Program-made: the position numbers and the translations under genes | Part shown: piece after piece, positions 1 through 45,845 of the stretch | Numbering within the stretch: the first letter of the stretch is position 1 | How the letters are laid out: each line of letters opens with the position of its first letter | The notes under the pieces: generated by a model | Database searches by the model: none | Seen by the model: the letters and a program-made list of their open reading frames with translations, nothing else | Told to the model about the DNA's origin: nothing | From: a virus | Direction: 5' to 3' (one strand) | IMG/VR virus record: IMGVR_UViG_3300018414_000011 | Span: 1-45,845 of that record | Length of the DNA stretch: 45,845 bases

Positions 1-1785
1 ACAGCAGTAACTCCAGCAGCTTGGACTCCTTCTCAATGGACTCTGATAACTCCAGCAGGAAGTACATCTGTTGCAGGTATTTTGCAAATATCAACTTCAA
101 CACCACTAGTAAATGGAACAGCTACAGCAGGTAATTCTGGAAAAGTTTCAGATGCTAGTCATGTACACCCTACAGACACAAGTAGAGCACCATTGTCCTC
201 TCCAGTGTTCACAGGAAATCCTACAGCACCTACTCCTGCATCTGGAGATAATTCTACAAGTGTCTCAACTACTGCATTTGTAGCTTCTGCAATATCTAAT
301 TTAGCTCCTGTAGCTTCTCCAGTGTTTACAGGAAATCCTAAATCTATTACACAGCCTATTAACGACAACAGCACTAACATAGCTACTACAGCTTATGCGG
401 ATCGTGTTGGAACAATAGTAATGAGTGCAGCTTCAAGTGGTGCAGCAGGAACAGCAGGTATTGTTCCAGCTCCAGCTAAAGGTTCTCAAACTATGTTTTT
501 AAGGGGTGATGCTACTTGGGCTTCTCCTCCTACAGCAGCGACAATGACAGGTGCAAATAGTGGAAATGCTGGTAGTTCTGGTATGGTTCCAACTCCTTTA
601 GCAGCTAATTATACATCATTCTTGCGTGGAGATGCAACTTGGCAATACCCTTCAAGTTTATATAATTCTGCTGGAAACCTTTTGTCTTTTGGTTCTAATG
701 GTGATGGCTACTTTTATGGTAGAACATTTTACTTAGCAGGTTCAAATACATCAAATTATGTTTCTACAGATGCCACATCAACTTATTTAGCTGGAGGTTC
801 ATCTTACGCTCAATTACAAAGTAGTGGAATTGCTTTGTTTGGTGGTAATATATCCTTAAATGCTGGGACTAATAATGATATTACAGTAAAAGCCTATAAT
901 CAATCTATGGGATTCACAGATGGAGCTAACAGTGGTTATGCATTAACATCTGTAAACAATTACACAAAAGTGATTGCAAACGAAGCTTCCAACGGCAATA
1001 CTTTTATCATATATTCTGGACTTTCTGGAGGAACTACCTCTCAAGCAGATCAAAGTTCTGTCAGAATGTGGTGTAGTCAAGGTCAAACTTCGTTAGAGTT
1101 AAATTGTAAACCTCCAACAATAGGTAATCAACTATACTCAAGATTCTTTTGTATGCCGGGAACGTTTGCTTGGAACATAAGTAATTACCAAATATTGAAC
1201 ATGACTTCTGCGTATGCTTATTTCGCAATTAATGTTCTTCCACAAACTGACAATACTTACACTCTTGGTACTATCGCAAATAGGTGGCAAGCAGTTTATG
1301 CGACTAATAGTGTTATACAAACTTCTGATGAGCGTTTTAAATCTAATATCAATGATATTGATGATAAAATGATTGATGTGTGGGGTTCTTACAATCCTTG
1401 GAAGCAATATGTATGGACTGATAGTTTAGATAAAAAAGGTGATAAAGCTCGATTATCATTTGGTATTACTGCACAGACTACAGAGAAAAAATTTGCAGAT
1501 GCTGGAATAGATATTAAATCTACTAAACTTTTACAATATGATGTTTGGGGAGAGTCAGAAGTAGATGAACCAAATCCTGATTTTGATCGTGAAAAAGGTG
1601 AATCTGAAGATAATCCAAGTATTATAAAAAGGGTAATACCTGCTGGAGATAGGTACTCAGTAGCATATAATAATGCTTTTGCTTTAGAGGCTGAATATAT
1701 GCGAAAACGAGTAGATAGATTAGAATCTGAAAATGCTGAATTAAAAGCAAGACTTGATAAAATTGAAGCTTTGCTTGCAAAGTAA
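1..1785 (+). CDS. Phage fibre protein with C-terminal peptidase S74 chaperone (5' end outside window)
   Basis: The frame is open from the first base, so the true start lies upstream; 594 residues are visible. The N-terminal half is Ser/Thr/Gly/Ala-rich with imperfect repeats: SPVFTGNP occurs twice, each followed by a TTA element, and FLRGDATW occurs twice. These are typical of phage fibre shafts. From about residue 440 it matches the intramolecular chaperone (peptidase S74) family. That domain trimerises the fibre and then cuts itself off; the Ser-Lys dyad is visible in SDERFK (Ser442, Lys447). The C-terminus is a coiled coil (VDRLESENAELKARLDKI), as usual for this domain. The gene lies upstream of the head-tail connector genes, so it may be a head or neck fibre rather than a distal tail fibre. 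The family call is firm; the location on the virion is inferred. Confidence 0.85.
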   Translation, partial: TAVTPAAWTPSQWTLITPAGSTSVAGILQISTSTPLVNGTATAGNSGKVSDASHVHPTDTSRAPLSSPVFTGNPTAPTPASGDNSTSVSTTAFVASAISNLAPVASPVFTGNPKSITQPINDNSTNIATTAYADRVGTIVMSAASSGAAGTAGIVPAPAKGSQTMFLRGDATWASPPTAATMTGANSGNAGSSGMVPTPLAANYTSFLRGDATWQYPSSLYNSAGNLLSFGSNGDGYFYGRTFYLAGSNTSNYVSTDATSTYLAGGSSYAQLQSSGIALFGGNISLNAGTNNDITVKAYNQSMGFTDGANSGYALTSVNNYTKVIANEASNGNTFIIYSGLSGGTTSQADQSSVRMWCSQGQTSLELNCKPPTIGNQLYSRFFCMPGTFAWNISNYQILNMTSAYAYFAINVLPQTDNTYTLGTIANRWQAVYATNSVIQTSDERFKSNINDIDDKMIDVWGSYNPWKQYVWTDSLDKKGDKARLSFGITAQTTEKKFADAGIDIKSTKLLQYDVWGESEVDEPNPDFDREKGESEDNPSIIKRVIPAGDRYSVAYNNAFALEAEYMRKRVDRLESENAELKARLDKIEALLAK

Positions 1786-1787
1786 TC

Positions 1788-1910
1788 TTCCTTGACAAAC
1801 AACTCTTAGTGTATAATACACCAACAGCTTCTTTGAGTATTGCTTCTGGTGCTAGTGGTTTATGGGGATATCAGCCTTACCAGAATGGTACAGCATTAGT
1901 GCAAGATTAA
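1788..1910 (+). pseudogene. Possible fibre-gene C-terminal remnant between two promoter-like boxes
   Basis: After the S74 fibre stop, another frame stays open to a TAA at 1908-1910. It reads through SIASGASGLWGYQPYQNGTA and ends ALVQD. The Gly/Ser/aromatic composition resembles the end of a virion protein, but there is no ATG and no ribosome site. It may be a leftover from fibre exchange, or chance coding in an intergenic region. The whole 1786-1956 gap holds this stretch plus the two promoter-like boxes. Confidence 0.25.
1792..1817 (+). promoter_or_regulatory. Promoter-like box, consensus hexamers but short spacer
   Basis: TTGACA at 1792-1797 and TATAAT at 1812-1817 are both perfect hexamers, but only 14 bp separate them, which is too short for a normal sigma70 promoter. 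The flanks CCTTGACAA and GTGTATAATA recur in the functional-looking copy at 1914-1942. It looks like a degenerate duplicate. Confidence 0.35.
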
Positions 1911-1913
1911 TCC

Positions 1914-1942
1914 TTGACAACCAGACTGTTTTGGTGTATAAT
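1914..1942 (+). promoter_or_regulatory. Perfect sigma70 promoter for the neck/tail genes
   Basis: TTGACA (1914-1919), 17-bp spacer, TATAAT (1937-1942), reading rightward. The start codon of the connector gene is only 15 bp past the -10 box, so that mRNA would have an almost absent leader; the main targets may be the genes further downstream. Confidence 0.8.
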
Positions 1943-1956
1943 ATAGGAAATTTAAT

Positions 1957-2361
1957 ATGGCTTCTGACGCTGCAAAGATTATTGCAAACATAAAGCAAAA
2001 ACTGAATGATCGTACTAACGATTGTATCCAACAAGCTTTCACAGAAGTTGTAAATCGAAATGTCGTACTGAAAGGAGCTATGATTGATTCATGGTTTCCT
2101 TCTATTGGTGAAGGCAGTTTAGACGCCACTGTCGGTATTCAGCTTGATAAAGCTGGCTACGACTCCTTAGTACGCATTCAATATTATACAACACTTCCTG
2201 ATACATTCCTAGACCAAGATAACACAATCAATATGTCAAATAATCTTGAATACGCCTATGGAATTGAATTTGAAAACAAATCCACACAAGCCCCAAACGG
2301 TACAGCAAGGGATGCTATTAGGGATGTAGCAGAAAGAATTAACGTGGAGGAAAGTAGATAA
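1957..2361 (+). CDS. Head-tail connector / tail completion protein (HK97 gp10-like)
   Basis: 134 aa. An N-terminal helical part is followed by a pattern common in small neck and tail-completion proteins of long-tailed phages: AYGIEFENKSTQAPNGTARD, close to the 'Y..E..HS.QAP.G..R' signature of the HK97 gp10-like family. Such proteins sit at the head-tail junction. The position just before the tail terminator fits. The ATG lies 15 bp behind a perfect sigma70 -10 box, so the 5' leader from that promoter would be very short. The family call is from pattern recognition and the exact ring is inferred. Confidence 0.6.
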   Translation: MASDAAKIIANIKQKLNDRTNDCIQQAFTEVVNRNVVLKGAMIDSWFPSIGEGSLDATVGIQLDKAGYDSLVRIQYYTTLPDTFLDQDNTINMSNNLEYAYGIEFENKSTQAPNGTARDAIRDVAERINVEESR

Positions 2362-2363
2362 TA

Positions 2364-2762
2364 ATGACAATACGTGCAGACATTGAAAGTAGGCTTTTAA
2401 ACTTTGCTGCTGCTCAAACACCTCCTATTCCAGTATCTTTACAAGGAATTCCTTTTGTACGCCCTACATCTGGATACTACCTAGAACTATTCTTTATGCC
2501 ATCTTCAACAATCAATGTTGAATTGTCTGGACATCATATCAGACAACGAGGGATGGTGCAAATAAATTGTTGGGTAATGGATGGAAAAGGTTCAGGTGCT
2601 TTGGAGCGATTAGCAGATCAAGTGGCAGCATTATATCCTGTATCTCCTATTATGGGAAATACAATAATCACAAAATATCCGGCAACAGGGGTTCATAGAA
2701 TTGATTCTCAATGGCGCTCTGTCCCTGTATATGTCCAATATAGACAAGAACAAATTGTCTAG
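2364..2762 (+). CDS. Tail terminator protein (lambda gpU-like / DUF4128-like)
   Basis: 132 aa, starting 2 nt after the connector stop. It begins with a short helix (IRADIESRLLNF), then a strand-rich core with GIPFVRPTSGYYLELFFMP and RQRGMVQINCWVMDGKGSG. This layout is typical of DUF4128/gpU-like tail terminators, which cap the tail tube as a hexameric ring when the tape-measure length is reached and then join to the head. Its place between the connector and the tube protein matches lambda-like order. Confidence 0.75.
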   Translation: MTIRADIESRLLNFAAAQTPPIPVSLQGIPFVRPTSGYYLELFFMPSSTINVELSGHHIRQRGMVQINCWVMDGKGSGALERLADQVAALYPVSPIMGNTIITKYPATGVHRIDSQWRSVPVYVQYRQEQIV

Positions 2763-2784
2763 TGTAGCACAATAATCTTTCAAC

Positions 2785-2799
2785 GTAGGTTTGTCCTAC
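2785..2799 (+). other. Small hairpin in the leader before the next gene
   Basis: GTAGG, a 5-nt loop and CCTAC form a short hairpin 5' of the AAAAAGGAAATAAATA ribosome site of the gene at 2821. No U run follows, so it is not a terminator; it could stabilise or process the mRNA. Outer bases 2763-2768 and 2795-2800 (GTGTAG/CTACAC) can pair alternatively. Confidence 0.35.
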
Positions 2800-2820
2800 A
2801 CAATAAAAAGGAAATAAATA

Positions 2821-3168
2821 ATGGCAACAATTGTCGCAACAACTATTAACAAAGCTGCACCTTATACTGTAACCACTACTACAATGACATCCTCAGATAC
2901 ATTGACGTATGTGTCTGGTAACGGTCAAATTCTTATCACAGAGAATACCACTGGCTCACCTGTAACATACACTATTACAGGCTCTGGTGCAACAATTATT
3001 TCTCCTACAGGTTATGGTGGTTCTATTTCTGTAGCTGGTGGGAAGGCTATCACAGTAGGTGCAAATGCAACAGTACATACCCATTTGGATGCAATCTCTG
3101 CATTCTTGGCTGGCACAATCACTATTACAGGCGGCACTGGCTTGGTTGCTCGTTTGTTGAACAACTAA
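2821..3168 (+). CDS. Small Ser/Thr/Gly-rich virion protein
   Basis: 115 aa, strongly enriched in Thr, Ser, Gly and Val and nearly free of charged residues. Alternating beta-strand segments (TYTITGSGATIIS, GKAITVGANATVH) suggest a small beta-sandwich. It lies between the tail terminator and the tube protein, has its own leader and a good ribosome site (AAAAGGAAATAAATA then ATG), and its end GTITITGGTG recalls small decoration or tail-tube accessory proteins. No family is assigned; a structural role is inferred from composition and position. Confidence 0.5.
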   Translation: MATIVATTINKAAPYTVTTTTMTSSDTLTYVSGNGQILITENTTGSPVTYTITGSGATIISPTGYGGSISVAGGKAITVGANATVHTHLDAISAFLAGTITITGGTGLVARLLNN

Positions 3169-3186
3169 TATTAAAGGAAATTTATT

Positions 3187-3618
3187 ATGATTCAATCCGG
3201 CGCAGGAACCATTATCAGCATCGCTGGCCTTCCAGCTACATACGATTTAACAGGCTTTGGTGCTCTAACTTTTACCCCTATTGGTGAAGTTGTTGACCTG
3301 CCAGCCTTCGGTCAAGACTACACAGAAATCAAAGTATTGTCACTAGGTAATCGTCAAGTTCGTAAATTGAAAGGTTCTTATGACAATGGTAATTTGGCTC
3401 TGAAGATTAACTTCGACGGCGCAGATTCAGGTCAAGCAGCAGTATTGGCAGCTTCCACTTCTGACTCTGCTTACTCTTTCAAGATTGTTATGCAACAAGG
3501 CCAAATCCGCTACTTCACAGCTTTGGTTATGTCTGACATGCTGAATATTGGTAACGTAGACAGCATTGTTCAATCTGAAGTTAAGCTCGGTATTAACGGC
3601 GCTATTCTGTCGGCGTAA
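3187..3618 (+). CDS. Major tail (tube) protein
   Basis: 143 aa. It carries the fingerprint of small siphophage tube proteins of the lambda gpV N-domain type: FTPIGEVVDLPAFGQDYTEI, then a KGSYDNG turn, a DSGQAAVLAAS helix, and YSFKIVMQQG near the C-terminus. Hexamers stack to form the tail tube around the tape measure. Codon use here is less AT-biased than in its neighbours, as expected for a very abundant protein, and a terminator-like hairpin follows at once. There is no sheath gene nearby, so the tail is non-contractile. Confidence 0.85.
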   Translation: MIQSGAGTIISIAGLPATYDLTGFGALTFTPIGEVVDLPAFGQDYTEIKVLSLGNRQVRKLKGSYDNGNLALKINFDGADSGQAAVLAASTSDSAYSFKIVMQQGQIRYFTALVMSDMLNIGNVDSIVQSEVKLGINGAILSA

Positions 3619-3625
3619 TACACTT

Positions 3626-3647
3626 GAGGGCTTCACAGCCCTCTTTT
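3626..3647 (+). terminator. Rho-independent terminator/attenuator after the tube gene
   Basis: GAGGGCT, TCAC loop, AGCCCTC, then TTTT: a perfect 7-bp GC-rich stem 8 nt after the tube stop. It probably lowers transcription into the chaperone and tape-measure genes, which are needed in smaller amounts. A second weaker hairpin (ACAAGC/GCTTGT, 3677-3694) follows before the next ribosome site. Confidence 0.8.
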
Positions 3648-3715
3648 CATTTCTACATACATAAATTAATCATAAAACAAGCAACATAGCTTGTCAACCC
3701 TTAAAAGGAAATAAT

Positions 3716-4117
3716 ATGTTATTCAACCTCTCAGAACTGGCTTTAGAAGAATCCGCACAAGTACAATTGAAACATCCAGCAACAGGCGAACTCCTGTTCG
3801 CTGACAAAGAGAAAACTCAGATTGTTGGCATTGAAATCGAAGGTGAAGCTTCTGCTTCCTATCGTGCTGCAATTGATGCTCGTTCTCGTAAATATCTTGC
3901 CTTGAAGGGTAAGAGTATGACTCCAGAGGATATTCGTCAAAATGATGTTGACCTGTTTGCAGCTTTGTCTATCAGAGGAATTAACTTCTCCTATAATGGT
4001 AAAGAACTTGCTACAGAGGAAGATTTCCGAGAATTGTATCAAGACCCTAAGTATCTGTGGGTAAATAAACAAATTGATGCAGCTATTGGAGATATCAGCA
4101 ATTTTTTGAAACAATAA
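3716..4117 (+). CDS. Tail assembly chaperone (lambda gpG-like)
   Basis: 133 aa, soluble, acidic and mainly helical, located between the tube and tape-measure genes as in lambda. It includes a BON-like stretch of short strands (VQLKHPATGELLF, IVGIEIEGEASASYRAAI), then helices with SIRGINFSYNGKELATEED and FRELYQDPKYLWVNKQIDAAI, matching the common siphophage tail chaperone family. The chaperone coats the hydrophobic tape measure and recruits tube subunits. The ribosome site is AAAAGGAAATAAT. A -1 slippery site sits near its 3' end and would give a longer G-T fusion. Confidence 0.8.
   Translation: MLFNLSELALEESAQVQLKHPATGELLFADKEKTQIVGIEIEGEASASYRAAIDARSRKYLALKGKSMTPEDIRQNDVDLFAALSIRGINFSYNGKELATEEDFRELYQDPKYLWVNKQIDAAIGDISNFLKQ
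4102..4108 (+). other. Programmed -1 ribosomal frameshift site (G to GT)
   Basis: T TTT TTG in the chaperone frame is an X-XXY-YYZ slippery heptamer. After a -1 slip the frame continues GAA ACA ATA without any stop into the downstream frame, which remains open to 4584. That downstream frame has no ATG or ribosome site of its own at its beginning. Position and arrangement match the conserved lambda G/GT frameshift. Confidence 0.8.
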
Positions 4118-4584
4118 ATTCCAATTTAGTTTTGTACATGAGGCAACTTGCATATTATCATGCAGTGCCTTCTGGAAGTGAGAAAGCAAGAATAGAGACT
4201 GTCATGCGAGACATTAATGACAACCCTATTCTTGACCTTCCTAAAATTGGAAAAGAAATTTATCTTGTTTCATTATTGTATTCAGCAGGAACACATGCTC
4301 AGACTGGAAATGGAATTGTTGGCCTATCTTGGCAAGAGATTAAAGCATGGCAAGAAGTAACAGGATTTGGACTCTATTCTTGGGAGCTTCAGATAATCAA
4401 AGAGATGAGCAGAGCATATGCAACTGAGTATTATCAAGCATGTCAGAAAGGTGCAGAACCTCCATATTCAAGAGTTAAAAATATAAGAGAAAAACGGAAA
4501 CAAGTGAGTGACGCAACTCTGGAATTGTTTGATAAGATTATAAAAATACAAGAGGATAAAGAATGTCTGACCAAATCAATTTAG
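4108..4584 (+). CDS. GT extension of the tail assembly chaperone (made by -1 frameshift)
   Basis: This frame encodes 158 residues fused to the first 131 of the chaperone, giving a G-T protein of about 289 aa. It has no convincing start of its own; the first possible start is a TTG at 4132 without a Shine-Dalgarno. The helical sequence (MRQLAYYHAVPSGSEKARIE, SWQEIKAWQEVTGFGLYSWE) resembles T-domains and their 'tail length/assembly' relatives. In lambda the T part binds the tape measure while the G part spirals around it. The 3' end overlaps the tape-measure start by 22 nt. Confidence 0.75.
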   Translation, partial: ETINSNLVLYMRQLAYYHAVPSGSEKARIETVMRDINDNPILDLPKIGKEIYLVSLLYSAGTHAQTGNGIVGLSWQEIKAWQEVTGFGLYSWELQIIKEMSRAYATEYYQACQKGAEPPYSRVKNIREKRKQVSDATLELFDKIIKIQEDKECLTKSI

Positions 4585-7500
4585 TCGTATCAGCAAAATC
4601 AGATGGTATTAAAGATTTATCCAAAGATTTAGATGCTATTGTAAAATCAGCAGATGATGCTATAGAGTCTACAACAAAACTCGCAAAATCTGCTGATTCA
4701 CTTTCAAGTTCTACAACAAAAGCTTCCGATCAAGCTGCTGCTTATCTGCAAAAGATTACAACTCAAGCTGAAACAATGGGACAAAGCTCTGAGTACACAA
4801 TGTCTTATATTGCTGCTCTCAAAGGAGCAGATGAAGCTCAGAGAGTGACAGCAGCTTCAATTGGTGCTCAGATAGATGCTTATAGAGCTTTGAATAGCGC
4901 TCAGACAGAAGCTATTGCAATGAATAACTCTTTGACAGCTTCCCAACAAAGAATGGCTGCCACAGCTACAGCCGATATTTGGATGGCTGAAGATGCTGCA
5001 ATTAAAGCTAAAATACGTGACACAGAGTTGGCTGTAGCTGCTCAAAAGAAACTTACAGCAGCACAAGAACAAGCTAAGCACTCCAGCACAGTAGCAGCTT
5101 GGATGTCTGAAAACAAAGAAATACAAGCTAATGCGAAGATGCTGAAACAAGCCTCTGCTGAGCAAGATGCTTATAACAAGCTCTTGAAGAAGAGAACAGA
5201 TGCTGCTACAGTCTCTCGCTGGCAAGAAGAATTAAACGCTACAAAAGCTCAAGAATCTGCCGAACGCTCTCTGATAAAAGCAGAACAAGATTATATCAAG
5301 TCTTTATCTGAACGTGCCGCTAAGACAGCACAAACTACAGAAGCTTCCGCAGCAGCTATTGCAAAACAGCGTGGATATTCTGAAGCTACAATTGAACAAG
5401 CTAAGAAGTTAGGTAAAGTAATTGATGAACAAGAGCACAACCGACTCCACGGTGTAAAAGAGTTTGATGCTTCTATTCTTCGTTCTGGTGGTGTTACGCG
5501 GGAATACATGGTGTTGTTGCATGAGTTGTACCAAGGTAATATCTCAAGGTTATCTGGTTCTATGATGGTGTTGGCAGAGCGCACAAATTTTACACAATAT
5601 ATTTTTAGTGCTGCTGGCTTGGCAGTAGGTGGTGCAGCAGCAGCGGTAGCTATGTTAGTTTTCGAGATGGCGAAAGCACACGCTCAAACTGAGGCTTTTA
5701 ATAATGGTGTGAAACTCACCAGTGGATATGCAGGATTGACGGCAGATAACCTTAATAAAATGTCTGAGAGCCTGGCTACAACACATACTCCTCTGAATGA
5801 GACTAGAAAGATGTTGACATCTCTAGCTACTGCTGGTCAATTCACAGGCGGAGAATTGAAGGCAGTTGGAGAAGCCTCTATTAAATTAGGTCATTTGACA
5901 GGACAAACTGCTGAAGAAGCTTCTAAAGCATTTGATGGGATGAAGAAGGATGTAACCTCATGGGCAACAAATGCTGATGAAAAATATCACTTCTTATCCA
6001 TCTTAGATACACAGAGAATTCAAGAATTACAAGAAGTAGGAAGAAATTCTGAAGCATTGATGCTTGTGATGGATAGGATGAATAATGCTCTTGACGGACA
6101 AAAAGAGCACGTTACAATTCTTGGGGGTATTTGGCAGGGTCTTGGTATTATTTATTCTGAGGTAGACACTAAGCTACAAAAACTTTTCTCTGATGAGACA
6201 AAAGGTGAAAAGGTTACAAAAGAAATTGCTGCTCTGAATAAATTAAAAGCTCGTCTTGTTGAGCAGCAAACAACACCACATGATGACAAAGACGCTGCTT
6301 CTCGTGTTGAGCAAAGAATTAGAGAGGCCATCAAGAAGCAGCGAGAAGTTGTTAAATCTGCCATTGACAGTGCCAACAAAGAAGAAATTGATGCTGCTAA
6401 AAAACAAGAGTACGATTTATTACAGCAAAAAGGGAATGCTGCTCAAGCGATATGGATAGCCGAAGAAAAAGCAAATCGCACTGCCAAAGATCAGCGAGAG
6501 CATTATGCTGAAGATACCCGCAGAGAGGCTGAAGAAATCAATGCTGCTAGGATAGCTGCTGGAAGCAAGAAGCTTATTACTGAAGCAGAAATTCAGAAAA
6601 AGCTTGATGATTTTAACGAGAAGCATAAAGATAAAAAAGCTCCTTCAACTCGCAGAGAAGATACTGACAAGTATCGTGCAGAACTGAATAAGATAATTGG
6701 TGTTATAGCGGAAGCAGAAGATCAATATAATGATGTTATTGCTGATCTTAATACAAAGTTTAAGACCCAAGAAATCAGTAAGTTTGAAGTTATTTCAAAA
6801 ACTGCTGAAGCTGAAAAAGCTAGACATGCTGAAAAAATAATTCAGATTCAGAAAGAGATTGATTTATCCGGTAAGCAAAAACTTGAAGAAAAAGAAGTTG
6901 AGAAATTTAACAACGATCTTGCTAAAGAGAAACGAGCACTGGCAAGAGCAAATGTTCAAGAACAGCAACAAGTAGCTGTAGAATCTCACAAGATTGATAA
7001 AGAGATTACACAGTTTAAAATTAAAGAGCTTGACGCTCAAGGCAGGTATGCTGAGGCTGCTAGAATTAAAAACATTGTAGACCATCAAGAAGAACTTGAT
7101 CTGTTGAAAACTGACATGGAGGCCCTTGAAAAGCTCCGTATGAAAGCTTTCACAGAGCATGATGACGAAGGTGTTGAGCGAATCAATACTCTCTTAGACT
7201 TGATGAAGCAGAAGATTAATGCTATCAATAAGACAGGTTTAGAGCTTGTCAGTGAAGCAGAATTCAAGCAAATCAAAGAAATTGAAAAGATTCTTGAACG
7301 TTCTTATGGTAAGAATTCTATTGGTGCTGATTCTGTTAAAAAGCAAGAATTAACGTCTAAATATGAAGAAGATGTTAAGAGAATAAATGCTGTAGATGTG
7401 TTGAAAGACCCTGTTATCAAAGGTGAAGAAGCTCGCAAGAAGATTCTGAAAGATTTGGAAGTACAGCATGCTAAGGACTTGAATCAAGTAGACCAAGACA

Positions 7501-8171
7501 GATTGAAAACGCAGTTAGATTACGCACAGTCTACTGCTGATTCTTTAGTAACTATTTCACAAGGATTATTTGGCAAGCAATCTGGAATTGCTAAAGCGAT
7601 GTTTGCTGCCGATAAAGCGATTGCAATTGCAAGAGCCGTAATGAACATTGAAGTAGCTATGTCGGAAGCATGGAAACTCCCTTTTCCTGCTAATTTAGCA
7701 GCTATTGCTGATGTAGCCGCAGGAACAGCTAATATCGTGTCCAGCATCCAAGCTGTTAAAGGATATGAAATAGGTGGATACACAGGTGATGGTGGAACTT
7801 CTCAAGTTGCCGGCGTAGTGCATGGGCAAGAGTTTGTGGTTAATGCTGAAGGCACTCGTAAGAATAGAGCTATGCTAGAGGCTATGAACAGTGGACAGTC
7901 TATTGCTCCAATTATAGCACCTCAATTTGCTGCTCGTTCAGCAGGAGGAACAGAAGGTTCTGGTATTAAAGTTCACGTAGAAAATCACGGAACAGATATA
8001 CAAGTGATGCCGTTATCTGAAGGTGAAGTTCGTATTATAGCTAAACAGATAGCTTCTTCAGAGGTGAAGAAACAAACTCCAAGTATTGTAGCAGGTCAAT
8101 TAGGTTATGCCAATAGTTCTATTTCAAAGGCATTAGGAAGAAGTACTCAAACACAGCGTAGAAGGGATTAA
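4563..8171 (+). CDS. Tail tape measure protein
   Basis: 1,202 aa, the longest gene here. The N-terminal 300 residues and the 420-1000 region are Ala/Lys/Glu-rich coiled coil. Residues about 313-341 (REYMVLLHELYQGN, RLSGSMMVLAER) match the prophage tape-measure domain (TMP_2 type), followed by a hydrophobic Ala/Gly-rich segment at about 345-370 that probably enters the host membrane. The C-terminal region with FAADKAIAIARAVMNIEVAM and GGYTGDGGTSQVAGVVHGQE matches lambda gpH-type C-terminal domains. It sets tail length and helps DNA cross the envelope. At roughly 1.5 angstrom per residue the tail would be near 180 nm (inference). Ribosome site AGAGGA lies inside the preceding gene. Confidence 0.93.
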   Translation: MSDQINLVVSAKSDGIKDLSKDLDAIVKSADDAIESTTKLAKSADSLSSSTTKASDQAAAYLQKITTQAETMGQSSEYTMSYIAALKGADEAQRVTAASIGAQIDAYRALNSAQTEAIAMNNSLTASQQRMAATATADIWMAEDAAIKAKIRDTELAVAAQKKLTAAQEQAKHSSTVAAWMSENKEIQANAKMLKQASAEQDAYNKLLKKRTDAATVSRWQEELNATKAQESAERSLIKAEQDYIKSLSERAAKTAQTTEASAAAIAKQRGYSEATIEQAKKLGKVIDEQEHNRLHGVKEFDASILRSGGVTREYMVLLHELYQGNISRLSGSMMVLAERTNFTQYIFSAAGLAVGGAAAAVAMLVFEMAKAHAQTEAFNNGVKLTSGYAGLTADNLNKMSESLATTHTPLNETRKMLTSLATAGQFTGGELKAVGEASIKLGHLTGQTAEEASKAFDGMKKDVTSWATNADEKYHFLSILDTQRIQELQEVGRNSEALMLVMDRMNNALDGQKEHVTILGGIWQGLGIIYSEVDTKLQKLFSDETKGEKVTKEIAALNKLKARLVEQQTTPHDDKDAASRVEQRIREAIKKQREVVKSAIDSANKEEIDAAKKQEYDLLQQKGNAAQAIWIAEEKANRTAKDQREHYAEDTRREAEEINAARIAAGSKKLITEAEIQKKLDDFNEKHKDKKAPSTRREDTDKYRAELNKIIGVIAEAEDQYNDVIADLNTKFKTQEISKFEVISKTAEAEKARHAEKIIQIQKEIDLSGKQKLEEKEVEKFNNDLAKEKRALARANVQEQQQVAVESHKIDKEITQFKIKELDAQGRYAEAARIKNIVDHQEELDLLKTDMEALEKLRMKAFTEHDDEGVERINTLLDLMKQKINAINKTGLELVSEAEFKQIKEIEKILERSYGKNSIGADSVKKQELTSKYEEDVKRINAVDVLKDPVIKGEEARKKILKDLEVQHAKDLNQVDQDRLKTQLDYAQSTADSLVTISQGLFGKQSGIAKAMFAADKAIAIARAVMNIEVAMSEAWKLPFPANLAAIADVAAGTANIVSSIQAVKGYEIGGYTGDGGTSQVAGVVHGQEFVVNAEGTRKNRAMLEAMNSGQSIAPIIAPQFAARSAGGTEGSGIKVHVENHGTDIQVMPLSEGEVRIIAKQIASSEVKKQTPSIVAGQLGYANSSISKALGRSTQTQRRRD

Positions 8172-8173
8172 AT

Positions 8174-8665
8174 ATGGCAACATTTGCAGGAACAACGATG
8201 CCAACTTTAGCCCTTCCTCCAGACTATTCTAGCTATACAGTGACAGATGGGGTTGAGACAATATCTGTTAAGCTTAAAGGAGGTGCCAGTCGTTATCGTA
8301 AAGATATACTGAATAGTACTTCTACAGTAGATTGCCAGTGGACTTTAACAGCAGGTCAATACGAATACTGGAGGGCTTTCTACCGCACAGCTACAGTTTC
8401 AGGAAGCATTCCTTTTTTGTGTCCTCTGACACTAGACCGTTCTGGTGTAAAGAACTTCAAGTGCTATTTTGTACCTAGTTCAATCAGTGTTAGTGATATG
8501 GAAGGTGATGTTATATTCATCATACAAGCACAATTAGAAGTAGTTCCGATTCCAGCAGACCCACTAGCAGATGCTGCAATTATAGCATTTAATGGAAACC
8601 TGCAAACACAAGAAGATTTACTCAATACTATTACAAATTATTTATTACCACGTATGCCATTCTAA
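8174..8665 (+). CDS. Minor tail protein (tail tip, gpM/distal-tail-like position)
   Basis: 163 aa, starting 2 nt after the tape-measure stop. The layout is that of a widespread small tail-tip family in gammaproteobacterial siphophages: LALPPDYSSYTVTDGVETIS, then GGASRYRKDILNSTSTVDCQ, a WTLTAGQYEYWRAFYRTA segment and a strand-rich end with IIQAQLEVVPIPADP. By gene order it replaces lambda gpM and forms part of the ring that joins tube to tip. The exact structural equivalent is inferred. Confidence 0.6.
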   Translation: MATFAGTTMPTLALPPDYSSYTVTDGVETISVKLKGGASRYRKDILNSTSTVDCQWTLTAGQYEYWRAFYRTATVSGSIPFLCPLTLDRSGVKNFKCYFVPSSISVSDMEGDVIFIIQAQLEVVPIPADPLADAAIIAFNGNLQTQEDLLNTITNYLLPRMPF

Positions 8666-8674
8666 GGAGGAAAG

Positions 8675-9175
8675 ATGAGCCGTTATTCAGAGTTCTTTTT
8701 AAATTCAAGCAGTCAAGTTGTACAATTAGAACTTCTGCAAATGTCTCATCCTTCTTGGAGTCAAACATATTATGTTGTAAGGAATGCTGTTGGGGGAATT
8801 AATGTCACTCTTGAAACAGGGCAGAAGCAGTTCTTCCAATACTATCCTATGCAGATTAAGTATGAAGGTATGAAGGATGATCTGGACCAGAAATTCTCAA
8901 TTACATTTGGTGATCTTGGTACGGTAATTCCTCAAGAAATGGATAGGATGATAGAGGACGACACAATGGCTATTAAGCCTACTGTCATTTATCGTGTGTA
9001 TCGTAGTGATGACCTAACACAACCTCTTGTAACACCTTATTATCTTGAGATACAAAACTTCAGTTTCAATGTTGATGGTGTGTCATTCACAGCACAAGCT
9101 CCTCAATTAAACGTAACAACAACTGGAAGTGATTATACAACAGATAGGTTTCCAATGTTGGTAGAATTTCTGTGA
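8675..9175 (+). CDS. Minor tail protein (DUF1833-like, lambda gpL position)
   Basis: 166 aa, preceded by the strongest Shine-Dalgarno of the tail operon (AAGGAGGAAAG). The sequence LELLQMSHPSWSQTYYVVRN and the later DDLDQKFSITFGDLGTVIPQ and YRVYRSDDLTQPLV resemble DUF1833 proteins, which stand in the gpL slot before NlpC/P60 and tip genes. No Cys cluster for an Fe-S site as in lambda gpL is visible. A tail-tip role is inferred from family and order. Confidence 0.6.
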   Translation: MSRYSEFFLNSSSQVVQLELLQMSHPSWSQTYYVVRNAVGGINVTLETGQKQFFQYYPMQIKYEGMKDDLDQKFSITFGDLGTVIPQEMDRMIEDDTMAIKPTVIYRVYRSDDLTQPLVTPYYLEIQNFSFNVDGVSFTAQAPQLNVTTTGSDYTTDRFPMLVEFL

Positions 9176-9181
9176 GGCATT

Positions 9182-9538
9182 ATGAAAAGTATAGACAGCT
9201 TACACGGGAAAGTTTATGACAAGAATAAATATAATTGTGCTCATTTTACGGTGGATGCTTGGAAGTATTTATTTGATGAAGACATTCAGGAAGCATTTAG
9301 AGGGCTTCTAGCGCCTTTAAAAGATAACAAGGCTACATTGGCATTAAGGAAGGGTTTTAAACGCCTCCAAAGCCCTATAAACCCTTGTATAGTGCTTTTT
9401 AGTAGGAGTCATTCTACTCCACACGTAGGATTGTATATTGATGGAAAAATTCTACATTTAACAGAGCAAGGTGTTCAGTACGTGCCTTTGTGTGTAGCTG
9501 GAATGGGATTCAAGACAAGGAGATTTTATAAATGCTAG
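9182..9538 (+). CDS. NlpC/P60-like tail tip peptidase (gpK-like)
   Basis: 118 aa. The catalytic set of a papain-fold NlpC/P60 or CHAP-like peptidase is visible: Cys19 in KYNCAHFTVD, His81 in TPHVGLYIDG and His92 in KILHL. Such enzymes, as in lambda gpK, cut peptide cross-links in the host wall during entry and also take part in tip assembly. There is no separate Mov34/JAMM domain as in full-length gpK. Its end overlaps the tip gene start by 7 nt. Confidence 0.75.
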   Translation: MKSIDSLHGKVYDKNKYNCAHFTVDAWKYLFDEDIQEAFRGLLAPLKDNKATLALRKGFKRLQSPINPCIVLFSRSHSTPHVGLYIDGKILHLTEQGVQYVPLCVAGMGFKTRRFYKC

Positions 9539-12222
9539 AAAAAAGCACAGTAGTATTAGCAAGAAATAGTCTTGAACCTGAAACATGGTCTAAGCATGAA
9601 GTTGACAATATAGCTGATTTCCTGATGGAAGAATTCAATGGGAAATTTCCAAGCTCTGCCAGAATATACAAAGATTGTGTAAGTGGTGCTACAGATATCA
9701 CTCCAATTGATGAAGTAGGTGTAGAATATCTTTTGAAACAAACTGGAGACTTCTTTGTTGTAGTTTACCCAGAAGATCCGATTACTACAACCCTTGTATT
9801 GTTAGTTGCTGCCACTGTAGCTGTAGCAATATTTCTGTATAGAAGAATCCCTAACAGTGCCTTAAGAAATACACAATTACAAAGCCCAAATAATGCTTTG
9901 TCAGAAAGAACAAACAGTCCAAGACTGGCTGCGAGGATTCCAGCTATTTATGGTACAGTGCAGGCTACACCAGATTTGTTATCAGTGTATAGCGTATATG
10001 TTAATAATATACAGTATGAGTATTCTTACTTATGTCTCGGAGAGGGTTATTACACCTTTGATGCTAATCAAATCTATGATGGAACAACCATATTCTCAAG
10101 TATAGCTGGAAATGCTTTGTCCGTATTTAATCCCAATACAAGCCCTAATTCTGGTGATGCCCCAGTTTTCAATATTGGAGGTGGGATACCTGACCCATTA
10201 TACACAACGATTAAAAATAATGCAGTTAATGGTCAGACACTTTTAGCACCTAATCAAGGGCAGTACATTGCAGATACAAGTATTGATTTCACTGCACCTA
10301 ACATAATAACTTATAGTGGAAGTGCCAATCCTTCTACAGCAACCGCGCCTCCTGATTTTACCACGTTATTCACTATTGGTGGACAAATTCAGGTACTTAA
10401 TAGCGGAACTGGTGCAAATAATGTAGACGGTGTTTATACAATATCTTCTTTGACAGCTTCGCAGGTTACCTTATCATCTCCGTCTGCAATTAATACAAAC
10501 TGGACTACTGTTGGAACAACAAAGAACTCTGCCACTTTATCGACTTACGGTTATGAATGGATTGGAAATTTCTTAGTAAGTTCTCAGTACTCTTCTCAAG
10601 TATGGTTTAATTTTGCTTGTCAGAATGGTTTATACGCAGATGATGGTAAAAATCAACGTGCAATTAACGTAGAAGTATTTGTAAGTATAACTCCTTGTGA
10701 TGCTTTCGGGAATGTCACAGGGACAGAACAACAAGTTCATCAAGTACTGTATGGAAGTGCTACAAACCACGACCAAGTAGCTTACACACTTAAAGTTATT
10801 CCAAACACATCTTCAGCGTATTACTTAGTGAAAGCAGCTAGGTATAGCCCCTTGGTTACGAATTTTGCTGGACAAGTTGTAGATGAGGTTAAGTGGCTTG
10901 ATTTGTATATGGTGGAGTCTGTTCCCAATAAACATTTTGGGAATGTGACAACGATATATGCTAGAACACAAGCAACCTTCGCAGCTACAAGCGTAAAAGA
11001 GCGTAAGCTTAATATGGTTGTCACAAGAAATCTTCCGCAGTATCAAGGTGGTGGGTTTTTCACAACGACTATGCAACCTACTAGAAATGCTGCGGACATT
11101 ATTAGTGCAATATGTCTTGACCCTTTCATAGGGAATCAACTTACAACACAAGTTAATTTTGATGAAATATATGCTATAGCTGGAATAAATGGACAAATAG
11201 CAAACTATTTTGGAACTCCCCTTGCTGCTGAATTTTGCTACACATTTGACAATAGTAATACGTCATTTGAAGAAACGATTGCTATGATAGCTAATACTAT
11301 CTTCTGCACAGCGTACCGTAGAGGCAGCCAGATAAATCTATCTTTTGAGCAACTGAATAATAACTCTGTCCTACTATTTAATCACAGAAATAAAATCCCT
11401 AACAGTGAAGTAAGAACTGTTCGATTTGGAAATGAAAAGAACTATGACGGACTGTGGTATCAATGGGTAAGTCCTTCCACGACAAATAATGTGCAGGGCG
11501 TGGGTGGAGATTCTATTGTAACTTACTATCTTCCGTCGAATACTTATACACAAGTGCAAACAAGTGTTGTTCCTGACAAGATACAATCTGTGGGGGTGCG
11601 CAATCAACTTCAAGCATATTTCCAAGCAAACAGATTGTGGAATAAGATTAAGTATCAGAACATTACTGTAGAGTTTGTAGCTACACAAGAAGCTGATATT
11701 TTGATAAACAATGATAGAATTCTTGTAGCAGATTCCACTAGGTCAGGAGTACAAGATGGGCAAGTGCTATACCAGACAGGATTAATTCTCGGACTCTCTC
11801 AAATAGTTAATTGGACAACATCTATAGTAGGTTATACAATATTCTTACAGCATTATGATGGCTCTGTGGAGAGCATTCCAATTTCAAACAGAGGGACTGG
11901 CTCTTATGAGGTGTTATTGGCTCAACCTCCGAACTTACCTCTTGTATTGCAAGATGATGCGTACGCTAATACAACATATATGATTGTAGCAAATGACGAT
12001 ACTATTTCTAAAGCTTTCCTCGTAACTGAGAGAAGTTCTAATGGTGACCTTACTACAAAAATTACAGCCACTAATTATGACGCAAGATACTATCAAAATG
12101 ATACTGATTTCAAAACAGGCTCAGTTTCTATAAATGGCAACACATCTCAAGTTCTTCTCACAGACTTTGGAATAACTTTGACAGATGATACAGGTAATCT
12201 TTTGATAAATCCAGCTATATAA
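9532..12222 (+). CDS. Tail tip / host specificity protein (gpI-gpJ-like fusion)
   Basis: 896 aa. Residues 1-80 followed by a hydrophobic stretch (TTTLVLLVAATVAVAIFLYR, about 84-103) look like the lambda gpI-type segment. Then comes the hallmark gpJ region: NALSERTNSPRLAARIPAIY, GTVQATPDLLSVYSVYVNN and YSYLCLGEGYY. The rest is strand-rich and includes phage tail-tip repeats. gpJ-type trimers form the central tip and usually contact the receptor. It is shorter than lambda gpJ (1,132 aa) and lacks obvious C-terminal FN3 repeats, so receptor binding may rest on the following fibre and spike genes. Confidence 0.8.
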   Translation: MLEKSTVVLARNSLEPETWSKHEVDNIADFLMEEFNGKFPSSARIYKDCVSGATDITPIDEVGVEYLLKQTGDFFVVVYPEDPITTTLVLLVAATVAVAIFLYRRIPNSALRNTQLQSPNNALSERTNSPRLAARIPAIYGTVQATPDLLSVYSVYVNNIQYEYSYLCLGEGYYTFDANQIYDGTTIFSSIAGNALSVFNPNTSPNSGDAPVFNIGGGIPDPLYTTIKNNAVNGQTLLAPNQGQYIADTSIDFTAPNIITYSGSANPSTATAPPDFTTLFTIGGQIQVLNSGTGANNVDGVYTISSLTASQVTLSSPSAINTNWTTVGTTKNSATLSTYGYEWIGNFLVSSQYSSQVWFNFACQNGLYADDGKNQRAINVEVFVSITPCDAFGNVTGTEQQVHQVLYGSATNHDQVAYTLKVIPNTSSAYYLVKAARYSPLVTNFAGQVVDEVKWLDLYMVESVPNKHFGNVTTIYARTQATFAATSVKERKLNMVVTRNLPQYQGGGFFTTTMQPTRNAADIISAICLDPFIGNQLTTQVNFDEIYAIAGINGQIANYFGTPLAAEFCYTFDNSNTSFEETIAMIANTIFCTAYRRGSQINLSFEQLNNNSVLLFNHRNKIPNSEVRTVRFGNEKNYDGLWYQWVSPSTTNNVQGVGGDSIVTYYLPSNTYTQVQTSVVPDKIQSVGVRNQLQAYFQANRLWNKIKYQNITVEFVATQEADILINNDRILVADSTRSGVQDGQVLYQTGLILGLSQIVNWTTSIVGYTIFLQHYDGSVESIPISNRGTGSYEVLLAQPPNLPLVLQDDAYANTTYMIVANDDTISKAFLVTERSSNGDLTTKITATNYDARYYQNDTDFKTGSVSINGNTSQVLLTDFGITLTDDTGNLLINPAI

Positions 12223-12230
12223 GGATAGAC

Positions 12231-12896
12231 ATGACAACCACAACAACTTTTACAACATTCATACAAACAGCCCCTGTAGCTGGAACTCTTGTAGGGACTG
12301 AACAAATTCCAATTATACAAAATTCTGTTACTAAATTCGTTAACCCTGCTACGCTTGCACCAACAGTGACAAAAGTTACAGTAGGTTTAGGTAATGTTGA
12401 CAACACATCAGATGCTACAAAGAACGCTGCTACAGCTACGCTGACAAATAAGACGATTAATGCACCTATTGTTACGGGAGGTATGACGGTATCTGGGTCA
12501 GCTTCATTTGCTAACAATACCTCATTCAATGCTCCTGTGTACGTCAATGGCACATTATCTTTCACAACACCCCTAGCTCAGAATGCGGCACCTGTTATTG
12601 CATCAGGCTCAGGCTTCGGTACAGGAGCTTCTATTGGAGCTTACAATGGTAGTTTTGCATTCTTAGTTTTTGTGGGGAGTAGTCCTAGTAATGGTGGAAG
12701 CATTACTATGCCATTCACAGCAGCTAATAAGTGGATTTGTTTTGTAAGTAATTTAACAAATCCTGCTGGCTCTTTACCTACTTGTACAACATCTAGCACA
12801 AGCAGTGTATCCATTAGTAATTATGCTCGAAATACAGGCTCCTTGATTAATTTTACGTCGGGGGATGTACTTCAATTCATGTGTTGTGCTGTATGA
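12231..12896 (+). CDS. Short tail fibre protein
   Basis: 221 aa, Thr/Ser/Asn/Ala-rich. It carries the fibre motif VTVGLGNVDNTSDATKNAAT followed by LTNKTINAPIVTGG, seen in many phage fibres before a trimeric shaft. The C-terminal 100 residues are a beta-rich globular head with several Cys (ending MCCAV), possibly the binding tip. The ribosome site is AAGGATAGAC. The next gene starts inside its stop codon (ATGA). Confidence 0.7.
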   Translation: MTTTTTFTTFIQTAPVAGTLVGTEQIPIIQNSVTKFVNPATLAPTVTKVTVGLGNVDNTSDATKNAATATLTNKTINAPIVTGGMTVSGSASFANNTSFNAPVYVNGTLSFTTPLAQNAAPVIASGSGFGTGASIGAYNGSFAFLVFVGSSPSNGGSITMPFTAANKWICFVSNLTNPAGSLPTCTTSSTSSVSISNYARNTGSLINFTSGDVLQFMCCAV

Positions 12897-13282
12897 TTTA
12901 TCTATTGATAGCTTTAGCTATTTTGATAAATATAAAGGAAGATAATGCATTATTGTTGAGCTTGTTGGTTTCACTTACTATTTTATTACCAATGCAATAT
13001 GTTCACAGTTTTAACATTTGGTATTTTATCTGTGTAGCATGTGAGACAGCAATAGCATTATCTGCACTATCTCTTAACACAACCACATCACTTCCTGTGT
13101 GCTTCTGCTGCACATTAATGAACATCTGTCATCTAAATGGTTGGGTATTCAATGGGTATAAAGATAATAGTCCATACCATGTAGTACTACCTTATCTGGA
13201 GCATATAGAGATAGCATCATGTATATTATTTTCTAAACCAATTATAAATAAAATTAAAGGGAAAGTCAAATGCCTTCTGTAG
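12893..13282 (+). CDS. Integral membrane protein of unknown function in the lysis/fibre region
   Basis: 129 aa from the ATG that overlaps the fibre stop (ATGA); a GTG 12 nt upstream is less likely. There are roughly four hydrophobic segments (IYLLIALAILINI, LLLSLLVSLTILLPMQYV, WYFICVACETAIALSALSL and a weaker one near EIASCILF), with a cluster of Cys at about residues 76-87. It could be a holin or holin-associated protein given the lysozyme 2.5 kb downstream, but nothing in the sequence proves it. The 3' end overlaps the next gene by 13 nt. Confidence 0.55.
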   Translation: MIYLLIALAILINIKEDNALLLSLLVSLTILLPMQYVHSFNIWYFICVACETAIALSALSLNTTTSLPVCFCCTLMNICHLNGWVFNGYKDNSPYHVVLPYLEHIEIASCILFSKPIINKIKGKVKCLL

Positions 13283-13647
13283 AAACGCTAGTGTGGATAT
13301 TAACAGGGGCATTTTCCTTGTTAGGATTATTGTTTGGGGTAGTTTGGAAGATGCTCAGAGATGAGTCTAAAGAGCAAGCTGAACAGATCAAAAAGAAAGC
13401 TGACACAGAGCGCCTTAAAGAATCTGAAGTGCGTCAGAAAGAAGCTGAACAAAGATTTGTAAAAGAGCTTGATGACATGAAGTCTGACCATGAAAAGCTC
13501 ATTAATAAAATAGAAGACAGGCATCAAAAAGATTTAGATTCGATGGAAAACCGAATCACAGACCGTATAGAAAAGACGGAAGAAAACATTATGAGGCAGA
13601 TGCAATTGCTTATGGAACTCATAACAAATAAGTTAAATCATAAATAA
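13270..13647 (+). CDS. Membrane-anchored coiled-coil protein, spanin-like candidate
   Basis: 125 aa. One N-terminal transmembrane helix (about residues 6-28, LVWILTGAFSLLGLLFGVVW) is followed by a long, highly charged coiled coil to the C-terminus (RITDRIEKTEENIMRQMQ). This topology is that of inner-membrane spanins (Rz) and also of several unassigned phage membrane proteins. No nested Rz1-like lipoprotein frame with a clear lipobox was found in this gene. It lies between fibre and tailspike genes, so a tail-related role is not excluded. Confidence 0.5.
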   Translation: MPSVETLVWILTGAFSLLGLLFGVVWKMLRDESKEQAEQIKKKADTERLKESEVRQKEAEQRFVKELDDMKSDHEKLINKIEDRHQKDLDSMENRITDRIEKTEENIMRQMQLLMELITNKLNHK

Positions 13648-13659
13648 AGGAATACTCTC

Positions 13660-15759
13660 ATGGCAGTTTTACCAACAGACCAAGCAATTGCACGCTTTGA
13701 TGCAAACGAATCTTTGATCAATAATTGGGTTAATTCCACAGGCACTTACACACCTAACAGCGGATTAGCTAATGTTGAGACAATTCCCAGCTTTATGGCG
13801 AGACAAAGTTTCAACTTATCTTTAATTGGGGCTACAAACAATAGGGGGGCTTGGACGGCTTCCACAGTTTATAACTTATCTGATATTGTTAGCAACTCAG
13901 GGACATGGTATCAGTGTGTAGTTGCAAATACTTCAAGTTCAAGCTTTACTACTGATATGCCATTGTATTGGAGAATAGCACAAGGAATTACTCCTGCGCA
14001 AATGCAGACAAGTTATGGCGCTTCAGTAGTAGGATTTTCACTTCCCTCTACTGGCGCAGTTACAAGGTTGTTATCGGACAAGTTAAAAGATGTTGTTTAC
14101 GTCAATGATTTTGGATTATCTTCTTCTGCAACAGCGACAGCAAATAAAGCTGCGTTTGTTGCAGCAATTGCATCCCTTACGCGTCCTAGTAGGCTTGTCG
14201 TAGCACAAGGTTTTTACAACATAGCCCCAGATATTAATTTAGGAGGTAATGTTGTAGGCATAGAAGGAGCAGGTAAATACGCAACCTATTTTAGTTGTGC
14301 AGCGGGTGGTGCGTTATTTAGTGAAAGTGACACAACCTCTGTAGATTCTTTTAACTATTGTAATTTTGGTATCGATGGTGCAGGTGTATTATCCGAGGGC
14401 ATACGGACTCTAAAAACAAATCACTCCAGATTTGAAAATCTACTTATTACAAACACAACTAGTAGCGGCCTTCACATAGGTGGGTACTCTGATGATATTA
14501 TTGGTTGTGACATATTTAGTAACGGCGGTAATGGTATCTATTTAGAGGGAACTTTAAATAATGTCAACGTATTCAGGAATAAAATTTATGCAAATGGTGC
14601 TACAGGCGTTCTCGTAGCAAGCTCTGATAACACAGCAGGGTTGAGTATTAATATCATGTTCAATGATATTGAACAAAATGCTCAAGCAGGTATCATAGCA
14701 TTCAATACAAAAGCTCTGAATATCTTTGGCAACTATTTTGAAAGAAATGCTGCAAATGGTTATACATACTCTTCTCCAGAATCTATCCTGATTCGGGCAG
14801 ATATACATTTGCTTGCAAGTAATGCTATAGCAATAGATAGGTCAACTTCTTATTCTAATAAGTGTGCTACAGTGATGGGCAATCATCAGACAGCTATTGG
14901 GGTTGGAACTTCTCAGCCGAATCTCGATGGATTTATATTTACGTCTTATGCAAATAATTTAAGGGTTGAAAATAATCAATTATATGATACTACAAAAGTA
15001 AATGGATTAGTGGCAATATATATGAATAATGTATATTCAGCTATTGATACACAATGTAAGATTTCTGGAAATAGTACAAATGCAATTAACATGATAGGTA
15101 CTTACAATGCTGGACAGCAAGTTTTTGATTCAAGTCATTTATTGCAAATTTCTCCATCCGTGTTACCAAGTAATTATGCAGATAGTAATTACTTTGATTG
15201 GGGAATTCTTGGAGGTTCTACAGGTATTTTGTCAAAGACTTCAAACCATTGGAGAAACACTGATACTTGGCAGATGACAGATGGTGATGCTATTCAAGGA
15301 TTTGCAATTGACCTGACAGTATTTCAAGAATTAAGGGGACAATGGATTTGGTTTGGTATCTGGAGTAATGATCAAGGCTCCAACACAAATGCTAAGTTAT
15401 ATTGTGGGGGTACATCTAATAGGTCTTCTACTCCAGCAGGCGGTACAGCAGCATGGCAAATGAACTCAGTTCTGTACTATGTACCTACATCGGCTACAAC
15501 ACTATACTGCGCTGTCCAGAAAGTTGGTACAGGTTCTCCTTTGTTGATTAACAGTCCTGTTGTAGCAATTGTCGGTAACCCGTATAGTTCGTTTACACCT
15601 ACACCTATTACATACTTGAAGGGTGCTGCACCAACTACAGGTACATGGAATGTTGGAGACAGGGTTAAAAACATAACACCAACAGTAGGACAACCTAAAG
15701 CTTGGGTGTGTACAGTAGCAGGAACTCCGGGAACATGGGTATCTGAAGGCAATCTATAA
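13660..15759 (+). CDS. Tailspike / fibre with right-handed beta-helix
   Basis: 699 aa. The N-terminus (about 1-110) includes a carbohydrate-binding-like module with GAWTASTVYNLSDIV and WYQCVVANTSS. At about residue 146 VVYVNDFGL marks the start of a pectate-lyase-type domain, followed by beta-helix rungs rich in Asn and Gly (SGLHIGGYSDDIIGCDIFSN, GNYFERNAANGY). The C-terminal repeat KGAAPTTGTWNVGDRVKN resembles spike ends in other phages. It probably binds, and may cut, host surface polysaccharide; catalytic residues cannot be named from sequence alone. The ribosome site is AAAGGAATACTC. Confidence 0.8.
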   Translation: MAVLPTDQAIARFDANESLINNWVNSTGTYTPNSGLANVETIPSFMARQSFNLSLIGATNNRGAWTASTVYNLSDIVSNSGTWYQCVVANTSSSSFTTDMPLYWRIAQGITPAQMQTSYGASVVGFSLPSTGAVTRLLSDKLKDVVYVNDFGLSSSATATANKAAFVAAIASLTRPSRLVVAQGFYNIAPDINLGGNVVGIEGAGKYATYFSCAAGGALFSESDTTSVDSFNYCNFGIDGAGVLSEGIRTLKTNHSRFENLLITNTTSSGLHIGGYSDDIIGCDIFSNGGNGIYLEGTLNNVNVFRNKIYANGATGVLVASSDNTAGLSINIMFNDIEQNAQAGIIAFNTKALNIFGNYFERNAANGYTYSSPESILIRADIHLLASNAIAIDRSTSYSNKCATVMGNHQTAIGVGTSQPNLDGFIFTSYANNLRVENNQLYDTTKVNGLVAIYMNNVYSAIDTQCKISGNSTNAINMIGTYNAGQQVFDSSHLLQISPSVLPSNYADSNYFDWGILGGSTGILSKTSNHWRNTDTWQMTDGDAIQGFAIDLTVFQELRGQWIWFGIWSNDQGSNTNAKLYCGGTSNRSSTPAGGTAAWQMNSVLYYVPTSATTLYCAVQKVGTGSPLLINSPVVAIVGNPYSSFTPTPITYLKGAAPTTGTWNVGDRVKNITPTVGQPKAWVCTVAGTPGTWVSEGNL

Positions 15760-15776
15760 TTAATTTAGGAGAATAT

Positions 15777-16220
15777 ATGAACTTAACTTTACTAGAACAA
15801 GAGCTTCGCAGAGATGAAGGTGTCAGATATTCTCCTTATAAAGATACTAAAGGTATTCTGACAGTGGGTATTGGACATAATCTGCAAGCCAAGCCTCTAC
15901 ATAATGTAACATACCCACTCACTCCTGAGCAAGTGTCTGCAATCTTCCAATATGATGTGAAGGGGGTTGTAGACAATCTTAATCAACATCTCCCTTGGTG
16001 GGGAAAGATGGATGAAGTGAGGCAGCGAGTGTTGTGCAATATGTGCTTTAATTTAGGAATGGATAAGCTACTGACATTTAAGAACACTCTGATGTTTATG
16101 TCTTTAGGAAACTATTCACAAGCAGCTACAAACATGCAGCAGAGTGCTTGGTACATACAAGTAGGAGATAGGGCTAAGCGCTTAACATCTGCTATGAAAA
16201 CAGGCGTGATGCCTAATTGA
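15777..16220 (+). CDS. Endolysin, GH24 lysozyme (T4/P22 type)
   Basis: 147 aa. The catalytic pattern E-x8-D-x5-T is complete: Glu14 in RRDEG, Asp23 in YKDTKG and Thr29 in LTVGIGH. The fold continues through CNMCFNLGMDKLLTFKNTL and ends with WYIQVGDRAKRLTSAMKTG, as in GH24 enzymes. It cleaves the MurNAc-GlcNAc bond of peptidoglycan at lysis. There is no signal peptide or SAR segment, so a holin must release it, and a putative holin follows 12 nt later. Confidence 0.93.
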   Translation: MNLTLLEQELRRDEGVRYSPYKDTKGILTVGIGHNLQAKPLHNVTYPLTPEQVSAIFQYDVKGVVDNLNQHLPWWGKMDEVRQRVLCNMCFNLGMDKLLTFKNTLMFMSLGNYSQAATNMQQSAWYIQVGDRAKRLTSAMKTGVMPN

Positions 16221-16232
16221 AAGGAAATTATT

Positions 16233-16691
16233 ATGTTTGGTAAACTAGGTAAATTTTGGGATTTACTACAATATGGAAAGCAAGTAGGCGATATAGCTTT
16301 CTGGAAGCAAGCCCAAGCTGTAGGGCAACCTGTCATTGCAGGATTGTTGATTACAATTGTAGGATTGTTAAAAGGGACAAAATATGAAGTTCCATTGGAT
16401 GATGCCACAGCGTCTATGCTTGGTGGTACTGTGTTTTTTATTGTTAATGCTATTCTCACCCTCATTACAAGCAAGCACGTTGGGATTGGAGCTAAACCTG
16501 TGGAACAAGCCTCAGTTGATGCTGTGTCAACAGAACAACCAATCGTTGCAGAACAAGCTGTGCCAGTCGTACAACCAGAGTCTCCTGCTCCGCAAGTCGA
16601 GCAAGTCTACAAAGGTGTCGTGCAGCATTTCGATATCTCCAAGATTGAAGAAGCAAAGCGATATTTGGAACGCGATATGGGAAGACAGTAA
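16233..16691 (+). CDS. Putative holin (two membrane segments)
   Basis: 152 aa. An amphipathic N-terminus is followed by two hydrophobic segments, about 33-47 (VIAGLLITIVGLLKG) and 63-79 (GGTVFFIVNAILTLITS), separated by a short loop; the KHVGIG ending is like two-TM phage holins. The long soluble tail is Pro/Glu/Val-rich and ends with charged residues. Its position directly after the lysozyme supports a lysis role. An overlapping out-of-frame frame (16384-16773) starts inside it and is reported separately. Confidence 0.55.
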   Translation: MFGKLGKFWDLLQYGKQVGDIAFWKQAQAVGQPVIAGLLITIVGLLKGTKYEVPLDDATASMLGGTVFFIVNAILTLITSKHVGIGAKPVEQASVDAVSTEQPIVAEQAVPVVQPESPAPQVEQVYKGVVQHFDISKIEEAKRYLERDMGRQ

Positions 16692-16773
16692 GTCAGAAGA
16701 CTTAAAGAGTTTGGAAGAAGTTCTCATCAATGACATTGACGGAATGGAAACTAAGATTACTTGCAATTATTAA
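16384..16773 (+). CDS. Overlapping out-of-frame candidate gene inside the holin gene
   Basis: 129 aa from an ATG with a good upstream AAGGGA (5-nt spacing). It runs out of frame through the putative holin gene and continues 82 nt past its stop. The start is signal-peptide-like (MPQRLCLVVLCFLLLMLFSP, preceded by MKFHWM), and the end is acidic (LKSLEEVLINDIDGMET). Embedded genes with a signal are common for outer-membrane spanins, but no clear lipobox is visible. Hydrophobicity could be a side effect of the TM codons in the other frame. Confidence 0.25.
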   Translation: MKFHWMMPQRLCLVVLCFLLLMLFSPSLQASTLGLELNLWNKPQLMLCQQNNQSLQNKLCQSYNQSLLLRKSSKSTKVSCSISISPRLKKQSDIWNAIWEDSKSEDLKSLEEVLINDIDGMETKITCNY

Positions 16774-16804
16774 AATTGATTTACTAGCCCATGAGAGGCT
16801 ATTT

Positions 16805-16841
16805 AGGAGCTACTTCTTAATTGAGGTAGCTCCTGTTTTTA
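16805..16841 (+). terminator. Intrinsic terminator of the rightward virion/lysis unit
   Basis: AGGAGCTAC and GTAGCTCCT form a perfect 9-bp stem with a 12-nt loop, followed by GTTTTTATTT. On the other strand no U run follows, so it acts mainly on rightward transcription, where the convergent leftward unit begins. Confidence 0.9.
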
Positions 16842-16864
16842 TTTAATAACTAATATGAGAATTA

Positions 16865-17200
16865 TTAGTTTGGTGGGGGCGGTTGACCATTACCTGTATC
16901 TACATGCACTGGAGCAGTAGCAATAGTTGGAGGTGGAGGATTTCCATTTCCAGTTTTGATAGCTTTCAGGCCATCGGCAATTGTAGTAATCATTGGTGAA
17001 ATCATTGGAATCAGAGTTGTCAAGAAGTGCTCAGCATTCTCAATAGTTGTCAAACCCTTCTCAACCATCTGCACAGCAATAGCCAGCTTTGTAGAGCCTG
17101 TACCAGCTTCAGGGAAGATTGCATTCATCTGATCTACCACTTTACGACACAATGTAATGAAAGCTTCAAACACTTGGATGTACATCAAAATATTACCCAT
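16865..17200 (-). CDS. Small protein with proline-rich tail, unknown function
   Basis: 111 aa from the ATG behind AAAGGAAATAAT; an in-frame ATG nine codons upstream is less likely. The body is helical with two mildly hydrophobic stretches (ILMYIQVFEAFITLCR; LTTLIPMISPMITTIADG). The C-terminus has two copies of a TGNG-PPPP element. It is the last gene of the leftward unit. Unknown; membrane association is possible. Confidence 0.65.
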   Translation of the reverse strand: MGNILMYIQVFEAFITLCRKVVDQMNAIFPEAGTGSTKLAIAVQMVEKGLTTIENAEHFLTTLIPMISPMITTIADGLKAIKTGNGNPPPPTIATAPVHVDTGNGQPPPPN

Positions 17201-17237
17201 ATTATTTCCTTTAAGAATATTCCTCATTTTATTAAAT

Positions 17238-17263
17238 AGGCTTGCTTGAGGCAGGACAAGCCT
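17238..17263 (-). other. Hairpin between the last two leftward genes
   Basis: AGGCTTG and CAAGCCT form a 7-bp stem with a 12-nt loop. On the minus strand it is followed by ATTTAAT, a weak U-run, so it may attenuate or stabilise mRNA ahead of the last gene. Confidence 0.35.
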
Positions 17264-17278
17264 TTGTTACATGTCTAA

Positions 17279-17476
17279 TTATTCAGCAGCTTGAGAAGCC
17301 ATGTGTTCCAAATAAGCCGCTTCAAGTTCGGATGGAAGCATGTTTGTTCCTACAAATGTCTGCTCAGCTTGAGCTTCTTGCACAACAGGAGTATCTACAA
17401 CAGGTTCAAACGTTTCTTTCTCTAATACTATTTCTTCCAGCCCACCTACTTCCACTTCTTTATCAGCCTTAGCCAT
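17279..17476 (-). CDS. Small acidic disordered protein, unknown
   Basis: 65 aa, rich in Glu, Val, Ala and Pro, with a PVVDTPVVQEAQAEQ stretch that suggests disorder. Start ATG behind AAAGGAAATT. It lies 13 nt after the coiled-coil gene of the same operon. No family recognised. Confidence 0.6.
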   Translation of the reverse strand: MAKADKEVEVGGLEEIVLEKETFEPVVDTPVVQEAQAEQTFVGTNMLPSELEAAYLEHMASQAAE

Positions 17477-17489
17477 AATTTCCTTTCAA

Positions 17490-17861
17490 TTAAATATTGT
17501 TGTCTAGGAATGCAAATGCATGTCCTTTGTCTTTCACTTTTGCTACTTCTTCGTCAGATTTCACTTTAGCCTTGATGAATGCTTTTGTGATTGCTGGCTT
17601 GAATGTAACACCTTTCGTAGCTGTCTTAACAGCTTTTGTAAGCTCTTTGTTTAGAGCTTTAATTTCTTCGTTAAGAGCATAGCATTCCACATCTGCAAGA
17701 ATTGCAGCTTTGCGTTTTTCTTGCAACTCTTTAATTTCCTCATCAATTTCTTGCACAGCTTCAATTTGTGCTGCCAAGTCTTTCAGAAGCTCTTGCTTCT
17801 TGAGGATTGTAGATGTACGATCTTTCAAATCCTGTGCTGCTGCTTTCAGTGCTGTTGTCAT
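17490..17861 (-). CDS. Coiled-coil protein, unknown
   Basis: 123 aa. Residues 1-80 form a long predicted coiled coil rich in Lys, Glu, Leu and Ala (AVQEIDEEIKELQEKRKAA; LNEEIKALNKELTKAVKTA). The C-terminal part (KGVTFKPAITKAFIKAKVK) is basic and may be a small separate domain. Ribosome site AAAGGAGAATAA. Possibly a DNA or RNA accessory factor, but nothing proves this. Confidence 0.65.
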   Translation of the reverse strand: MTTALKAAAQDLKDRTSTILKKQELLKDLAAQIEAVQEIDEEIKELQEKRKAAILADVECYALNEEIKALNKELTKAVKTATKGVTFKPAITKAFIKAKVKSDEEVAKVKDKGHAFAFLDNNI

Positions 17862-17875
17862 TTATTCTCCTTTAA

Positions 17876-18142
17876 TTAATCACTTTCACGACATCCATAT
17901 TTCTCTCGTTTCTTATAACGCTTAAGCTTTCCACTCTTGCGCATAAGATAAAAGACATTCTCAGGAATTACATGCTTTATCATATCTTCCTGATAGTACA
18001 ATATAACATATTCCCCACAAGATGACAACTCCCATGTGTAAACTGTATGAGGGGAAAACTTATGAACCTTGTCTTCCTCTGTGCTATACATTTTACCCTT
18101 AAATGGGAAGGTTGTCATTAACTGTTTAAGCCACTCTTTCAT
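17876..18142 (-). CDS. Small protein of unknown function
   Basis: 88 aa, rich in Lys, Tyr and Phe, with a middle part of likely beta strands (VYTWELSSCGEYVILYYQED) and a very basic end (RKSGKLKRYKKREKYG). Its start follows the preceding stop by one nt. No family recognised. Confidence 0.6.
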   Translation of the reverse strand: MKEWLKQLMTTFPFKGKMYSTEEDKVHKFSPHTVYTWELSSCGEYVILYYQEDMIKHVIPENVFYLMRKSGKLKRYKKREKYGCRESD

Positions 18143-18143
18143 T

Positions 18144-18575
18144 TTACTTCGGTATACGTGCGTAACTGAAACATCCGTCCGCTAGCCATCCCAATGCAAA
18201 ATCTTCATCACCTGCATCATCGATAAACACCGGAGTGCCATCAAAACTAATAAATGTGATTTTATAGGGCTTGCCTATAGTGATATCCGCAAATTCATCG
18301 CCAGTACCGCTAGTTATAGTATGAAATACAACTGCGTCACCTATTTCAAATTCACCAGATTCTCCTTCAATGTTATCAGATACTTTCAAATCATCAAGAA
18401 CCGATAAGAAATATGGAGTAGCATCTGCCCCATAATCTTCTTCAGTTGTGAACAACAGATGATATGCTTCACTCACAAATGACTCAGGGTCTTCACGATA
18501 ACGCCTATCCCACTCTGTGAAAGCAGCTTGAATTTGACCTACTGTCACAGTTAAAGTTGTTTCTTTAGTAATCAT
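18144..18575 (-). CDS. SH3-like small protein, unknown
   Basis: 143 aa. A helical N-terminus (VGQIQAAFTEWDRRYREDPE) is followed by an acidic linker and an SH3/KOW-like barrel pattern: FEIGDAVVFHTITSGTG, IGKPYKITFISFDGTPVFID, then GWLADGCFSYARI. Three other leftward genes share the 'GD.V' barrel layout. Ribosome site AAGGAGAACTAT. Function unknown. Confidence 0.65.
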   Translation of the reverse strand: MITKETTLTVTVGQIQAAFTEWDRRYREDPESFVSEAYHLLFTTEEDYGADATPYFLSVLDDLKVSDNIEGESGEFEIGDAVVFHTITSGTGDEFADITIGKPYKITFISFDGTPVFIDDAGDEDFALGWLADGCFSYARIPK

Positions 18576-18589
18576 ATAGTTCTCCTTTG

Positions 18590-18754
18590 TTAATTGTCCT
18601 TCTTGACGCGATACACATTACCACAACGGAACTCTGGTGGAGGGTCACAATCAAGCCATCCAATACAGCTTGCAATTTGGATTGTTTGCCCGTTATGAAA
18701 GGCGTCAAGAAGTTCTTGTGGAATTTGGTCTGTATCTATTATTTCATACTCCAT
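18590..18754 (-). CDS. Very small protein, unknown
   Basis: 54 aa from the ATG behind AAGGAGAACTAT (an upstream in-frame start lacks a ribosome site). Sequence includes QTIQIASCIGWLDCDPPPEF and two to three Cys. No family recognised. Confidence 0.55.
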   Translation of the reverse strand: MEYEIIDTDQIPQELLDAFHNGQTIQIASCIGWLDCDPPPEFRCGNVYRVKKDN

Positions 18755-18767
18755 ATAGTTCTCCTTA

Positions 18768-18968
18768 TTATCCAATCCAACCCATAAGAGCACCTAATGG
18801 AGCAGCAAACACACCAATCAATTTAATGATAAGCTTAGCTGTAACACCCCCATCAGACATATGAACAATCTGAATGATGTTCATCACCCAACCTATCACT
18901 GCTGCCAAGATTAGCGCAATATACAATAAAACACCTGCAAGGCCAAAACTATTACTTATTTTACTCAT
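18768..18968 (-). CDS. Superinfection-immunity-like small membrane protein
   Basis: 66 aa with two transmembrane segments. The second half, VIGWVMNIIQIVHMSDGG followed by KLIGVFAAPLGALMGWIG, matches the 'GW..NI..L' and 'R/K-IGvf..PlG...G' layout of the T4 Imm-like family (Pfam Imm_superinfect). Members sit in the inner membrane and block DNA entry of later phages. Assignment rests on pattern recognition. Ribosome site AAGGAGAGAATC. Early-type position fits a host-takeover role. Confidence 0.65.
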   Translation of the reverse strand: MSKISNSFGLAGVLLYIALILAAVIGWVMNIIQIVHMSDGGVTAKLIIKLIGVFAAPLGALMGWIG

Positions 18969-18987
18969 GATTCTCTCCTTAGTTAAG

Positions 18988-19242
18988 TTATGCTGCTTCT
19001 TTGTAATTAGAGAGGCTCCCAGATCGCCAAGCTTCTAACAATCCTTTATAGCCTCCTTGTACAAACATCTTACCATCTTTATAGATTTGAGGAAAACTTC
19101 TAAGTCCTTCAGATACAATGAAATCGAATGCTTCAAAGTCTTCATCAACATTGTGAACTATAAACGGTATCTTTTCTCGTGTCAATAACTCTTTTGCTTG
19201 CACGCACGCCGAACAATTATTTTTGCTGTATATGGTTAACAT
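18988..19242 (-). CDS. Glutaredoxin / NrdH-like protein
   Basis: 84 aa, thioredoxin fold. Redox motif Cys10-Ser-Ala-Cys13 near the N-terminus (LTIYSKNNCSACVQAK), cis-Pro in RSFPQIYKDG and the GGY turn of glutaredoxins. CSAC differs from the usual CPYC or CVQC. It lies 10 nt after nrdA and almost certainly re-reduces the phage ribonucleotide reductase. Confidence 0.88.
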   Translation of the reverse strand: MLTIYSKNNCSACVQAKELLTREKIPFIVHNVDEDFEAFDFIVSEGLRSFPQIYKDGKMFVQGGYKGLLEAWRSGSLSNYKEAA

Positions 19243-19252
19243 TTAATTCCTT

Positions 19253-21007
19253 TCACATGCAACTTTCACACTCTTCAATTTTTGTTTCTGGTTCACTATT
19301 TCCAACTTCACGCAAAGAATACACATAATATAAGCTATGAATATTTTCATTCTCAAAAGCAAGCTGATGAACTTCTGCAATGTCTTTTTCTTTACTATTA
19401 CCTCTGAAAAATAGATTCAAGCTTTGGCCTTGATCTAATTTCTTCTGGCGATTAGCTGCCATACGAATAATAGCTTTTTGGTCAATCTCAAATGCTGTTT
19501 TGAATACAGCTCTCTCTTTCTCAGTAAGCCAATCTACATTTTGAACGCTTCCTTTAGCTTTGTCAACATCACTGATACATTTTTCTACATCCAATCCTTT
19601 ATCCTTGATTAGCTGCAACAAAGTTGGATTAACTCGTGCTACTTCACCTGCTGCTGTAGCTTGTGTAAAGCTGAAGGCTGTGTCAGGGTTGATTCCTTCG
19701 CTAACACCTCCGTAAATCAATGCAGTGCTCTTTGTAGGGGCTACTGCGCGCCTGTGTGTATTGCGATAACCGTACCCTTTACACCACTCAGGTTCTCCTA
19801 GATGTTTTGCCATCCATTTAGAAGCTCTATCAGATTCTTCTTTAATATGTTTAAAGATTTCATCATCAACTAAATATGCGTCAATAGAATCAAACGGTAA
19901 GCCTTTCTGTTGAAAGTATGTTGCTAATCCTCCAGCACCGAGTCCAATTGCACGTCCTTTTTCAGTAGATCGTACAGCTTTCTCAAGACCCTCTATTCCT
20001 TTAGCTTGCTCTAAGAATTCTGATACAACACAATCTAGGAAAACAGTAGCTACAAACACAGCATCAGTATCTTTCCATTCATCATACTTTGACAAATTCA
20101 TCCAACCAAGTACACAAGTATAAGTATGTTCTAAATCCGAATACAAGAAGATTTCAGTGCAAAGCTGACTGGCTTTCACCATCAAGCCTAGATCCTTGTA
20201 CATTTCGGGGCGGTTACGATTTACTTTATCAACAAAAAAGAAATAGCCCTTACCTGTAACCATCTTAACTTTCATAGCCCGTTGATAACGCTTAGTAGCT
20301 TCTTTATTACCTTTCTTCAACTTATTAATAAACTTGTCATGAACAATCCAGCCAATGTTACAGTCATCTGGAAACTCTTCCAAGTATTGAACTACTTCCC
20401 AAAAATCTCCATGTTCGATATCAAGATAAGAAGCAAATGCTCCACGTCTTGTGCTACCTTGAGCCACATCGCGCATATCTTGGATGAAGTGCTTAATTAC
20501 TGGCAATACTCCAGAAGCCGTTCCACCTTTGCTAATCTTACTTCCACGAGGGCGAATATTAGACAAGTCAGCAGCCGTCCCAAAGCCTTCTTTGGTAAGT
20601 AAAGCAATTTCACGGTAGGAATCATAGAAACCCTTAACAGAATCGTCTACAACAGCTCCTGCACAGCTTACAGGGCATCCACGAGTAGTTCCCATGTTAG
20701 CTAATACCGGAGTAGAACAAGCGAACCAACCCTTCCACATAATCTCAAAGAAAGCTTGTTCCCAAGGATTGCATTCAGTTGTGAGATTACTGTAATTAAT
20801 TCCTAATAAATATGGATGATTTTCTGGTGCATGTTTGGAAGCAGTTTTGGCAATACGTCGAAGCTGTTCTTTTGGACTAGCAGCATCGTACAAATACTTC
20901 TGTTTAAACATCTGCCAGCCAGAAGTACTCATCCACTCAGGAATAGTTCCGTCAATTTGACCTTGTTTACGTTCAATACTTAATTGCTCATATAGGTTAT
21001 CGCTCAT
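19253..21007 (-). CDS. nrdA: Ribonucleoside-diphosphate reductase class I, large (alpha) subunit
   Basis: 584 aa from the ATG overlapping the nrdB stop (ATGA) behind GGAGAAGG; a start seven codons upstream is possible. It makes dNDPs from NDPs. Visible: the first redox Cys region (GCPVSCAGAVVDDS), GFGTAADLSNIRPRGS, the active-site loop SQLCTEIFLYSD (radical Cys and Glu), PTKSTALIYGGVSEGINPD, the LYYVYSLRE radical-transfer tyrosines and a C-terminal ECESC redox pair. No N-terminal ATP-cone is present, so dATP overall regulation is probably lost. The residue before LC is Gln where E. coli has Asn437. Operon order nrdB-nrdA-grx. Confidence 0.95.
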   Translation of the reverse strand: MSDNLYEQLSIERKQGQIDGTIPEWMSTSGWQMFKQKYLYDAASPKEQLRRIAKTASKHAPENHPYLLGINYSNLTTECNPWEQAFFEIMWKGWFACSTPVLANMGTTRGCPVSCAGAVVDDSVKGFYDSYREIALLTKEGFGTAADLSNIRPRGSKISKGGTASGVLPVIKHFIQDMRDVAQGSTRRGAFASYLDIEHGDFWEVVQYLEEFPDDCNIGWIVHDKFINKLKKGNKEATKRYQRAMKVKMVTGKGYFFFVDKVNRNRPEMYKDLGLMVKASQLCTEIFLYSDLEHTYTCVLGWMNLSKYDEWKDTDAVFVATVFLDCVVSEFLEQAKGIEGLEKAVRSTEKGRAIGLGAGGLATYFQQKGLPFDSIDAYLVDDEIFKHIKEESDRASKWMAKHLGEPEWCKGYGYRNTHRRAVAPTKSTALIYGGVSEGINPDTAFSFTQATAAGEVARVNPTLLQLIKDKGLDVEKCISDVDKAKGSVQNVDWLTEKERAVFKTAFEIDQKAIIRMAANRQKKLDQGQSLNLFFRGNSKEKDIAEVHQLAFENENIHSLYYVYSLREVGNSEPETKIEECESCM

Positions 21008-22005
21008 GCCTTCTCCCCAACATTCCATTCAAACCCTTTTTCATTCCAAGATTTCTGATATTCTCTACCGATACCGAAAAAGAAATCGTTCATCACATAT
21101 CCACTAATCATCTTCTCTTGGAACCAGTCAGCAACAACGTCTACTTCATTAAGTATAAACATAGGTGAAAATCCGAAGTTCTTCAGACAATGATTAATAC
21201 GTCCTTGAACAAAAATCTTGAATTGTTTTTTAGAGATGCCTCGTATATTACCCTTCTCATGGAACTTCTCGATAATTAAATCCTCATGCTCATAAAGTTT
21301 ATTCGCAGCTACTTTAATCTTATTTTCTAGAAGTTCCAAAGCTTCACCTTTGATCTTTAATTCTTTAACAGCTTGCTTGAATAATGCCGCACCGGCCTCA
21401 TGATGTAAGTTTTCATCTAATACAGATTGGGAGATTCCACGTCCAACATTGCTTATCATATTATGACCATTACTTTGAAAGCTCTTAAACAAAGCAAAGC
21501 TACTAAATAAAATAGCACCCTCCATCATACTAAACACTGCAAGAGCTAGTAAATCATCGTCCGATTGTGCTAAGTCATTTAAGAAATTAACACGAGACAA
21601 CATTTCAGGGTCATCAACATAACTTGTATAGAATTCGTCAGTACTCAATCCTAATACAACATTTACTTTATCATAGAATGGTGCATGTACACAAAGCTCT
21701 GTCATCGTAAAAGCTGCTGCCATGCGTTCAATTTCAGGGCGTGGGAACATCTTAGCAATTCGATTCTTCCAAAACTCTTCCCCAATAAAAATCTCATACT
21801 TCACAAATAGCTTAGCTGCTGTGCTTACCGCATGTCGTTCTGCATCTGTCAGATTTATTAAGAAATCTTGCTTATCTTTATCAACTTCAATCTCAGCCTG
21901 TGTCCAATAAAACTTACCTAGTTGTTTCTCTGCAAACTCTACAAATTGAGGATAATGTGTTTTGTAACTTTCAGTTGGTGTGAATATCCTTGGCTTTTTA
22001 CTCAT
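21004..22005 (-). CDS. nrdB: Ribonucleoside-diphosphate reductase class I, small (beta) subunit
   Basis: 333 aa. It carries the radical-generating metal site of class I reductases. Helix B has TMTELCVHAPFYDK (Glu103, His107, Tyr111), then MMEGAILFSSFALF (Glu162) and VLDENLHHEAG (Glu198, His201). The C-terminal EKGFEW tail would dock to the large subunit. Glu103 and His107 are spaced ExxxH, whereas E. coli NrdB has ExxH; Tyr111 keeps the His+4 spacing of Tyr122. Ribosome site AAGGATGAG. A TTGAAA-17-TATAAT promoter with an inverted repeat stands directly upstream. Confidence 0.92.
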   Translation of the reverse strand: MSKKPRIFTPTESYKTHYPQFVEFAEKQLGKFYWTQAEIEVDKDKQDFLINLTDAERHAVSTAAKLFVKYEIFIGEEFWKNRIAKMFPRPEIERMAAAFTMTELCVHAPFYDKVNVVLGLSTDEFYTSYVDDPEMLSRVNFLNDLAQSDDDLLALAVFSMMEGAILFSSFALFKSFQSNGHNMISNVGRGISQSVLDENLHHEAGAALFKQAVKELKIKGEALELLENKIKVAANKLYEHEDLIIEKFHEKGNIRGISKKQFKIFVQGRINHCLKNFGFSPMFILNEVDVVADWFQEKMISGYVMNDFFFGIGREYQKSWNEKGFEWNVGEKA

Positions 22006-22024
22006 CTCATCCTTTCTTATTTAC

Positions 22025-22063
22025 TTTAGAGGAAGCCATAATTATATCACAACATCCTCTAAA
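22025..22063 (-). promoter_or_regulatory. 9-bp inverted repeat centred on the nrd promoter -10 box
   Basis: TTTAGAGGA (22025-22033) and TCCTCTAAA (22055-22063) are perfect arms 21 bp apart. The midpoint falls on the TATAAT box, one arm touching the -35 and the other at the predicted start. This is a likely operator for a dimeric regulator. Confidence 0.55.
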
Positions 22064-22069
22064 TTTCAA
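22041..22069 (-). promoter_or_regulatory. Sigma70 promoter of nrdB-nrdA-grx
   Basis: On the minus strand: TTGAAA (22069-22064), 17-bp spacer, TATAAT (22046-22041). It lies between the stop of the upstream gene and nrdB. Confidence 0.8.
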
Positions 22070-22072
22070 CTA

Positions 22073-22597
22073 TTATTTTGCTGTATATTCCAAATATGTC
22101 TTACGATTGCCAGATTCATTATAAGGATTGCCCCTTACAAATTTAACAATAGATTCTAATGCTGTAATTTGCTTAGTAGTTTGTTCCCAGTTATCCTCTA
22201 CGTATTCTTGTGTAAGCAAGTCTTCAGGGTCTTTATCTTCCTCTTCCCTCTCAACCATGCTAGAACCGCCTCCAGCGAGTTTTGACAGCTCTTTGGTGAG
22301 AGATATGTCCTTGCTTCCTGTCATGATTATACGGTCTTCTAGTGAGCAGAAAGGGCTATTCTTAAACTCTTCACACGTTCGCATTTCTCCGATATAAGAA
22401 TAGCCCACAACAATCTTATTCTGCAAGTTACGATGTTGGTCTGCAATAACCTCATAACCTAGAAGCTTATTAATTCCTAGCATATGCAGATATGGCAATA
22501 CTTTATTATCCATCTCCACAGGAAGCAAATCAAACTCCTTCAATCCTTTAAATTCATCAATTGCCAAAATATCACTCATGCTAACTCGTTTGCTCAT
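22073..22597 (-). CDS. Protein of unknown function upstream of the nrd promoter
   Basis: 174 aa. Predicted mixed fold in the first 100 residues (FDLLPVEMDNKVLPYLHMLG, LLGYEVIADQHRNLQNKIVV), then a flexible acidic region with GGGSSMVEREEEDKDPEDL and a helical end. It ends 4 nt before the nrd promoter -35 box. No known family or catalytic motif recognised. Position among nucleotide-metabolism genes hints at, but does not prove, a related role. Confidence 0.6.
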   Translation of the reverse strand: MSKRVSMSDILAIDEFKGLKEFDLLPVEMDNKVLPYLHMLGINKLLGYEVIADQHRNLQNKIVVGYSYIGEMRTCEEFKNSPFCSLEDRIIMTGSKDISLTKELSKLAGGGSSMVEREEEDKDPEDLLTQEYVEDNWEQTTKQITALESIVKFVRGNPYNESGNRKTYLEYTAK

Positions 22598-22621
22598 AAA
22601 CCCTACTCCTTATTGTTATTT

Positions 22622-23077
22622 CTAGTTGTTTCCTGTGCTTCCAAATCCACTGGTACCTCGCTCTGTGCTGCTTAATTCGGACACTTCCTCGAAGAATACT
22701 TTATCTACAGGAATAACCATACCCTGTGCAATTCTATCTCCCTCACAAACAACAAGTTCACCGACATCGTCATAAGAATCTCTTGTTAGCTTAATTTTTA
22801 ATTCTCCCCGATAATCACTATCAATAATTCCTACACAATTAGCAAGTCTCACATCGTTCTTAAATCCATGTCCACTACGAGAATAAATCATCATGACATA
22901 ACCTTCAGGAATTTCAAATTGTAAGCCTGTATCGAATACGTGGCATTCTCCAGCGCCAATCCAAACGCTATCAAATCCTACCTGAATTCTAGCGTGAATG
23001 TCGAAACAACCACTTCCATCTGTCGCATATTTTGGAAGAATCGAATTTTCATATATTTTCTTAACTTTTACAAGCAT
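22622..23077 (-). CDS. dut: dUTP diphosphatase (trimeric dUTPase)
   Basis: 151 aa from the ATG behind GGAGGATTG. All five trimeric dUTPase motifs are visible: ATDGSGCFDIHA (1), YSRSGHG (2), VGIIDSDYRGEL (3), GDRIAQGMVIP (4) and STERGTSGFGSTG (5, the P-loop-like tail). It hydrolyses dUTP to dUMP, lowering uracil in DNA and feeding thymidylate synthase (ThyX is in the same unit). It overlaps the stop of the upstream small gene (TGATG). Confidence 0.95.
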   Translation of the reverse strand: MLVKVKKIYENSILPKYATDGSGCFDIHARIQVGFDSVWIGAGECHVFDTGLQFEIPEGYVMMIYSRSGHGFKNDVRLANCVGIIDSDYRGELKIKLTRDSYDDVGELVVCEGDRIAQGMVIPVDKVFFEEVSELSSTERGTSGFGSTGNN

Positions 23078-23235
23078 CAATCCTCCAAATAATGTGTAAT
23101 ATTTCCAATTGTGAAATCATCAATAATATCCTCATCCACAAGCCTTGTAAGAGCTTCCCACACTTGCTGATTAGCAATTCCTTCATCTCGCATTTGTGAG
23201 ACAATAATATCTACGTTCAATTCATACGTGTTCAT
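23077..23235 (-). CDS. 52-aa protein upstream of dut, unknown
   Basis: ATG at 23235 to TGA at 23077-23079, overlapping the dut ATG by one base (TGATG), which suggests translational coupling. Sequence is acidic and helical (QQVWEALTRLVDEDIIDDFT). It fills what would otherwise be a 180-nt gap between dut and the next gene. No family recognised. Confidence 0.6.
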   Translation of the reverse strand: MNTYELNVDIIVSQMRDEGIANQQVWEALTRLVDEDIIDDFTIGNITHYLED

Positions 23236-23258
23236 ATAATTCCTATTCTAAAACAAAG

Positions 23259-23543
23259 CTAAAAGCCAAACCCAAAAGGATTCTTGCTAATTGTGGGCAT
23301 CTCTAATTTCTGTGCTTGCAGCCATTGTAGCATATTAGGAGATTCCTTGTAAGAAATAAGCTCATTATATTCAAAAGATTCTCCATTGATTGTAATTCCT
23401 GTTGTGTCTATAATGGCTGTTATTCCTTCACATTGGTCTATAATGGTTTTAAATTGCTGTGTAGGGATTAGAGCTATTTGTCCTGTTTCTGCACAGATTA
23501 AGTTGAGAGGAAGGTTATTCATTCTTATGCTTATTTGTTGCAT
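23259..23543 (-). CDS. Small protein, unknown
   Basis: 94 aa. Probably beta-rich (NLICAETGQIALIPTQQF; AIIDTTGITINGESFEYN) with a Phe/Gly end (KNPFGFGF). An internal ATG seven codons downstream is an alternative start. No family recognised. Confidence 0.6.
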   Translation of the reverse strand: MQQISIRMNNLPLNLICAETGQIALIPTQQFKTIIDQCEGITAIIDTTGITINGESFEYNELISYKESPNMLQWLQAQKLEMPTISKNPFGFGF

Positions 23544-23579
23544 TAGTCAGTTATCTCCACTTGATAGTTCATTAATGCT

Positions 23580-24446
23580 TCATAGGCTCATAGCTTCTAA
23601 TTGTGGAATGCCGTCGATTATCACACCACAACCTATAATAGGCCTATGAACTGTAAGCTTGTTATAACTCATCGCCAGACTCTTATCATCTATCAAGCAA
23701 CCTACTTGCATGCTCCAATAAAGTTGTCGGGGTGAACTCCAATATTGAATATTGAAAGAATTGTGATAATGCCCTTGTACACAATTCATACCCATATTCT
23801 GAGATAGTTTCAAACCGTTTTGAGCTTTGCCGTGACAGAAATAAACATCTTCTCCTGTAGGCAGTGTAATAACTAAATCATTATGCCACTTCCAGCCCTC
23901 ACCAACACCTAGTACATCATTGTAGGATTTTATCACATGCAATGGAATTCCATGAGATTTAGCTTTTCGATAGAACAAATCCCCATGATTACTGCTCATA
24001 ATATCCATCACAGGAAAACGAGCTTCCAGTTCCTTCATGAACAGTTGCGTAGCTTTCAGTTCATGTCCTGCACTCATCAAGTCGGGGTCGTAGTCATGAA
24101 AAGAACTTGCTGAAATATCTTGCTCATCTCCAACTGAAATAATACGAGTAAATTCATAACGGCGTTGAAGCATATCTATGAAATCTAATGTATTAGGATG
24201 ATGATATGGGGCATGAATATCTGACAGTACAAGTATGCGAGAATTATCTTCTACCATGCCCATGTTATCTACCATGTCCATGCTATAGCTACTACCATCC
24301 TCAACAAACCCCTCATAAGCCTGTAGTAGGTCTTGACACGTACTACGTGCAACTCCCAACATCCTTGCAATCCCTCGGTTACTAAACAATCCAGTTTTCT
24401 TCATAGCTACGGCTTGGATTTTCCAAGAATCATCTTGTACACTCAT
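23580..24446 (-). CDS. HTH-linked calcineurin-like metallophosphoesterase
   Basis: 288 aa. Residues about 18-42 look like a helix-turn-helix (GLFSNRGIARMLGVARSTCQ). The catalytic domain shows D76-x-H78 (SDIHAPYH), GD107xxD110 (SVGDEQDI), N153-H154 (SSNHGD, the first Gly of the usual GNHD replaced by Ser), H205 (CHGK) and H226-x-H228 (GHYH). The set of metal ligands is complete, so it should be an active phosphodiesterase or nuclease. The substrate is unknown. The start overlaps the preceding stop (ATGA). Confidence 0.85.
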   Translation of the reverse strand: MSVQDDSWKIQAVAMKKTGLFSNRGIARMLGVARSTCQDLLQAYEGFVEDGSSYSMDMVDNMGMVEDNSRILVLSDIHAPYHHPNTLDFIDMLQRRYEFTRIISVGDEQDISASSFHDYDPDLMSAGHELKATQLFMKELEARFPVMDIMSSNHGDLFYRKAKSHGIPLHVIKSYNDVLGVGEGWKWHNDLVITLPTGEDVYFCHGKAQNGLKLSQNMGMNCVQGHYHNSFNIQYWSSPRQLYWSMQVGCLIDDKSLAMSYNKLTVHRPIIGCGVIIDGIPQLEAMSL

Positions 24447-24631
24447 TTGTTCCCTTTCAATGTAAACATATCAGCTTCAGTAGGTTTCTCATATACAATC
24501 GCCACAACAGCTTGCTTCTCTTTCAAACCCATTTCCTGCTTGACAAAGTTAATAGCTTCCTCTGTGGACATTGTATTTTCTCCAATTTCTACAATTCGTA
24601 GCTTGTTGTCTTGTTTGTAGCACAATTTCAT
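24443..24631 (-). CDS. 62-aa protein, unknown
   Basis: Starts on an ATGA overlap with the previous gene and ends on an ATGA overlap with the phosphoesterase, so it is probably co-translated. Contains STEEAINFVKQEMGLKEKQ (helix) and VVAIVYEKPTEADM. No family recognised. Confidence 0.6.
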   Translation of the reverse strand: MKLCYKQDNKLRIVEIGENTMSTEEAINFVKQEMGLKEKQAVVAIVYEKPTEADMFTLKGNK

Positions 24632-24834
24632 TTCAAGCCTTCTGCATAAGTTTTAGCTGCTTCAAGGGCTTTAATGAGCTTTGGAATGTCTTCTATATAA
24701 ATCTCTGGATTGTTGTGAAAGTCTATGATACTCCCATAATCACTTTCAAGTTGTACATATTCAACCACTCCCTCTTTATTTGTATAACCAAACTTATTAT
24801 CAAATTCATTATATTCTTCATCTACCATGATCAT
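24628..24834 (-). CDS. 68-aa protein, unknown
   Basis: Acidic; ATG behind AAGGAGAACTAAT, with a second in-frame ATG two codons later. Sequence EYVQLESDYGSIIDFHNNPE followed by a C-terminal helix (LIKALEAAKTYAEGLK). No family recognised. Confidence 0.6.
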   Translation of the reverse strand: MIMVDEEYNEFDNKFGYTNKEGVVEYVQLESDYGSIIDFHNNPEIYIEDIPKLIKALEAAKTYAEGLK

Positions 24835-25073
24835 ATTAGTTCTCCTTTAAATAACAATCTATAAGAAATACCATCCCTATAAAGTTCTGTGTAAACATCA
24901 TCATCCCAAACACCTATACACATTTTATGTTCTCCATCACAAGATTCTTTGTAGTCTAAGACTTTAACAGTGGGTGTAGGAGGTACTGGTATATTGCTTT
25001 TAATTCTCTGTAAGCATTCTTCTGGGGTTTCTCTCCAAGCCCAATACAATTTCTCATCAGTGTAATATCCCAT
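24831..25073 (-). CDS. 80-aa protein, unknown
   Basis: Starts MGYYTDEKLYWAWRETPEE, with a PVPPTP linker and a strand-rich C-terminal half (CIGVWDDDVYTELYRDGISY). The 3' end overlaps the next gene by 4 nt. No family recognised. Confidence 0.6.
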   Translation of the reverse strand: MGYYTDEKLYWAWRETPEECLQRIKSNIPVPPTPTVKVLDYKESCDGEHKMCIGVWDDDVYTELYRDGISYRLLFKGELI

Positions 25074-25087
25074 ATTTCCCTATTAAA

Positions 25088-25636
25088 TTAAGCACTCCTA
25101 AGAATTTCCTCAACATTAGCTTTTCTCTTAGCTGCATTTGAGCAATCCCAATAACCCCAACTATAACAGAAATCTGTAACATCTGCAACAGGGTTTTTAC
25201 ATATTGCAATTACTTCTTTTAACAATGCTGCTTCGTCGAAGCTTGTTCCTGTGCGTTGACTGTGCGAGACAATCTTGTGGCAGGGCTTGCACAGGCATCT
25301 CATTTTATCTGGTGTGAGCATAAATAAATGTCTAGCATACACTTCAATGTCTTCAATAGTCCTAAATGTTCCAGAATCTCCAATATGATCTACTTCAACG
25401 GAGTTTTGTTGAAATGGTTTGCCGCATATTTCACAATCAATTACCCAAGACAGTGGAAATCTTTTCATTGATCTTGAATTCGTATTAGGAATCTGGTAAC
25501 GTACAGAATTCTTATAATTAATCTTTAGTGGAAATCTACTCCACCCTTTACGAAGAACTCCTCGGATATAAGCTATAAACTTAGCTTCAGTATTCCAAGG
25601 GTTCCCTTCGACTTCCCAAGGTTTTACTTCAGCCAT
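25088..25636 (-). CDS. HNH endonuclease
   Basis: 182 aa. A CEICGKPF zinc knuckle, VEVDHIGDSGTF (the HNH DH pair) and CLCKPCHKIVSHSQR give a complete treble-clef HNH site with four Cys. The N-terminal half (WNTEAKFIAYIRGVLRKGWS) is the type found in small phage HNH proteins. It may be a homing nuclease or a DNA-processing enzyme. Ribosome site GAAGGAGCTTC; overlaps the preceding gene by 8 nt. Confidence 0.8.
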   Translation of the reverse strand: MAEVKPWEVEGNPWNTEAKFIAYIRGVLRKGWSRFPLKINYKNSVRYQIPNTNSRSMKRFPLSWVIDCEICGKPFQQNSVEVDHIGDSGTFRTIEDIEVYARHLFMLTPDKMRCLCKPCHKIVSHSQRTGTSFDEAALLKEVIAICKNPVADVTDFCYSWGYWDCSNAAKRKANVEEILRSA

Positions 25637-26147
25637 GAAGCTCCTTCAACAATTCAATAACACGCAGAATACGCTGTTCATCTCCTATGAATTCATAATG
25701 GTCAAAATTTAAAGTTAAACTGCTGCTATCATCCATTATAAAACAAATATCAGACATTTTAGAATACTCTGCAACAAACTCTTTCACAACATCATAGAAA
25801 GCTTTCGGCTTGGAAGCTTCAATGTCTTCTTTAATTTCTGCAATAAGCTGCGAAGGAGAGATTATCTTCAACGGCCTTTGTACCAATCTTAAACCAGATT
25901 CACCCATAATATAGTCCTGATTATTAATCTTTACACCATAAAGTGTACCATAACCAGTGTCTTCAGGGCTGTGTTGAGCGCACACAGTAACGACTCCGAC
26001 ATCCCCTTTGTTAACCCATACGCCACTTATAAAGTTTTTTAATCCATTTAGTGAAGCCCAACTCTCATATGTTGAGAAACCCTTACCAACATCTATAATT
26101 TCAACTGTGTCATGTAGTTCGAATTTTCCTATTTTATGTTCTACCAT
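25629..26147 (-). CDS. SH3/KOW-like protein, unknown
   Basis: 172 aa. The first 90 residues resemble a KOW/SH3 barrel with an insertion: KFELHDTVEIIDVGKGF, NKGDVGVVTVCAQH, YGVKINNQDYIMGESGLRLV. The C-terminal half is helical then beta (EDIEASKPKAFYDVVKEFV; FIMDDSSSLTLNFDHYEF). Ribosome site AGGAGAATAAA. One of four leftward genes with this barrel type. Confidence 0.65.
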   Translation of the reverse strand: MVEHKIGKFELHDTVEIIDVGKGFSTYESWASLNGLKNFISGVWVNKGDVGVVTVCAQHSPEDTGYGTLYGVKINNQDYIMGESGLRLVQRPLKIISPSQLIAEIKEDIEASKPKAFYDVVKEFVAEYSKMSDICFIMDDSSSLTLNFDHYEFIGDEQRILRVIELLKELHG

Positions 26148-26148
26148 T

Positions 26149-27144
26149 TTATTCTCCTTTAAGTTTATTCAAAACATCTGAAGCCACTACAACATCACCT
26201 TCCCATCGAAGCATTCTTGCCATGTCAAAGCATTCATTCATAACATACTCCCAATCTATTAAAATACTATTCCCTTTCCAGCCTATAATCTTTTTAGGCT
26301 CTGGATAGAGTTTCTTAAAGACTTGTTCCATTGCAAGCCACGCCTCTTTGTCATTTGTAGCATCACATAGAGCATTATACGCAGAAATATCAGCCCATTT
26401 CAAGTGTGAAAAACAATTGGCAGCATAATTATCACTTTTGTCATTGCAGCAAGTCTGGAACAGGAGCCATTGTCTACCTATACCTCTTACATCTCCTTTA
26501 GAGTCTTTCCAAAGCTTCCCAAAACAATTTCCATTAACAATACCTTCAGACTCTCTATTGACATTAAAGAAGTTCACAGGACTGCCATAAAAATCTTTAT
26601 CAACCCCTACTACGACATTCTTAGGTTGTTTATAGCATTCTATCACAACTCTATCATCATTTTCAATACCTGTAACAATCTCTGCATCGTATTTCTTTGC
26701 TAAATACTCAGATACGTCTTGCAAATATAGTGGCTTGATTAATTCTGTTCGATTGTCTTTGTATTTTAACAATGTAGAGCGCTCAACACGAAAACTATCT
26801 CCTTGGCCTACAAATCCTTTATACTTTGTCGTGCCTAGCTTTGCAAGAGCCGATTCTACCATTGTTTTAGCCACTTGTAGGACGTTTTCTAAAGGCTCTG
26901 GTGTCTGTATGTCAGTTATTGTAAACTCGTCCCAAAGACGCTTAAAATCCCTTCCAGCGTTATATTCGCTAAGCCAACCTTCATCACGAGATTTCTTACG
27001 CCCATAAAACTCTGTGCGAGTCTTAAATTCATATTCATCACCAGATTGATTATGGACTACTTTAATAGTTCTTTTTTCTCCAATAGAAGCTGCTGTATAT
27101 TTTACCCAATCTAAATCTAAAATTGCTGTTAAATGCTTTGTCAT
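26149..27144 (-). CDS. 5'-3' exonuclease, T7 gp6-like
   Basis: 331 aa from the ATG overlapping the preceding stop (TGATG); a start eight codons upstream is less likely. The start AILDLDWVKYTAA gives the first metal Asp pair. Then GFVGQGDSFRVERSTLLKYK (arch region basic residues), RTELIKPLYLQDVSEYL, GIENDDRVVIECYK (acidic pair) and VVGVDKDFYGSP (DKD) follow the FEN-like order of T7 gp6. It should remove RNA primers and degrade DNA 5' to 3' during replication and recombination. It lies next to SSB in the operon. Confidence 0.88.
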   Translation of the reverse strand: MTKHLTAILDLDWVKYTAASIGEKRTIKVVHNQSGDEYEFKTRTEFYGRKKSRDEGWLSEYNAGRDFKRLWDEFTITDIQTPEPLENVLQVAKTMVESALAKLGTTKYKGFVGQGDSFRVERSTLLKYKDNRTELIKPLYLQDVSEYLAKKYDAEIVTGIENDDRVVIECYKQPKNVVVGVDKDFYGSPVNFFNVNRESEGIVNGNCFGKLWKDSKGDVRGIGRQWLLFQTCCNDKSDNYAANCFSHLKWADISAYNALCDATNDKEAWLAMEQVFKKLYPEPKKIIGWKGNSILIDWEYVMNECFDMARMLRWEGDVVVASDVLNKLKGE

Positions 27145-27323
27145 CACCCAATCCCCACTCCAGCACATTCTAGTTGTCGTTCAAATTCTTCCTTAGCCTC
27201 TAAGAACTCTTGTGCAGCTTCCTTCAGATTTGTACAATCTGTCACTTTCTCCGCAAGCTCTGCAAACTCTTCTAAAAGGAAAGGTGCCCCATCAAAGTCT
27301 TTCTTAAATTTACTCAGTTTCAC
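27144..27323 (-). CDS. 59-aa protein with GTG start, unknown
   Basis: GTG at 27323 lies 7-8 nt behind AAGGAGAA and is favoured over the upstream ATGs, which lack such a site. The sequence is helical and acidic (PFLLEEFAELAEKVTDCTN; AAQEFLEAKEEFERQLE). The stop overlaps the exonuclease start (TGATG). Confidence 0.6.
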   Translation of the reverse strand: MKLSKFKKDFDGAPFLLEEFAELAEKVTDCTNLKEAAQEFLEAKEEFERQLECAGVGIG

Positions 27324-27391
27324 AAATCTTCTCCTTAAACAATAAATCCCCATGCTCCCTTTCGAGAACACAGGGAAGGTGTTATGCTAGA

Positions 27392-28027
27392 TTAAAACGG
27401 TGCTGTGTCAGAATCCTCGTCTACAGGAGGTGCTTTAACTGTTTTAGACTTCTCTGGACGAGCTTTCAACACTTCTTCACGAGGAGCTTCTGTTTTCACA
27501 GGTTTAGCTCCAAATTCATCTCCCGCTTTACCGCCACCCGAAGACTGATATTCAATAAACTTATCTTCTTCCATCAAAACATTCTGCAAGCGGGCAAATG
27601 TTCCAAAATCTGACATAGAGATATAATAAGAAACCTTGCCGTAGCTTCCATTAGCAATCAAACGACTCTGACCAATTTCTGTACGATTACCTTCAGAATC
27701 ATCAACAAACACTTTAGGACGGAAAGAATCATCTACTGCAACACCATCCTTACTAGCTTGACGTTTCAATTTAATCCCGTACACATTCTTCACACCTTCA
27801 ATAGGACATGGGATTTTATATTTGGCCTCAAAATCACTTACTTTAATCTTCTTTGCTGCCTGCTTCTTGAATTGATCGTCCCAAGCTTCAGCAGTGTCTT
27901 CATCAACAATAACTTCAATAGACCATTCTTTATCTGTCGATTGATATTTATTATCCGGTTGACCAACTTTAGCATAGATGAATGTACCTTCGATTGTACC
28001 AAATTGAGATTTTTGTTTAGTTGCCAT
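27392..28027 (-). CDS. Single-stranded DNA-binding protein, T7 gp2.5-like
   Basis: 211 aa. OB-fold pattern at the N-terminus (GTIEGTFIYAKVGQPDNKYQ, WSIEVIVDEDTAEAWDDQ), KVSYYISMSDFGTFARLQNV, then a flexible linker with many Lys/Pro and an acidic tail ending DEDSDTAPF. The acidic tail with terminal Phe is the partner-binding end of T7 gp2.5-type proteins. It coats ssDNA and recruits polymerase, helicase and exonuclease, all present here. Confidence 0.88.
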   Translation of the reverse strand: MATKQKSQFGTIEGTFIYAKVGQPDNKYQSTDKEWSIEVIVDEDTAEAWDDQFKKQAAKKIKVSDFEAKYKIPCPIEGVKNVYGIKLKRQASKDGVAVDDSFRPKVFVDDSEGNRTEIGQSRLIANGSYGKVSYYISMSDFGTFARLQNVLMEEDKFIEYQSSGGGKAGDEFGAKPVKTEAPREEVLKARPEKSKTVKAPPVDEDSDTAPF

Positions 28028-28089
28028 TTAGTTTCCTTTGTAGAATTTACTTTAATTTACAGAGCACTTGCCTGAAGACACTGTATTGC

Positions 28090-28644
28090 CTATATCCCAT
28101 GGCTTGTTGTATATCCAGCACCTTCAGATATCAACTTAGCCACTTCTTTATTTCTTTTATCACAAGCCATCTTAAAAGCTACATCATATCCGTATTTATT
28201 TGTGTTGAAATATGCAGCTTTTCTTTTACAATTTATAGTAGCCCAAGTCGCACAAAAATATAAAACCCCTCCCATAACTATTTTTCTAACTCCCGTAACT
28301 CCAGTTTTATTGTTAGAGTATTTTCCAGAATTTCTTTTATTTTCCGTGTTAGTCACTAATCTTAGATTTTCTATAGAGTTATTAGATTTATTTCTGTCTA
28401 TATGGTCTACTTGCATACCGATAGGTATTTCTCCCATCAACATTTCCCAGACTACTCTGTGGCATGTGTATTGTCTCTTTTTGTGCAGAACTTTCCAATA
28501 TCCTTTAATAGTTTTATTGGTTCCAGCTCTATCACCTTTCTTTATGCGAAGAACTTTATAATGCCCACCAGACCAAATATCGATCTTCCAAATCAAGCCA
28601 CTAGGAGACTTAGGGTAATACTCAAACACATCGTTAAAATTCAT
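28090..28644 (-). CDS. Free-standing HNH-AP2 homing endonuclease
   Basis: 184 aa from the ATG behind AAAGGTG. HNH core: YTCHRVVWEMLMGEIPIGMQ, then VDHIDRNKSNNSIENLRLV. It is followed by an AP2-type DNA-binding domain (KTGVTGVRKIVMG, YFCATWATINCKRKAAYFNT). This matches phage homing nucleases that nick a phage-lacking allele and spread by repair. The neighbouring SSB frame is intact, so it is not within an intron. It has its own promoter upstream. Confidence 0.9.
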   Translation of the reverse strand: MNFNDVFEYYPKSPSGLIWKIDIWSGGHYKVLRIKKGDRAGTNKTIKGYWKVLHKKRQYTCHRVVWEMLMGEIPIGMQVDHIDRNKSNNSIENLRLVTNTENKRNSGKYSNNKTGVTGVRKIVMGGVLYFCATWATINCKRKAAYFNTNKYGYDVAFKMACDKRNKEVAKLISEGAGYTTSHGI

Positions 28645-28731
28645 GTAAAGCACCTTTCAAATAAATTATAAAATTATTATTTGTTAGCCATGCTTTTGCA
28701 CTAATCCACTTGGAGTTGTCTTTTGAGGCTT

Positions 28732-28751
28732 GCAAATGAGAATGCATTTGC
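28732..28751 (-). promoter_or_regulatory. 7-bp inverted repeat in the HNH gene leader
   Basis: GCAAATG (28732-28738) and CATTTGC (28745-28751) with a 6-bp centre, 19 bp downstream of the -10 box. Possible operator or RNA hairpin controlling the homing nuclease. The rest of the 28645-28782 gap holds the promoter and AT-rich leader. Confidence 0.4.
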
Positions 28752-28769
28752 TACATTAAACGAAACAGA

Positions 28770-28799
28770 ATTATACACTACTTCACTCAGATTTGTCAA
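28770..28799 (-). promoter_or_regulatory. Consensus sigma70 promoter for the HNH-AP2 gene
   Basis: Minus strand: TTGACA (28799-28794), 18-bp spacer, TATAAT (28775-28770). The -35 lies in the end of the upstream gene. Likely drives the homing nuclease and possibly SSB. Confidence 0.75.
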
Positions 28800-29007
28800 G
28801 CATTTCTAACAAATAACTATTAATTTCTTGTAAGTCATATTGTGTAAGCTCAGGATAACACTCTTCTCCTTCCTCATCTTTCAGGCTTACAACTTCTGGA
28901 ACTACAGACTCGCCAGAGGCTGAATCCCTAACGCCATACCGAAGAATGTATTCTCTGTAGCTTCCATCAAATTGTTCCACTTTGTATTCTATTGTGCGAA
29001 TTTCCAT
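28783..29007 (-). CDS. 74-aa protein, unknown
   Basis: Start on a TAATG overlap with the preceding gene. Sequence is acidic: IRTIEYKVEQFDGSYREYIL, then PEVVSLKDEEGEECYPELTQ and a C-terminal helix. Its 3' end carries the -35 region of the next promoter. No family recognised. Confidence 0.6.
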   Translation of the reverse strand: MEIRTIEYKVEQFDGSYREYILRYGVRDSASGESVVPEVVSLKDEEGEECYPELTQYDLQEINSYLLEMLDKSE

Positions 29008-29378
29008 TAATTCTCCAATGCAATATTATAAGTTAATGTACCTTTAGCACGATCAATATTGAAGAATTTTAGGTCAAGTTTTCTTAATATATCTTCAATC
29101 ATACTGACAAAGCCGCCTTCGTTCCAAATATAGTGACGAGCATGTGTAGAATCTTCACCCCTGATTTCATATAAGTCTACAGGAACTTCTGGTTGTGTCA
29201 TAGCATTAGATATTGCAAGTAATGCATAACCAGTAGATTTACCAGTTCCATTCTCAGGTTTCAGTCGTTCAGCAAAATCTACAGGATACAAATAAGGCTG
29301 TAATTTATTCTTGAATTGTTTCTCCTTTGAAGCTCTTTTATAGACAATACCATCTACTACTGTGTAATCATTCATCAT
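29007..29378 (-). CDS. Protein of unknown function
   Basis: About 123 aa; the start is uncertain. Two adjacent ATGs (29378 and 29375) directly follow GAGGGA, and a further ATG is at 29399. Sequence DYTVVDGIVYKRASKEKQF, KPENGTGKSTGYALLAISNA, GEDSTHARHYIWNEGG. The GTGKST run resembles a P-loop tip, but no strand-loop-helix Walker context surrounds it, so I do not call an ATPase. Confidence 0.55.
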   Translation of the reverse strand: MMNDYTVVDGIVYKRASKEKQFKNKLQPYLYPVDFAERLKPENGTGKSTGYALLAISNAMTQPEVPVDLYEIRGEDSTHARHYIWNEGGFVSMIEDILRKLDLKFFNIDRAKGTLTYNIALEN

Positions 29379-29382
29379 TCCC

Positions 29383-29634
29383 TCACATATGCTTTTCATT
29401 ATAAACTATCAAATATTCTCCAACATTCTTGTTGAATACTTCCCAAACAACATTAAGCTTTTCAGCATTTAACACTCCGTTGTCGTCTACAGAATACATC
29501 ACAAAAGCACAAGCTATAGCTTTCTGTAAAGCATTCAAGGCTGTTCCTACAGAACTTCCATCTCCCTCTAGCAGCCAATCTAGGATTGCTACAGACTCTT
29601 CGCCTGCTCTGTCTAGGCGTTCCATTGTTGTCAT
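29383..29634 (-). CDS. 83-aa protein, unknown
   Basis: Helical: MERLDRAGEESVAILDWLLE, GTALNALQKAIACAFVMYSV, LNVVWEVFNKNVGEYLIVYN. Ribosome site GAGGAGAATAA; overlaps the preceding stop. No family recognised. Confidence 0.6.
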   Translation of the reverse strand: MTTMERLDRAGEESVAILDWLLEGDGSSVGTALNALQKAIACAFVMYSVDDNGVLNAEKLNVVWEVFNKNVGEYLIVYNEKHM

Positions 29635-29837
29635 TTATTCTCCTCTGGAAATTCGCACAATAGAATATCATTTAAATTAGGAACACTGTCAAGTAAGTAT
29701 TCTAGCTTTTCGTGTGCTAATACCCATTCATCTATAATCTCAATAGCATCTACTGTAGAAATCTGAATCTTATCAAATCCACTTTCTTTTGCTAACAAAG
29801 CCATTCCTAGCATTTCTTGTATATCCATGTAGTTCAT
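29631..29837 (-). CDS. 68-aa protein, unknown
   Basis: Start on a TAATG overlap with the membrane gene upstream. Mostly helical and acidic (MDIQEMLGMALLAKESGFDK; IEIIDEWVLAHEKLEYLLDS). No family recognised. Confidence 0.6.
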   Translation of the reverse strand: MNYMDIQEMLGMALLAKESGFDKIQISTVDAIEIIDEWVLAHEKLEYLLDSVPNLNDILLCEFPEENK

Positions 29838-30106
29838 TATTTCTCTCCAATCATTTTATCATGCACCCAAATTCCAATACAACTTCCAAGTCCAGCGCCA
29901 AGCCCTATATAAAGTACTAGCCAACTAATTCCATGTTTAGCCATTACAGAAACTGTATATACGTCTAGTAATGTCATCATAAGACTGATGGGTGGAATCA
30001 ATAAATAGAGTTTCTTTTGGACATTATTTTGCTGAAATGTCTTCAAAAATACATTACAAAGTGAAGCTAGAAATGCTAGAAGATATAAGTCAGCTTCGCC
30101 CATCAT
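29837..30106 (-). CDS. Small membrane protein
   Basis: 89 aa from the ATG overlapping the preceding stop (ATGA). Three hydrophobic stretches: LYLLAFLASLCNVFLKTF, KLYLLIPPISLMMTLLDVYT and WLVLYIGLGAGLGSCIGIWV. The last is Gly-rich as in oligomeric membrane helices. Function unknown; an early membrane protein could alter the host envelope. Confidence 0.65.
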   Translation of the reverse strand: MMGEADLYLLAFLASLCNVFLKTFQQNNVQKKLYLLIPPISLMMTLLDVYTVSVMAKHGISWLVLYIGLGAGLGSCIGIWVHDKMIGEK

Positions 30107-30684
30107 TTGCTCCAAAACTTAACTTCGTTAGCAAAATATACAATCTTGTTGGCATCATATTCTACACTAGCTCCAGCTTTGCCACGCCCTTGCTTAGCTT
30201 CTGAAATACGACGACAAGCTTTCATGATATTTCCCAGATCAAAATCATTTGCAACACAAGCTCGGATAATATCACCCATTTCAACTTTAATAGATTCTCC
30301 AGCTTTGTTTGTGACAGTTATTTCGTAATACTTAGAGCTTCCGCCGTCTGAGACGATTGGCTTGTCATCCTGTTTTTGTAGTGGATAGAGAGCCTCTACC
30401 ATCCCTCGTGTAGTGGATAAGCCTATAAACAACTTGCTAAATTCGTCATAGCTAATTACTTCAAGATCCCTGTCTACACAATATTCTAAATCAGAGTCAC
30501 ATACGTTTGAACAGGAATGTTTGGAATGAATTATGCTTCTTCCGTCAGAGGAATCAAACCACTCACTCAACATCCCTGTATCACCTTGTCCAACATCTTC
30601 AAGAATCTTAATCACAGCGTCCCACTGTTCTTGTGTTTCGCAATGAATATTCAAGTTTGCTATATCTTCATATTTTACTGTCAT
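30103..30684 (-). CDS. Protein with C-terminal DUF3310-like region
   Basis: 193 aa. The C-terminal 70 residues (KYYEITVTNKAGESIKVEMG, FDLGNIMKACRRISEAKQGR, then VEYDANKIVYFANEVKFW) follow the 'GNI.KA..R....Y D..K...F' pattern of a small domain common in phage early proteins (DUF3310-like). The N-terminal part is unassigned and contains several Cys (CSNVCDSDLEYC). Start on an ATGA overlap; ribosome site AGGAGATGAAG. Confidence 0.5.
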   Translation of the reverse strand: MTVKYEDIANLNIHCETQEQWDAVIKILEDVGQGDTGMLSEWFDSSDGRSIIHSKHSCSNVCDSDLEYCVDRDLEVISYDEFSKLFIGLSTTRGMVEALYPLQKQDDKPIVSDGGSSKYYEITVTNKAGESIKVEMGDIIRACVANDFDLGNIMKACRRISEAKQGRGKAGASVEYDANKIVYFANEVKFWSK

Positions 30685-30962
30685 TCTTCATCTCCTGTAG
30701 CAACTTCCGCATAATAATCAAGCCAGCAACCCCGTTCATCTCTAAATATTTCATTAGCCTCATCTTCATCACACTCTTCCTCGTCCATAATATCGCTTAT
30801 GTCACGAAGACCGTGTAAGCCTACATAGGATTCATAAGTCTCGCAAGCCATCTCAAATGCGATATCTTCTGCGGCTTCTTGCGTAGCACATTCTTCAGTA
30901 GATTGATATCGCGCTCCTCCAAACCCTCCGCCAAGTCCTGCATAAATTGCGTATTGTGTCAT
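30681..30962 (-). CDS. YAIYAGLGGGFGG-type small acidic phage protein
   Basis: 93 aa from the ATG behind AAAAGGAGAAAAC. It begins MTQYAIYAGLGGGFGGARYQ, a start seen in a widespread group of small phage early proteins of unknown function, and continues highly acidic (IMDEEECDEDEANEIFRDER). The frame is open upstream to 31118 and encodes a protein-like stretch including FNRLPWWKRMFG, so a longer N-terminus is possible; see the frameshift entry. Confidence 0.6.
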   Translation of the reverse strand: MTQYAIYAGLGGGFGGARYQSTEECATQEAAEDIAFEMACETYESYVGLHGLRDISDIMDEEECDEDEANEIFRDERGCWLDYYAEVATGDEE

Positions 30963-31149
30963 TTGTTTTCTCCTTTTAATTTTACCAAACATTCTCTTCC
31001 ACCAAGGAAGCCTATTAAACTTTGCCACACGTTCTACAAGAGCATTGTGTGCTGTATTGAGATTGTCGTACAAAGATAATCGTACACGCATTATCGCACC
31101 TATAGCGCAGAATGTCAAGAGTTTTTAATATGTTGTCTTGGGTTGTCAT
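30963..31149 (-). pseudogene. Probable frameshifted small gene upstream of the YAIYAGLGGGFGG gene
   Basis: An ATG at 31149 with a very good site (TGAGGAATAAC) begins MTTQDNILKT. Its own frame then yields 44 aa of poor quality ending at 31015. The neighbouring frame, starting right after a stop just before 31118, reads LTFCAIGAIMRVRLSLYDN and AHNALVERVAKFNRLPWWKR, which looks like real protein. The two frames join by one base in the A5 run at about 31121-31125. Either a true frameshift mutation, a programmed +1 shift, or a sequencing error. Confidence 0.4.
31090..31118 (-). promoter_or_regulatory. Sigma70-like promoter after the DNA polymerase gene
   Basis: Minus strand: TTGACA (31118-31113), 17-bp spacer, GATAAT (31095-31090). 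It would serve the 30681 gene and those after it. It overlaps the possible frameshifted coding stretch, so it might be coincidental. Confidence 0.55.
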
Positions 31150-31157
31150 GTTATTCC

Positions 31158-33563
31158 TCAATGGCAGGTTGCCCAATTAGTCCCTATCATGTAGCCAGCA
31201 GTTAATTCTACATTTAACTTGTAGTATTGTCCAGCCAATTTTACAGCTTGTGTAGCCAGTTCTCCGGCACGATTATAAGCTCTAAACCATCCTTTGTCAT
31301 TGTGGATTACATCGCTCCATGTCTTGCCTTCTGGGTCGATATAATCTTTAGCTTCTTGCTCTGTTTCAAACTTCTTAAATTTCACAGCAGAGCGTCTTAC
31401 TTCGTATTGTGCTTCATCGTGATAAGCGATAAGTTGTTGACAGAAATCTTTATTCCTCCAGTCATCTGTAAAGAAGTCTACACTCAAACCTTCTTCTTTC
31501 AACATTCTATCATGAATTACCATTGCTCTTTTAGCTGCAATAACACCACAACTTTGAAACTGACTATTCACTACATTACCTTTAGACCTGATAGGTAATT
31601 TACGGTTATCAATACCCCGTAAAAACTTCTTCTGTCCTGTAGTTTCCCAATACTTCTGCATATTCTCTTTAAGCTGTTTCAGAGGATAAGCTTGAGTCCA
31701 GAAAGCATCAAAAATAATCTGCCCAGTATCTAAATCACACCCTACAGTTTTTGCAACACGTTTAGCTTGAGCATTATAGCTACAGCCGTACTTAACATTT
31801 TTAGCAGTACCGCGTGGAAAAGGTCTACCTAGCAACTCAGTGATACTGGAAGCTAATACAGAATGACAGTCATTAGGTTTCTCTGCTGTCAAACTATAGC
31901 CATATTCCTTACCCCCTTCGTACTTATATACAAAGCTTGCTTCAACTTTAGCCTCGAGGCTATCAAAATCGAAGGCCATTTGCAAGAAGCCATCTTTTAC
32001 ATCAACACCAAACAAGCCGCGCATTTGCTTGCCATAAGTACTTGTCACTCTGCTAATGTTTGCGACTTTACGATGTTTGAACCTCGAAGTCCCTGCTCCG
32101 CATGTATCTGCTGGTGTTGGAATCCTATGGTCAATATCTAAACGAGGCTCACTTAAAAATCCTTTCTCAGGTTCTTCATCTTCTGCATCAGGGTCAACAC
32201 CTCCTCCAAGAATACTATTACGTCTGTGTGTATAAGTAAAATAGTCTGACACTAACTTAGCATGTGGAAACTTATCTGCAATCTCTACAAGCTTTGGGTC
32301 AATCTCTTTTTCCTGTCCAACTGTCAAAGTAGGGTTTGTATAAACTTTTAAAGGGCGTGATATGTCGTGTTTTAATAATTTCTCACGTAGCTTAGAAGGT
32401 TTAACTTCTAGCTCATCACACCTATCTTTACAGAAAGGACTTGCTAGAGTTTGCTCCACATATTTCTCCACTGCCTTTTCAAATTGCTCACGAGAGATTT
32501 TCTTCTTTTTTGAATCGCAAGTTAAATCTCGTTCCTTGTATTGTGTAGGACTCCATCCAAAATCTTTAACAAGCCATCCCTTAATATGAGAGCTATCTGC
32601 TGCACTACTACTTAATCTTCCTGCTTCTGTTTTAATTAAAGGCTCTACTGGAATTGGAAGTTTTAATTCTTGTCCAAACAGTATAGCATACCAACCATCT
32701 TCACGTTCTACTAACTCTCCCTTATGTTTGTTAACAAAGTTTTTTAAATGTGTACTTGGTAAGCCGCTTTTAAGAAATTGAGTGACGGGTGGCGTATATT
32801 CTTTTTGCTTGGTTTTTGGAAGAGATTTAGGTGGAATAAGGGGTTCTACTACATTCCTGATTTCCTCCATTTTACTATCCAAGTCACGCACGCAATCTTC
32901 AGCACTGTCCTTATCAAACCAGAAACCTCTGTGCTGTTGTCGTGTGATGATTTCAGCTACAGCTTGTTCTAGTTTAAAAGCATCAGTCCAATTCCAATCA
33001 CCCCATTCCTTCACTAAAGCATTATAAACCTTATGATTCACTTCAACGTCACGAATGTTATATTCAAGCATAGCAGGATGATACACTTTAAATTCATCTC
33101 CTGTGTGGCTGTCTTTTGTAATCAATCCTACTTCAATAGCTTTGCTATGCCAGTCAATCTTTTCAAGTCCTAAAGTCTTACCCCAAGCCTCAATACTGTG
33201 TCCCCCATATCTGTCAGGATTTAAGACTTTAGATAAGACAAGTGTGTCAATAATTTCAACAGGGTTTCCATCTAATGTGTCAATATCCCCTATAGTGTAA
33301 TCAATTCCAAGATAAAGCTTAATTGCAAGTAAGTCAAAATTGATCTGGTTGTGTGCAATAATAACTTTAGCTTTGCGTATGAAATCTGGAAACTTTGTTT
33401 TTACTTCTTCTTGTACAAATGTGTGTATCTCGCCTGTGTCGATATCTTTTGCAGCTATGCAATGGATTTTAAAAGAATCAAACAGCTTATAAGGACTACT
33501 TGTATAGTCTATTGCTGTGTGATCTAAAAATCCAGTACTCTCAATATCCCATACAATCCTCAT
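31158..33563 (-). CDS. Family A DNA polymerase with 3'-5' proofreading domain (T7-like)
   Basis: 801 aa. Exonuclease motifs: D6-x-E8 (VWDIESTG), AHNQINFDLLAI, YNIRDVEVN. Polymerase motifs: A, MAFDFDSLEAKVEAS near residue 530; B, RGTAKNVKYGCSYNAQAKR near 585; and C, YHDEAQ with His715-Asp716-Glu717. The insertion between the domains is large, as in T7 gp5-like enzymes. The motif B aromatic is Tyr (KYG), as in T7. It replicates the phage genome with the helicase, SSB and exonuclease encoded here. Start ATG with AGGAGTAAGG upstream. Confidence 0.95.
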   Translation of the reverse strand: MRIVWDIESTGFLDHTAIDYTSSPYKLFDSFKIHCIAAKDIDTGEIHTFVQEEVKTKFPDFIRKAKVIIAHNQINFDLLAIKLYLGIDYTIGDIDTLDGNPVEIIDTLVLSKVLNPDRYGGHSIEAWGKTLGLEKIDWHSKAIEVGLITKDSHTGDEFKVYHPAMLEYNIRDVEVNHKVYNALVKEWGDWNWTDAFKLEQAVAEIITRQQHRGFWFDKDSAEDCVRDLDSKMEEIRNVVEPLIPPKSLPKTKQKEYTPPVTQFLKSGLPSTHLKNFVNKHKGELVEREDGWYAILFGQELKLPIPVEPLIKTEAGRLSSSAADSSHIKGWLVKDFGWSPTQYKERDLTCDSKKKKISREQFEKAVEKYVEQTLASPFCKDRCDELEVKPSKLREKLLKHDISRPLKVYTNPTLTVGQEKEIDPKLVEIADKFPHAKLVSDYFTYTHRRNSILGGGVDPDAEDEEPEKGFLSEPRLDIDHRIPTPADTCGAGTSRFKHRKVANISRVTSTYGKQMRGLFGVDVKDGFLQMAFDFDSLEAKVEASFVYKYEGGKEYGYSLTAEKPNDCHSVLASSITELLGRPFPRGTAKNVKYGCSYNAQAKRVAKTVGCDLDTGQIIFDAFWTQAYPLKQLKENMQKYWETTGQKKFLRGIDNRKLPIRSKGNVVNSQFQSCGVIAAKRAMVIHDRMLKEEGLSVDFFTDDWRNKDFCQQLIAYHDEAQYEVRRSAVKFKKFETEQEAKDYIDPEGKTWSDVIHNDKGWFRAYNRAGELATQAVKLAGQYYKLNVELTAGYMIGTNWATCH

Positions 33564-33582
33564 CCTTACTCCTATCCTCTAA

Positions 33583-33780
33583 TCAATCATCCTTAACCAA
33601 ATTACCAATCTCTTCAAGAAATATTCCAGCTACTTGTTCTTTAGCTTCTTCCAAACTACAATCAGTTCCACAAATGAAATATTCTACGTCATTCCCTGTT
33701 ATGAACGCATATTCATTCTCATCAACAGTGATGTAATTATACTCCAGCCCAAACATCTGTGCAATGTCCCATTTTGTCAT
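33583..33780 (-). CDS. 65-aa protein, unknown
   Basis: Acidic: MTKWDIAQMFGLEYNYITVD, then YFICGTDCSLEEAKEQVAGI. Start on an ATGA overlap, ribosome site GGGGAGGGTGT. No family recognised. Confidence 0.6.
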   Translation of the reverse strand: MTKWDIAQMFGLEYNYITVDENEYAFITGNDVEYFICGTDCSLEEAKEQVAGIFLEEIGNLVKDD

Positions 33781-34106
33781 ACACCCTCCCCTTTGAAAAT
33801 CCTGCTAATCTCAAACTTAATCATTGTCAGCACAAGTGCATGCACTTTCTCTTGTCCTTTAAACTCTTCCACAAGACTCTGCATATAACCTTCCACATGT
33901 GCAAGCTTCTCTCGCAGCACACGATTCTCATAAGAGAGCTTTAAAGCTTCAGAATAGGCTTCTAGCAAGTTCTCGTAAAGTTCTTTGCTTACAAGCTGTG
34001 TTTCGACAAGTTCTATCATATTATTTCCTTTCAATGCAGGCGGAGGCATTATTGGAGCACTTGGCCTTGGGTATGCTGGTAATGGATTTATATTCTTTTG
34101 TGTCAT
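33777..34106 (-). CDS. Coiled-coil protein with Pro-rich N-terminus, unknown
   Basis: 109 aa from the second ATG after AAAGGAG (7-nt spacing). A downstream in-frame ATG at 34019 also has a strong site (AAAGGAAATAAT), so an 80-aa form lacking the Pro-rich segment (NPLPAYPRPSAPIMPPPA) could be made from the same gene. The main body is coiled coil (LYENLLEAYSEALKLSYENR, LREKLAHVEGYMQSLVEEFK). No family recognised. Confidence 0.6.
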   Translation of the reverse strand: MTQKNINPLPAYPRPSAPIMPPPALKGNNMIELVETQLVSKELYENLLEAYSEALKLSYENRVLREKLAHVEGYMQSLVEEFKGQEKVHALVLTMIKFEISRIFKGEGV

Positions 34107-34108
34107 AA

Positions 34109-34417
34109 TCATTCTCCTTTAATCTGTGTCTCCCGAACTTCATTATTAACTTTGAAAGTCATAGAGTTAATAAATGCACTATATTCTCGCAGAATCTTCA
34201 ACTCTCGCTTCAAAGCCTTCTGAATTTCTACAAGCCGCTTAATCTGCTTAGAGAATTTGTTAGCTTCCGAGTAACAGTAATCAGTTAAATTCTCGGCCTT
34301 GAGTCGTTTGTAGTTTTTAGCAAAACCCTTAAAGTCATTCACATCTTTATGCAACTCTGCGATTTCCTTAGAGTTCCTTTTCAACATGCTTTGAATTAAG
34401 TTAATTGGTAATGTCAT
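34109..34417 (-). CDS. Basic helical protein, paralogue of the 35410 gene
   Basis: 102 aa from the ATG behind AAAGGTGATAAA. Opening INLIQSMLKRNSKEIAELHK and later KQIKRLVEIQKALKRELKIL align with ILQSQIAKNSAGIRNLEES and KDIASMVKVQKAMKKLM in the gene at 35410. Both are basic, helical and of the same size. Function unknown; nucleic-acid binding is possible. Confidence 0.6.
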   Translation of the reverse strand: MTLPINLIQSMLKRNSKEIAELHKDVNDFKGFAKNYKRLKAENLTDYCYSEANKFSKQIKRLVEIQKALKRELKILREYSAFINSMTFKVNNEVRETQIKGE

Positions 34418-34566
34418 TTTATCACCTTTAGAAGTTCTATAATTGCACTGCCCGTCCATACTCCTGAAGCAAAAGCATTGTATATTACTTCCTGCTTTTT
34501 AGTCGTAATGGAAGACACGTACAATCCATAGGCAGCTAACATTGCATACAGAAAAACTATTCTCAT
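34414..34566 (-). CDS. 50-aa membrane protein
   Basis: From the ATG behind GGAGAAATAAC. An N-terminal hydrophobic helix (MRIVFLYAMLAAYGLYVSS) and a second one near the end (FASGVWTGSAIIELL). Small two-TM early protein; unknown function. Confidence 0.55.
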   Translation of the reverse strand: MRIVFLYAMLAAYGLYVSSITTKKQEVIYNAFASGVWTGSAIIELLKVIK

Positions 34567-34567
34567 G

Positions 34568-34735
34568 TTATTTCTCCGAGTAAAATAAGTCGAACATAAA
34601 AATATCAATATATTTAGCTATACATAAACCTAATGCAATACCACTCAATGCTGCAAGACAAGGATTGTTTTTATATACCCACAAGACTATGCTCAGTAAA
34701 TTTATGATGATACTAATCAATACAAGATTTTTCAT
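34568..34735 (-). CDS. 55-aa membrane protein
   Basis: From the ATG behind GGGGGAGAAATGAC. Two transmembrane helices (NLVLISIIINLLSIVLWVY and ALSGIALGLCIAKYIDIFMF). Lies next to another small membrane gene; unknown function. Confidence 0.55.
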   Translation of the reverse strand: MKNLVLISIIINLLSIVLWVYKNNPCLAALSGIALGLCIAKYIDIFMFDLFYSEK

Positions 34736-34736
34736 G

Positions 34737-34949
34737 TCATTTCTCCCCCGCAAACTCTTGTTTAGCTTCAAAATAAGCCTTCTGAGCAGATGCTATAGAC
34801 TCTTTCCGATAGGCTCCAATTTTCCTTGTTGTCACTCTTGATAGATATTCTCCAAAAGCATCCACATAATTCTGCTCTCCTTTGACATACAATTCCCACT
34901 TGTTGAGGAAGTTTGTAGGAGAGTAAATTACTTTGAATTCGTCTTTCAT
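34737..34949 (-). CDS. 70-aa protein, unknown
   Basis: KDEFKVIYSPTNFLNKWELY then a basic helical C-terminal half (RKIGAYRKESIASAQKAYFE). Starts at the stop codon of the DUF7448-like gene. No family recognised. Confidence 0.6.
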   Translation of the reverse strand: MKDEFKVIYSPTNFLNKWELYVKGEQNYVDAFGEYLSRVTTRKIGAYRKESIASAQKAYFEAKQEFAGEK

Positions 34950-35408
34950 TTAGGCACTCCAATCTTCTGTGATGCTTGTCCAATTTCCTTCTAGTTCTTC
35001 TTTCAGATAACTTCCCAAGTAAGAGTTACAGTCTTCACTCAGGAATTCGTAACTACCACCATAATAGCCATTACTACTATTCCGATAGATTATATCAATA
35101 GTCCTGTAATGTTGCAAGGTAATAGTTTCACCATATACTTGGTCATATTCTTGCCTACATCTTCCATCTTTTGAAGCCAGAGCATTTACGAAGTCTGGAA
35201 CTTCGATAGACTCCACTTTTGTCACAGGATAACCGTCTTTCAGCATGTTATAACGGCTAAAAATAATATCTGCCCACCAAGTCTCTGAACAACAATCACC
35301 TTCAGTTGCATAGATGTATTCTACGCCTTCTGAGTCTGTAAATCGCAACAATAAGTTATTTTCAGAAATTTCTAGTTTTACAATAACCTTACCAATCAAT
35401 CTTTGCAT
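34950..35408 (-). CDS. DUF7448-like protein
   Basis: 152 aa from the ATG behind GAGGAACTAAT. The segment IGKVIVKLEISENNLLLRFT followed by YIYATEGDCCSETWWADIIF has the 'GDCCSxxW' signature of a small phage/bacterial domain (DUF7448-type). Tyr- and Ser-rich strands follow (YRNSSNGYYGGSYEFLSED). No enzymatic role known. Confidence 0.65.
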   Translation of the reverse strand: MQRLIGKVIVKLEISENNLLLRFTDSEGVEYIYATEGDCCSETWWADIIFSRYNMLKDGYPVTKVESIEVPDFVNALASKDGRCRQEYDQVYGETITLQHYRTIDIIYRNSSNGYYGGSYEFLSEDCNSYLGSYLKEELEGNWTSITEDWSA

Positions 35409-35409
35409 A

Positions 35410-35745
35410 TTAGTTCCTCTCATTTATAAAATTAGCAGCATAAATACGACCGTCACAGAGACAATCATCCATATCTAATGCATAAAAATCTTCCAAGCTC
35501 CTGTCAGCAATCCTGTTCAAAGCTTCTTGTTCCAGCACATCTGCCATAAGCTTCTTCATAGCTTTCTGAACTTTCACCATAGAAGCTATATCTTTCTTAC
35601 GTTTTTTAATTTTAATTCTATTCTGTGCCCAGCTACTAGGACGTACAGTGCTCATGTAGTAGAGGAATTTTATAGACTCCTCTAAATTACGTATCCCTGC
35701 GCTATTCTTAGCAATTTGGGATTGCAGGATTGGGATGCTAATCAT
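35410..35745 (-). CDS. Basic helical protein, paralogue of the 34109 gene
   Basis: 111 aa from the ATG behind AAAGGAGAATTC; the in-frame TTG at 35808 is the -35 box of the promoter and not a start. Helical and Lys-rich in the middle (RIKIKKRKKDIASMVKVQKA), acidic end. See the 34109 gene for the similarity. First gene of its own transcription unit. Confidence 0.65.
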   Translation of the reverse strand: MISIPILQSQIAKNSAGIRNLEESIKFLYYMSTVRPSSWAQNRIKIKKRKKDIASMVKVQKAMKKLMADVLEQEALNRIADRSLEDFYALDMDDCLCDGRIYAANFINERN

Positions 35746-35767
35746 GAATTCTCCTTTAATGTTTGAG

Positions 35768-35808
35768 TTGACAGAAGCTATTATGGAGGAAGTGGGAGCT
35801 TCTGTCAA
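35768..35808 (-). promoter_or_regulatory. 12-bp perfect inverted repeat spanning a promoter
   Basis: TTGACAGAAGCT (35768-35779) and AGCTTCTGTCAA (35797-35808) with a 17-bp centre. One arm carries the -35 box, the other lies at the transcription start. No U-run on either side, so an operator is more likely than a terminator. Confidence 0.6.
35780..35808 (-). promoter_or_regulatory. Sigma70 promoter downstream of the helicase gene
   Basis: Minus strand: TTGACA (35808-35803), 17-bp spacer, CATAAT (35785-35780). It starts just 11 bp after the helicase stop and drives the row of small genes to its left. Confidence 0.75.
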
Positions 35809-35818
35809 GGGATTTGTT

Positions 35819-37474
35819 TTAGAAACTTACTTCATTAGGGTTATCTAGAAGAACTTCCCAAGTATCTGCGTCGAGTGTAAACACATCAGCAATCCCTAAG
35901 CTATCGCCAAATCGAGTCTTCAAAACTTTCAATCTCACTCTTCCTCTTGAAAAATCTGGGAGAATCTCAGGTTCAAGTGCAATAATATTCCAACTAAACT
36001 GTTCTAGGGTAGCACTACCACGTGCCGATTCTTTGCGAACATTAACCCAAAATGGTTCACCTTCTTTTCCTTTAGGAGGCAAGAACTGCTGACTATCAGT
36101 ACGGTTAATATGACTAACCACTAATAAATGAACATCGTTAGCTGAGCAAAAAGCGGCAAGATGCGTCATAGCAACGTCCAAATCCTTGCGTTCGTTATCC
36201 GTTTGTAGTCCACTAATGACCCCGCTTATATGGTCAAGAATAATATACTTACATCCTTCAGCAACAACCATGTATTTTATCTTATTCAAAAGATCAGCAA
36301 CAGGAATGCTTCCGAAATGGTCTAACATGAACATTTTATCTTTTGAGGTTATATCGTCATAAACAGCACGTATTTCCTCTTTAGATGCAACACTTAAAGG
36401 GTCACGCATGAACTTCAGATAGTTGACTTTAAGTTCTGCTGCAATAATGCGCTGTAGAGATTCCTTGTTGTTTTCTTCAAGAAATATCATACCAATTTTA
36501 TACCCAGCTTTCATAAACCTGTGTGCCAGAATACTACATAAAGTTGATTTTCCGGCGTTCGAAGGTGCAAGAATCAGCGATAATTCTTTAAGTCGGAACC
36601 CATTTAGTTTCCTCATAAGTTCAGGAAAACAGTCAGTATAAACTCCTTGTTCTCTTGGTGTAATTAATTCTTCAAATGAAATGCTAGAAGCTCCCACAAC
36701 CATTTCTGGAGAATATGGAAGTTTTCCAAACTGCACAAGCTTGGCGAGTTCATCAGACTTACCATCTTGCAACATATCTGAAGCATCTTTGTACTCAACT
36801 GGCGGTGTTACAACAAACAAAGATTGACCATTTCCTGTGAGAATTCCTGCCACATTATGCCTAGCATCTACTCCTTTGATAATTCCCCGTTGTTTTTCTT
36901 CTGGTGTAGACTCATCAGAATCAAAAAAGAATGTAAAGGACTCGTAAAGTTCACAAAATGATCGGTTATGTTCTATGCTCTCAGAAGCATTTGCTGTTCC
37001 CATAGGAATTGAACAAACAAAAGGTTCCATACCTTCATATTTTGTCCCTTTAACCTGATCTGTCATCGCTTGACTAACAGATAAGCAATCCCATTCTCCT
37101 TCTGTGACGATAAGATTATTTTTCTTACGCTCAATTTCTTCTGCTTGTGTTTGTGCAAATAACTTATTACTTATTTTAACAGACCCGACAGTAGACCAGT
37201 GATACTTCTCACTCTTATCCTTCAGCAAATCCTGACGTTTATAGCCAGTGATTTTGCCCTTCTGATTATATGAAGGAAAGAAAACAGCAATAGGTGTCTT
37301 CCCATCTGTAGGAGACACAGCCACTTTCACACCAAACTTTTTAAGAGTTTCTTTCCTGATCTTACGCTCAGGAATGTCAACATATCCGTATTCCTCAATA
37401 TCCTTCATTGTTTCTTTTGGGTCAAACTTCTCTCCAACCATGCTATCTCCTTTTCCAGCTTTAAAATATCCCAT
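35819..37474 (-). CDS. Replicative DNA helicase with toprim domain (T7 gp4/Twinkle-like)
   Basis: 551 aa from the TAATG-coupled ATG; another start at 37441 behind AAAGGAGATAGC is equally possible (540 aa). A toprim-like part (NLIVTEGEWDCLS near residue 121, then FTFFFDSDEST) is followed by a RecA-fold helicase: Walker A APSNAGKST near residue 300, Walker B KYIILDHISG, then HLLVVSHINR and RGSATLEQFSWN. It unwinds DNA 5' to 3' at the fork. No N-terminal CxxC zinc ribbon is present, so primase activity is uncertain; compare the short T7 gp4B form. Confidence 0.9.
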   Translation of the reverse strand: MGYFKAGKGDSMVGEKFDPKETMKDIEEYGYVDIPERKIRKETLKKFGVKVAVSPTDGKTPIAVFFPSYNQKGKITGYKRQDLLKDKSEKYHWSTVGSVKISNKLFAQTQAEEIERKKNNLIVTEGEWDCLSVSQAMTDQVKGTKYEGMEPFVCSIPMGTANASESIEHNRSFCELYESFTFFFDSDESTPEEKQRGIIKGVDARHNVAGILTGNGQSLFVVTPPVEYKDASDMLQDGKSDELAKLVQFGKLPYSPEMVVGASSISFEELITPREQGVYTDCFPELMRKLNGFRLKELSLILAPSNAGKSTLCSILAHRFMKAGYKIGMIFLEENNKESLQRIIAAELKVNYLKFMRDPLSVASKEEIRAVYDDITSKDKMFMLDHFGSIPVADLLNKIKYMVVAEGCKYIILDHISGVISGLQTDNERKDLDVAMTHLAAFCSANDVHLLVVSHINRTDSQQFLPPKGKEGEPFWVNVRKESARGSATLEQFSWNIIALEPEILPDFSRGRVRLKVLKTRFGDSLGIADVFTLDADTWEVLLDNPNEVSF

Positions 37475-37662
37475 TAACCCTCCTCAAAAGCAATTCTACC
37501 GGCAGCATGATAAGCTTCCAGAAGTGCATCACTCAAAACCAAAATCTCTTTGTGTATAAGACTAGATGAAGGATGGTTACAAATCAATTCTTCAAACATC
37601 ACATAATTACACCAAAGTCTATCCATCAATTCTGATTTATGTCCTTCATTTATTTGTAGCAT
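37474..37662 (-). CDS. 62-aa protein, unknown
   Basis: Helical: SELMDRLWCNYVMFEELICN, IHKEILVLSDALLEAYHAAG. Overlaps both neighbours (helicase by TAATG). No family recognised. Confidence 0.6.
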   Translation of the reverse strand: MLQINEGHKSELMDRLWCNYVMFEELICNHPSSSLIHKEILVLSDALLEAYHAAGRIAFEEG

Positions 37663-37993
37663 TTATCAACTCTCCATAAATTTTAGCTTGCCAACTATCC
37701 TTGTGTAAATTTTGAATATAATGCCAACATCCTCCTGATATAGCAGGGTAATTCAAAATATAAACATCGAGATAAGGGTCACGAAATGTAATTCGCAGAT
37801 TTTTATTTTCAAATAGTGTCTTAGGCTTCATCTGTTTCGCTTTCAATAATTTTCTACTTAGTTCATATTCATCGTCAGGCTGTTCATAATAGAAATAATT
37901 AGCACTTCGGATATTGTGATTTTCATTGAAATGCCCAATTTCTATCATGTTACCTAAGCTGTCATCTTGATATAAATTAGGGAGAGTTGTCAT
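37646..37993 (-). CDS. 115-aa protein, unknown
   Basis: Start on a TAATG overlap. Rich in Tyr, Asn and Asp (HFNENHNIRSANYFYYEQPD; FRDPYLDVYILNYPAISGGC). No family recognised. Confidence 0.6.
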   Translation of the reverse strand: MTTLPNLYQDDSLGNMIEIGHFNENHNIRSANYFYYEQPDDEYELSRKLLKAKQMKPKTLFENKNLRITFRDPYLDVYILNYPAISGGCWHYIQNLHKDSWQAKIYGELINATNK

Positions 37994-38358
37994 TAAACAT
38001 ACTTCCTCTGCCAGCTATGCTGATATTCTTCTTCAAGCTGTTTAAGACGTTCAATCAAATCTCTATTAATTTGAGGAAGAATTGTATCTTTCTGGTCATC
38101 CCAAATCTTCTGACGAATATCCCTTGCGGAGAAATTATAAGTGTCAACATTTATTGACAAATCATCTTCTGTCAATTTATCTGCCATGAATCTTTCAATC
38201 CAAGACTCTGCCAAGTTCCTTACATTATAATACATATCATTCTCTACATGAGGAAGATAATCATTATAAACTTGAGTCATCACTTTATCCATTGCTTCTC
38301 TGGCTTGTTCTTCAAATATAGCTTTAGTATCTTCTAGAATTTGTTCAATTGTTTTCAT
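37993..38358 (-). CDS. 121-aa helical protein, unknown
   Basis: Charged and helical throughout: MKTIEQILEDTKAIFEEQAR, NVRNLAESWIERFMADKL, INRDLIERLKQLEEEYQHSW. Directly follows the ligase stop; ribosome site GGAGAAATGTAA. No family recognised. Confidence 0.6.
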   Translation of the reverse strand: MKTIEQILEDTKAIFEEQAREAMDKVMTQVYNDYLPHVENDMYYNVRNLAESWIERFMADKLTEDDLSINVDTYNFSARDIRQKIWDDQKDTILPQINRDLIERLKQLEEEYQHSWQRKYV

Positions 38359-39702
38359 TTACATTTCTCCAAGTTTAGCAGCTTCAAACTGAGCCACACA
38401 ATGTTCATAAGTATCTGCCACTTTCTTATCTTCTCGTGTTTCTATGTACACTGGCAAGAACAAGCTAGTATCTCCTGAACGATTAGAAATAATTTCGTTA
38501 GCTTCAATTGTAATAATCTTTCCAATATATTCTTCAGAATTAAGCCAAAAGTCTTGCCTGTCATTATCTGTAAGACCTGTGCCTACTTCTCCTGTAATGA
38601 TGCCATCAATAGACTTGTAGCTAACAGCTCCAGCCATTCCTGTATATTTACCTTTGCCTTCAATTACACCAATAACTTCATAGTCAGCTTGAAACTTTAC
38701 TTTCAGCTTAATACAATCTTTCGATGTGCCGTCTTTCCAATTGAAATCGAGTGTTTTTGCAATACTCCCTTCATACCCTTTAGCTAAATGTTGCAGATAT
38801 ATCTTATTGGCTTCTGTAATTGAATGAACAATTGTTGTTTCAGCTATGTCTACAAACTCCACTTTGTTAGCTGTGAGTAATTCCCTTAGTTGTCCCAACC
38901 TCAAAGAATACCATGTTTTACTAATTCCCATCTTGAACTCTTCTGGTAATATCATATCCCATGCCGTCATTCGTACATTGTAACCCTCTTCAAGCCCTCC
39001 GCCTTTCAAAATGCTGTTCAACATCCCATTGCCCGTTTTACGATCAAGCATCCTACCATCTTTGTCATAGACTAATAGTTCACCCATCAATACAAACCCA
39101 TCAGGAAGCCCTGTAGCAAGTTTTTCTGTGAAGGTGATAGGGTACTTACTACCTGCTCGTGTGATCGCTTCTGGAGCCTTTCCATCCTCTTTGACAAGAT
39201 AACAAAAGCTGCCGTCATACTTGATCTGCACAGCAAATTTATTTAGCTTTTTAAAATTTGCCTTGATTTTGTCATCCATCAAGCTGCATCTTTGGTACGG
39301 AGGAATAAAGTACAAATCAGGAAACACTTTCAAAATCATTGTGTCACCAACACCTGCACCAATAGAGCGTTTAATAAGGAGAGACATTAGTTCTCTACCT
39401 TCAGAGTTCAAAGCACTCGCCCACCCACCTAAACAAGCAATAGCCTCGTATCCTGTAACTTTTCTAGTAGAAAGATTTTCAATAGCAAAATCAATATCTT
39501 TTTCACAAAATTCTTGATAGTTGTTATCTTTCCATCCAGATACATCAGGAAGTTTAGTTTGGTAGTAATTGATAGCAGGGTCATAAACAGCCTTCAAATA
39601 CTTCTTCAACAACTCATCATCCTTGTGCTGCTCAAGAATAACCTGTTTAGCATTACTTCCCGACGCAGCTTGTAATGCTTTAATAATTCCGTATAAACTC
39701 AT
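38359..39702 (-). CDS. ATP-dependent DNA ligase
   Basis: 447 aa. Adenylation motif I Lys161-Tyr-Asp-Gly (AVQIKYDGSFCYLV), motif III region FVLMGELLVYDKDGR, motif IV YEGSIAKTLDF, motif V DCIKLKVKF, then an OB-fold C-terminal domain (YEVIGVIEGKGKYTGMAGAV; IITIEANEIISNRSGDTSLF). It seals nicks between Okazaki fragments and supports recombination. The N-terminal 150 residues are an extra helical domain typical of T4/T3-type or archaeal-like ligases. Confidence 0.93.
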   Translation of the reverse strand: MSLYGIIKALQAASGSNAKQVILEQHKDDELLKKYLKAVYDPAINYYQTKLPDVSGWKDNNYQEFCEKDIDFAIENLSTRKVTGYEAIACLGGWASALNSEGRELMSLLIKRSIGAGVGDTMILKVFPDLYFIPPYQRCSLMDDKIKANFKKLNKFAVQIKYDGSFCYLVKEDGKAPEAITRAGSKYPITFTEKLATGLPDGFVLMGELLVYDKDGRMLDRKTGNGMLNSILKGGGLEEGYNVRMTAWDMILPEEFKMGISKTWYSLRLGQLRELLTANKVEFVDIAETTIVHSITEANKIYLQHLAKGYEGSIAKTLDFNWKDGTSKDCIKLKVKFQADYEVIGVIEGKGKYTGMAGAVSYKSIDGIITGEVGTGLTDNDRQDFWLNSEEYIGKIITIEANEIISNRSGDTSLFLPVYIETREDKKVADTYEHCVAQFEAAKLGEM

Positions 39703-39838
39703 TCTCTTCCCTTTCCCTCAAATAATCCACAGCAGCCCTATATTGTTCATCAAACTGATAAGTGGATTGCCAACTACTCCAATATGTGTTTTCAAGAGCT
39801 TCCACAAGCTCTTTTAGAAGCTGTTCGGATTGTGTCAT
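39680..39838 (-). CDS. 52-aa protein upstream of the ligase
   Basis: ATG at 39838 behind GGAAGAGATTAA, TAA at 39680-39682, overlapping the ligase start by 23 nt. Sequence MTQSEQLLKELVEALENTYW and VDYLREREENEF, helical and acidic. Found by reading the sequence; no family recognised. Confidence 0.55.
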   Translation of the reverse strand: MTQSEQLLKELVEALENTYWSSWQSTYQFDEQYRAAVDYLREREENEFIRNY

Positions 39839-40018
39839 TTAATCTCTTCCATAAACATAATGCCTTATCTCGTTGTTAAGTTGCTCAATCTCTTCTTCCA
39901 AACTTTCAATGTGTCGCTCTAAATTTAAGATATGATATTGAGCTTCTTCTAGTTCGATTAGAATTGATTCTCTTTCATGCAAAGCACATTCTTCTTTAGT
40001 CATTTCTACTTTATCCAT
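39839..40018 (-). CDS. 59-aa coiled-coil protein
   Basis: ATG at 40018, TAA at 39839-39841, one nt before the next start. One continuous coiled coil (LIELEEAQYHILNLERHIES, LEEEIEQLNNEI). Overlaps the stop of the zinc-protein gene. No family recognised. Confidence 0.55.
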   Translation of the reverse strand: MDKVEMTKEECALHERESILIELEEAQYHILNLERHIESLEEEIEQLNNEIRHYVYGRD

Positions 40019-40205
40019 TTTGTTTCTCCTCTTGAGTCAAATTGTACATATCTTTAACACATTCCTTGCACAACAGAATATGCTGACCTCTGTTTCTAAT
40101 GCTATAAGTTTTAATAGCTTTCTCAGAGTTACGCTGCATTAGCTTATCGCATCCTCTGCAATATCCGTCTCTTTGCATTAATGTGTATTCAAGTTTGTTG
40201 GACAT
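40011..40205 (-). CDS. Small zinc-binding protein (CxxC...CxxC)
   Basis: 64 aa. CRGC at about 16-19 and CKEC at about 46-49 form a treble-clef or zinc-ribbon pair around YSIRNRGQHILL. Ribosome site AAGGACAATATT. The helicase lacks a zinc ribbon, but no link is shown. Function unknown. Confidence 0.65.
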   Translation of the reverse strand: MSNKLEYTLMQRDGYCRGCDKLMQRNSEKAIKTYSIRNRGQHILLCKECVKDMYNLTQEEKQNG

Positions 40206-40215
40206 AATATTGTCC

Positions 40216-40410
40216 TTATTTCACTTTCCGCAATCCAACATAATCAGCAATAATATACCAATCTGGAACAACACTGGAAGAATTGTGTTTAAGATTATAT
40301 TCTACCTCAAACTTACGAGCTTCCTCTTCAGTATCGAAGTATTTCACTTCATCAATCTTAGAACCCCATCCACGTTCAGATTCTATCATGTTTACGGCAT
40401 ATTTGTTCAT
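40216..40410 (-). CDS. 64-aa WGSKIDEVKYFDTEEEA-type phage protein
   Basis: Sequence GWGSKIDEVKYFDTEEEARK ... VPDWYIIADYVG matches a group of small early phage proteins with the same 'KIDEVK.FDT.EEA' and 'VPDWY..A' blocks. Ribosome site AAAGGAGAACATT. Function unknown. Confidence 0.65.
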   Translation of the reverse strand: MNKYAVNMIESERGWGSKIDEVKYFDTEEEARKFEVEYNLKHNSSSVVPDWYIIADYVGLRKVK

Positions 40411-40421
40411 AATGTTCTCCT

Positions 40422-41072
40422 TTAAGTAACTTTAAACACGCTATTAATTTGCTCAGCAATCAATCCTGCTAGAATAACATGCTCTTTCTGTGTCACACCT
40501 TCTTCCATACGCACTTGCAAGTAATGAATCCAAGAACGAATTGTGCCATTTACATAGAGTCGTGACATTGTAAGTCCTTCTGGAAGAATAACACGAGCCA
40601 CTTCTTTAGCAATACCAAATCCAAGAGCTTGTTGATAGCGCTCTTTTACAAGTTCCAATACTTCATTTTGAATATCTTCCCAAACTCTGCAAAGAGTCTC
40701 GTCTTCAGTGTCAATACTATTCTGTCGATTCTTTGTATCTTGCATTCGTAAATCACGAATACAGAAAGCTTCTTCTAATTGTGTCACATCGGCATAACGT
40801 TGTGAGAATTCCTGAAAAGCAAAGCTGCGATGACGCAATAGTTGTCGTGCAATATCACGAGGGCAATTCACCTCAACAACACAATTAGCCATCTCTAGAG
40901 GGCTCCAGTGCTTATGTCGAATTAAGTAATCAATTAATTTGTTTGCTGTCTCAAAATTCATCTGATTTGAAGGATTTGAAACTCTTGCGCAAAAAGATAT
41001 TAGATCATGCATAGATTCCATCTCTGAAACTACTGGTTTCGTTACCGCAATTAATTTTGCTTCAAATGTCAT
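40422..41072 (-). CDS. thyX: Flavin-dependent thymidylate synthase
   Basis: 216 aa. ThyX signature R80-H81-R82-x7-S90 in RHRSFAFQEFSQRY, preceded by the KHWSPLEMANCVVEV core and followed by a C-terminal WIHYLQVRMEEGVTQKEH block with the second conserved region. It methylates dUMP to dTMP using methylenetetrahydrofolate, FAD and NADPH. It works downstream of Dut and NrdAB of this phage. Ribosome site GAGGAAGA. Confidence 0.95.
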   Translation of the reverse strand: MTFEAKLIAVTKPVVSEMESMHDLISFCARVSNPSNQMNFETANKLIDYLIRHKHWSPLEMANCVVEVNCPRDIARQLLRHRSFAFQEFSQRYADVTQLEEAFCIRDLRMQDTKNRQNSIDTEDETLCRVWEDIQNEVLELVKERYQQALGFGIAKEVARVILPEGLTMSRLYVNGTIRSWIHYLQVRMEEGVTQKEHVILAGLIAEQINSVFKVT

Positions 41073-41281
41073 TCTTCCTCCTTATTCAATCCATAAATAA
41101 ACATCCCAAAAGCCTTACTCTTAATCCTATTAATTGTCTGCCGATCTTCTCGTGAAAGCATTTGAAACAATTCTGGAGAAATATAATTTTCTGTTATTGT
41201 CACTTCCAACCCTTTCCGTTCCATCTCACATGGACACCAAGGGTCATTTCCAATTCTTCCCATGCAGGCGCAAACGTTCAT
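41069..41281 (-). CDS. Cys-rich 70-aa protein
   Basis: From the ATG behind AAAGGAGAAACT. The N-terminus NVCACMGRIGNDPWCPCEME has two C-x-C pairs that could bind zinc. The remainder is helical and basic (SREDRQTINRIKSKAFGMFI). Overlaps the thyX start by 4 nt. Confidence 0.6.
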   Translation of the reverse strand: MNVCACMGRIGNDPWCPCEMERKGLEVTITENYISPELFQMLSREDRQTINRIKSKAFGMFIYGLNKEEE

Positions 41282-41514
41282 AGTTTCTCCTTTAGCTTCA
41301 AAACTTCTTCTAACAAATAAAAACAAATATCAATTCCTCCAGCATCTGGGAAAAGAGAATAGCCGCAATTTGAACTTGTTGCTTCTTCTAAAGATTCCCT
41401 AATGAATACAATATCTTCATCTGTAAGCTCTCGTTGTCTAACAATAGAGTGATAATCAGCTACTTCATTATACCCTACATGCATTTTATCCACAATTTCT
41501 TTTAAGGTTTTCAT
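41278..41514 (-). CDS. 78-aa protein, unknown
   Basis: From the ATG overlapping the previous stop (ATGA). Helical acidic sequence (LTDEDIVFIRESLEEATSSN; DICFYLLEEVLKLKEKL). No family recognised. Confidence 0.55.
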   Translation of the reverse strand: MKTLKEIVDKMHVGYNEVADYHSIVRQRELTDEDIVFIRESLEEATSSNCGYSLFPDAGGIDICFYLLEEVLKLKEKL

Positions 41515-41729
41515 CCCAATTTCTCCATAGCCTGAAGATACAACAAACAATAATTAAACTCTTCCAAATTCAATACAACATCCTCTCGAAGATTCTTTAA
41601 CGCGCCTACGGCAATAGCAAAATTAGGGACAGCACAAATCCCTCCCACATATTGCCAGCCTTCTATACGTTTCTGGTTGACAATTTCACAGAGGGCTTCT
41701 TCAGAGGAGGCTGAGAATGTTTTGTACAT
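41511..41729 (-). CDS. 72-aa protein, unknown
   Basis: KTFSASSEEALCEIVNQKRI and YVGGICAVPNFAIAVGALKN; start on a TAATG overlap. The opening resembles small 'EIVN..R..GW' phage proteins, with too little to assign. Confidence 0.55.
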   Translation of the reverse strand: MYKTFSASSEEALCEIVNQKRIEGWQYVGGICAVPNFAIAVGALKNLREDVVLNLEEFNYCLLYLQAMEKLG

Positions 41730-42061
41730 TAGCTAATCCTAACAGTTTTAATAACATCTGGAGCAACACTTGGAAACAACTGATTCCATTGTTTCATCCC
41801 TTCTTCAAAGCTCTTACGGAAGGTTTCTGGGTTACATACAGAGATATCAAAACCGATATAATAGTAATCGCCAGTATAACAGTTTAAGCATTCACCGTTA
41901 ATCTTGCCATTATTATACAACCATTCTTCAAAGCCATCGACTTCGATTTCTTCAATATCTGTCTCAGATAAGATGTTGGCAGACATTAGATATTCTTGTG
42001 CTTCGTCTTTGTCATAGAAAGTTTTACCAATTGCAATTACAGCATTGTAATCTACACCCAT
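41729..42061 (-). CDS. 110-aa protein, unknown
   Basis: From the ATG behind AAGGAGAAATAAC. GVDYNAVIAIGKTFYDKDEA, acidic middle, CLNCYTGDYYYIGFDISVCN. A mixed alpha/beta small domain is likely; no family recognised. Confidence 0.6.
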   Translation of the reverse strand: MGVDYNAVIAIGKTFYDKDEAQEYLMSANILSETDIEEIEVDGFEEWLYNNGKINGECLNCYTGDYYYIGFDISVCNPETFRKSFEEGMKQWNQLFPSVAPDVIKTVRIS

Positions 42062-42062
42062 G

Positions 42063-42287
42063 TTATTTCTCCTTAGGTTCATTTGGTTTATTAACTGCCA
42101 CATAGTATTCACTCATAGGCCGTCCTTCTTCCACAGAAGGGCTTCCTTCAAGCGTGTAATTAAACATTCCTTGCATTTGTTCACGCTCTCTTTCAAGCTT
42201 CTCATCTTTCAAGCCATCATAATAAATACTGAGCATGACAAGAAATAAGATGAAGAACCCTGAAATAATTAAGATTGAGATTGTCAT
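42063..42287 (-). CDS. Single-span membrane protein
   Basis: 74 aa. N-terminal transmembrane helix (ISILIISGFFILFLVMLSIY), then a charged soluble tail. Ribosome site AAGGAGAAATT. No family recognised. Confidence 0.6.
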   Translation of the reverse strand: MTISILIISGFFILFLVMLSIYYDGLKDEKLEREREQMQGMFNYTLEGSPSVEEGRPMSEYYVAVNKPNEPKEK

Positions 42288-42296
42288 AATTTCTCC

Positions 42297-42581
42297 TTAC
42301 ATAATTTCTGACTCTACTTCTTCATATTCTTGTTGGTATAGAATATCATCTGGATTAATCTTCATACAAGTTCCTTTCCATTTAGCCTCCCCAAGCCCTT
42401 CAATATGTTGGTCATAATTATTGAAAAGCTGTTCGGCAGCATATTTGAATAAATCATCTTCATTTTCTACTTCAAACATAAAATTACTAAACTCTTTCAT
42501 ATACTCTGATGTAAGACATTCATCTGGGATACTTACTTCAATTTCTTTTTCAACAACCACTCTCACCATTTTAGTTTTCAT
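42297..42581 (-). CDS. 94-aa acidic protein, unknown
   Basis: From the ATG behind GAGGAGAGAATT. KTKMVRVVVEKEIEVSIPDE, then acidic helices (VENEDDLFKYAAEQLFNNYD) and an acidic end. No family recognised. Confidence 0.6.
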   Translation of the reverse strand: MKTKMVRVVVEKEIEVSIPDECLTSEYMKEFSNFMFEVENEDDLFKYAAEQLFNNYDQHIEGLGEAKWKGTCMKINPDDILYQQEYEEVESEIM

Positions 42582-42591
42582 AATTCTCTCC

Positions 42592-42993
42592 TCATTTACA
42601 AAACCACAATTTATCAATATGCTTACATTGCTTTCCAAACTTATGCCTTGTTGTATTGAAATACAAATAATTCTTATCCAACACAGCTTCCATATTATAC
42701 ACTTCTCTAAACCTTGTCAACCAATATAAAGGCACTTTGTATTTCTGTCCTTTAGATTTATGCCAAGGAAACTGATGAGGCTCAGAAAGCACTTTAAACA
42801 CGTTTTGAGACGTTTTCTCTCGTCTGGCTAGGATTGTATCAACTGTAGCTCTTTGACAGCGTAGAGAGCATCCTGATGCTTCCCTGTAGACAGCGTGCCG
42901 AAGCATAACATATTCAGAAGCAGAAAGCTCTGCATTAGCTGCATAAGAAGAATTTAGGCAGAAGGCTAGGAATATAGCCACTCCTAGCTTCAT
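42592..42993 (-). CDS. Secreted SleB-like (Hydrolase_2) cell-wall hydrolase
   Basis: 133 aa. N-terminal signal peptide (MKLGVAIFLAFCLNSSYA, probable cut after residue 18 or 19). The mature part follows cell wall hydrolase SleB/Hydrolase_2: LRHAVYREASGC with Glu38, RATVDTILARREK, VLSEPHQFPWHKS, then LYFNTTRHKFG. Three or more Cys suggest disulphides in the periplasm. It should cleave peptidoglycan from the periplasmic side. It is far from the lysis genes and lies among early genes. Confidence 0.75.
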   Translation of the reverse strand: MKLGVAIFLAFCLNSSYAANAELSASEYVMLRHAVYREASGCSLRCQRATVDTILARREKTSQNVFKVLSEPHQFPWHKSKGQKYKVPLYWLTRFREVYNMEAVLDKNYLYFNTTRHKFGKQCKHIDKLWFCK

Positions 42994-43211
42994 TCTTTAT
43001 TCTCTTTCTTCGTAAAAACAACACAGTCTTTATAAGCATCCATCCAATTACAAAAATATATCATTAAAGCAAGTATATTCAGAAATGGAATAACAGAAGT
43101 TATCACTGTAATACCAATATCCTCTACTGTGATTTTACCTCGTAGCTTCATATTACCATAATAAGATAATATCCAAATGACAATAATTACAACAAAGTGG
43201 ATATACAGCAT
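42990..43211 (-). CDS. Two-span membrane protein
   Basis: 73 aa from the ATG on a TGATG overlap. Hydrophobic segments LYIHFVVIIVIWILSYYG and IGITVITSVIPFLNILALMI, plus a basic end. Overlaps the wall-hydrolase start by 4 nt, suggesting co-translation. Function unknown. Confidence 0.6.
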   Translation of the reverse strand: MLYIHFVVIIVIWILSYYGNMKLRGKITVEDIGITVITSVIPFLNILALMIYFCNWMDAYKDCVVFTKKENKE

Positions 43212-43759
43212 CACATTGTCCCTTTCAAAGCTTGCAACTTCTCTTGAGATGCCTTAATACTTTCTTCCAATTCCCTAATAGCTTTCTGTTGCTCTGTTTC
43301 TGCTATCTTGCGTTTCCACAGGAGCTTTCCGTTGAATTGATGACGAAGAAGGTAATAGGAATTTACAGGTTGTTCATAAACTTCTTTAAAATTACTTTCA
43401 TGGAATCCACCATACCACCAATCTGTTCCCGCACTCAAAGCCACCAATTCACCGTCTGATGATGTTGCAACAATATATGTAATGTTATTATCATCAACAG
43501 CCCTCATAAACGGCTTCAAATCCTTCTTAAAATCAAAGAAGATTGGAGAGCCTTCTGCGTTTACGCCGTTGGAAGGCTGTACTTCTACGAGTTTAAAGTT
43601 ACCTGAATCGTAAGTTTCACAATCACCTTCTAACTTGATATCAGTTCTGTTATGGTTAATCTCACTTACATATTTTACAATTCCAATATCTCCAGCATTC
43701 ATATTGCCAAAGGAATAATTAATACGGACAACTTTATCACCAGCTTTAAATTTGCTCAT
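43211..43759 (-). CDS. SH3/KOW-like protein with C-terminal coiled coil
   Basis: 182 aa. N-terminal barrel: SKFKAGDKVVRINYSFGNMN, AGDIGIVKYVSEIN, SGNFKLVEV. Middle domain with MRAVDDNNITYIVATSSDG and FHESNFKEVYE; C-terminal coiled coil (QQKAIRELEESIKASQEKLQ). Related in layout to the genes at 45190, 25629 and 18144. Ribosome site AAGGAGATTATA. Function unknown. Confidence 0.7.
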   Translation of the reverse strand: MSKFKAGDKVVRINYSFGNMNAGDIGIVKYVSEINHNRTDIKLEGDCETYDSGNFKLVEVQPSNGVNAEGSPIFFDFKKDLKPFMRAVDDNNITYIVATSSDGELVALSAGTDWWYGGFHESNFKEVYEQPVNSYYLLRHQFNGKLLWKRKIAETEQQKAIRELEESIKASQEKLQALKGTM

Positions 43760-43769
43760 TATAATCTCC

Positions 43770-43964
43770 TTAAACAGCAGAGGTTGTAGAAGCTGTGTCT
43801 TGCACAGTGGGAGCCGTGGCAGAGTTCAGAGCTTGCAAGGAAGCTTCCAGATTCTCAAGATGGTTGAGAATATCTGACACAATGTCGCATTGGAGGAAGT
43901 CTGCAAAGCCGTTCTGTACAATAAGGGCTTGCAATTCAGAGATTGTTTGTTTAGGGATTGCCAT
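43770..43964 (-). CDS. 64-aa protein, unknown
   Basis: Helical N-terminus (PKQTISELQALIVQNGFADF) then a Ser/Thr/Ala-rich disordered tail (TAPTVQDTASTTSAV). Ribosome site AAAGGAAATAAT. No family recognised. Confidence 0.55.
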   Translation of the reverse strand: MAIPKQTISELQALIVQNGFADFLQCDIVSDILNHLENLEASLQALNSATAPTVQDTASTTSAV

Positions 43965-44011
43965 ATTATTTCCTTTCAGATTTATTATTCAAAATTCGAG
44001 ATTCGTTTTGT

Positions 44012-44323
44012 TTAGTTATCCTTGTAAGGACTAAATTTATTAAGAAATGGAGCTACACTTAATGCCTTCTGTTTGAATTCCTCCAACAATGCTTTCTGCC
44101 TAGCTCTGTATTCTGCCTCCATTACAGTTAATTGTTTCTTGATATGCTCTCCGTCTTCAACTTCAAGAAATTCATAATTGTTTTCTCCTGAAAGAGAAAT
44201 TCGTCCATAGGATTTAGAAGTTACATGAATTCCATTGTCAGTGTTTGTCAAAATATTAGTAACTTCGCTTCCTACAACAAAAGGAAATCTATCATACTTC
44301 CAGAAGGCATATTTATTAGCCAT
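44012..44323 (-). CDS. 103-aa protein, unknown
   Basis: A beta-rich first half (FPFVVGSEVTNILTNTDNG, SLSGENNYEFLEVEDGEHIK) and a helical end (EAEYRARQKALLEEFKQKAL). Ribosome site AAGGAGAAATGAA. No family recognised. Confidence 0.6.
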   Translation of the reverse strand: MANKYAFWKYDRFPFVVGSEVTNILTNTDNGIHVTSKSYGRISLSGENNYEFLEVEDGEHIKKQLTVMEAEYRARQKALLEEFKQKALSVAPFLNKFSPYKDN

Positions 44324-44324
44324 T

Positions 44325-44975
44325 TCATTTCTCCTTGTTATTCAAAATTTGCGCTGCCTGTGCATTATAACGTAATTCATATTCTTGTAAAGCTTTTTCT
44401 TCAGAATATCTTGCTTTATACATCCCTATTGTCTTTAATGACAGATCATACTTCATTCCCACTTGAACTTGAGTTTTTCCAGAGTTTAAATCTTCTATGA
44501 TTTTTCGTAAAACATCTGGAGGGGTTGAAAGGGGCTTACCAAGGATTGTGCCGTTTGCAGCAGTGCGTTTTAGCCCTTGACGCACATTCTCAGATAATTC
44601 TTCAAGATATGTTTCTGCCATGCCTGCTAACACCAATACTAAAATCTTTCCTGCTGGAGAGTTACAGTCTGCTCCTCCGATTTCGAGAATACGCAATACG
44701 ACTTGTTTCTCTTTGAATTTCTTTATCATTCCAAGTGTATCTATCACATCTCGGCCTAGACGTGATACCGACTTCAGAACAACTGTGTCAAAGGGTTGAA
44801 GTTTGTCAAACATCCCCTTAAATGCTGGACGTTCTAACGCAGGAGTGGAGCCGGATACAGCATGTTCTACAACCCATTCATCAACATGAAATCCTGCTTG
44901 TTTTATTGCATGTTTCTGAGTGTCTGTAGTTTGACCTAAATCTGTGCTCACTCGCATATAACTGTAAATAGTCAT
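44325..44975 (-). CDS. Serine recombinase (resolvase/invertase type)
   Basis: 216 aa. N-terminal catalytic domain: YSYMRVSTDLGQTTDTQKHA with Arg8 and nucleophile Ser10, AVSGSTPALERPAF, VVLKSVSRLGRDVIDTLGMI, AGKILVLVLAGMAETYLEEL, then a C-terminal helix-turn-helix (KIIEDLNSGKTQVQVGMKYD). Size and layout fit small resolvases and invertases such as Tn3 resolvase or Gin, not large integrases. Target site unknown. It stands first in its unit behind a perfect promoter and inverted repeat. Confidence 0.92.
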   Translation of the reverse strand: MTIYSYMRVSTDLGQTTDTQKHAIKQAGFHVDEWVVEHAVSGSTPALERPAFKGMFDKLQPFDTVVLKSVSRLGRDVIDTLGMIKKFKEKQVVLRILEIGGADCNSPAGKILVLVLAGMAETYLEELSENVRQGLKRTAANGTILGKPLSTPPDVLRKIIEDLNSGKTQVQVGMKYDLSLKTIGMYKARYSEEKALQEYELRYNAQAAQILNNKEK

Positions 44976-44980
44976 AACAA

Positions 44981-45014
44981 AATCCCTTCAAAGTTTTTAC
45001 TCAATGAAGGGATT
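44981..45014 (-). promoter_or_regulatory. 10-bp perfect inverted repeat at the recombinase start
   Basis: AATCCCTTCA (44981-44990) and TGAAGGGATT (45005-45014), 14 bp apart. One arm overlaps the -10 box, the other contains the GAAGGGA ribosome site of the recombinase. It could be an operator, or the recombinase's own binding site. An RNA hairpin is unlikely, since most of the arm near -10 is upstream of the predicted start. Confidence 0.7.
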
Positions 45015-45040
45015 ATAGAGTGCATAAGTTACACTGTCAA
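45012..45040 (-). promoter_or_regulatory. Perfect sigma70 promoter of the recombinase gene
   Basis: Minus strand: TTGACA (45040-45035), 17-bp spacer, TATAAT (45017-45012). All 12 consensus bases match with optimal spacing. Confidence 0.88.
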
Positions 45041-45046
45041 CTGCTT

Positions 45047-45193
45047 TTAAAGAAATCTTCCATCCTTTGTTACTTCTTCTAACTGCTTTGTCCATTTGTA
45101 AGGAAGAATAAAACAATTTCTTCCTTCTTGGTCGAGACGTTCCCAATCTTCATCGGACAAGTTAAAATGTCTCTTAATATCTTCATCGTTCAT
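45047..45193 (-). CDS. 48-aa protein, unknown
   Basis: ATG at 45193 overlaps the upstream stop as ATGA; TAA at 45047-45049, just before the recombinase promoter. Sequence MNDEDIKRHFNLSDEDWERL, acidic and helical, then CFILPYKWTKQLEEVTKDGR. Possible small regulator; no family recognised. Confidence 0.6.
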   Translation of the reverse strand: MNDEDIKRHFNLSDEDWERLDQEGRNCFILPYKWTKQLEEVTKDGRFL

Positions 45194-45845
45194 TTCAAGC
45201 CCTCCAAAGCCTTTAACACTCTAGCCTTATCATACTCTACACCATCAATTATAATCATCTCTGGAGGCGTTTCTACAGCTTCTAGAGAGTATGTTGTAGT
45301 GGCTTTGAGGGTGTATTCTTGTCGGCCATCTTTTTCAAAATATGAGTTATAACTACCATAGGTAATTTTTCCGTTGTCATTAGTATATAAGTATTCGCAG
45401 TTATACTCGTTCAGTTCATGTTGATCTCCACTTTGCCACCAACACCCTAATGAAAACAAATACGCTTGAATCTGCTTAGAATACCCAAGTGAAAACAAAT
45501 ACTCTTGAATCTGCTTAGAATGCTCAGGAGAGTTTACACGGAATTTCATGCTTTTGAATTCTTGTATTTCTGTTACCTTTACAGGTTCCTTGTAAACAAC
45601 CCAAGTCCCGTCTTTTAAGAATTTGTCAACTGACTCTTCACCATACTCCATACAACCTTCCGACCCCCATCTTACAATGTAGCCATAAAATGACGAATAT
45701 AAGCTATATACTTCTCCGTCACCGTCTACTACCCATACCCCATCACTCTCTATGTGAGCTACTTTGTATTTCTCACCAAGAGCCAAATCCCATTCAGTTT
45801 CACCTGTGTAAATAACGTAATCTCCTACGTTCAGTATTTTAATAC
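45190..45845 (-). CDS. SH3-like protein with internal tandem duplication (5' end outside window)
   Basis: The frame stays open to the right edge, adding ILNVGDYVIYTGETEWDLAL before the first in-window TTG, so the gene is cut by the window. N-terminal SH3-like barrel (VGDYVIYTG, LGEKYKVAHIESDGVWVVDG). A central domain MKFRVNSPEHSKQIQEYLFS ends in WWQSGDQHELNEYNCEYLYT. The helix SKQIQxYLFSLG is present twice in tandem from a 39-bp duplication. C-terminal IIIDGVEYDKARVLKALEG. Function unknown. Confidence 0.7.
   Translation of the reverse strand, partial: IKILNVGDYVIYTGETEWDLALGEKYKVAHIESDGVWVVDGDGEVYSLYSSFYGYIVRWGSEGCMEYGEESVDKFLKDGTWVVYKEPVKVTEIQEFKSMKFRVNSPEHSKQIQEYLFSLGYSKQIQAYLFSLGCWWQSGDQHELNEYNCEYLYTNDNGKITYGSYNSYFEKDGRQEYTLKATTTYSLEAVETPPEMIIIDGVEYDKARVLKALEGLK
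45444..45521 (-). repeat. 39-bp tandem duplication inside the SH3-like gene
   Basis: Units 45444-45482 and 45483-45521 differ at three of 39 positions. The frame is kept; each unit encodes 13 residues, SKQIQ(E/A)YLFSLG plus Tyr or Cys. A recent slip or unequal exchange event. Confidence 0.9.

Follow-up and report, generated by a model that had tools for sequence, protein, structure and literature searches.

The perfect 10-bp inverted repeat between the promoter and the start codon of a small serine recombinase gene probably encodes an RNA hairpin that sequesters the gene's ribosome site and whose 5′ side also holds the sigma70 promoter of the gene. The gene lies on the minus strand at the right end of the window, the IMG/VR phage record of 45,845 nt (45.8 kb). 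The window is kin to a set of phages, about 82-92 kb in size, with which it has DNA polymerase A in common; it also encodes a primase/helicase, a ligase, a ribonucleotide reductase and ThyX, and it probably amounts to about half of a genome. The features of the locus are collected in Table 1.

Table 1. Features of the recombinase locus, in window coordinates
Feature	Position	Strand	Remarks
-35 hexamer TTGACA	45035-45040	minus	sequence and scan
-10 hexamer TATAAT	45012-45017	minus	sequence and scan
5′ arm AATCCCTTCA	45005-45014	minus	-10/start-point region; ends at predicted start point
Predicted transcription start	45005	minus	A of initiator CAT; inferred, leaders compared by eye
3′ arm TGAAGGGATT	44981-44990	minus	contains Shine-Dalgarno AAGGGA
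Small serine recombinase, 216 aa	44325-44975	minus	Resolvase N-terminal domain PF00239, E 4e-30
48-aa ORF	45047-45193	minus	co-directional; ends 6 nt before -35 box
217-aa ORF	45190-45843	minus	next co-directional ORF upstream; runs off window end

Promoter, repeat and predicted fold

A sequence-only reading of this DNA had described a perfect consensus promoter with 17-bp spacing and a perfect 10-bp inverted repeat running from the -10 box to the ribosome site. Both are confirmed. The promoter matches 12/12 bases of the sigma70 consensus with a 17-nt spacer (TTGACA-17-TATAAT, 45040-45012, minus strand), and the arms pair perfectly over 10 bp around a 14-nt loop (45014-45005/44990-44981). The exact string TTGACA-N17-TATAAT occurs twice in the window, as compared to 0.01 times in shuffled sequences; the other copy is at 1914-1942 on the plus strand, and 28799-28770 holds one more 12/12 promoter, whose spacer is 18 nt long. 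The perfect promoters are genuine, yet that of the recombinase is one of three 12/12 promoters in the window. The further argument that so strong a promoter needs repression does not follow, as the window's other perfect promoters lack such a repeat.

The 5′ arm opens with the last three bases of the -10 hexamer, and the Shine-Dalgarno sequence within the 3′ arm (44988-44983) lies 7 nt before the ATG at 44975. A 10-bp repeat as such is not rare: three perfect repeats with arms of at least 10 bp and loops of at most 30 nt are present in the whole window, versus 1.7 expected. It is the placement that stands out. The -10/+1 segment pairs with the start region better than do all 2000 shuffled versions of it (z -4.7, p <0.0005), and the pairing beats about 99% of mispaired promoter/start combinations, drawn mostly from related phages (p 0.009). 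The RNA fold of the recombinase leader has a z of -4.1, and the leader hairpin has no match in Rfam. These position-specific values bear on the simplest alternative, namely that a consensus promoter and a Shine-Dalgarno sequence are present and the complement of the latter happens to follow the -10 box. Perfect 10-bp repeats by themselves should arise about twice per window, and the hairpin is not conserved among the recombinase's relatives; both points speak for chance and against the hairpin model. However, the shuffle and mispairing results, together with the recurrence of the pairing at mobile endonuclease genes described below, make coincidence highly improbable.

The position of the 5′ arm relative to transcription is central to the hairpin model. 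In most of the recombinase's relatives, a CAT initiator comes directly after the -10 box, and on this basis the window start was placed near A45005, where the 5′ arm ends. With the -10 box ending at 45012 and the arm spanning 45014-45005, the promoter is sited so that the transcript from its predicted start lacks the 5′ arm. Since this arm precedes the predicted start point, the hairpin can form on readthrough messages only. In the predicted fold, the stem covers the Shine-Dalgarno sequence, whose predicted unpaired probability is 0.04 on long transcripts at every upstream length tested (40-200 nt) and 0.53 when transcription starts at the gene's own promoter. Messages running in from the co-directional genes upstream would carry both arms, fold, and hide the Shine-Dalgarno sequence, leaving the recombinase untranslated. 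The transcript from the gene's own promoter, beginning at about A45005, would lack nine of the ten 5′-arm bases and be translated. In this way, operon readthrough would yield no recombinase, and its synthesis would depend on the firing of the gene's own promoter. Such readthrough is suggested by the gene order and by the absence of a predicted terminator between the 48-aa ORF and the recombinase gene.

The recombinase and its relatives

By sequence, the protein's membership in the small serine recombinases is not in doubt. Its best solved relatives are the DNA invertase 4m6f and gamma-delta resolvase. Residues S10, R8, R49, R72 and R75 are invariant in the family alignment, and equivalents of the serine nucleophile and of R8, R45, R68 and R71 of gamma-delta are present in the window recombinase. 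The equivalents of gamma-delta D36 and D67 are H38 (44862-44864) and S71 (44763-44765), and an Asp at position 71 is retained in all other aligned family members. Because H38 and S71 replace the usual acidic residues, the activity of the recombinase is uncertain. The same two small genes (p133 and p127) lie downstream of the recombinase in the window, G002 and G029, with the recombinase/p133/p127 order spanning the record ends in G029. This shared neighborhood makes the recombinase look like a resident gene of the phage lineage. Separately, a related phage carries two adjacent Resolvase-domain genes of a type unlike the window's (G001:12211-13299).

A single-sequence search returned no close relatives of the recombinase, a scan of genome contigs gave distant resolvases only, and relatives surfaced only when an alignment was used. 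Eleven loci in phage contigs encode proteins 35-41% identical to the window recombinase, and a wider scan added a twelfth locus, L103. Over 13 recombinase leaders, hairpin conservation has a combined z of -0.7; it is strong in the window only and marginal in L054 and L058. Family-wide conservation was accordingly dropped as an argument. The idea that the hairpin substitutes for a missing terminator was also set aside, as the pattern is not clean: L053, L054 and L058 have divergent upstream ORFs. L057, L059 and L060 have terminator-like hairpins upstream of the recombinase and no start hairpin.

Most of the relatives have a sigma70-like promoter about 60 nt before the start codon (about 60-70 nt at the loci with promoter dyads), and in six of them (L053, L055, L057-L060) a TCCCA-N17-20-TGGGA dyad flanks the -35 box. 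At this position, other relatives carry arms of a different sequence: ATTTCCT/AGGAAAT in L054, TGTTGGAAA/TTTCCAACA in L109 and TGTTCATAA/TTATGAACA in L112. These dyads are centered on the -35 box and measure about 28-36 bp, and each promoter's own arms match better than swapped ones (p 0.0007; p 0.006 with one locus per clade). Clade-specific dyads of this kind are what recombinase autoregulation would look like, with a putative binding protein. Clade-specific -35 dyads were also seen at the serine recombinase genes of L109, L111, L112, L114 and L115; additional TTCTAACA-like half-sites, perhaps making up a multi-subsite res, are present in L109, L111 and L115. In L053, a pair of 15-bp direct repeats (GTGTTTGAGCAATAT, period 21 bp) lies upstream of the recombinase promoter (2371-2406) and may provide accessory binding sites.

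Operator and crossover-site alternatives

The relatives' dyads raise the possibility that the window repeat is a DNA operator, with the recombinase or another dimeric repressor binding the arms and blocking polymerase at the -10/start region in negative autoregulation. The coordinated change of the dyad arms between clades is consistent with such control, as is the published autoregulation of the Tn3 small serine recombinase, which acts through res (PMC7157771). The L056 dyad (AACCGTTAA..TTAACCGTT, -42 to -12) occupies the same place as the window repeat, and T4 I-TevI, which represses its own promoter, combines a hairpin with autorepression (PMC2988022). However, the dyads of the homologous genes or family members (L053, L055, L057-L060, L109-L115) sit on the -35 box rather than the ribosome site, and no such dyad is found at the -35 box of the window (p 0.61), nor at those of L051 and L052. 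The TCCC/GGGA resemblance of the window repeat to the relatives' dyads is explained by the Shine-Dalgarno sequence itself, and the exact coincidence of one arm with the ribosome site is not something an operator would predict. The sequence-only reading had held that small serine recombinases can bind their own promoter regions and that this repeat may be both operator and res-like site. The general part gains support from Tn3 and from the dyad-marked promoters of the relatives; its application to this repeat is weakened by the missing -35 dyad and by the coincidence of the repeat with the Shine-Dalgarno sequence. The operator/res reading is plausible for the recombinase family and second best for the window repeat, for which we consider an operator rather unlikely.

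The two functions could also coexist, with the hairpin acting on readthrough messages and an operator acting on the gene's own promoter. The I-TevI precedent is published (PMC2988022), and L053, L054 and L058 have a -35 dyad as well as some pairing between the start-point region and the Shine-Dalgarno sequence. That pairing is marginal or not significant, however, and the window lacks the -35 dyad, so a dual role appears very doubtful.

A res- or hix-like crossover site for the inversion or resolution of phage DNA by the recombinase would fit the 34-bp total span and dyad form of the repeat, which match a serine-recombinase dimer site, and the adjoining recombinase gene. Such a site had been proposed together with a crossover partner, to be sought as another copy of the 10-bp arm; yet neither the exact arm nor the full repeat has a second copy in the 45.8-kb window, which is probably about half a genome. 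The relatives' TCCCA-N-TGGGA dyad is single-copy in 6/6 records that carry it at the promoter (three of them fragments), no tandem subsites lie beside the window repeat, and the window's only perfect inverted repeat longer than 20 bp (28985/29667) does not resemble it. The exact 34-mer is in no viral contig scanned, a set that possibly excludes the window's own record. A crossover function is exceedingly improbable.

Two other repeats in the window were recorded. The perfect 22-bp inverted repeat TATTCTATTGTGCGAATTTCCA (28985-29006/29646-29667), with copies 639 nt apart inside coding sequence, flanks two small ORFs and is far beyond chance. It is a candidate invertible segment or inverted duplication, and no nucleotide relative was found for a comparison of orientation. 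It was considered as the recombinase's invertible segment and rejected, as it has no sequence link to the promoter repeat. At 35768-35808, a perfect 12-bp inverted repeat (TTGACAGAAGCT/AGCTTCTGTCAA) has a left arm that begins with a -35 box and a right arm lying past CATAAT, the -10 box of a promoter that serves the ORF starting at 35743. This repeat looks like a DNA operator, and no counterpart was seen downstream of the helicase gene in relatives.

Recurrence at mobile genes and relation to known systems

Pairing between the -10 region and the start region recurs in related phages. HNH_3 genes were sought in 28 records, and three have their own promoter of at least 10/12 consensus bases close by: L231 (G009) and L244 and L245 (both G023). 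In all 3/3, the -10 region pairs with the Shine-Dalgarno sequence, the start codon, or both, with mispairing p values of 0.003, 0.021 and 0.009, respectively. In L245, the stem GGTATAATCCT/AGGATTATGCC pairs the -10 box with the Shine-Dalgarno sequence and the start codon. In L244, the start region is predicted to be no more open on the short transcript (0.35 versus 0.34), which speaks against the hairpin model. Similar pairing is seen at one more gene, L196:4155, which is HNH-like and has a 12/12 promoter, and at two genes of unknown function (L207:4340 and L214:18106). L231 was found through the HNH search alone, whereas the p values of L244, L245 and L196 are partly post hoc, these loci having been noticed in pairing scans before that search. 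Two side observations concern genes of this kind. The L245 frame (G023, about 47.1 kb) seems shifted at a ATATATAT run just after the start, reflecting either sequencing error or decay. In the window, an HNH_3 homing-endonuclease-like gene (28090-28653) has a leader of about 110 nt from the 12/12 promoter at 28799-28770.

Across 160 promoter/ORF pairs from 16 related phages, with the window excluded, strong pairings of -10 kcal/mol or below number 7 versus 2.9 (p 0.02), and the enrichment has p values of 0.02-0.07 at thresholds of -10 to -12 kcal/mol. Strong pairings occur at non-mobile genes too, which counts against the hairpin model. Because the genome-wide enrichment is modest, any general claim rests mainly on the mobile genes. 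We tentatively suggest, as a possibility we would not yet favor, that the mobile DNA-cutting and -rearranging genes of this phage group travel with a compact module in which the sigma70 -10 region is antisense to the gene's own ribosome site or start codon. One short sequence would then be both the on-switch and a lock against readthrough from host operons, and homing endonucleases as well as the serine recombinase of the window would have acquired it.

A promoter-in-hairpin arrangement is known from T4 I-TevI, I-TevII, I-TevIII and segB and from Aeh1 mobE, with late or middle promoters (PMC2988022). T4 genes e, soc and 49 have a similar arrangement; for gene e, long transcripts are blocked about 100-fold and short ones are translated, and a review reports no such structure for gene e of Felix O1 (PMC3014915). 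As in the T4 homing-endonuclease hairpins, the window stem would hide the ribosome site on transcripts initiated upstream, the promoter in its 5′ side would let the gene's own transcript escape, and the target is a gene for a DNA-acting enzyme that would lie within other transcription units. The T4 gene e leader follows the same logic; it serves a lysis gene with late promoters. Unlike the T4 set, in which late or middle promoters set the timing, the window has a consensus sigma70 promoter with its -10 box in the stem, and unlike the T4 homing-endonuclease genes, the gene encodes a serine recombinase. The window device would thus work like the I-TevI and gene e type, and because its embedded promoter is sigma70 rather than late or middle, we call it a variant and not a strict member of the T4 set. 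Like tnpR of Tn3 and gamma-delta, the gene encodes a small serine recombinase, and its repeat may be a dyad at its own promoter. The Tn3 dyads bind protein, and the res of Tn3 and gamma-delta has three subsites that hold promoters, whereas the window has a single repeat that reaches from the -10 box to the ribosome site, with no subsites.

A serine recombinase under this device, with a sigma70 promoter contributing to the stem, is a new form of an arrangement already known; a narrow literature search found no paper describing the device at a site-specific recombinase. If the hairpin model is correct, the T4 "promoter in the hairpin" device would extend beyond T4-type phages and homing endonucleases, reaching a site-specific recombinase under a host-type promoter. 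It would also supply a rule that can be scanned for, complementarity between a -10 region and the start region of its gene, with which phage genes insulated from readthrough may be found. Dyads at phage promoters should then be tested as RNA before they are named operators.
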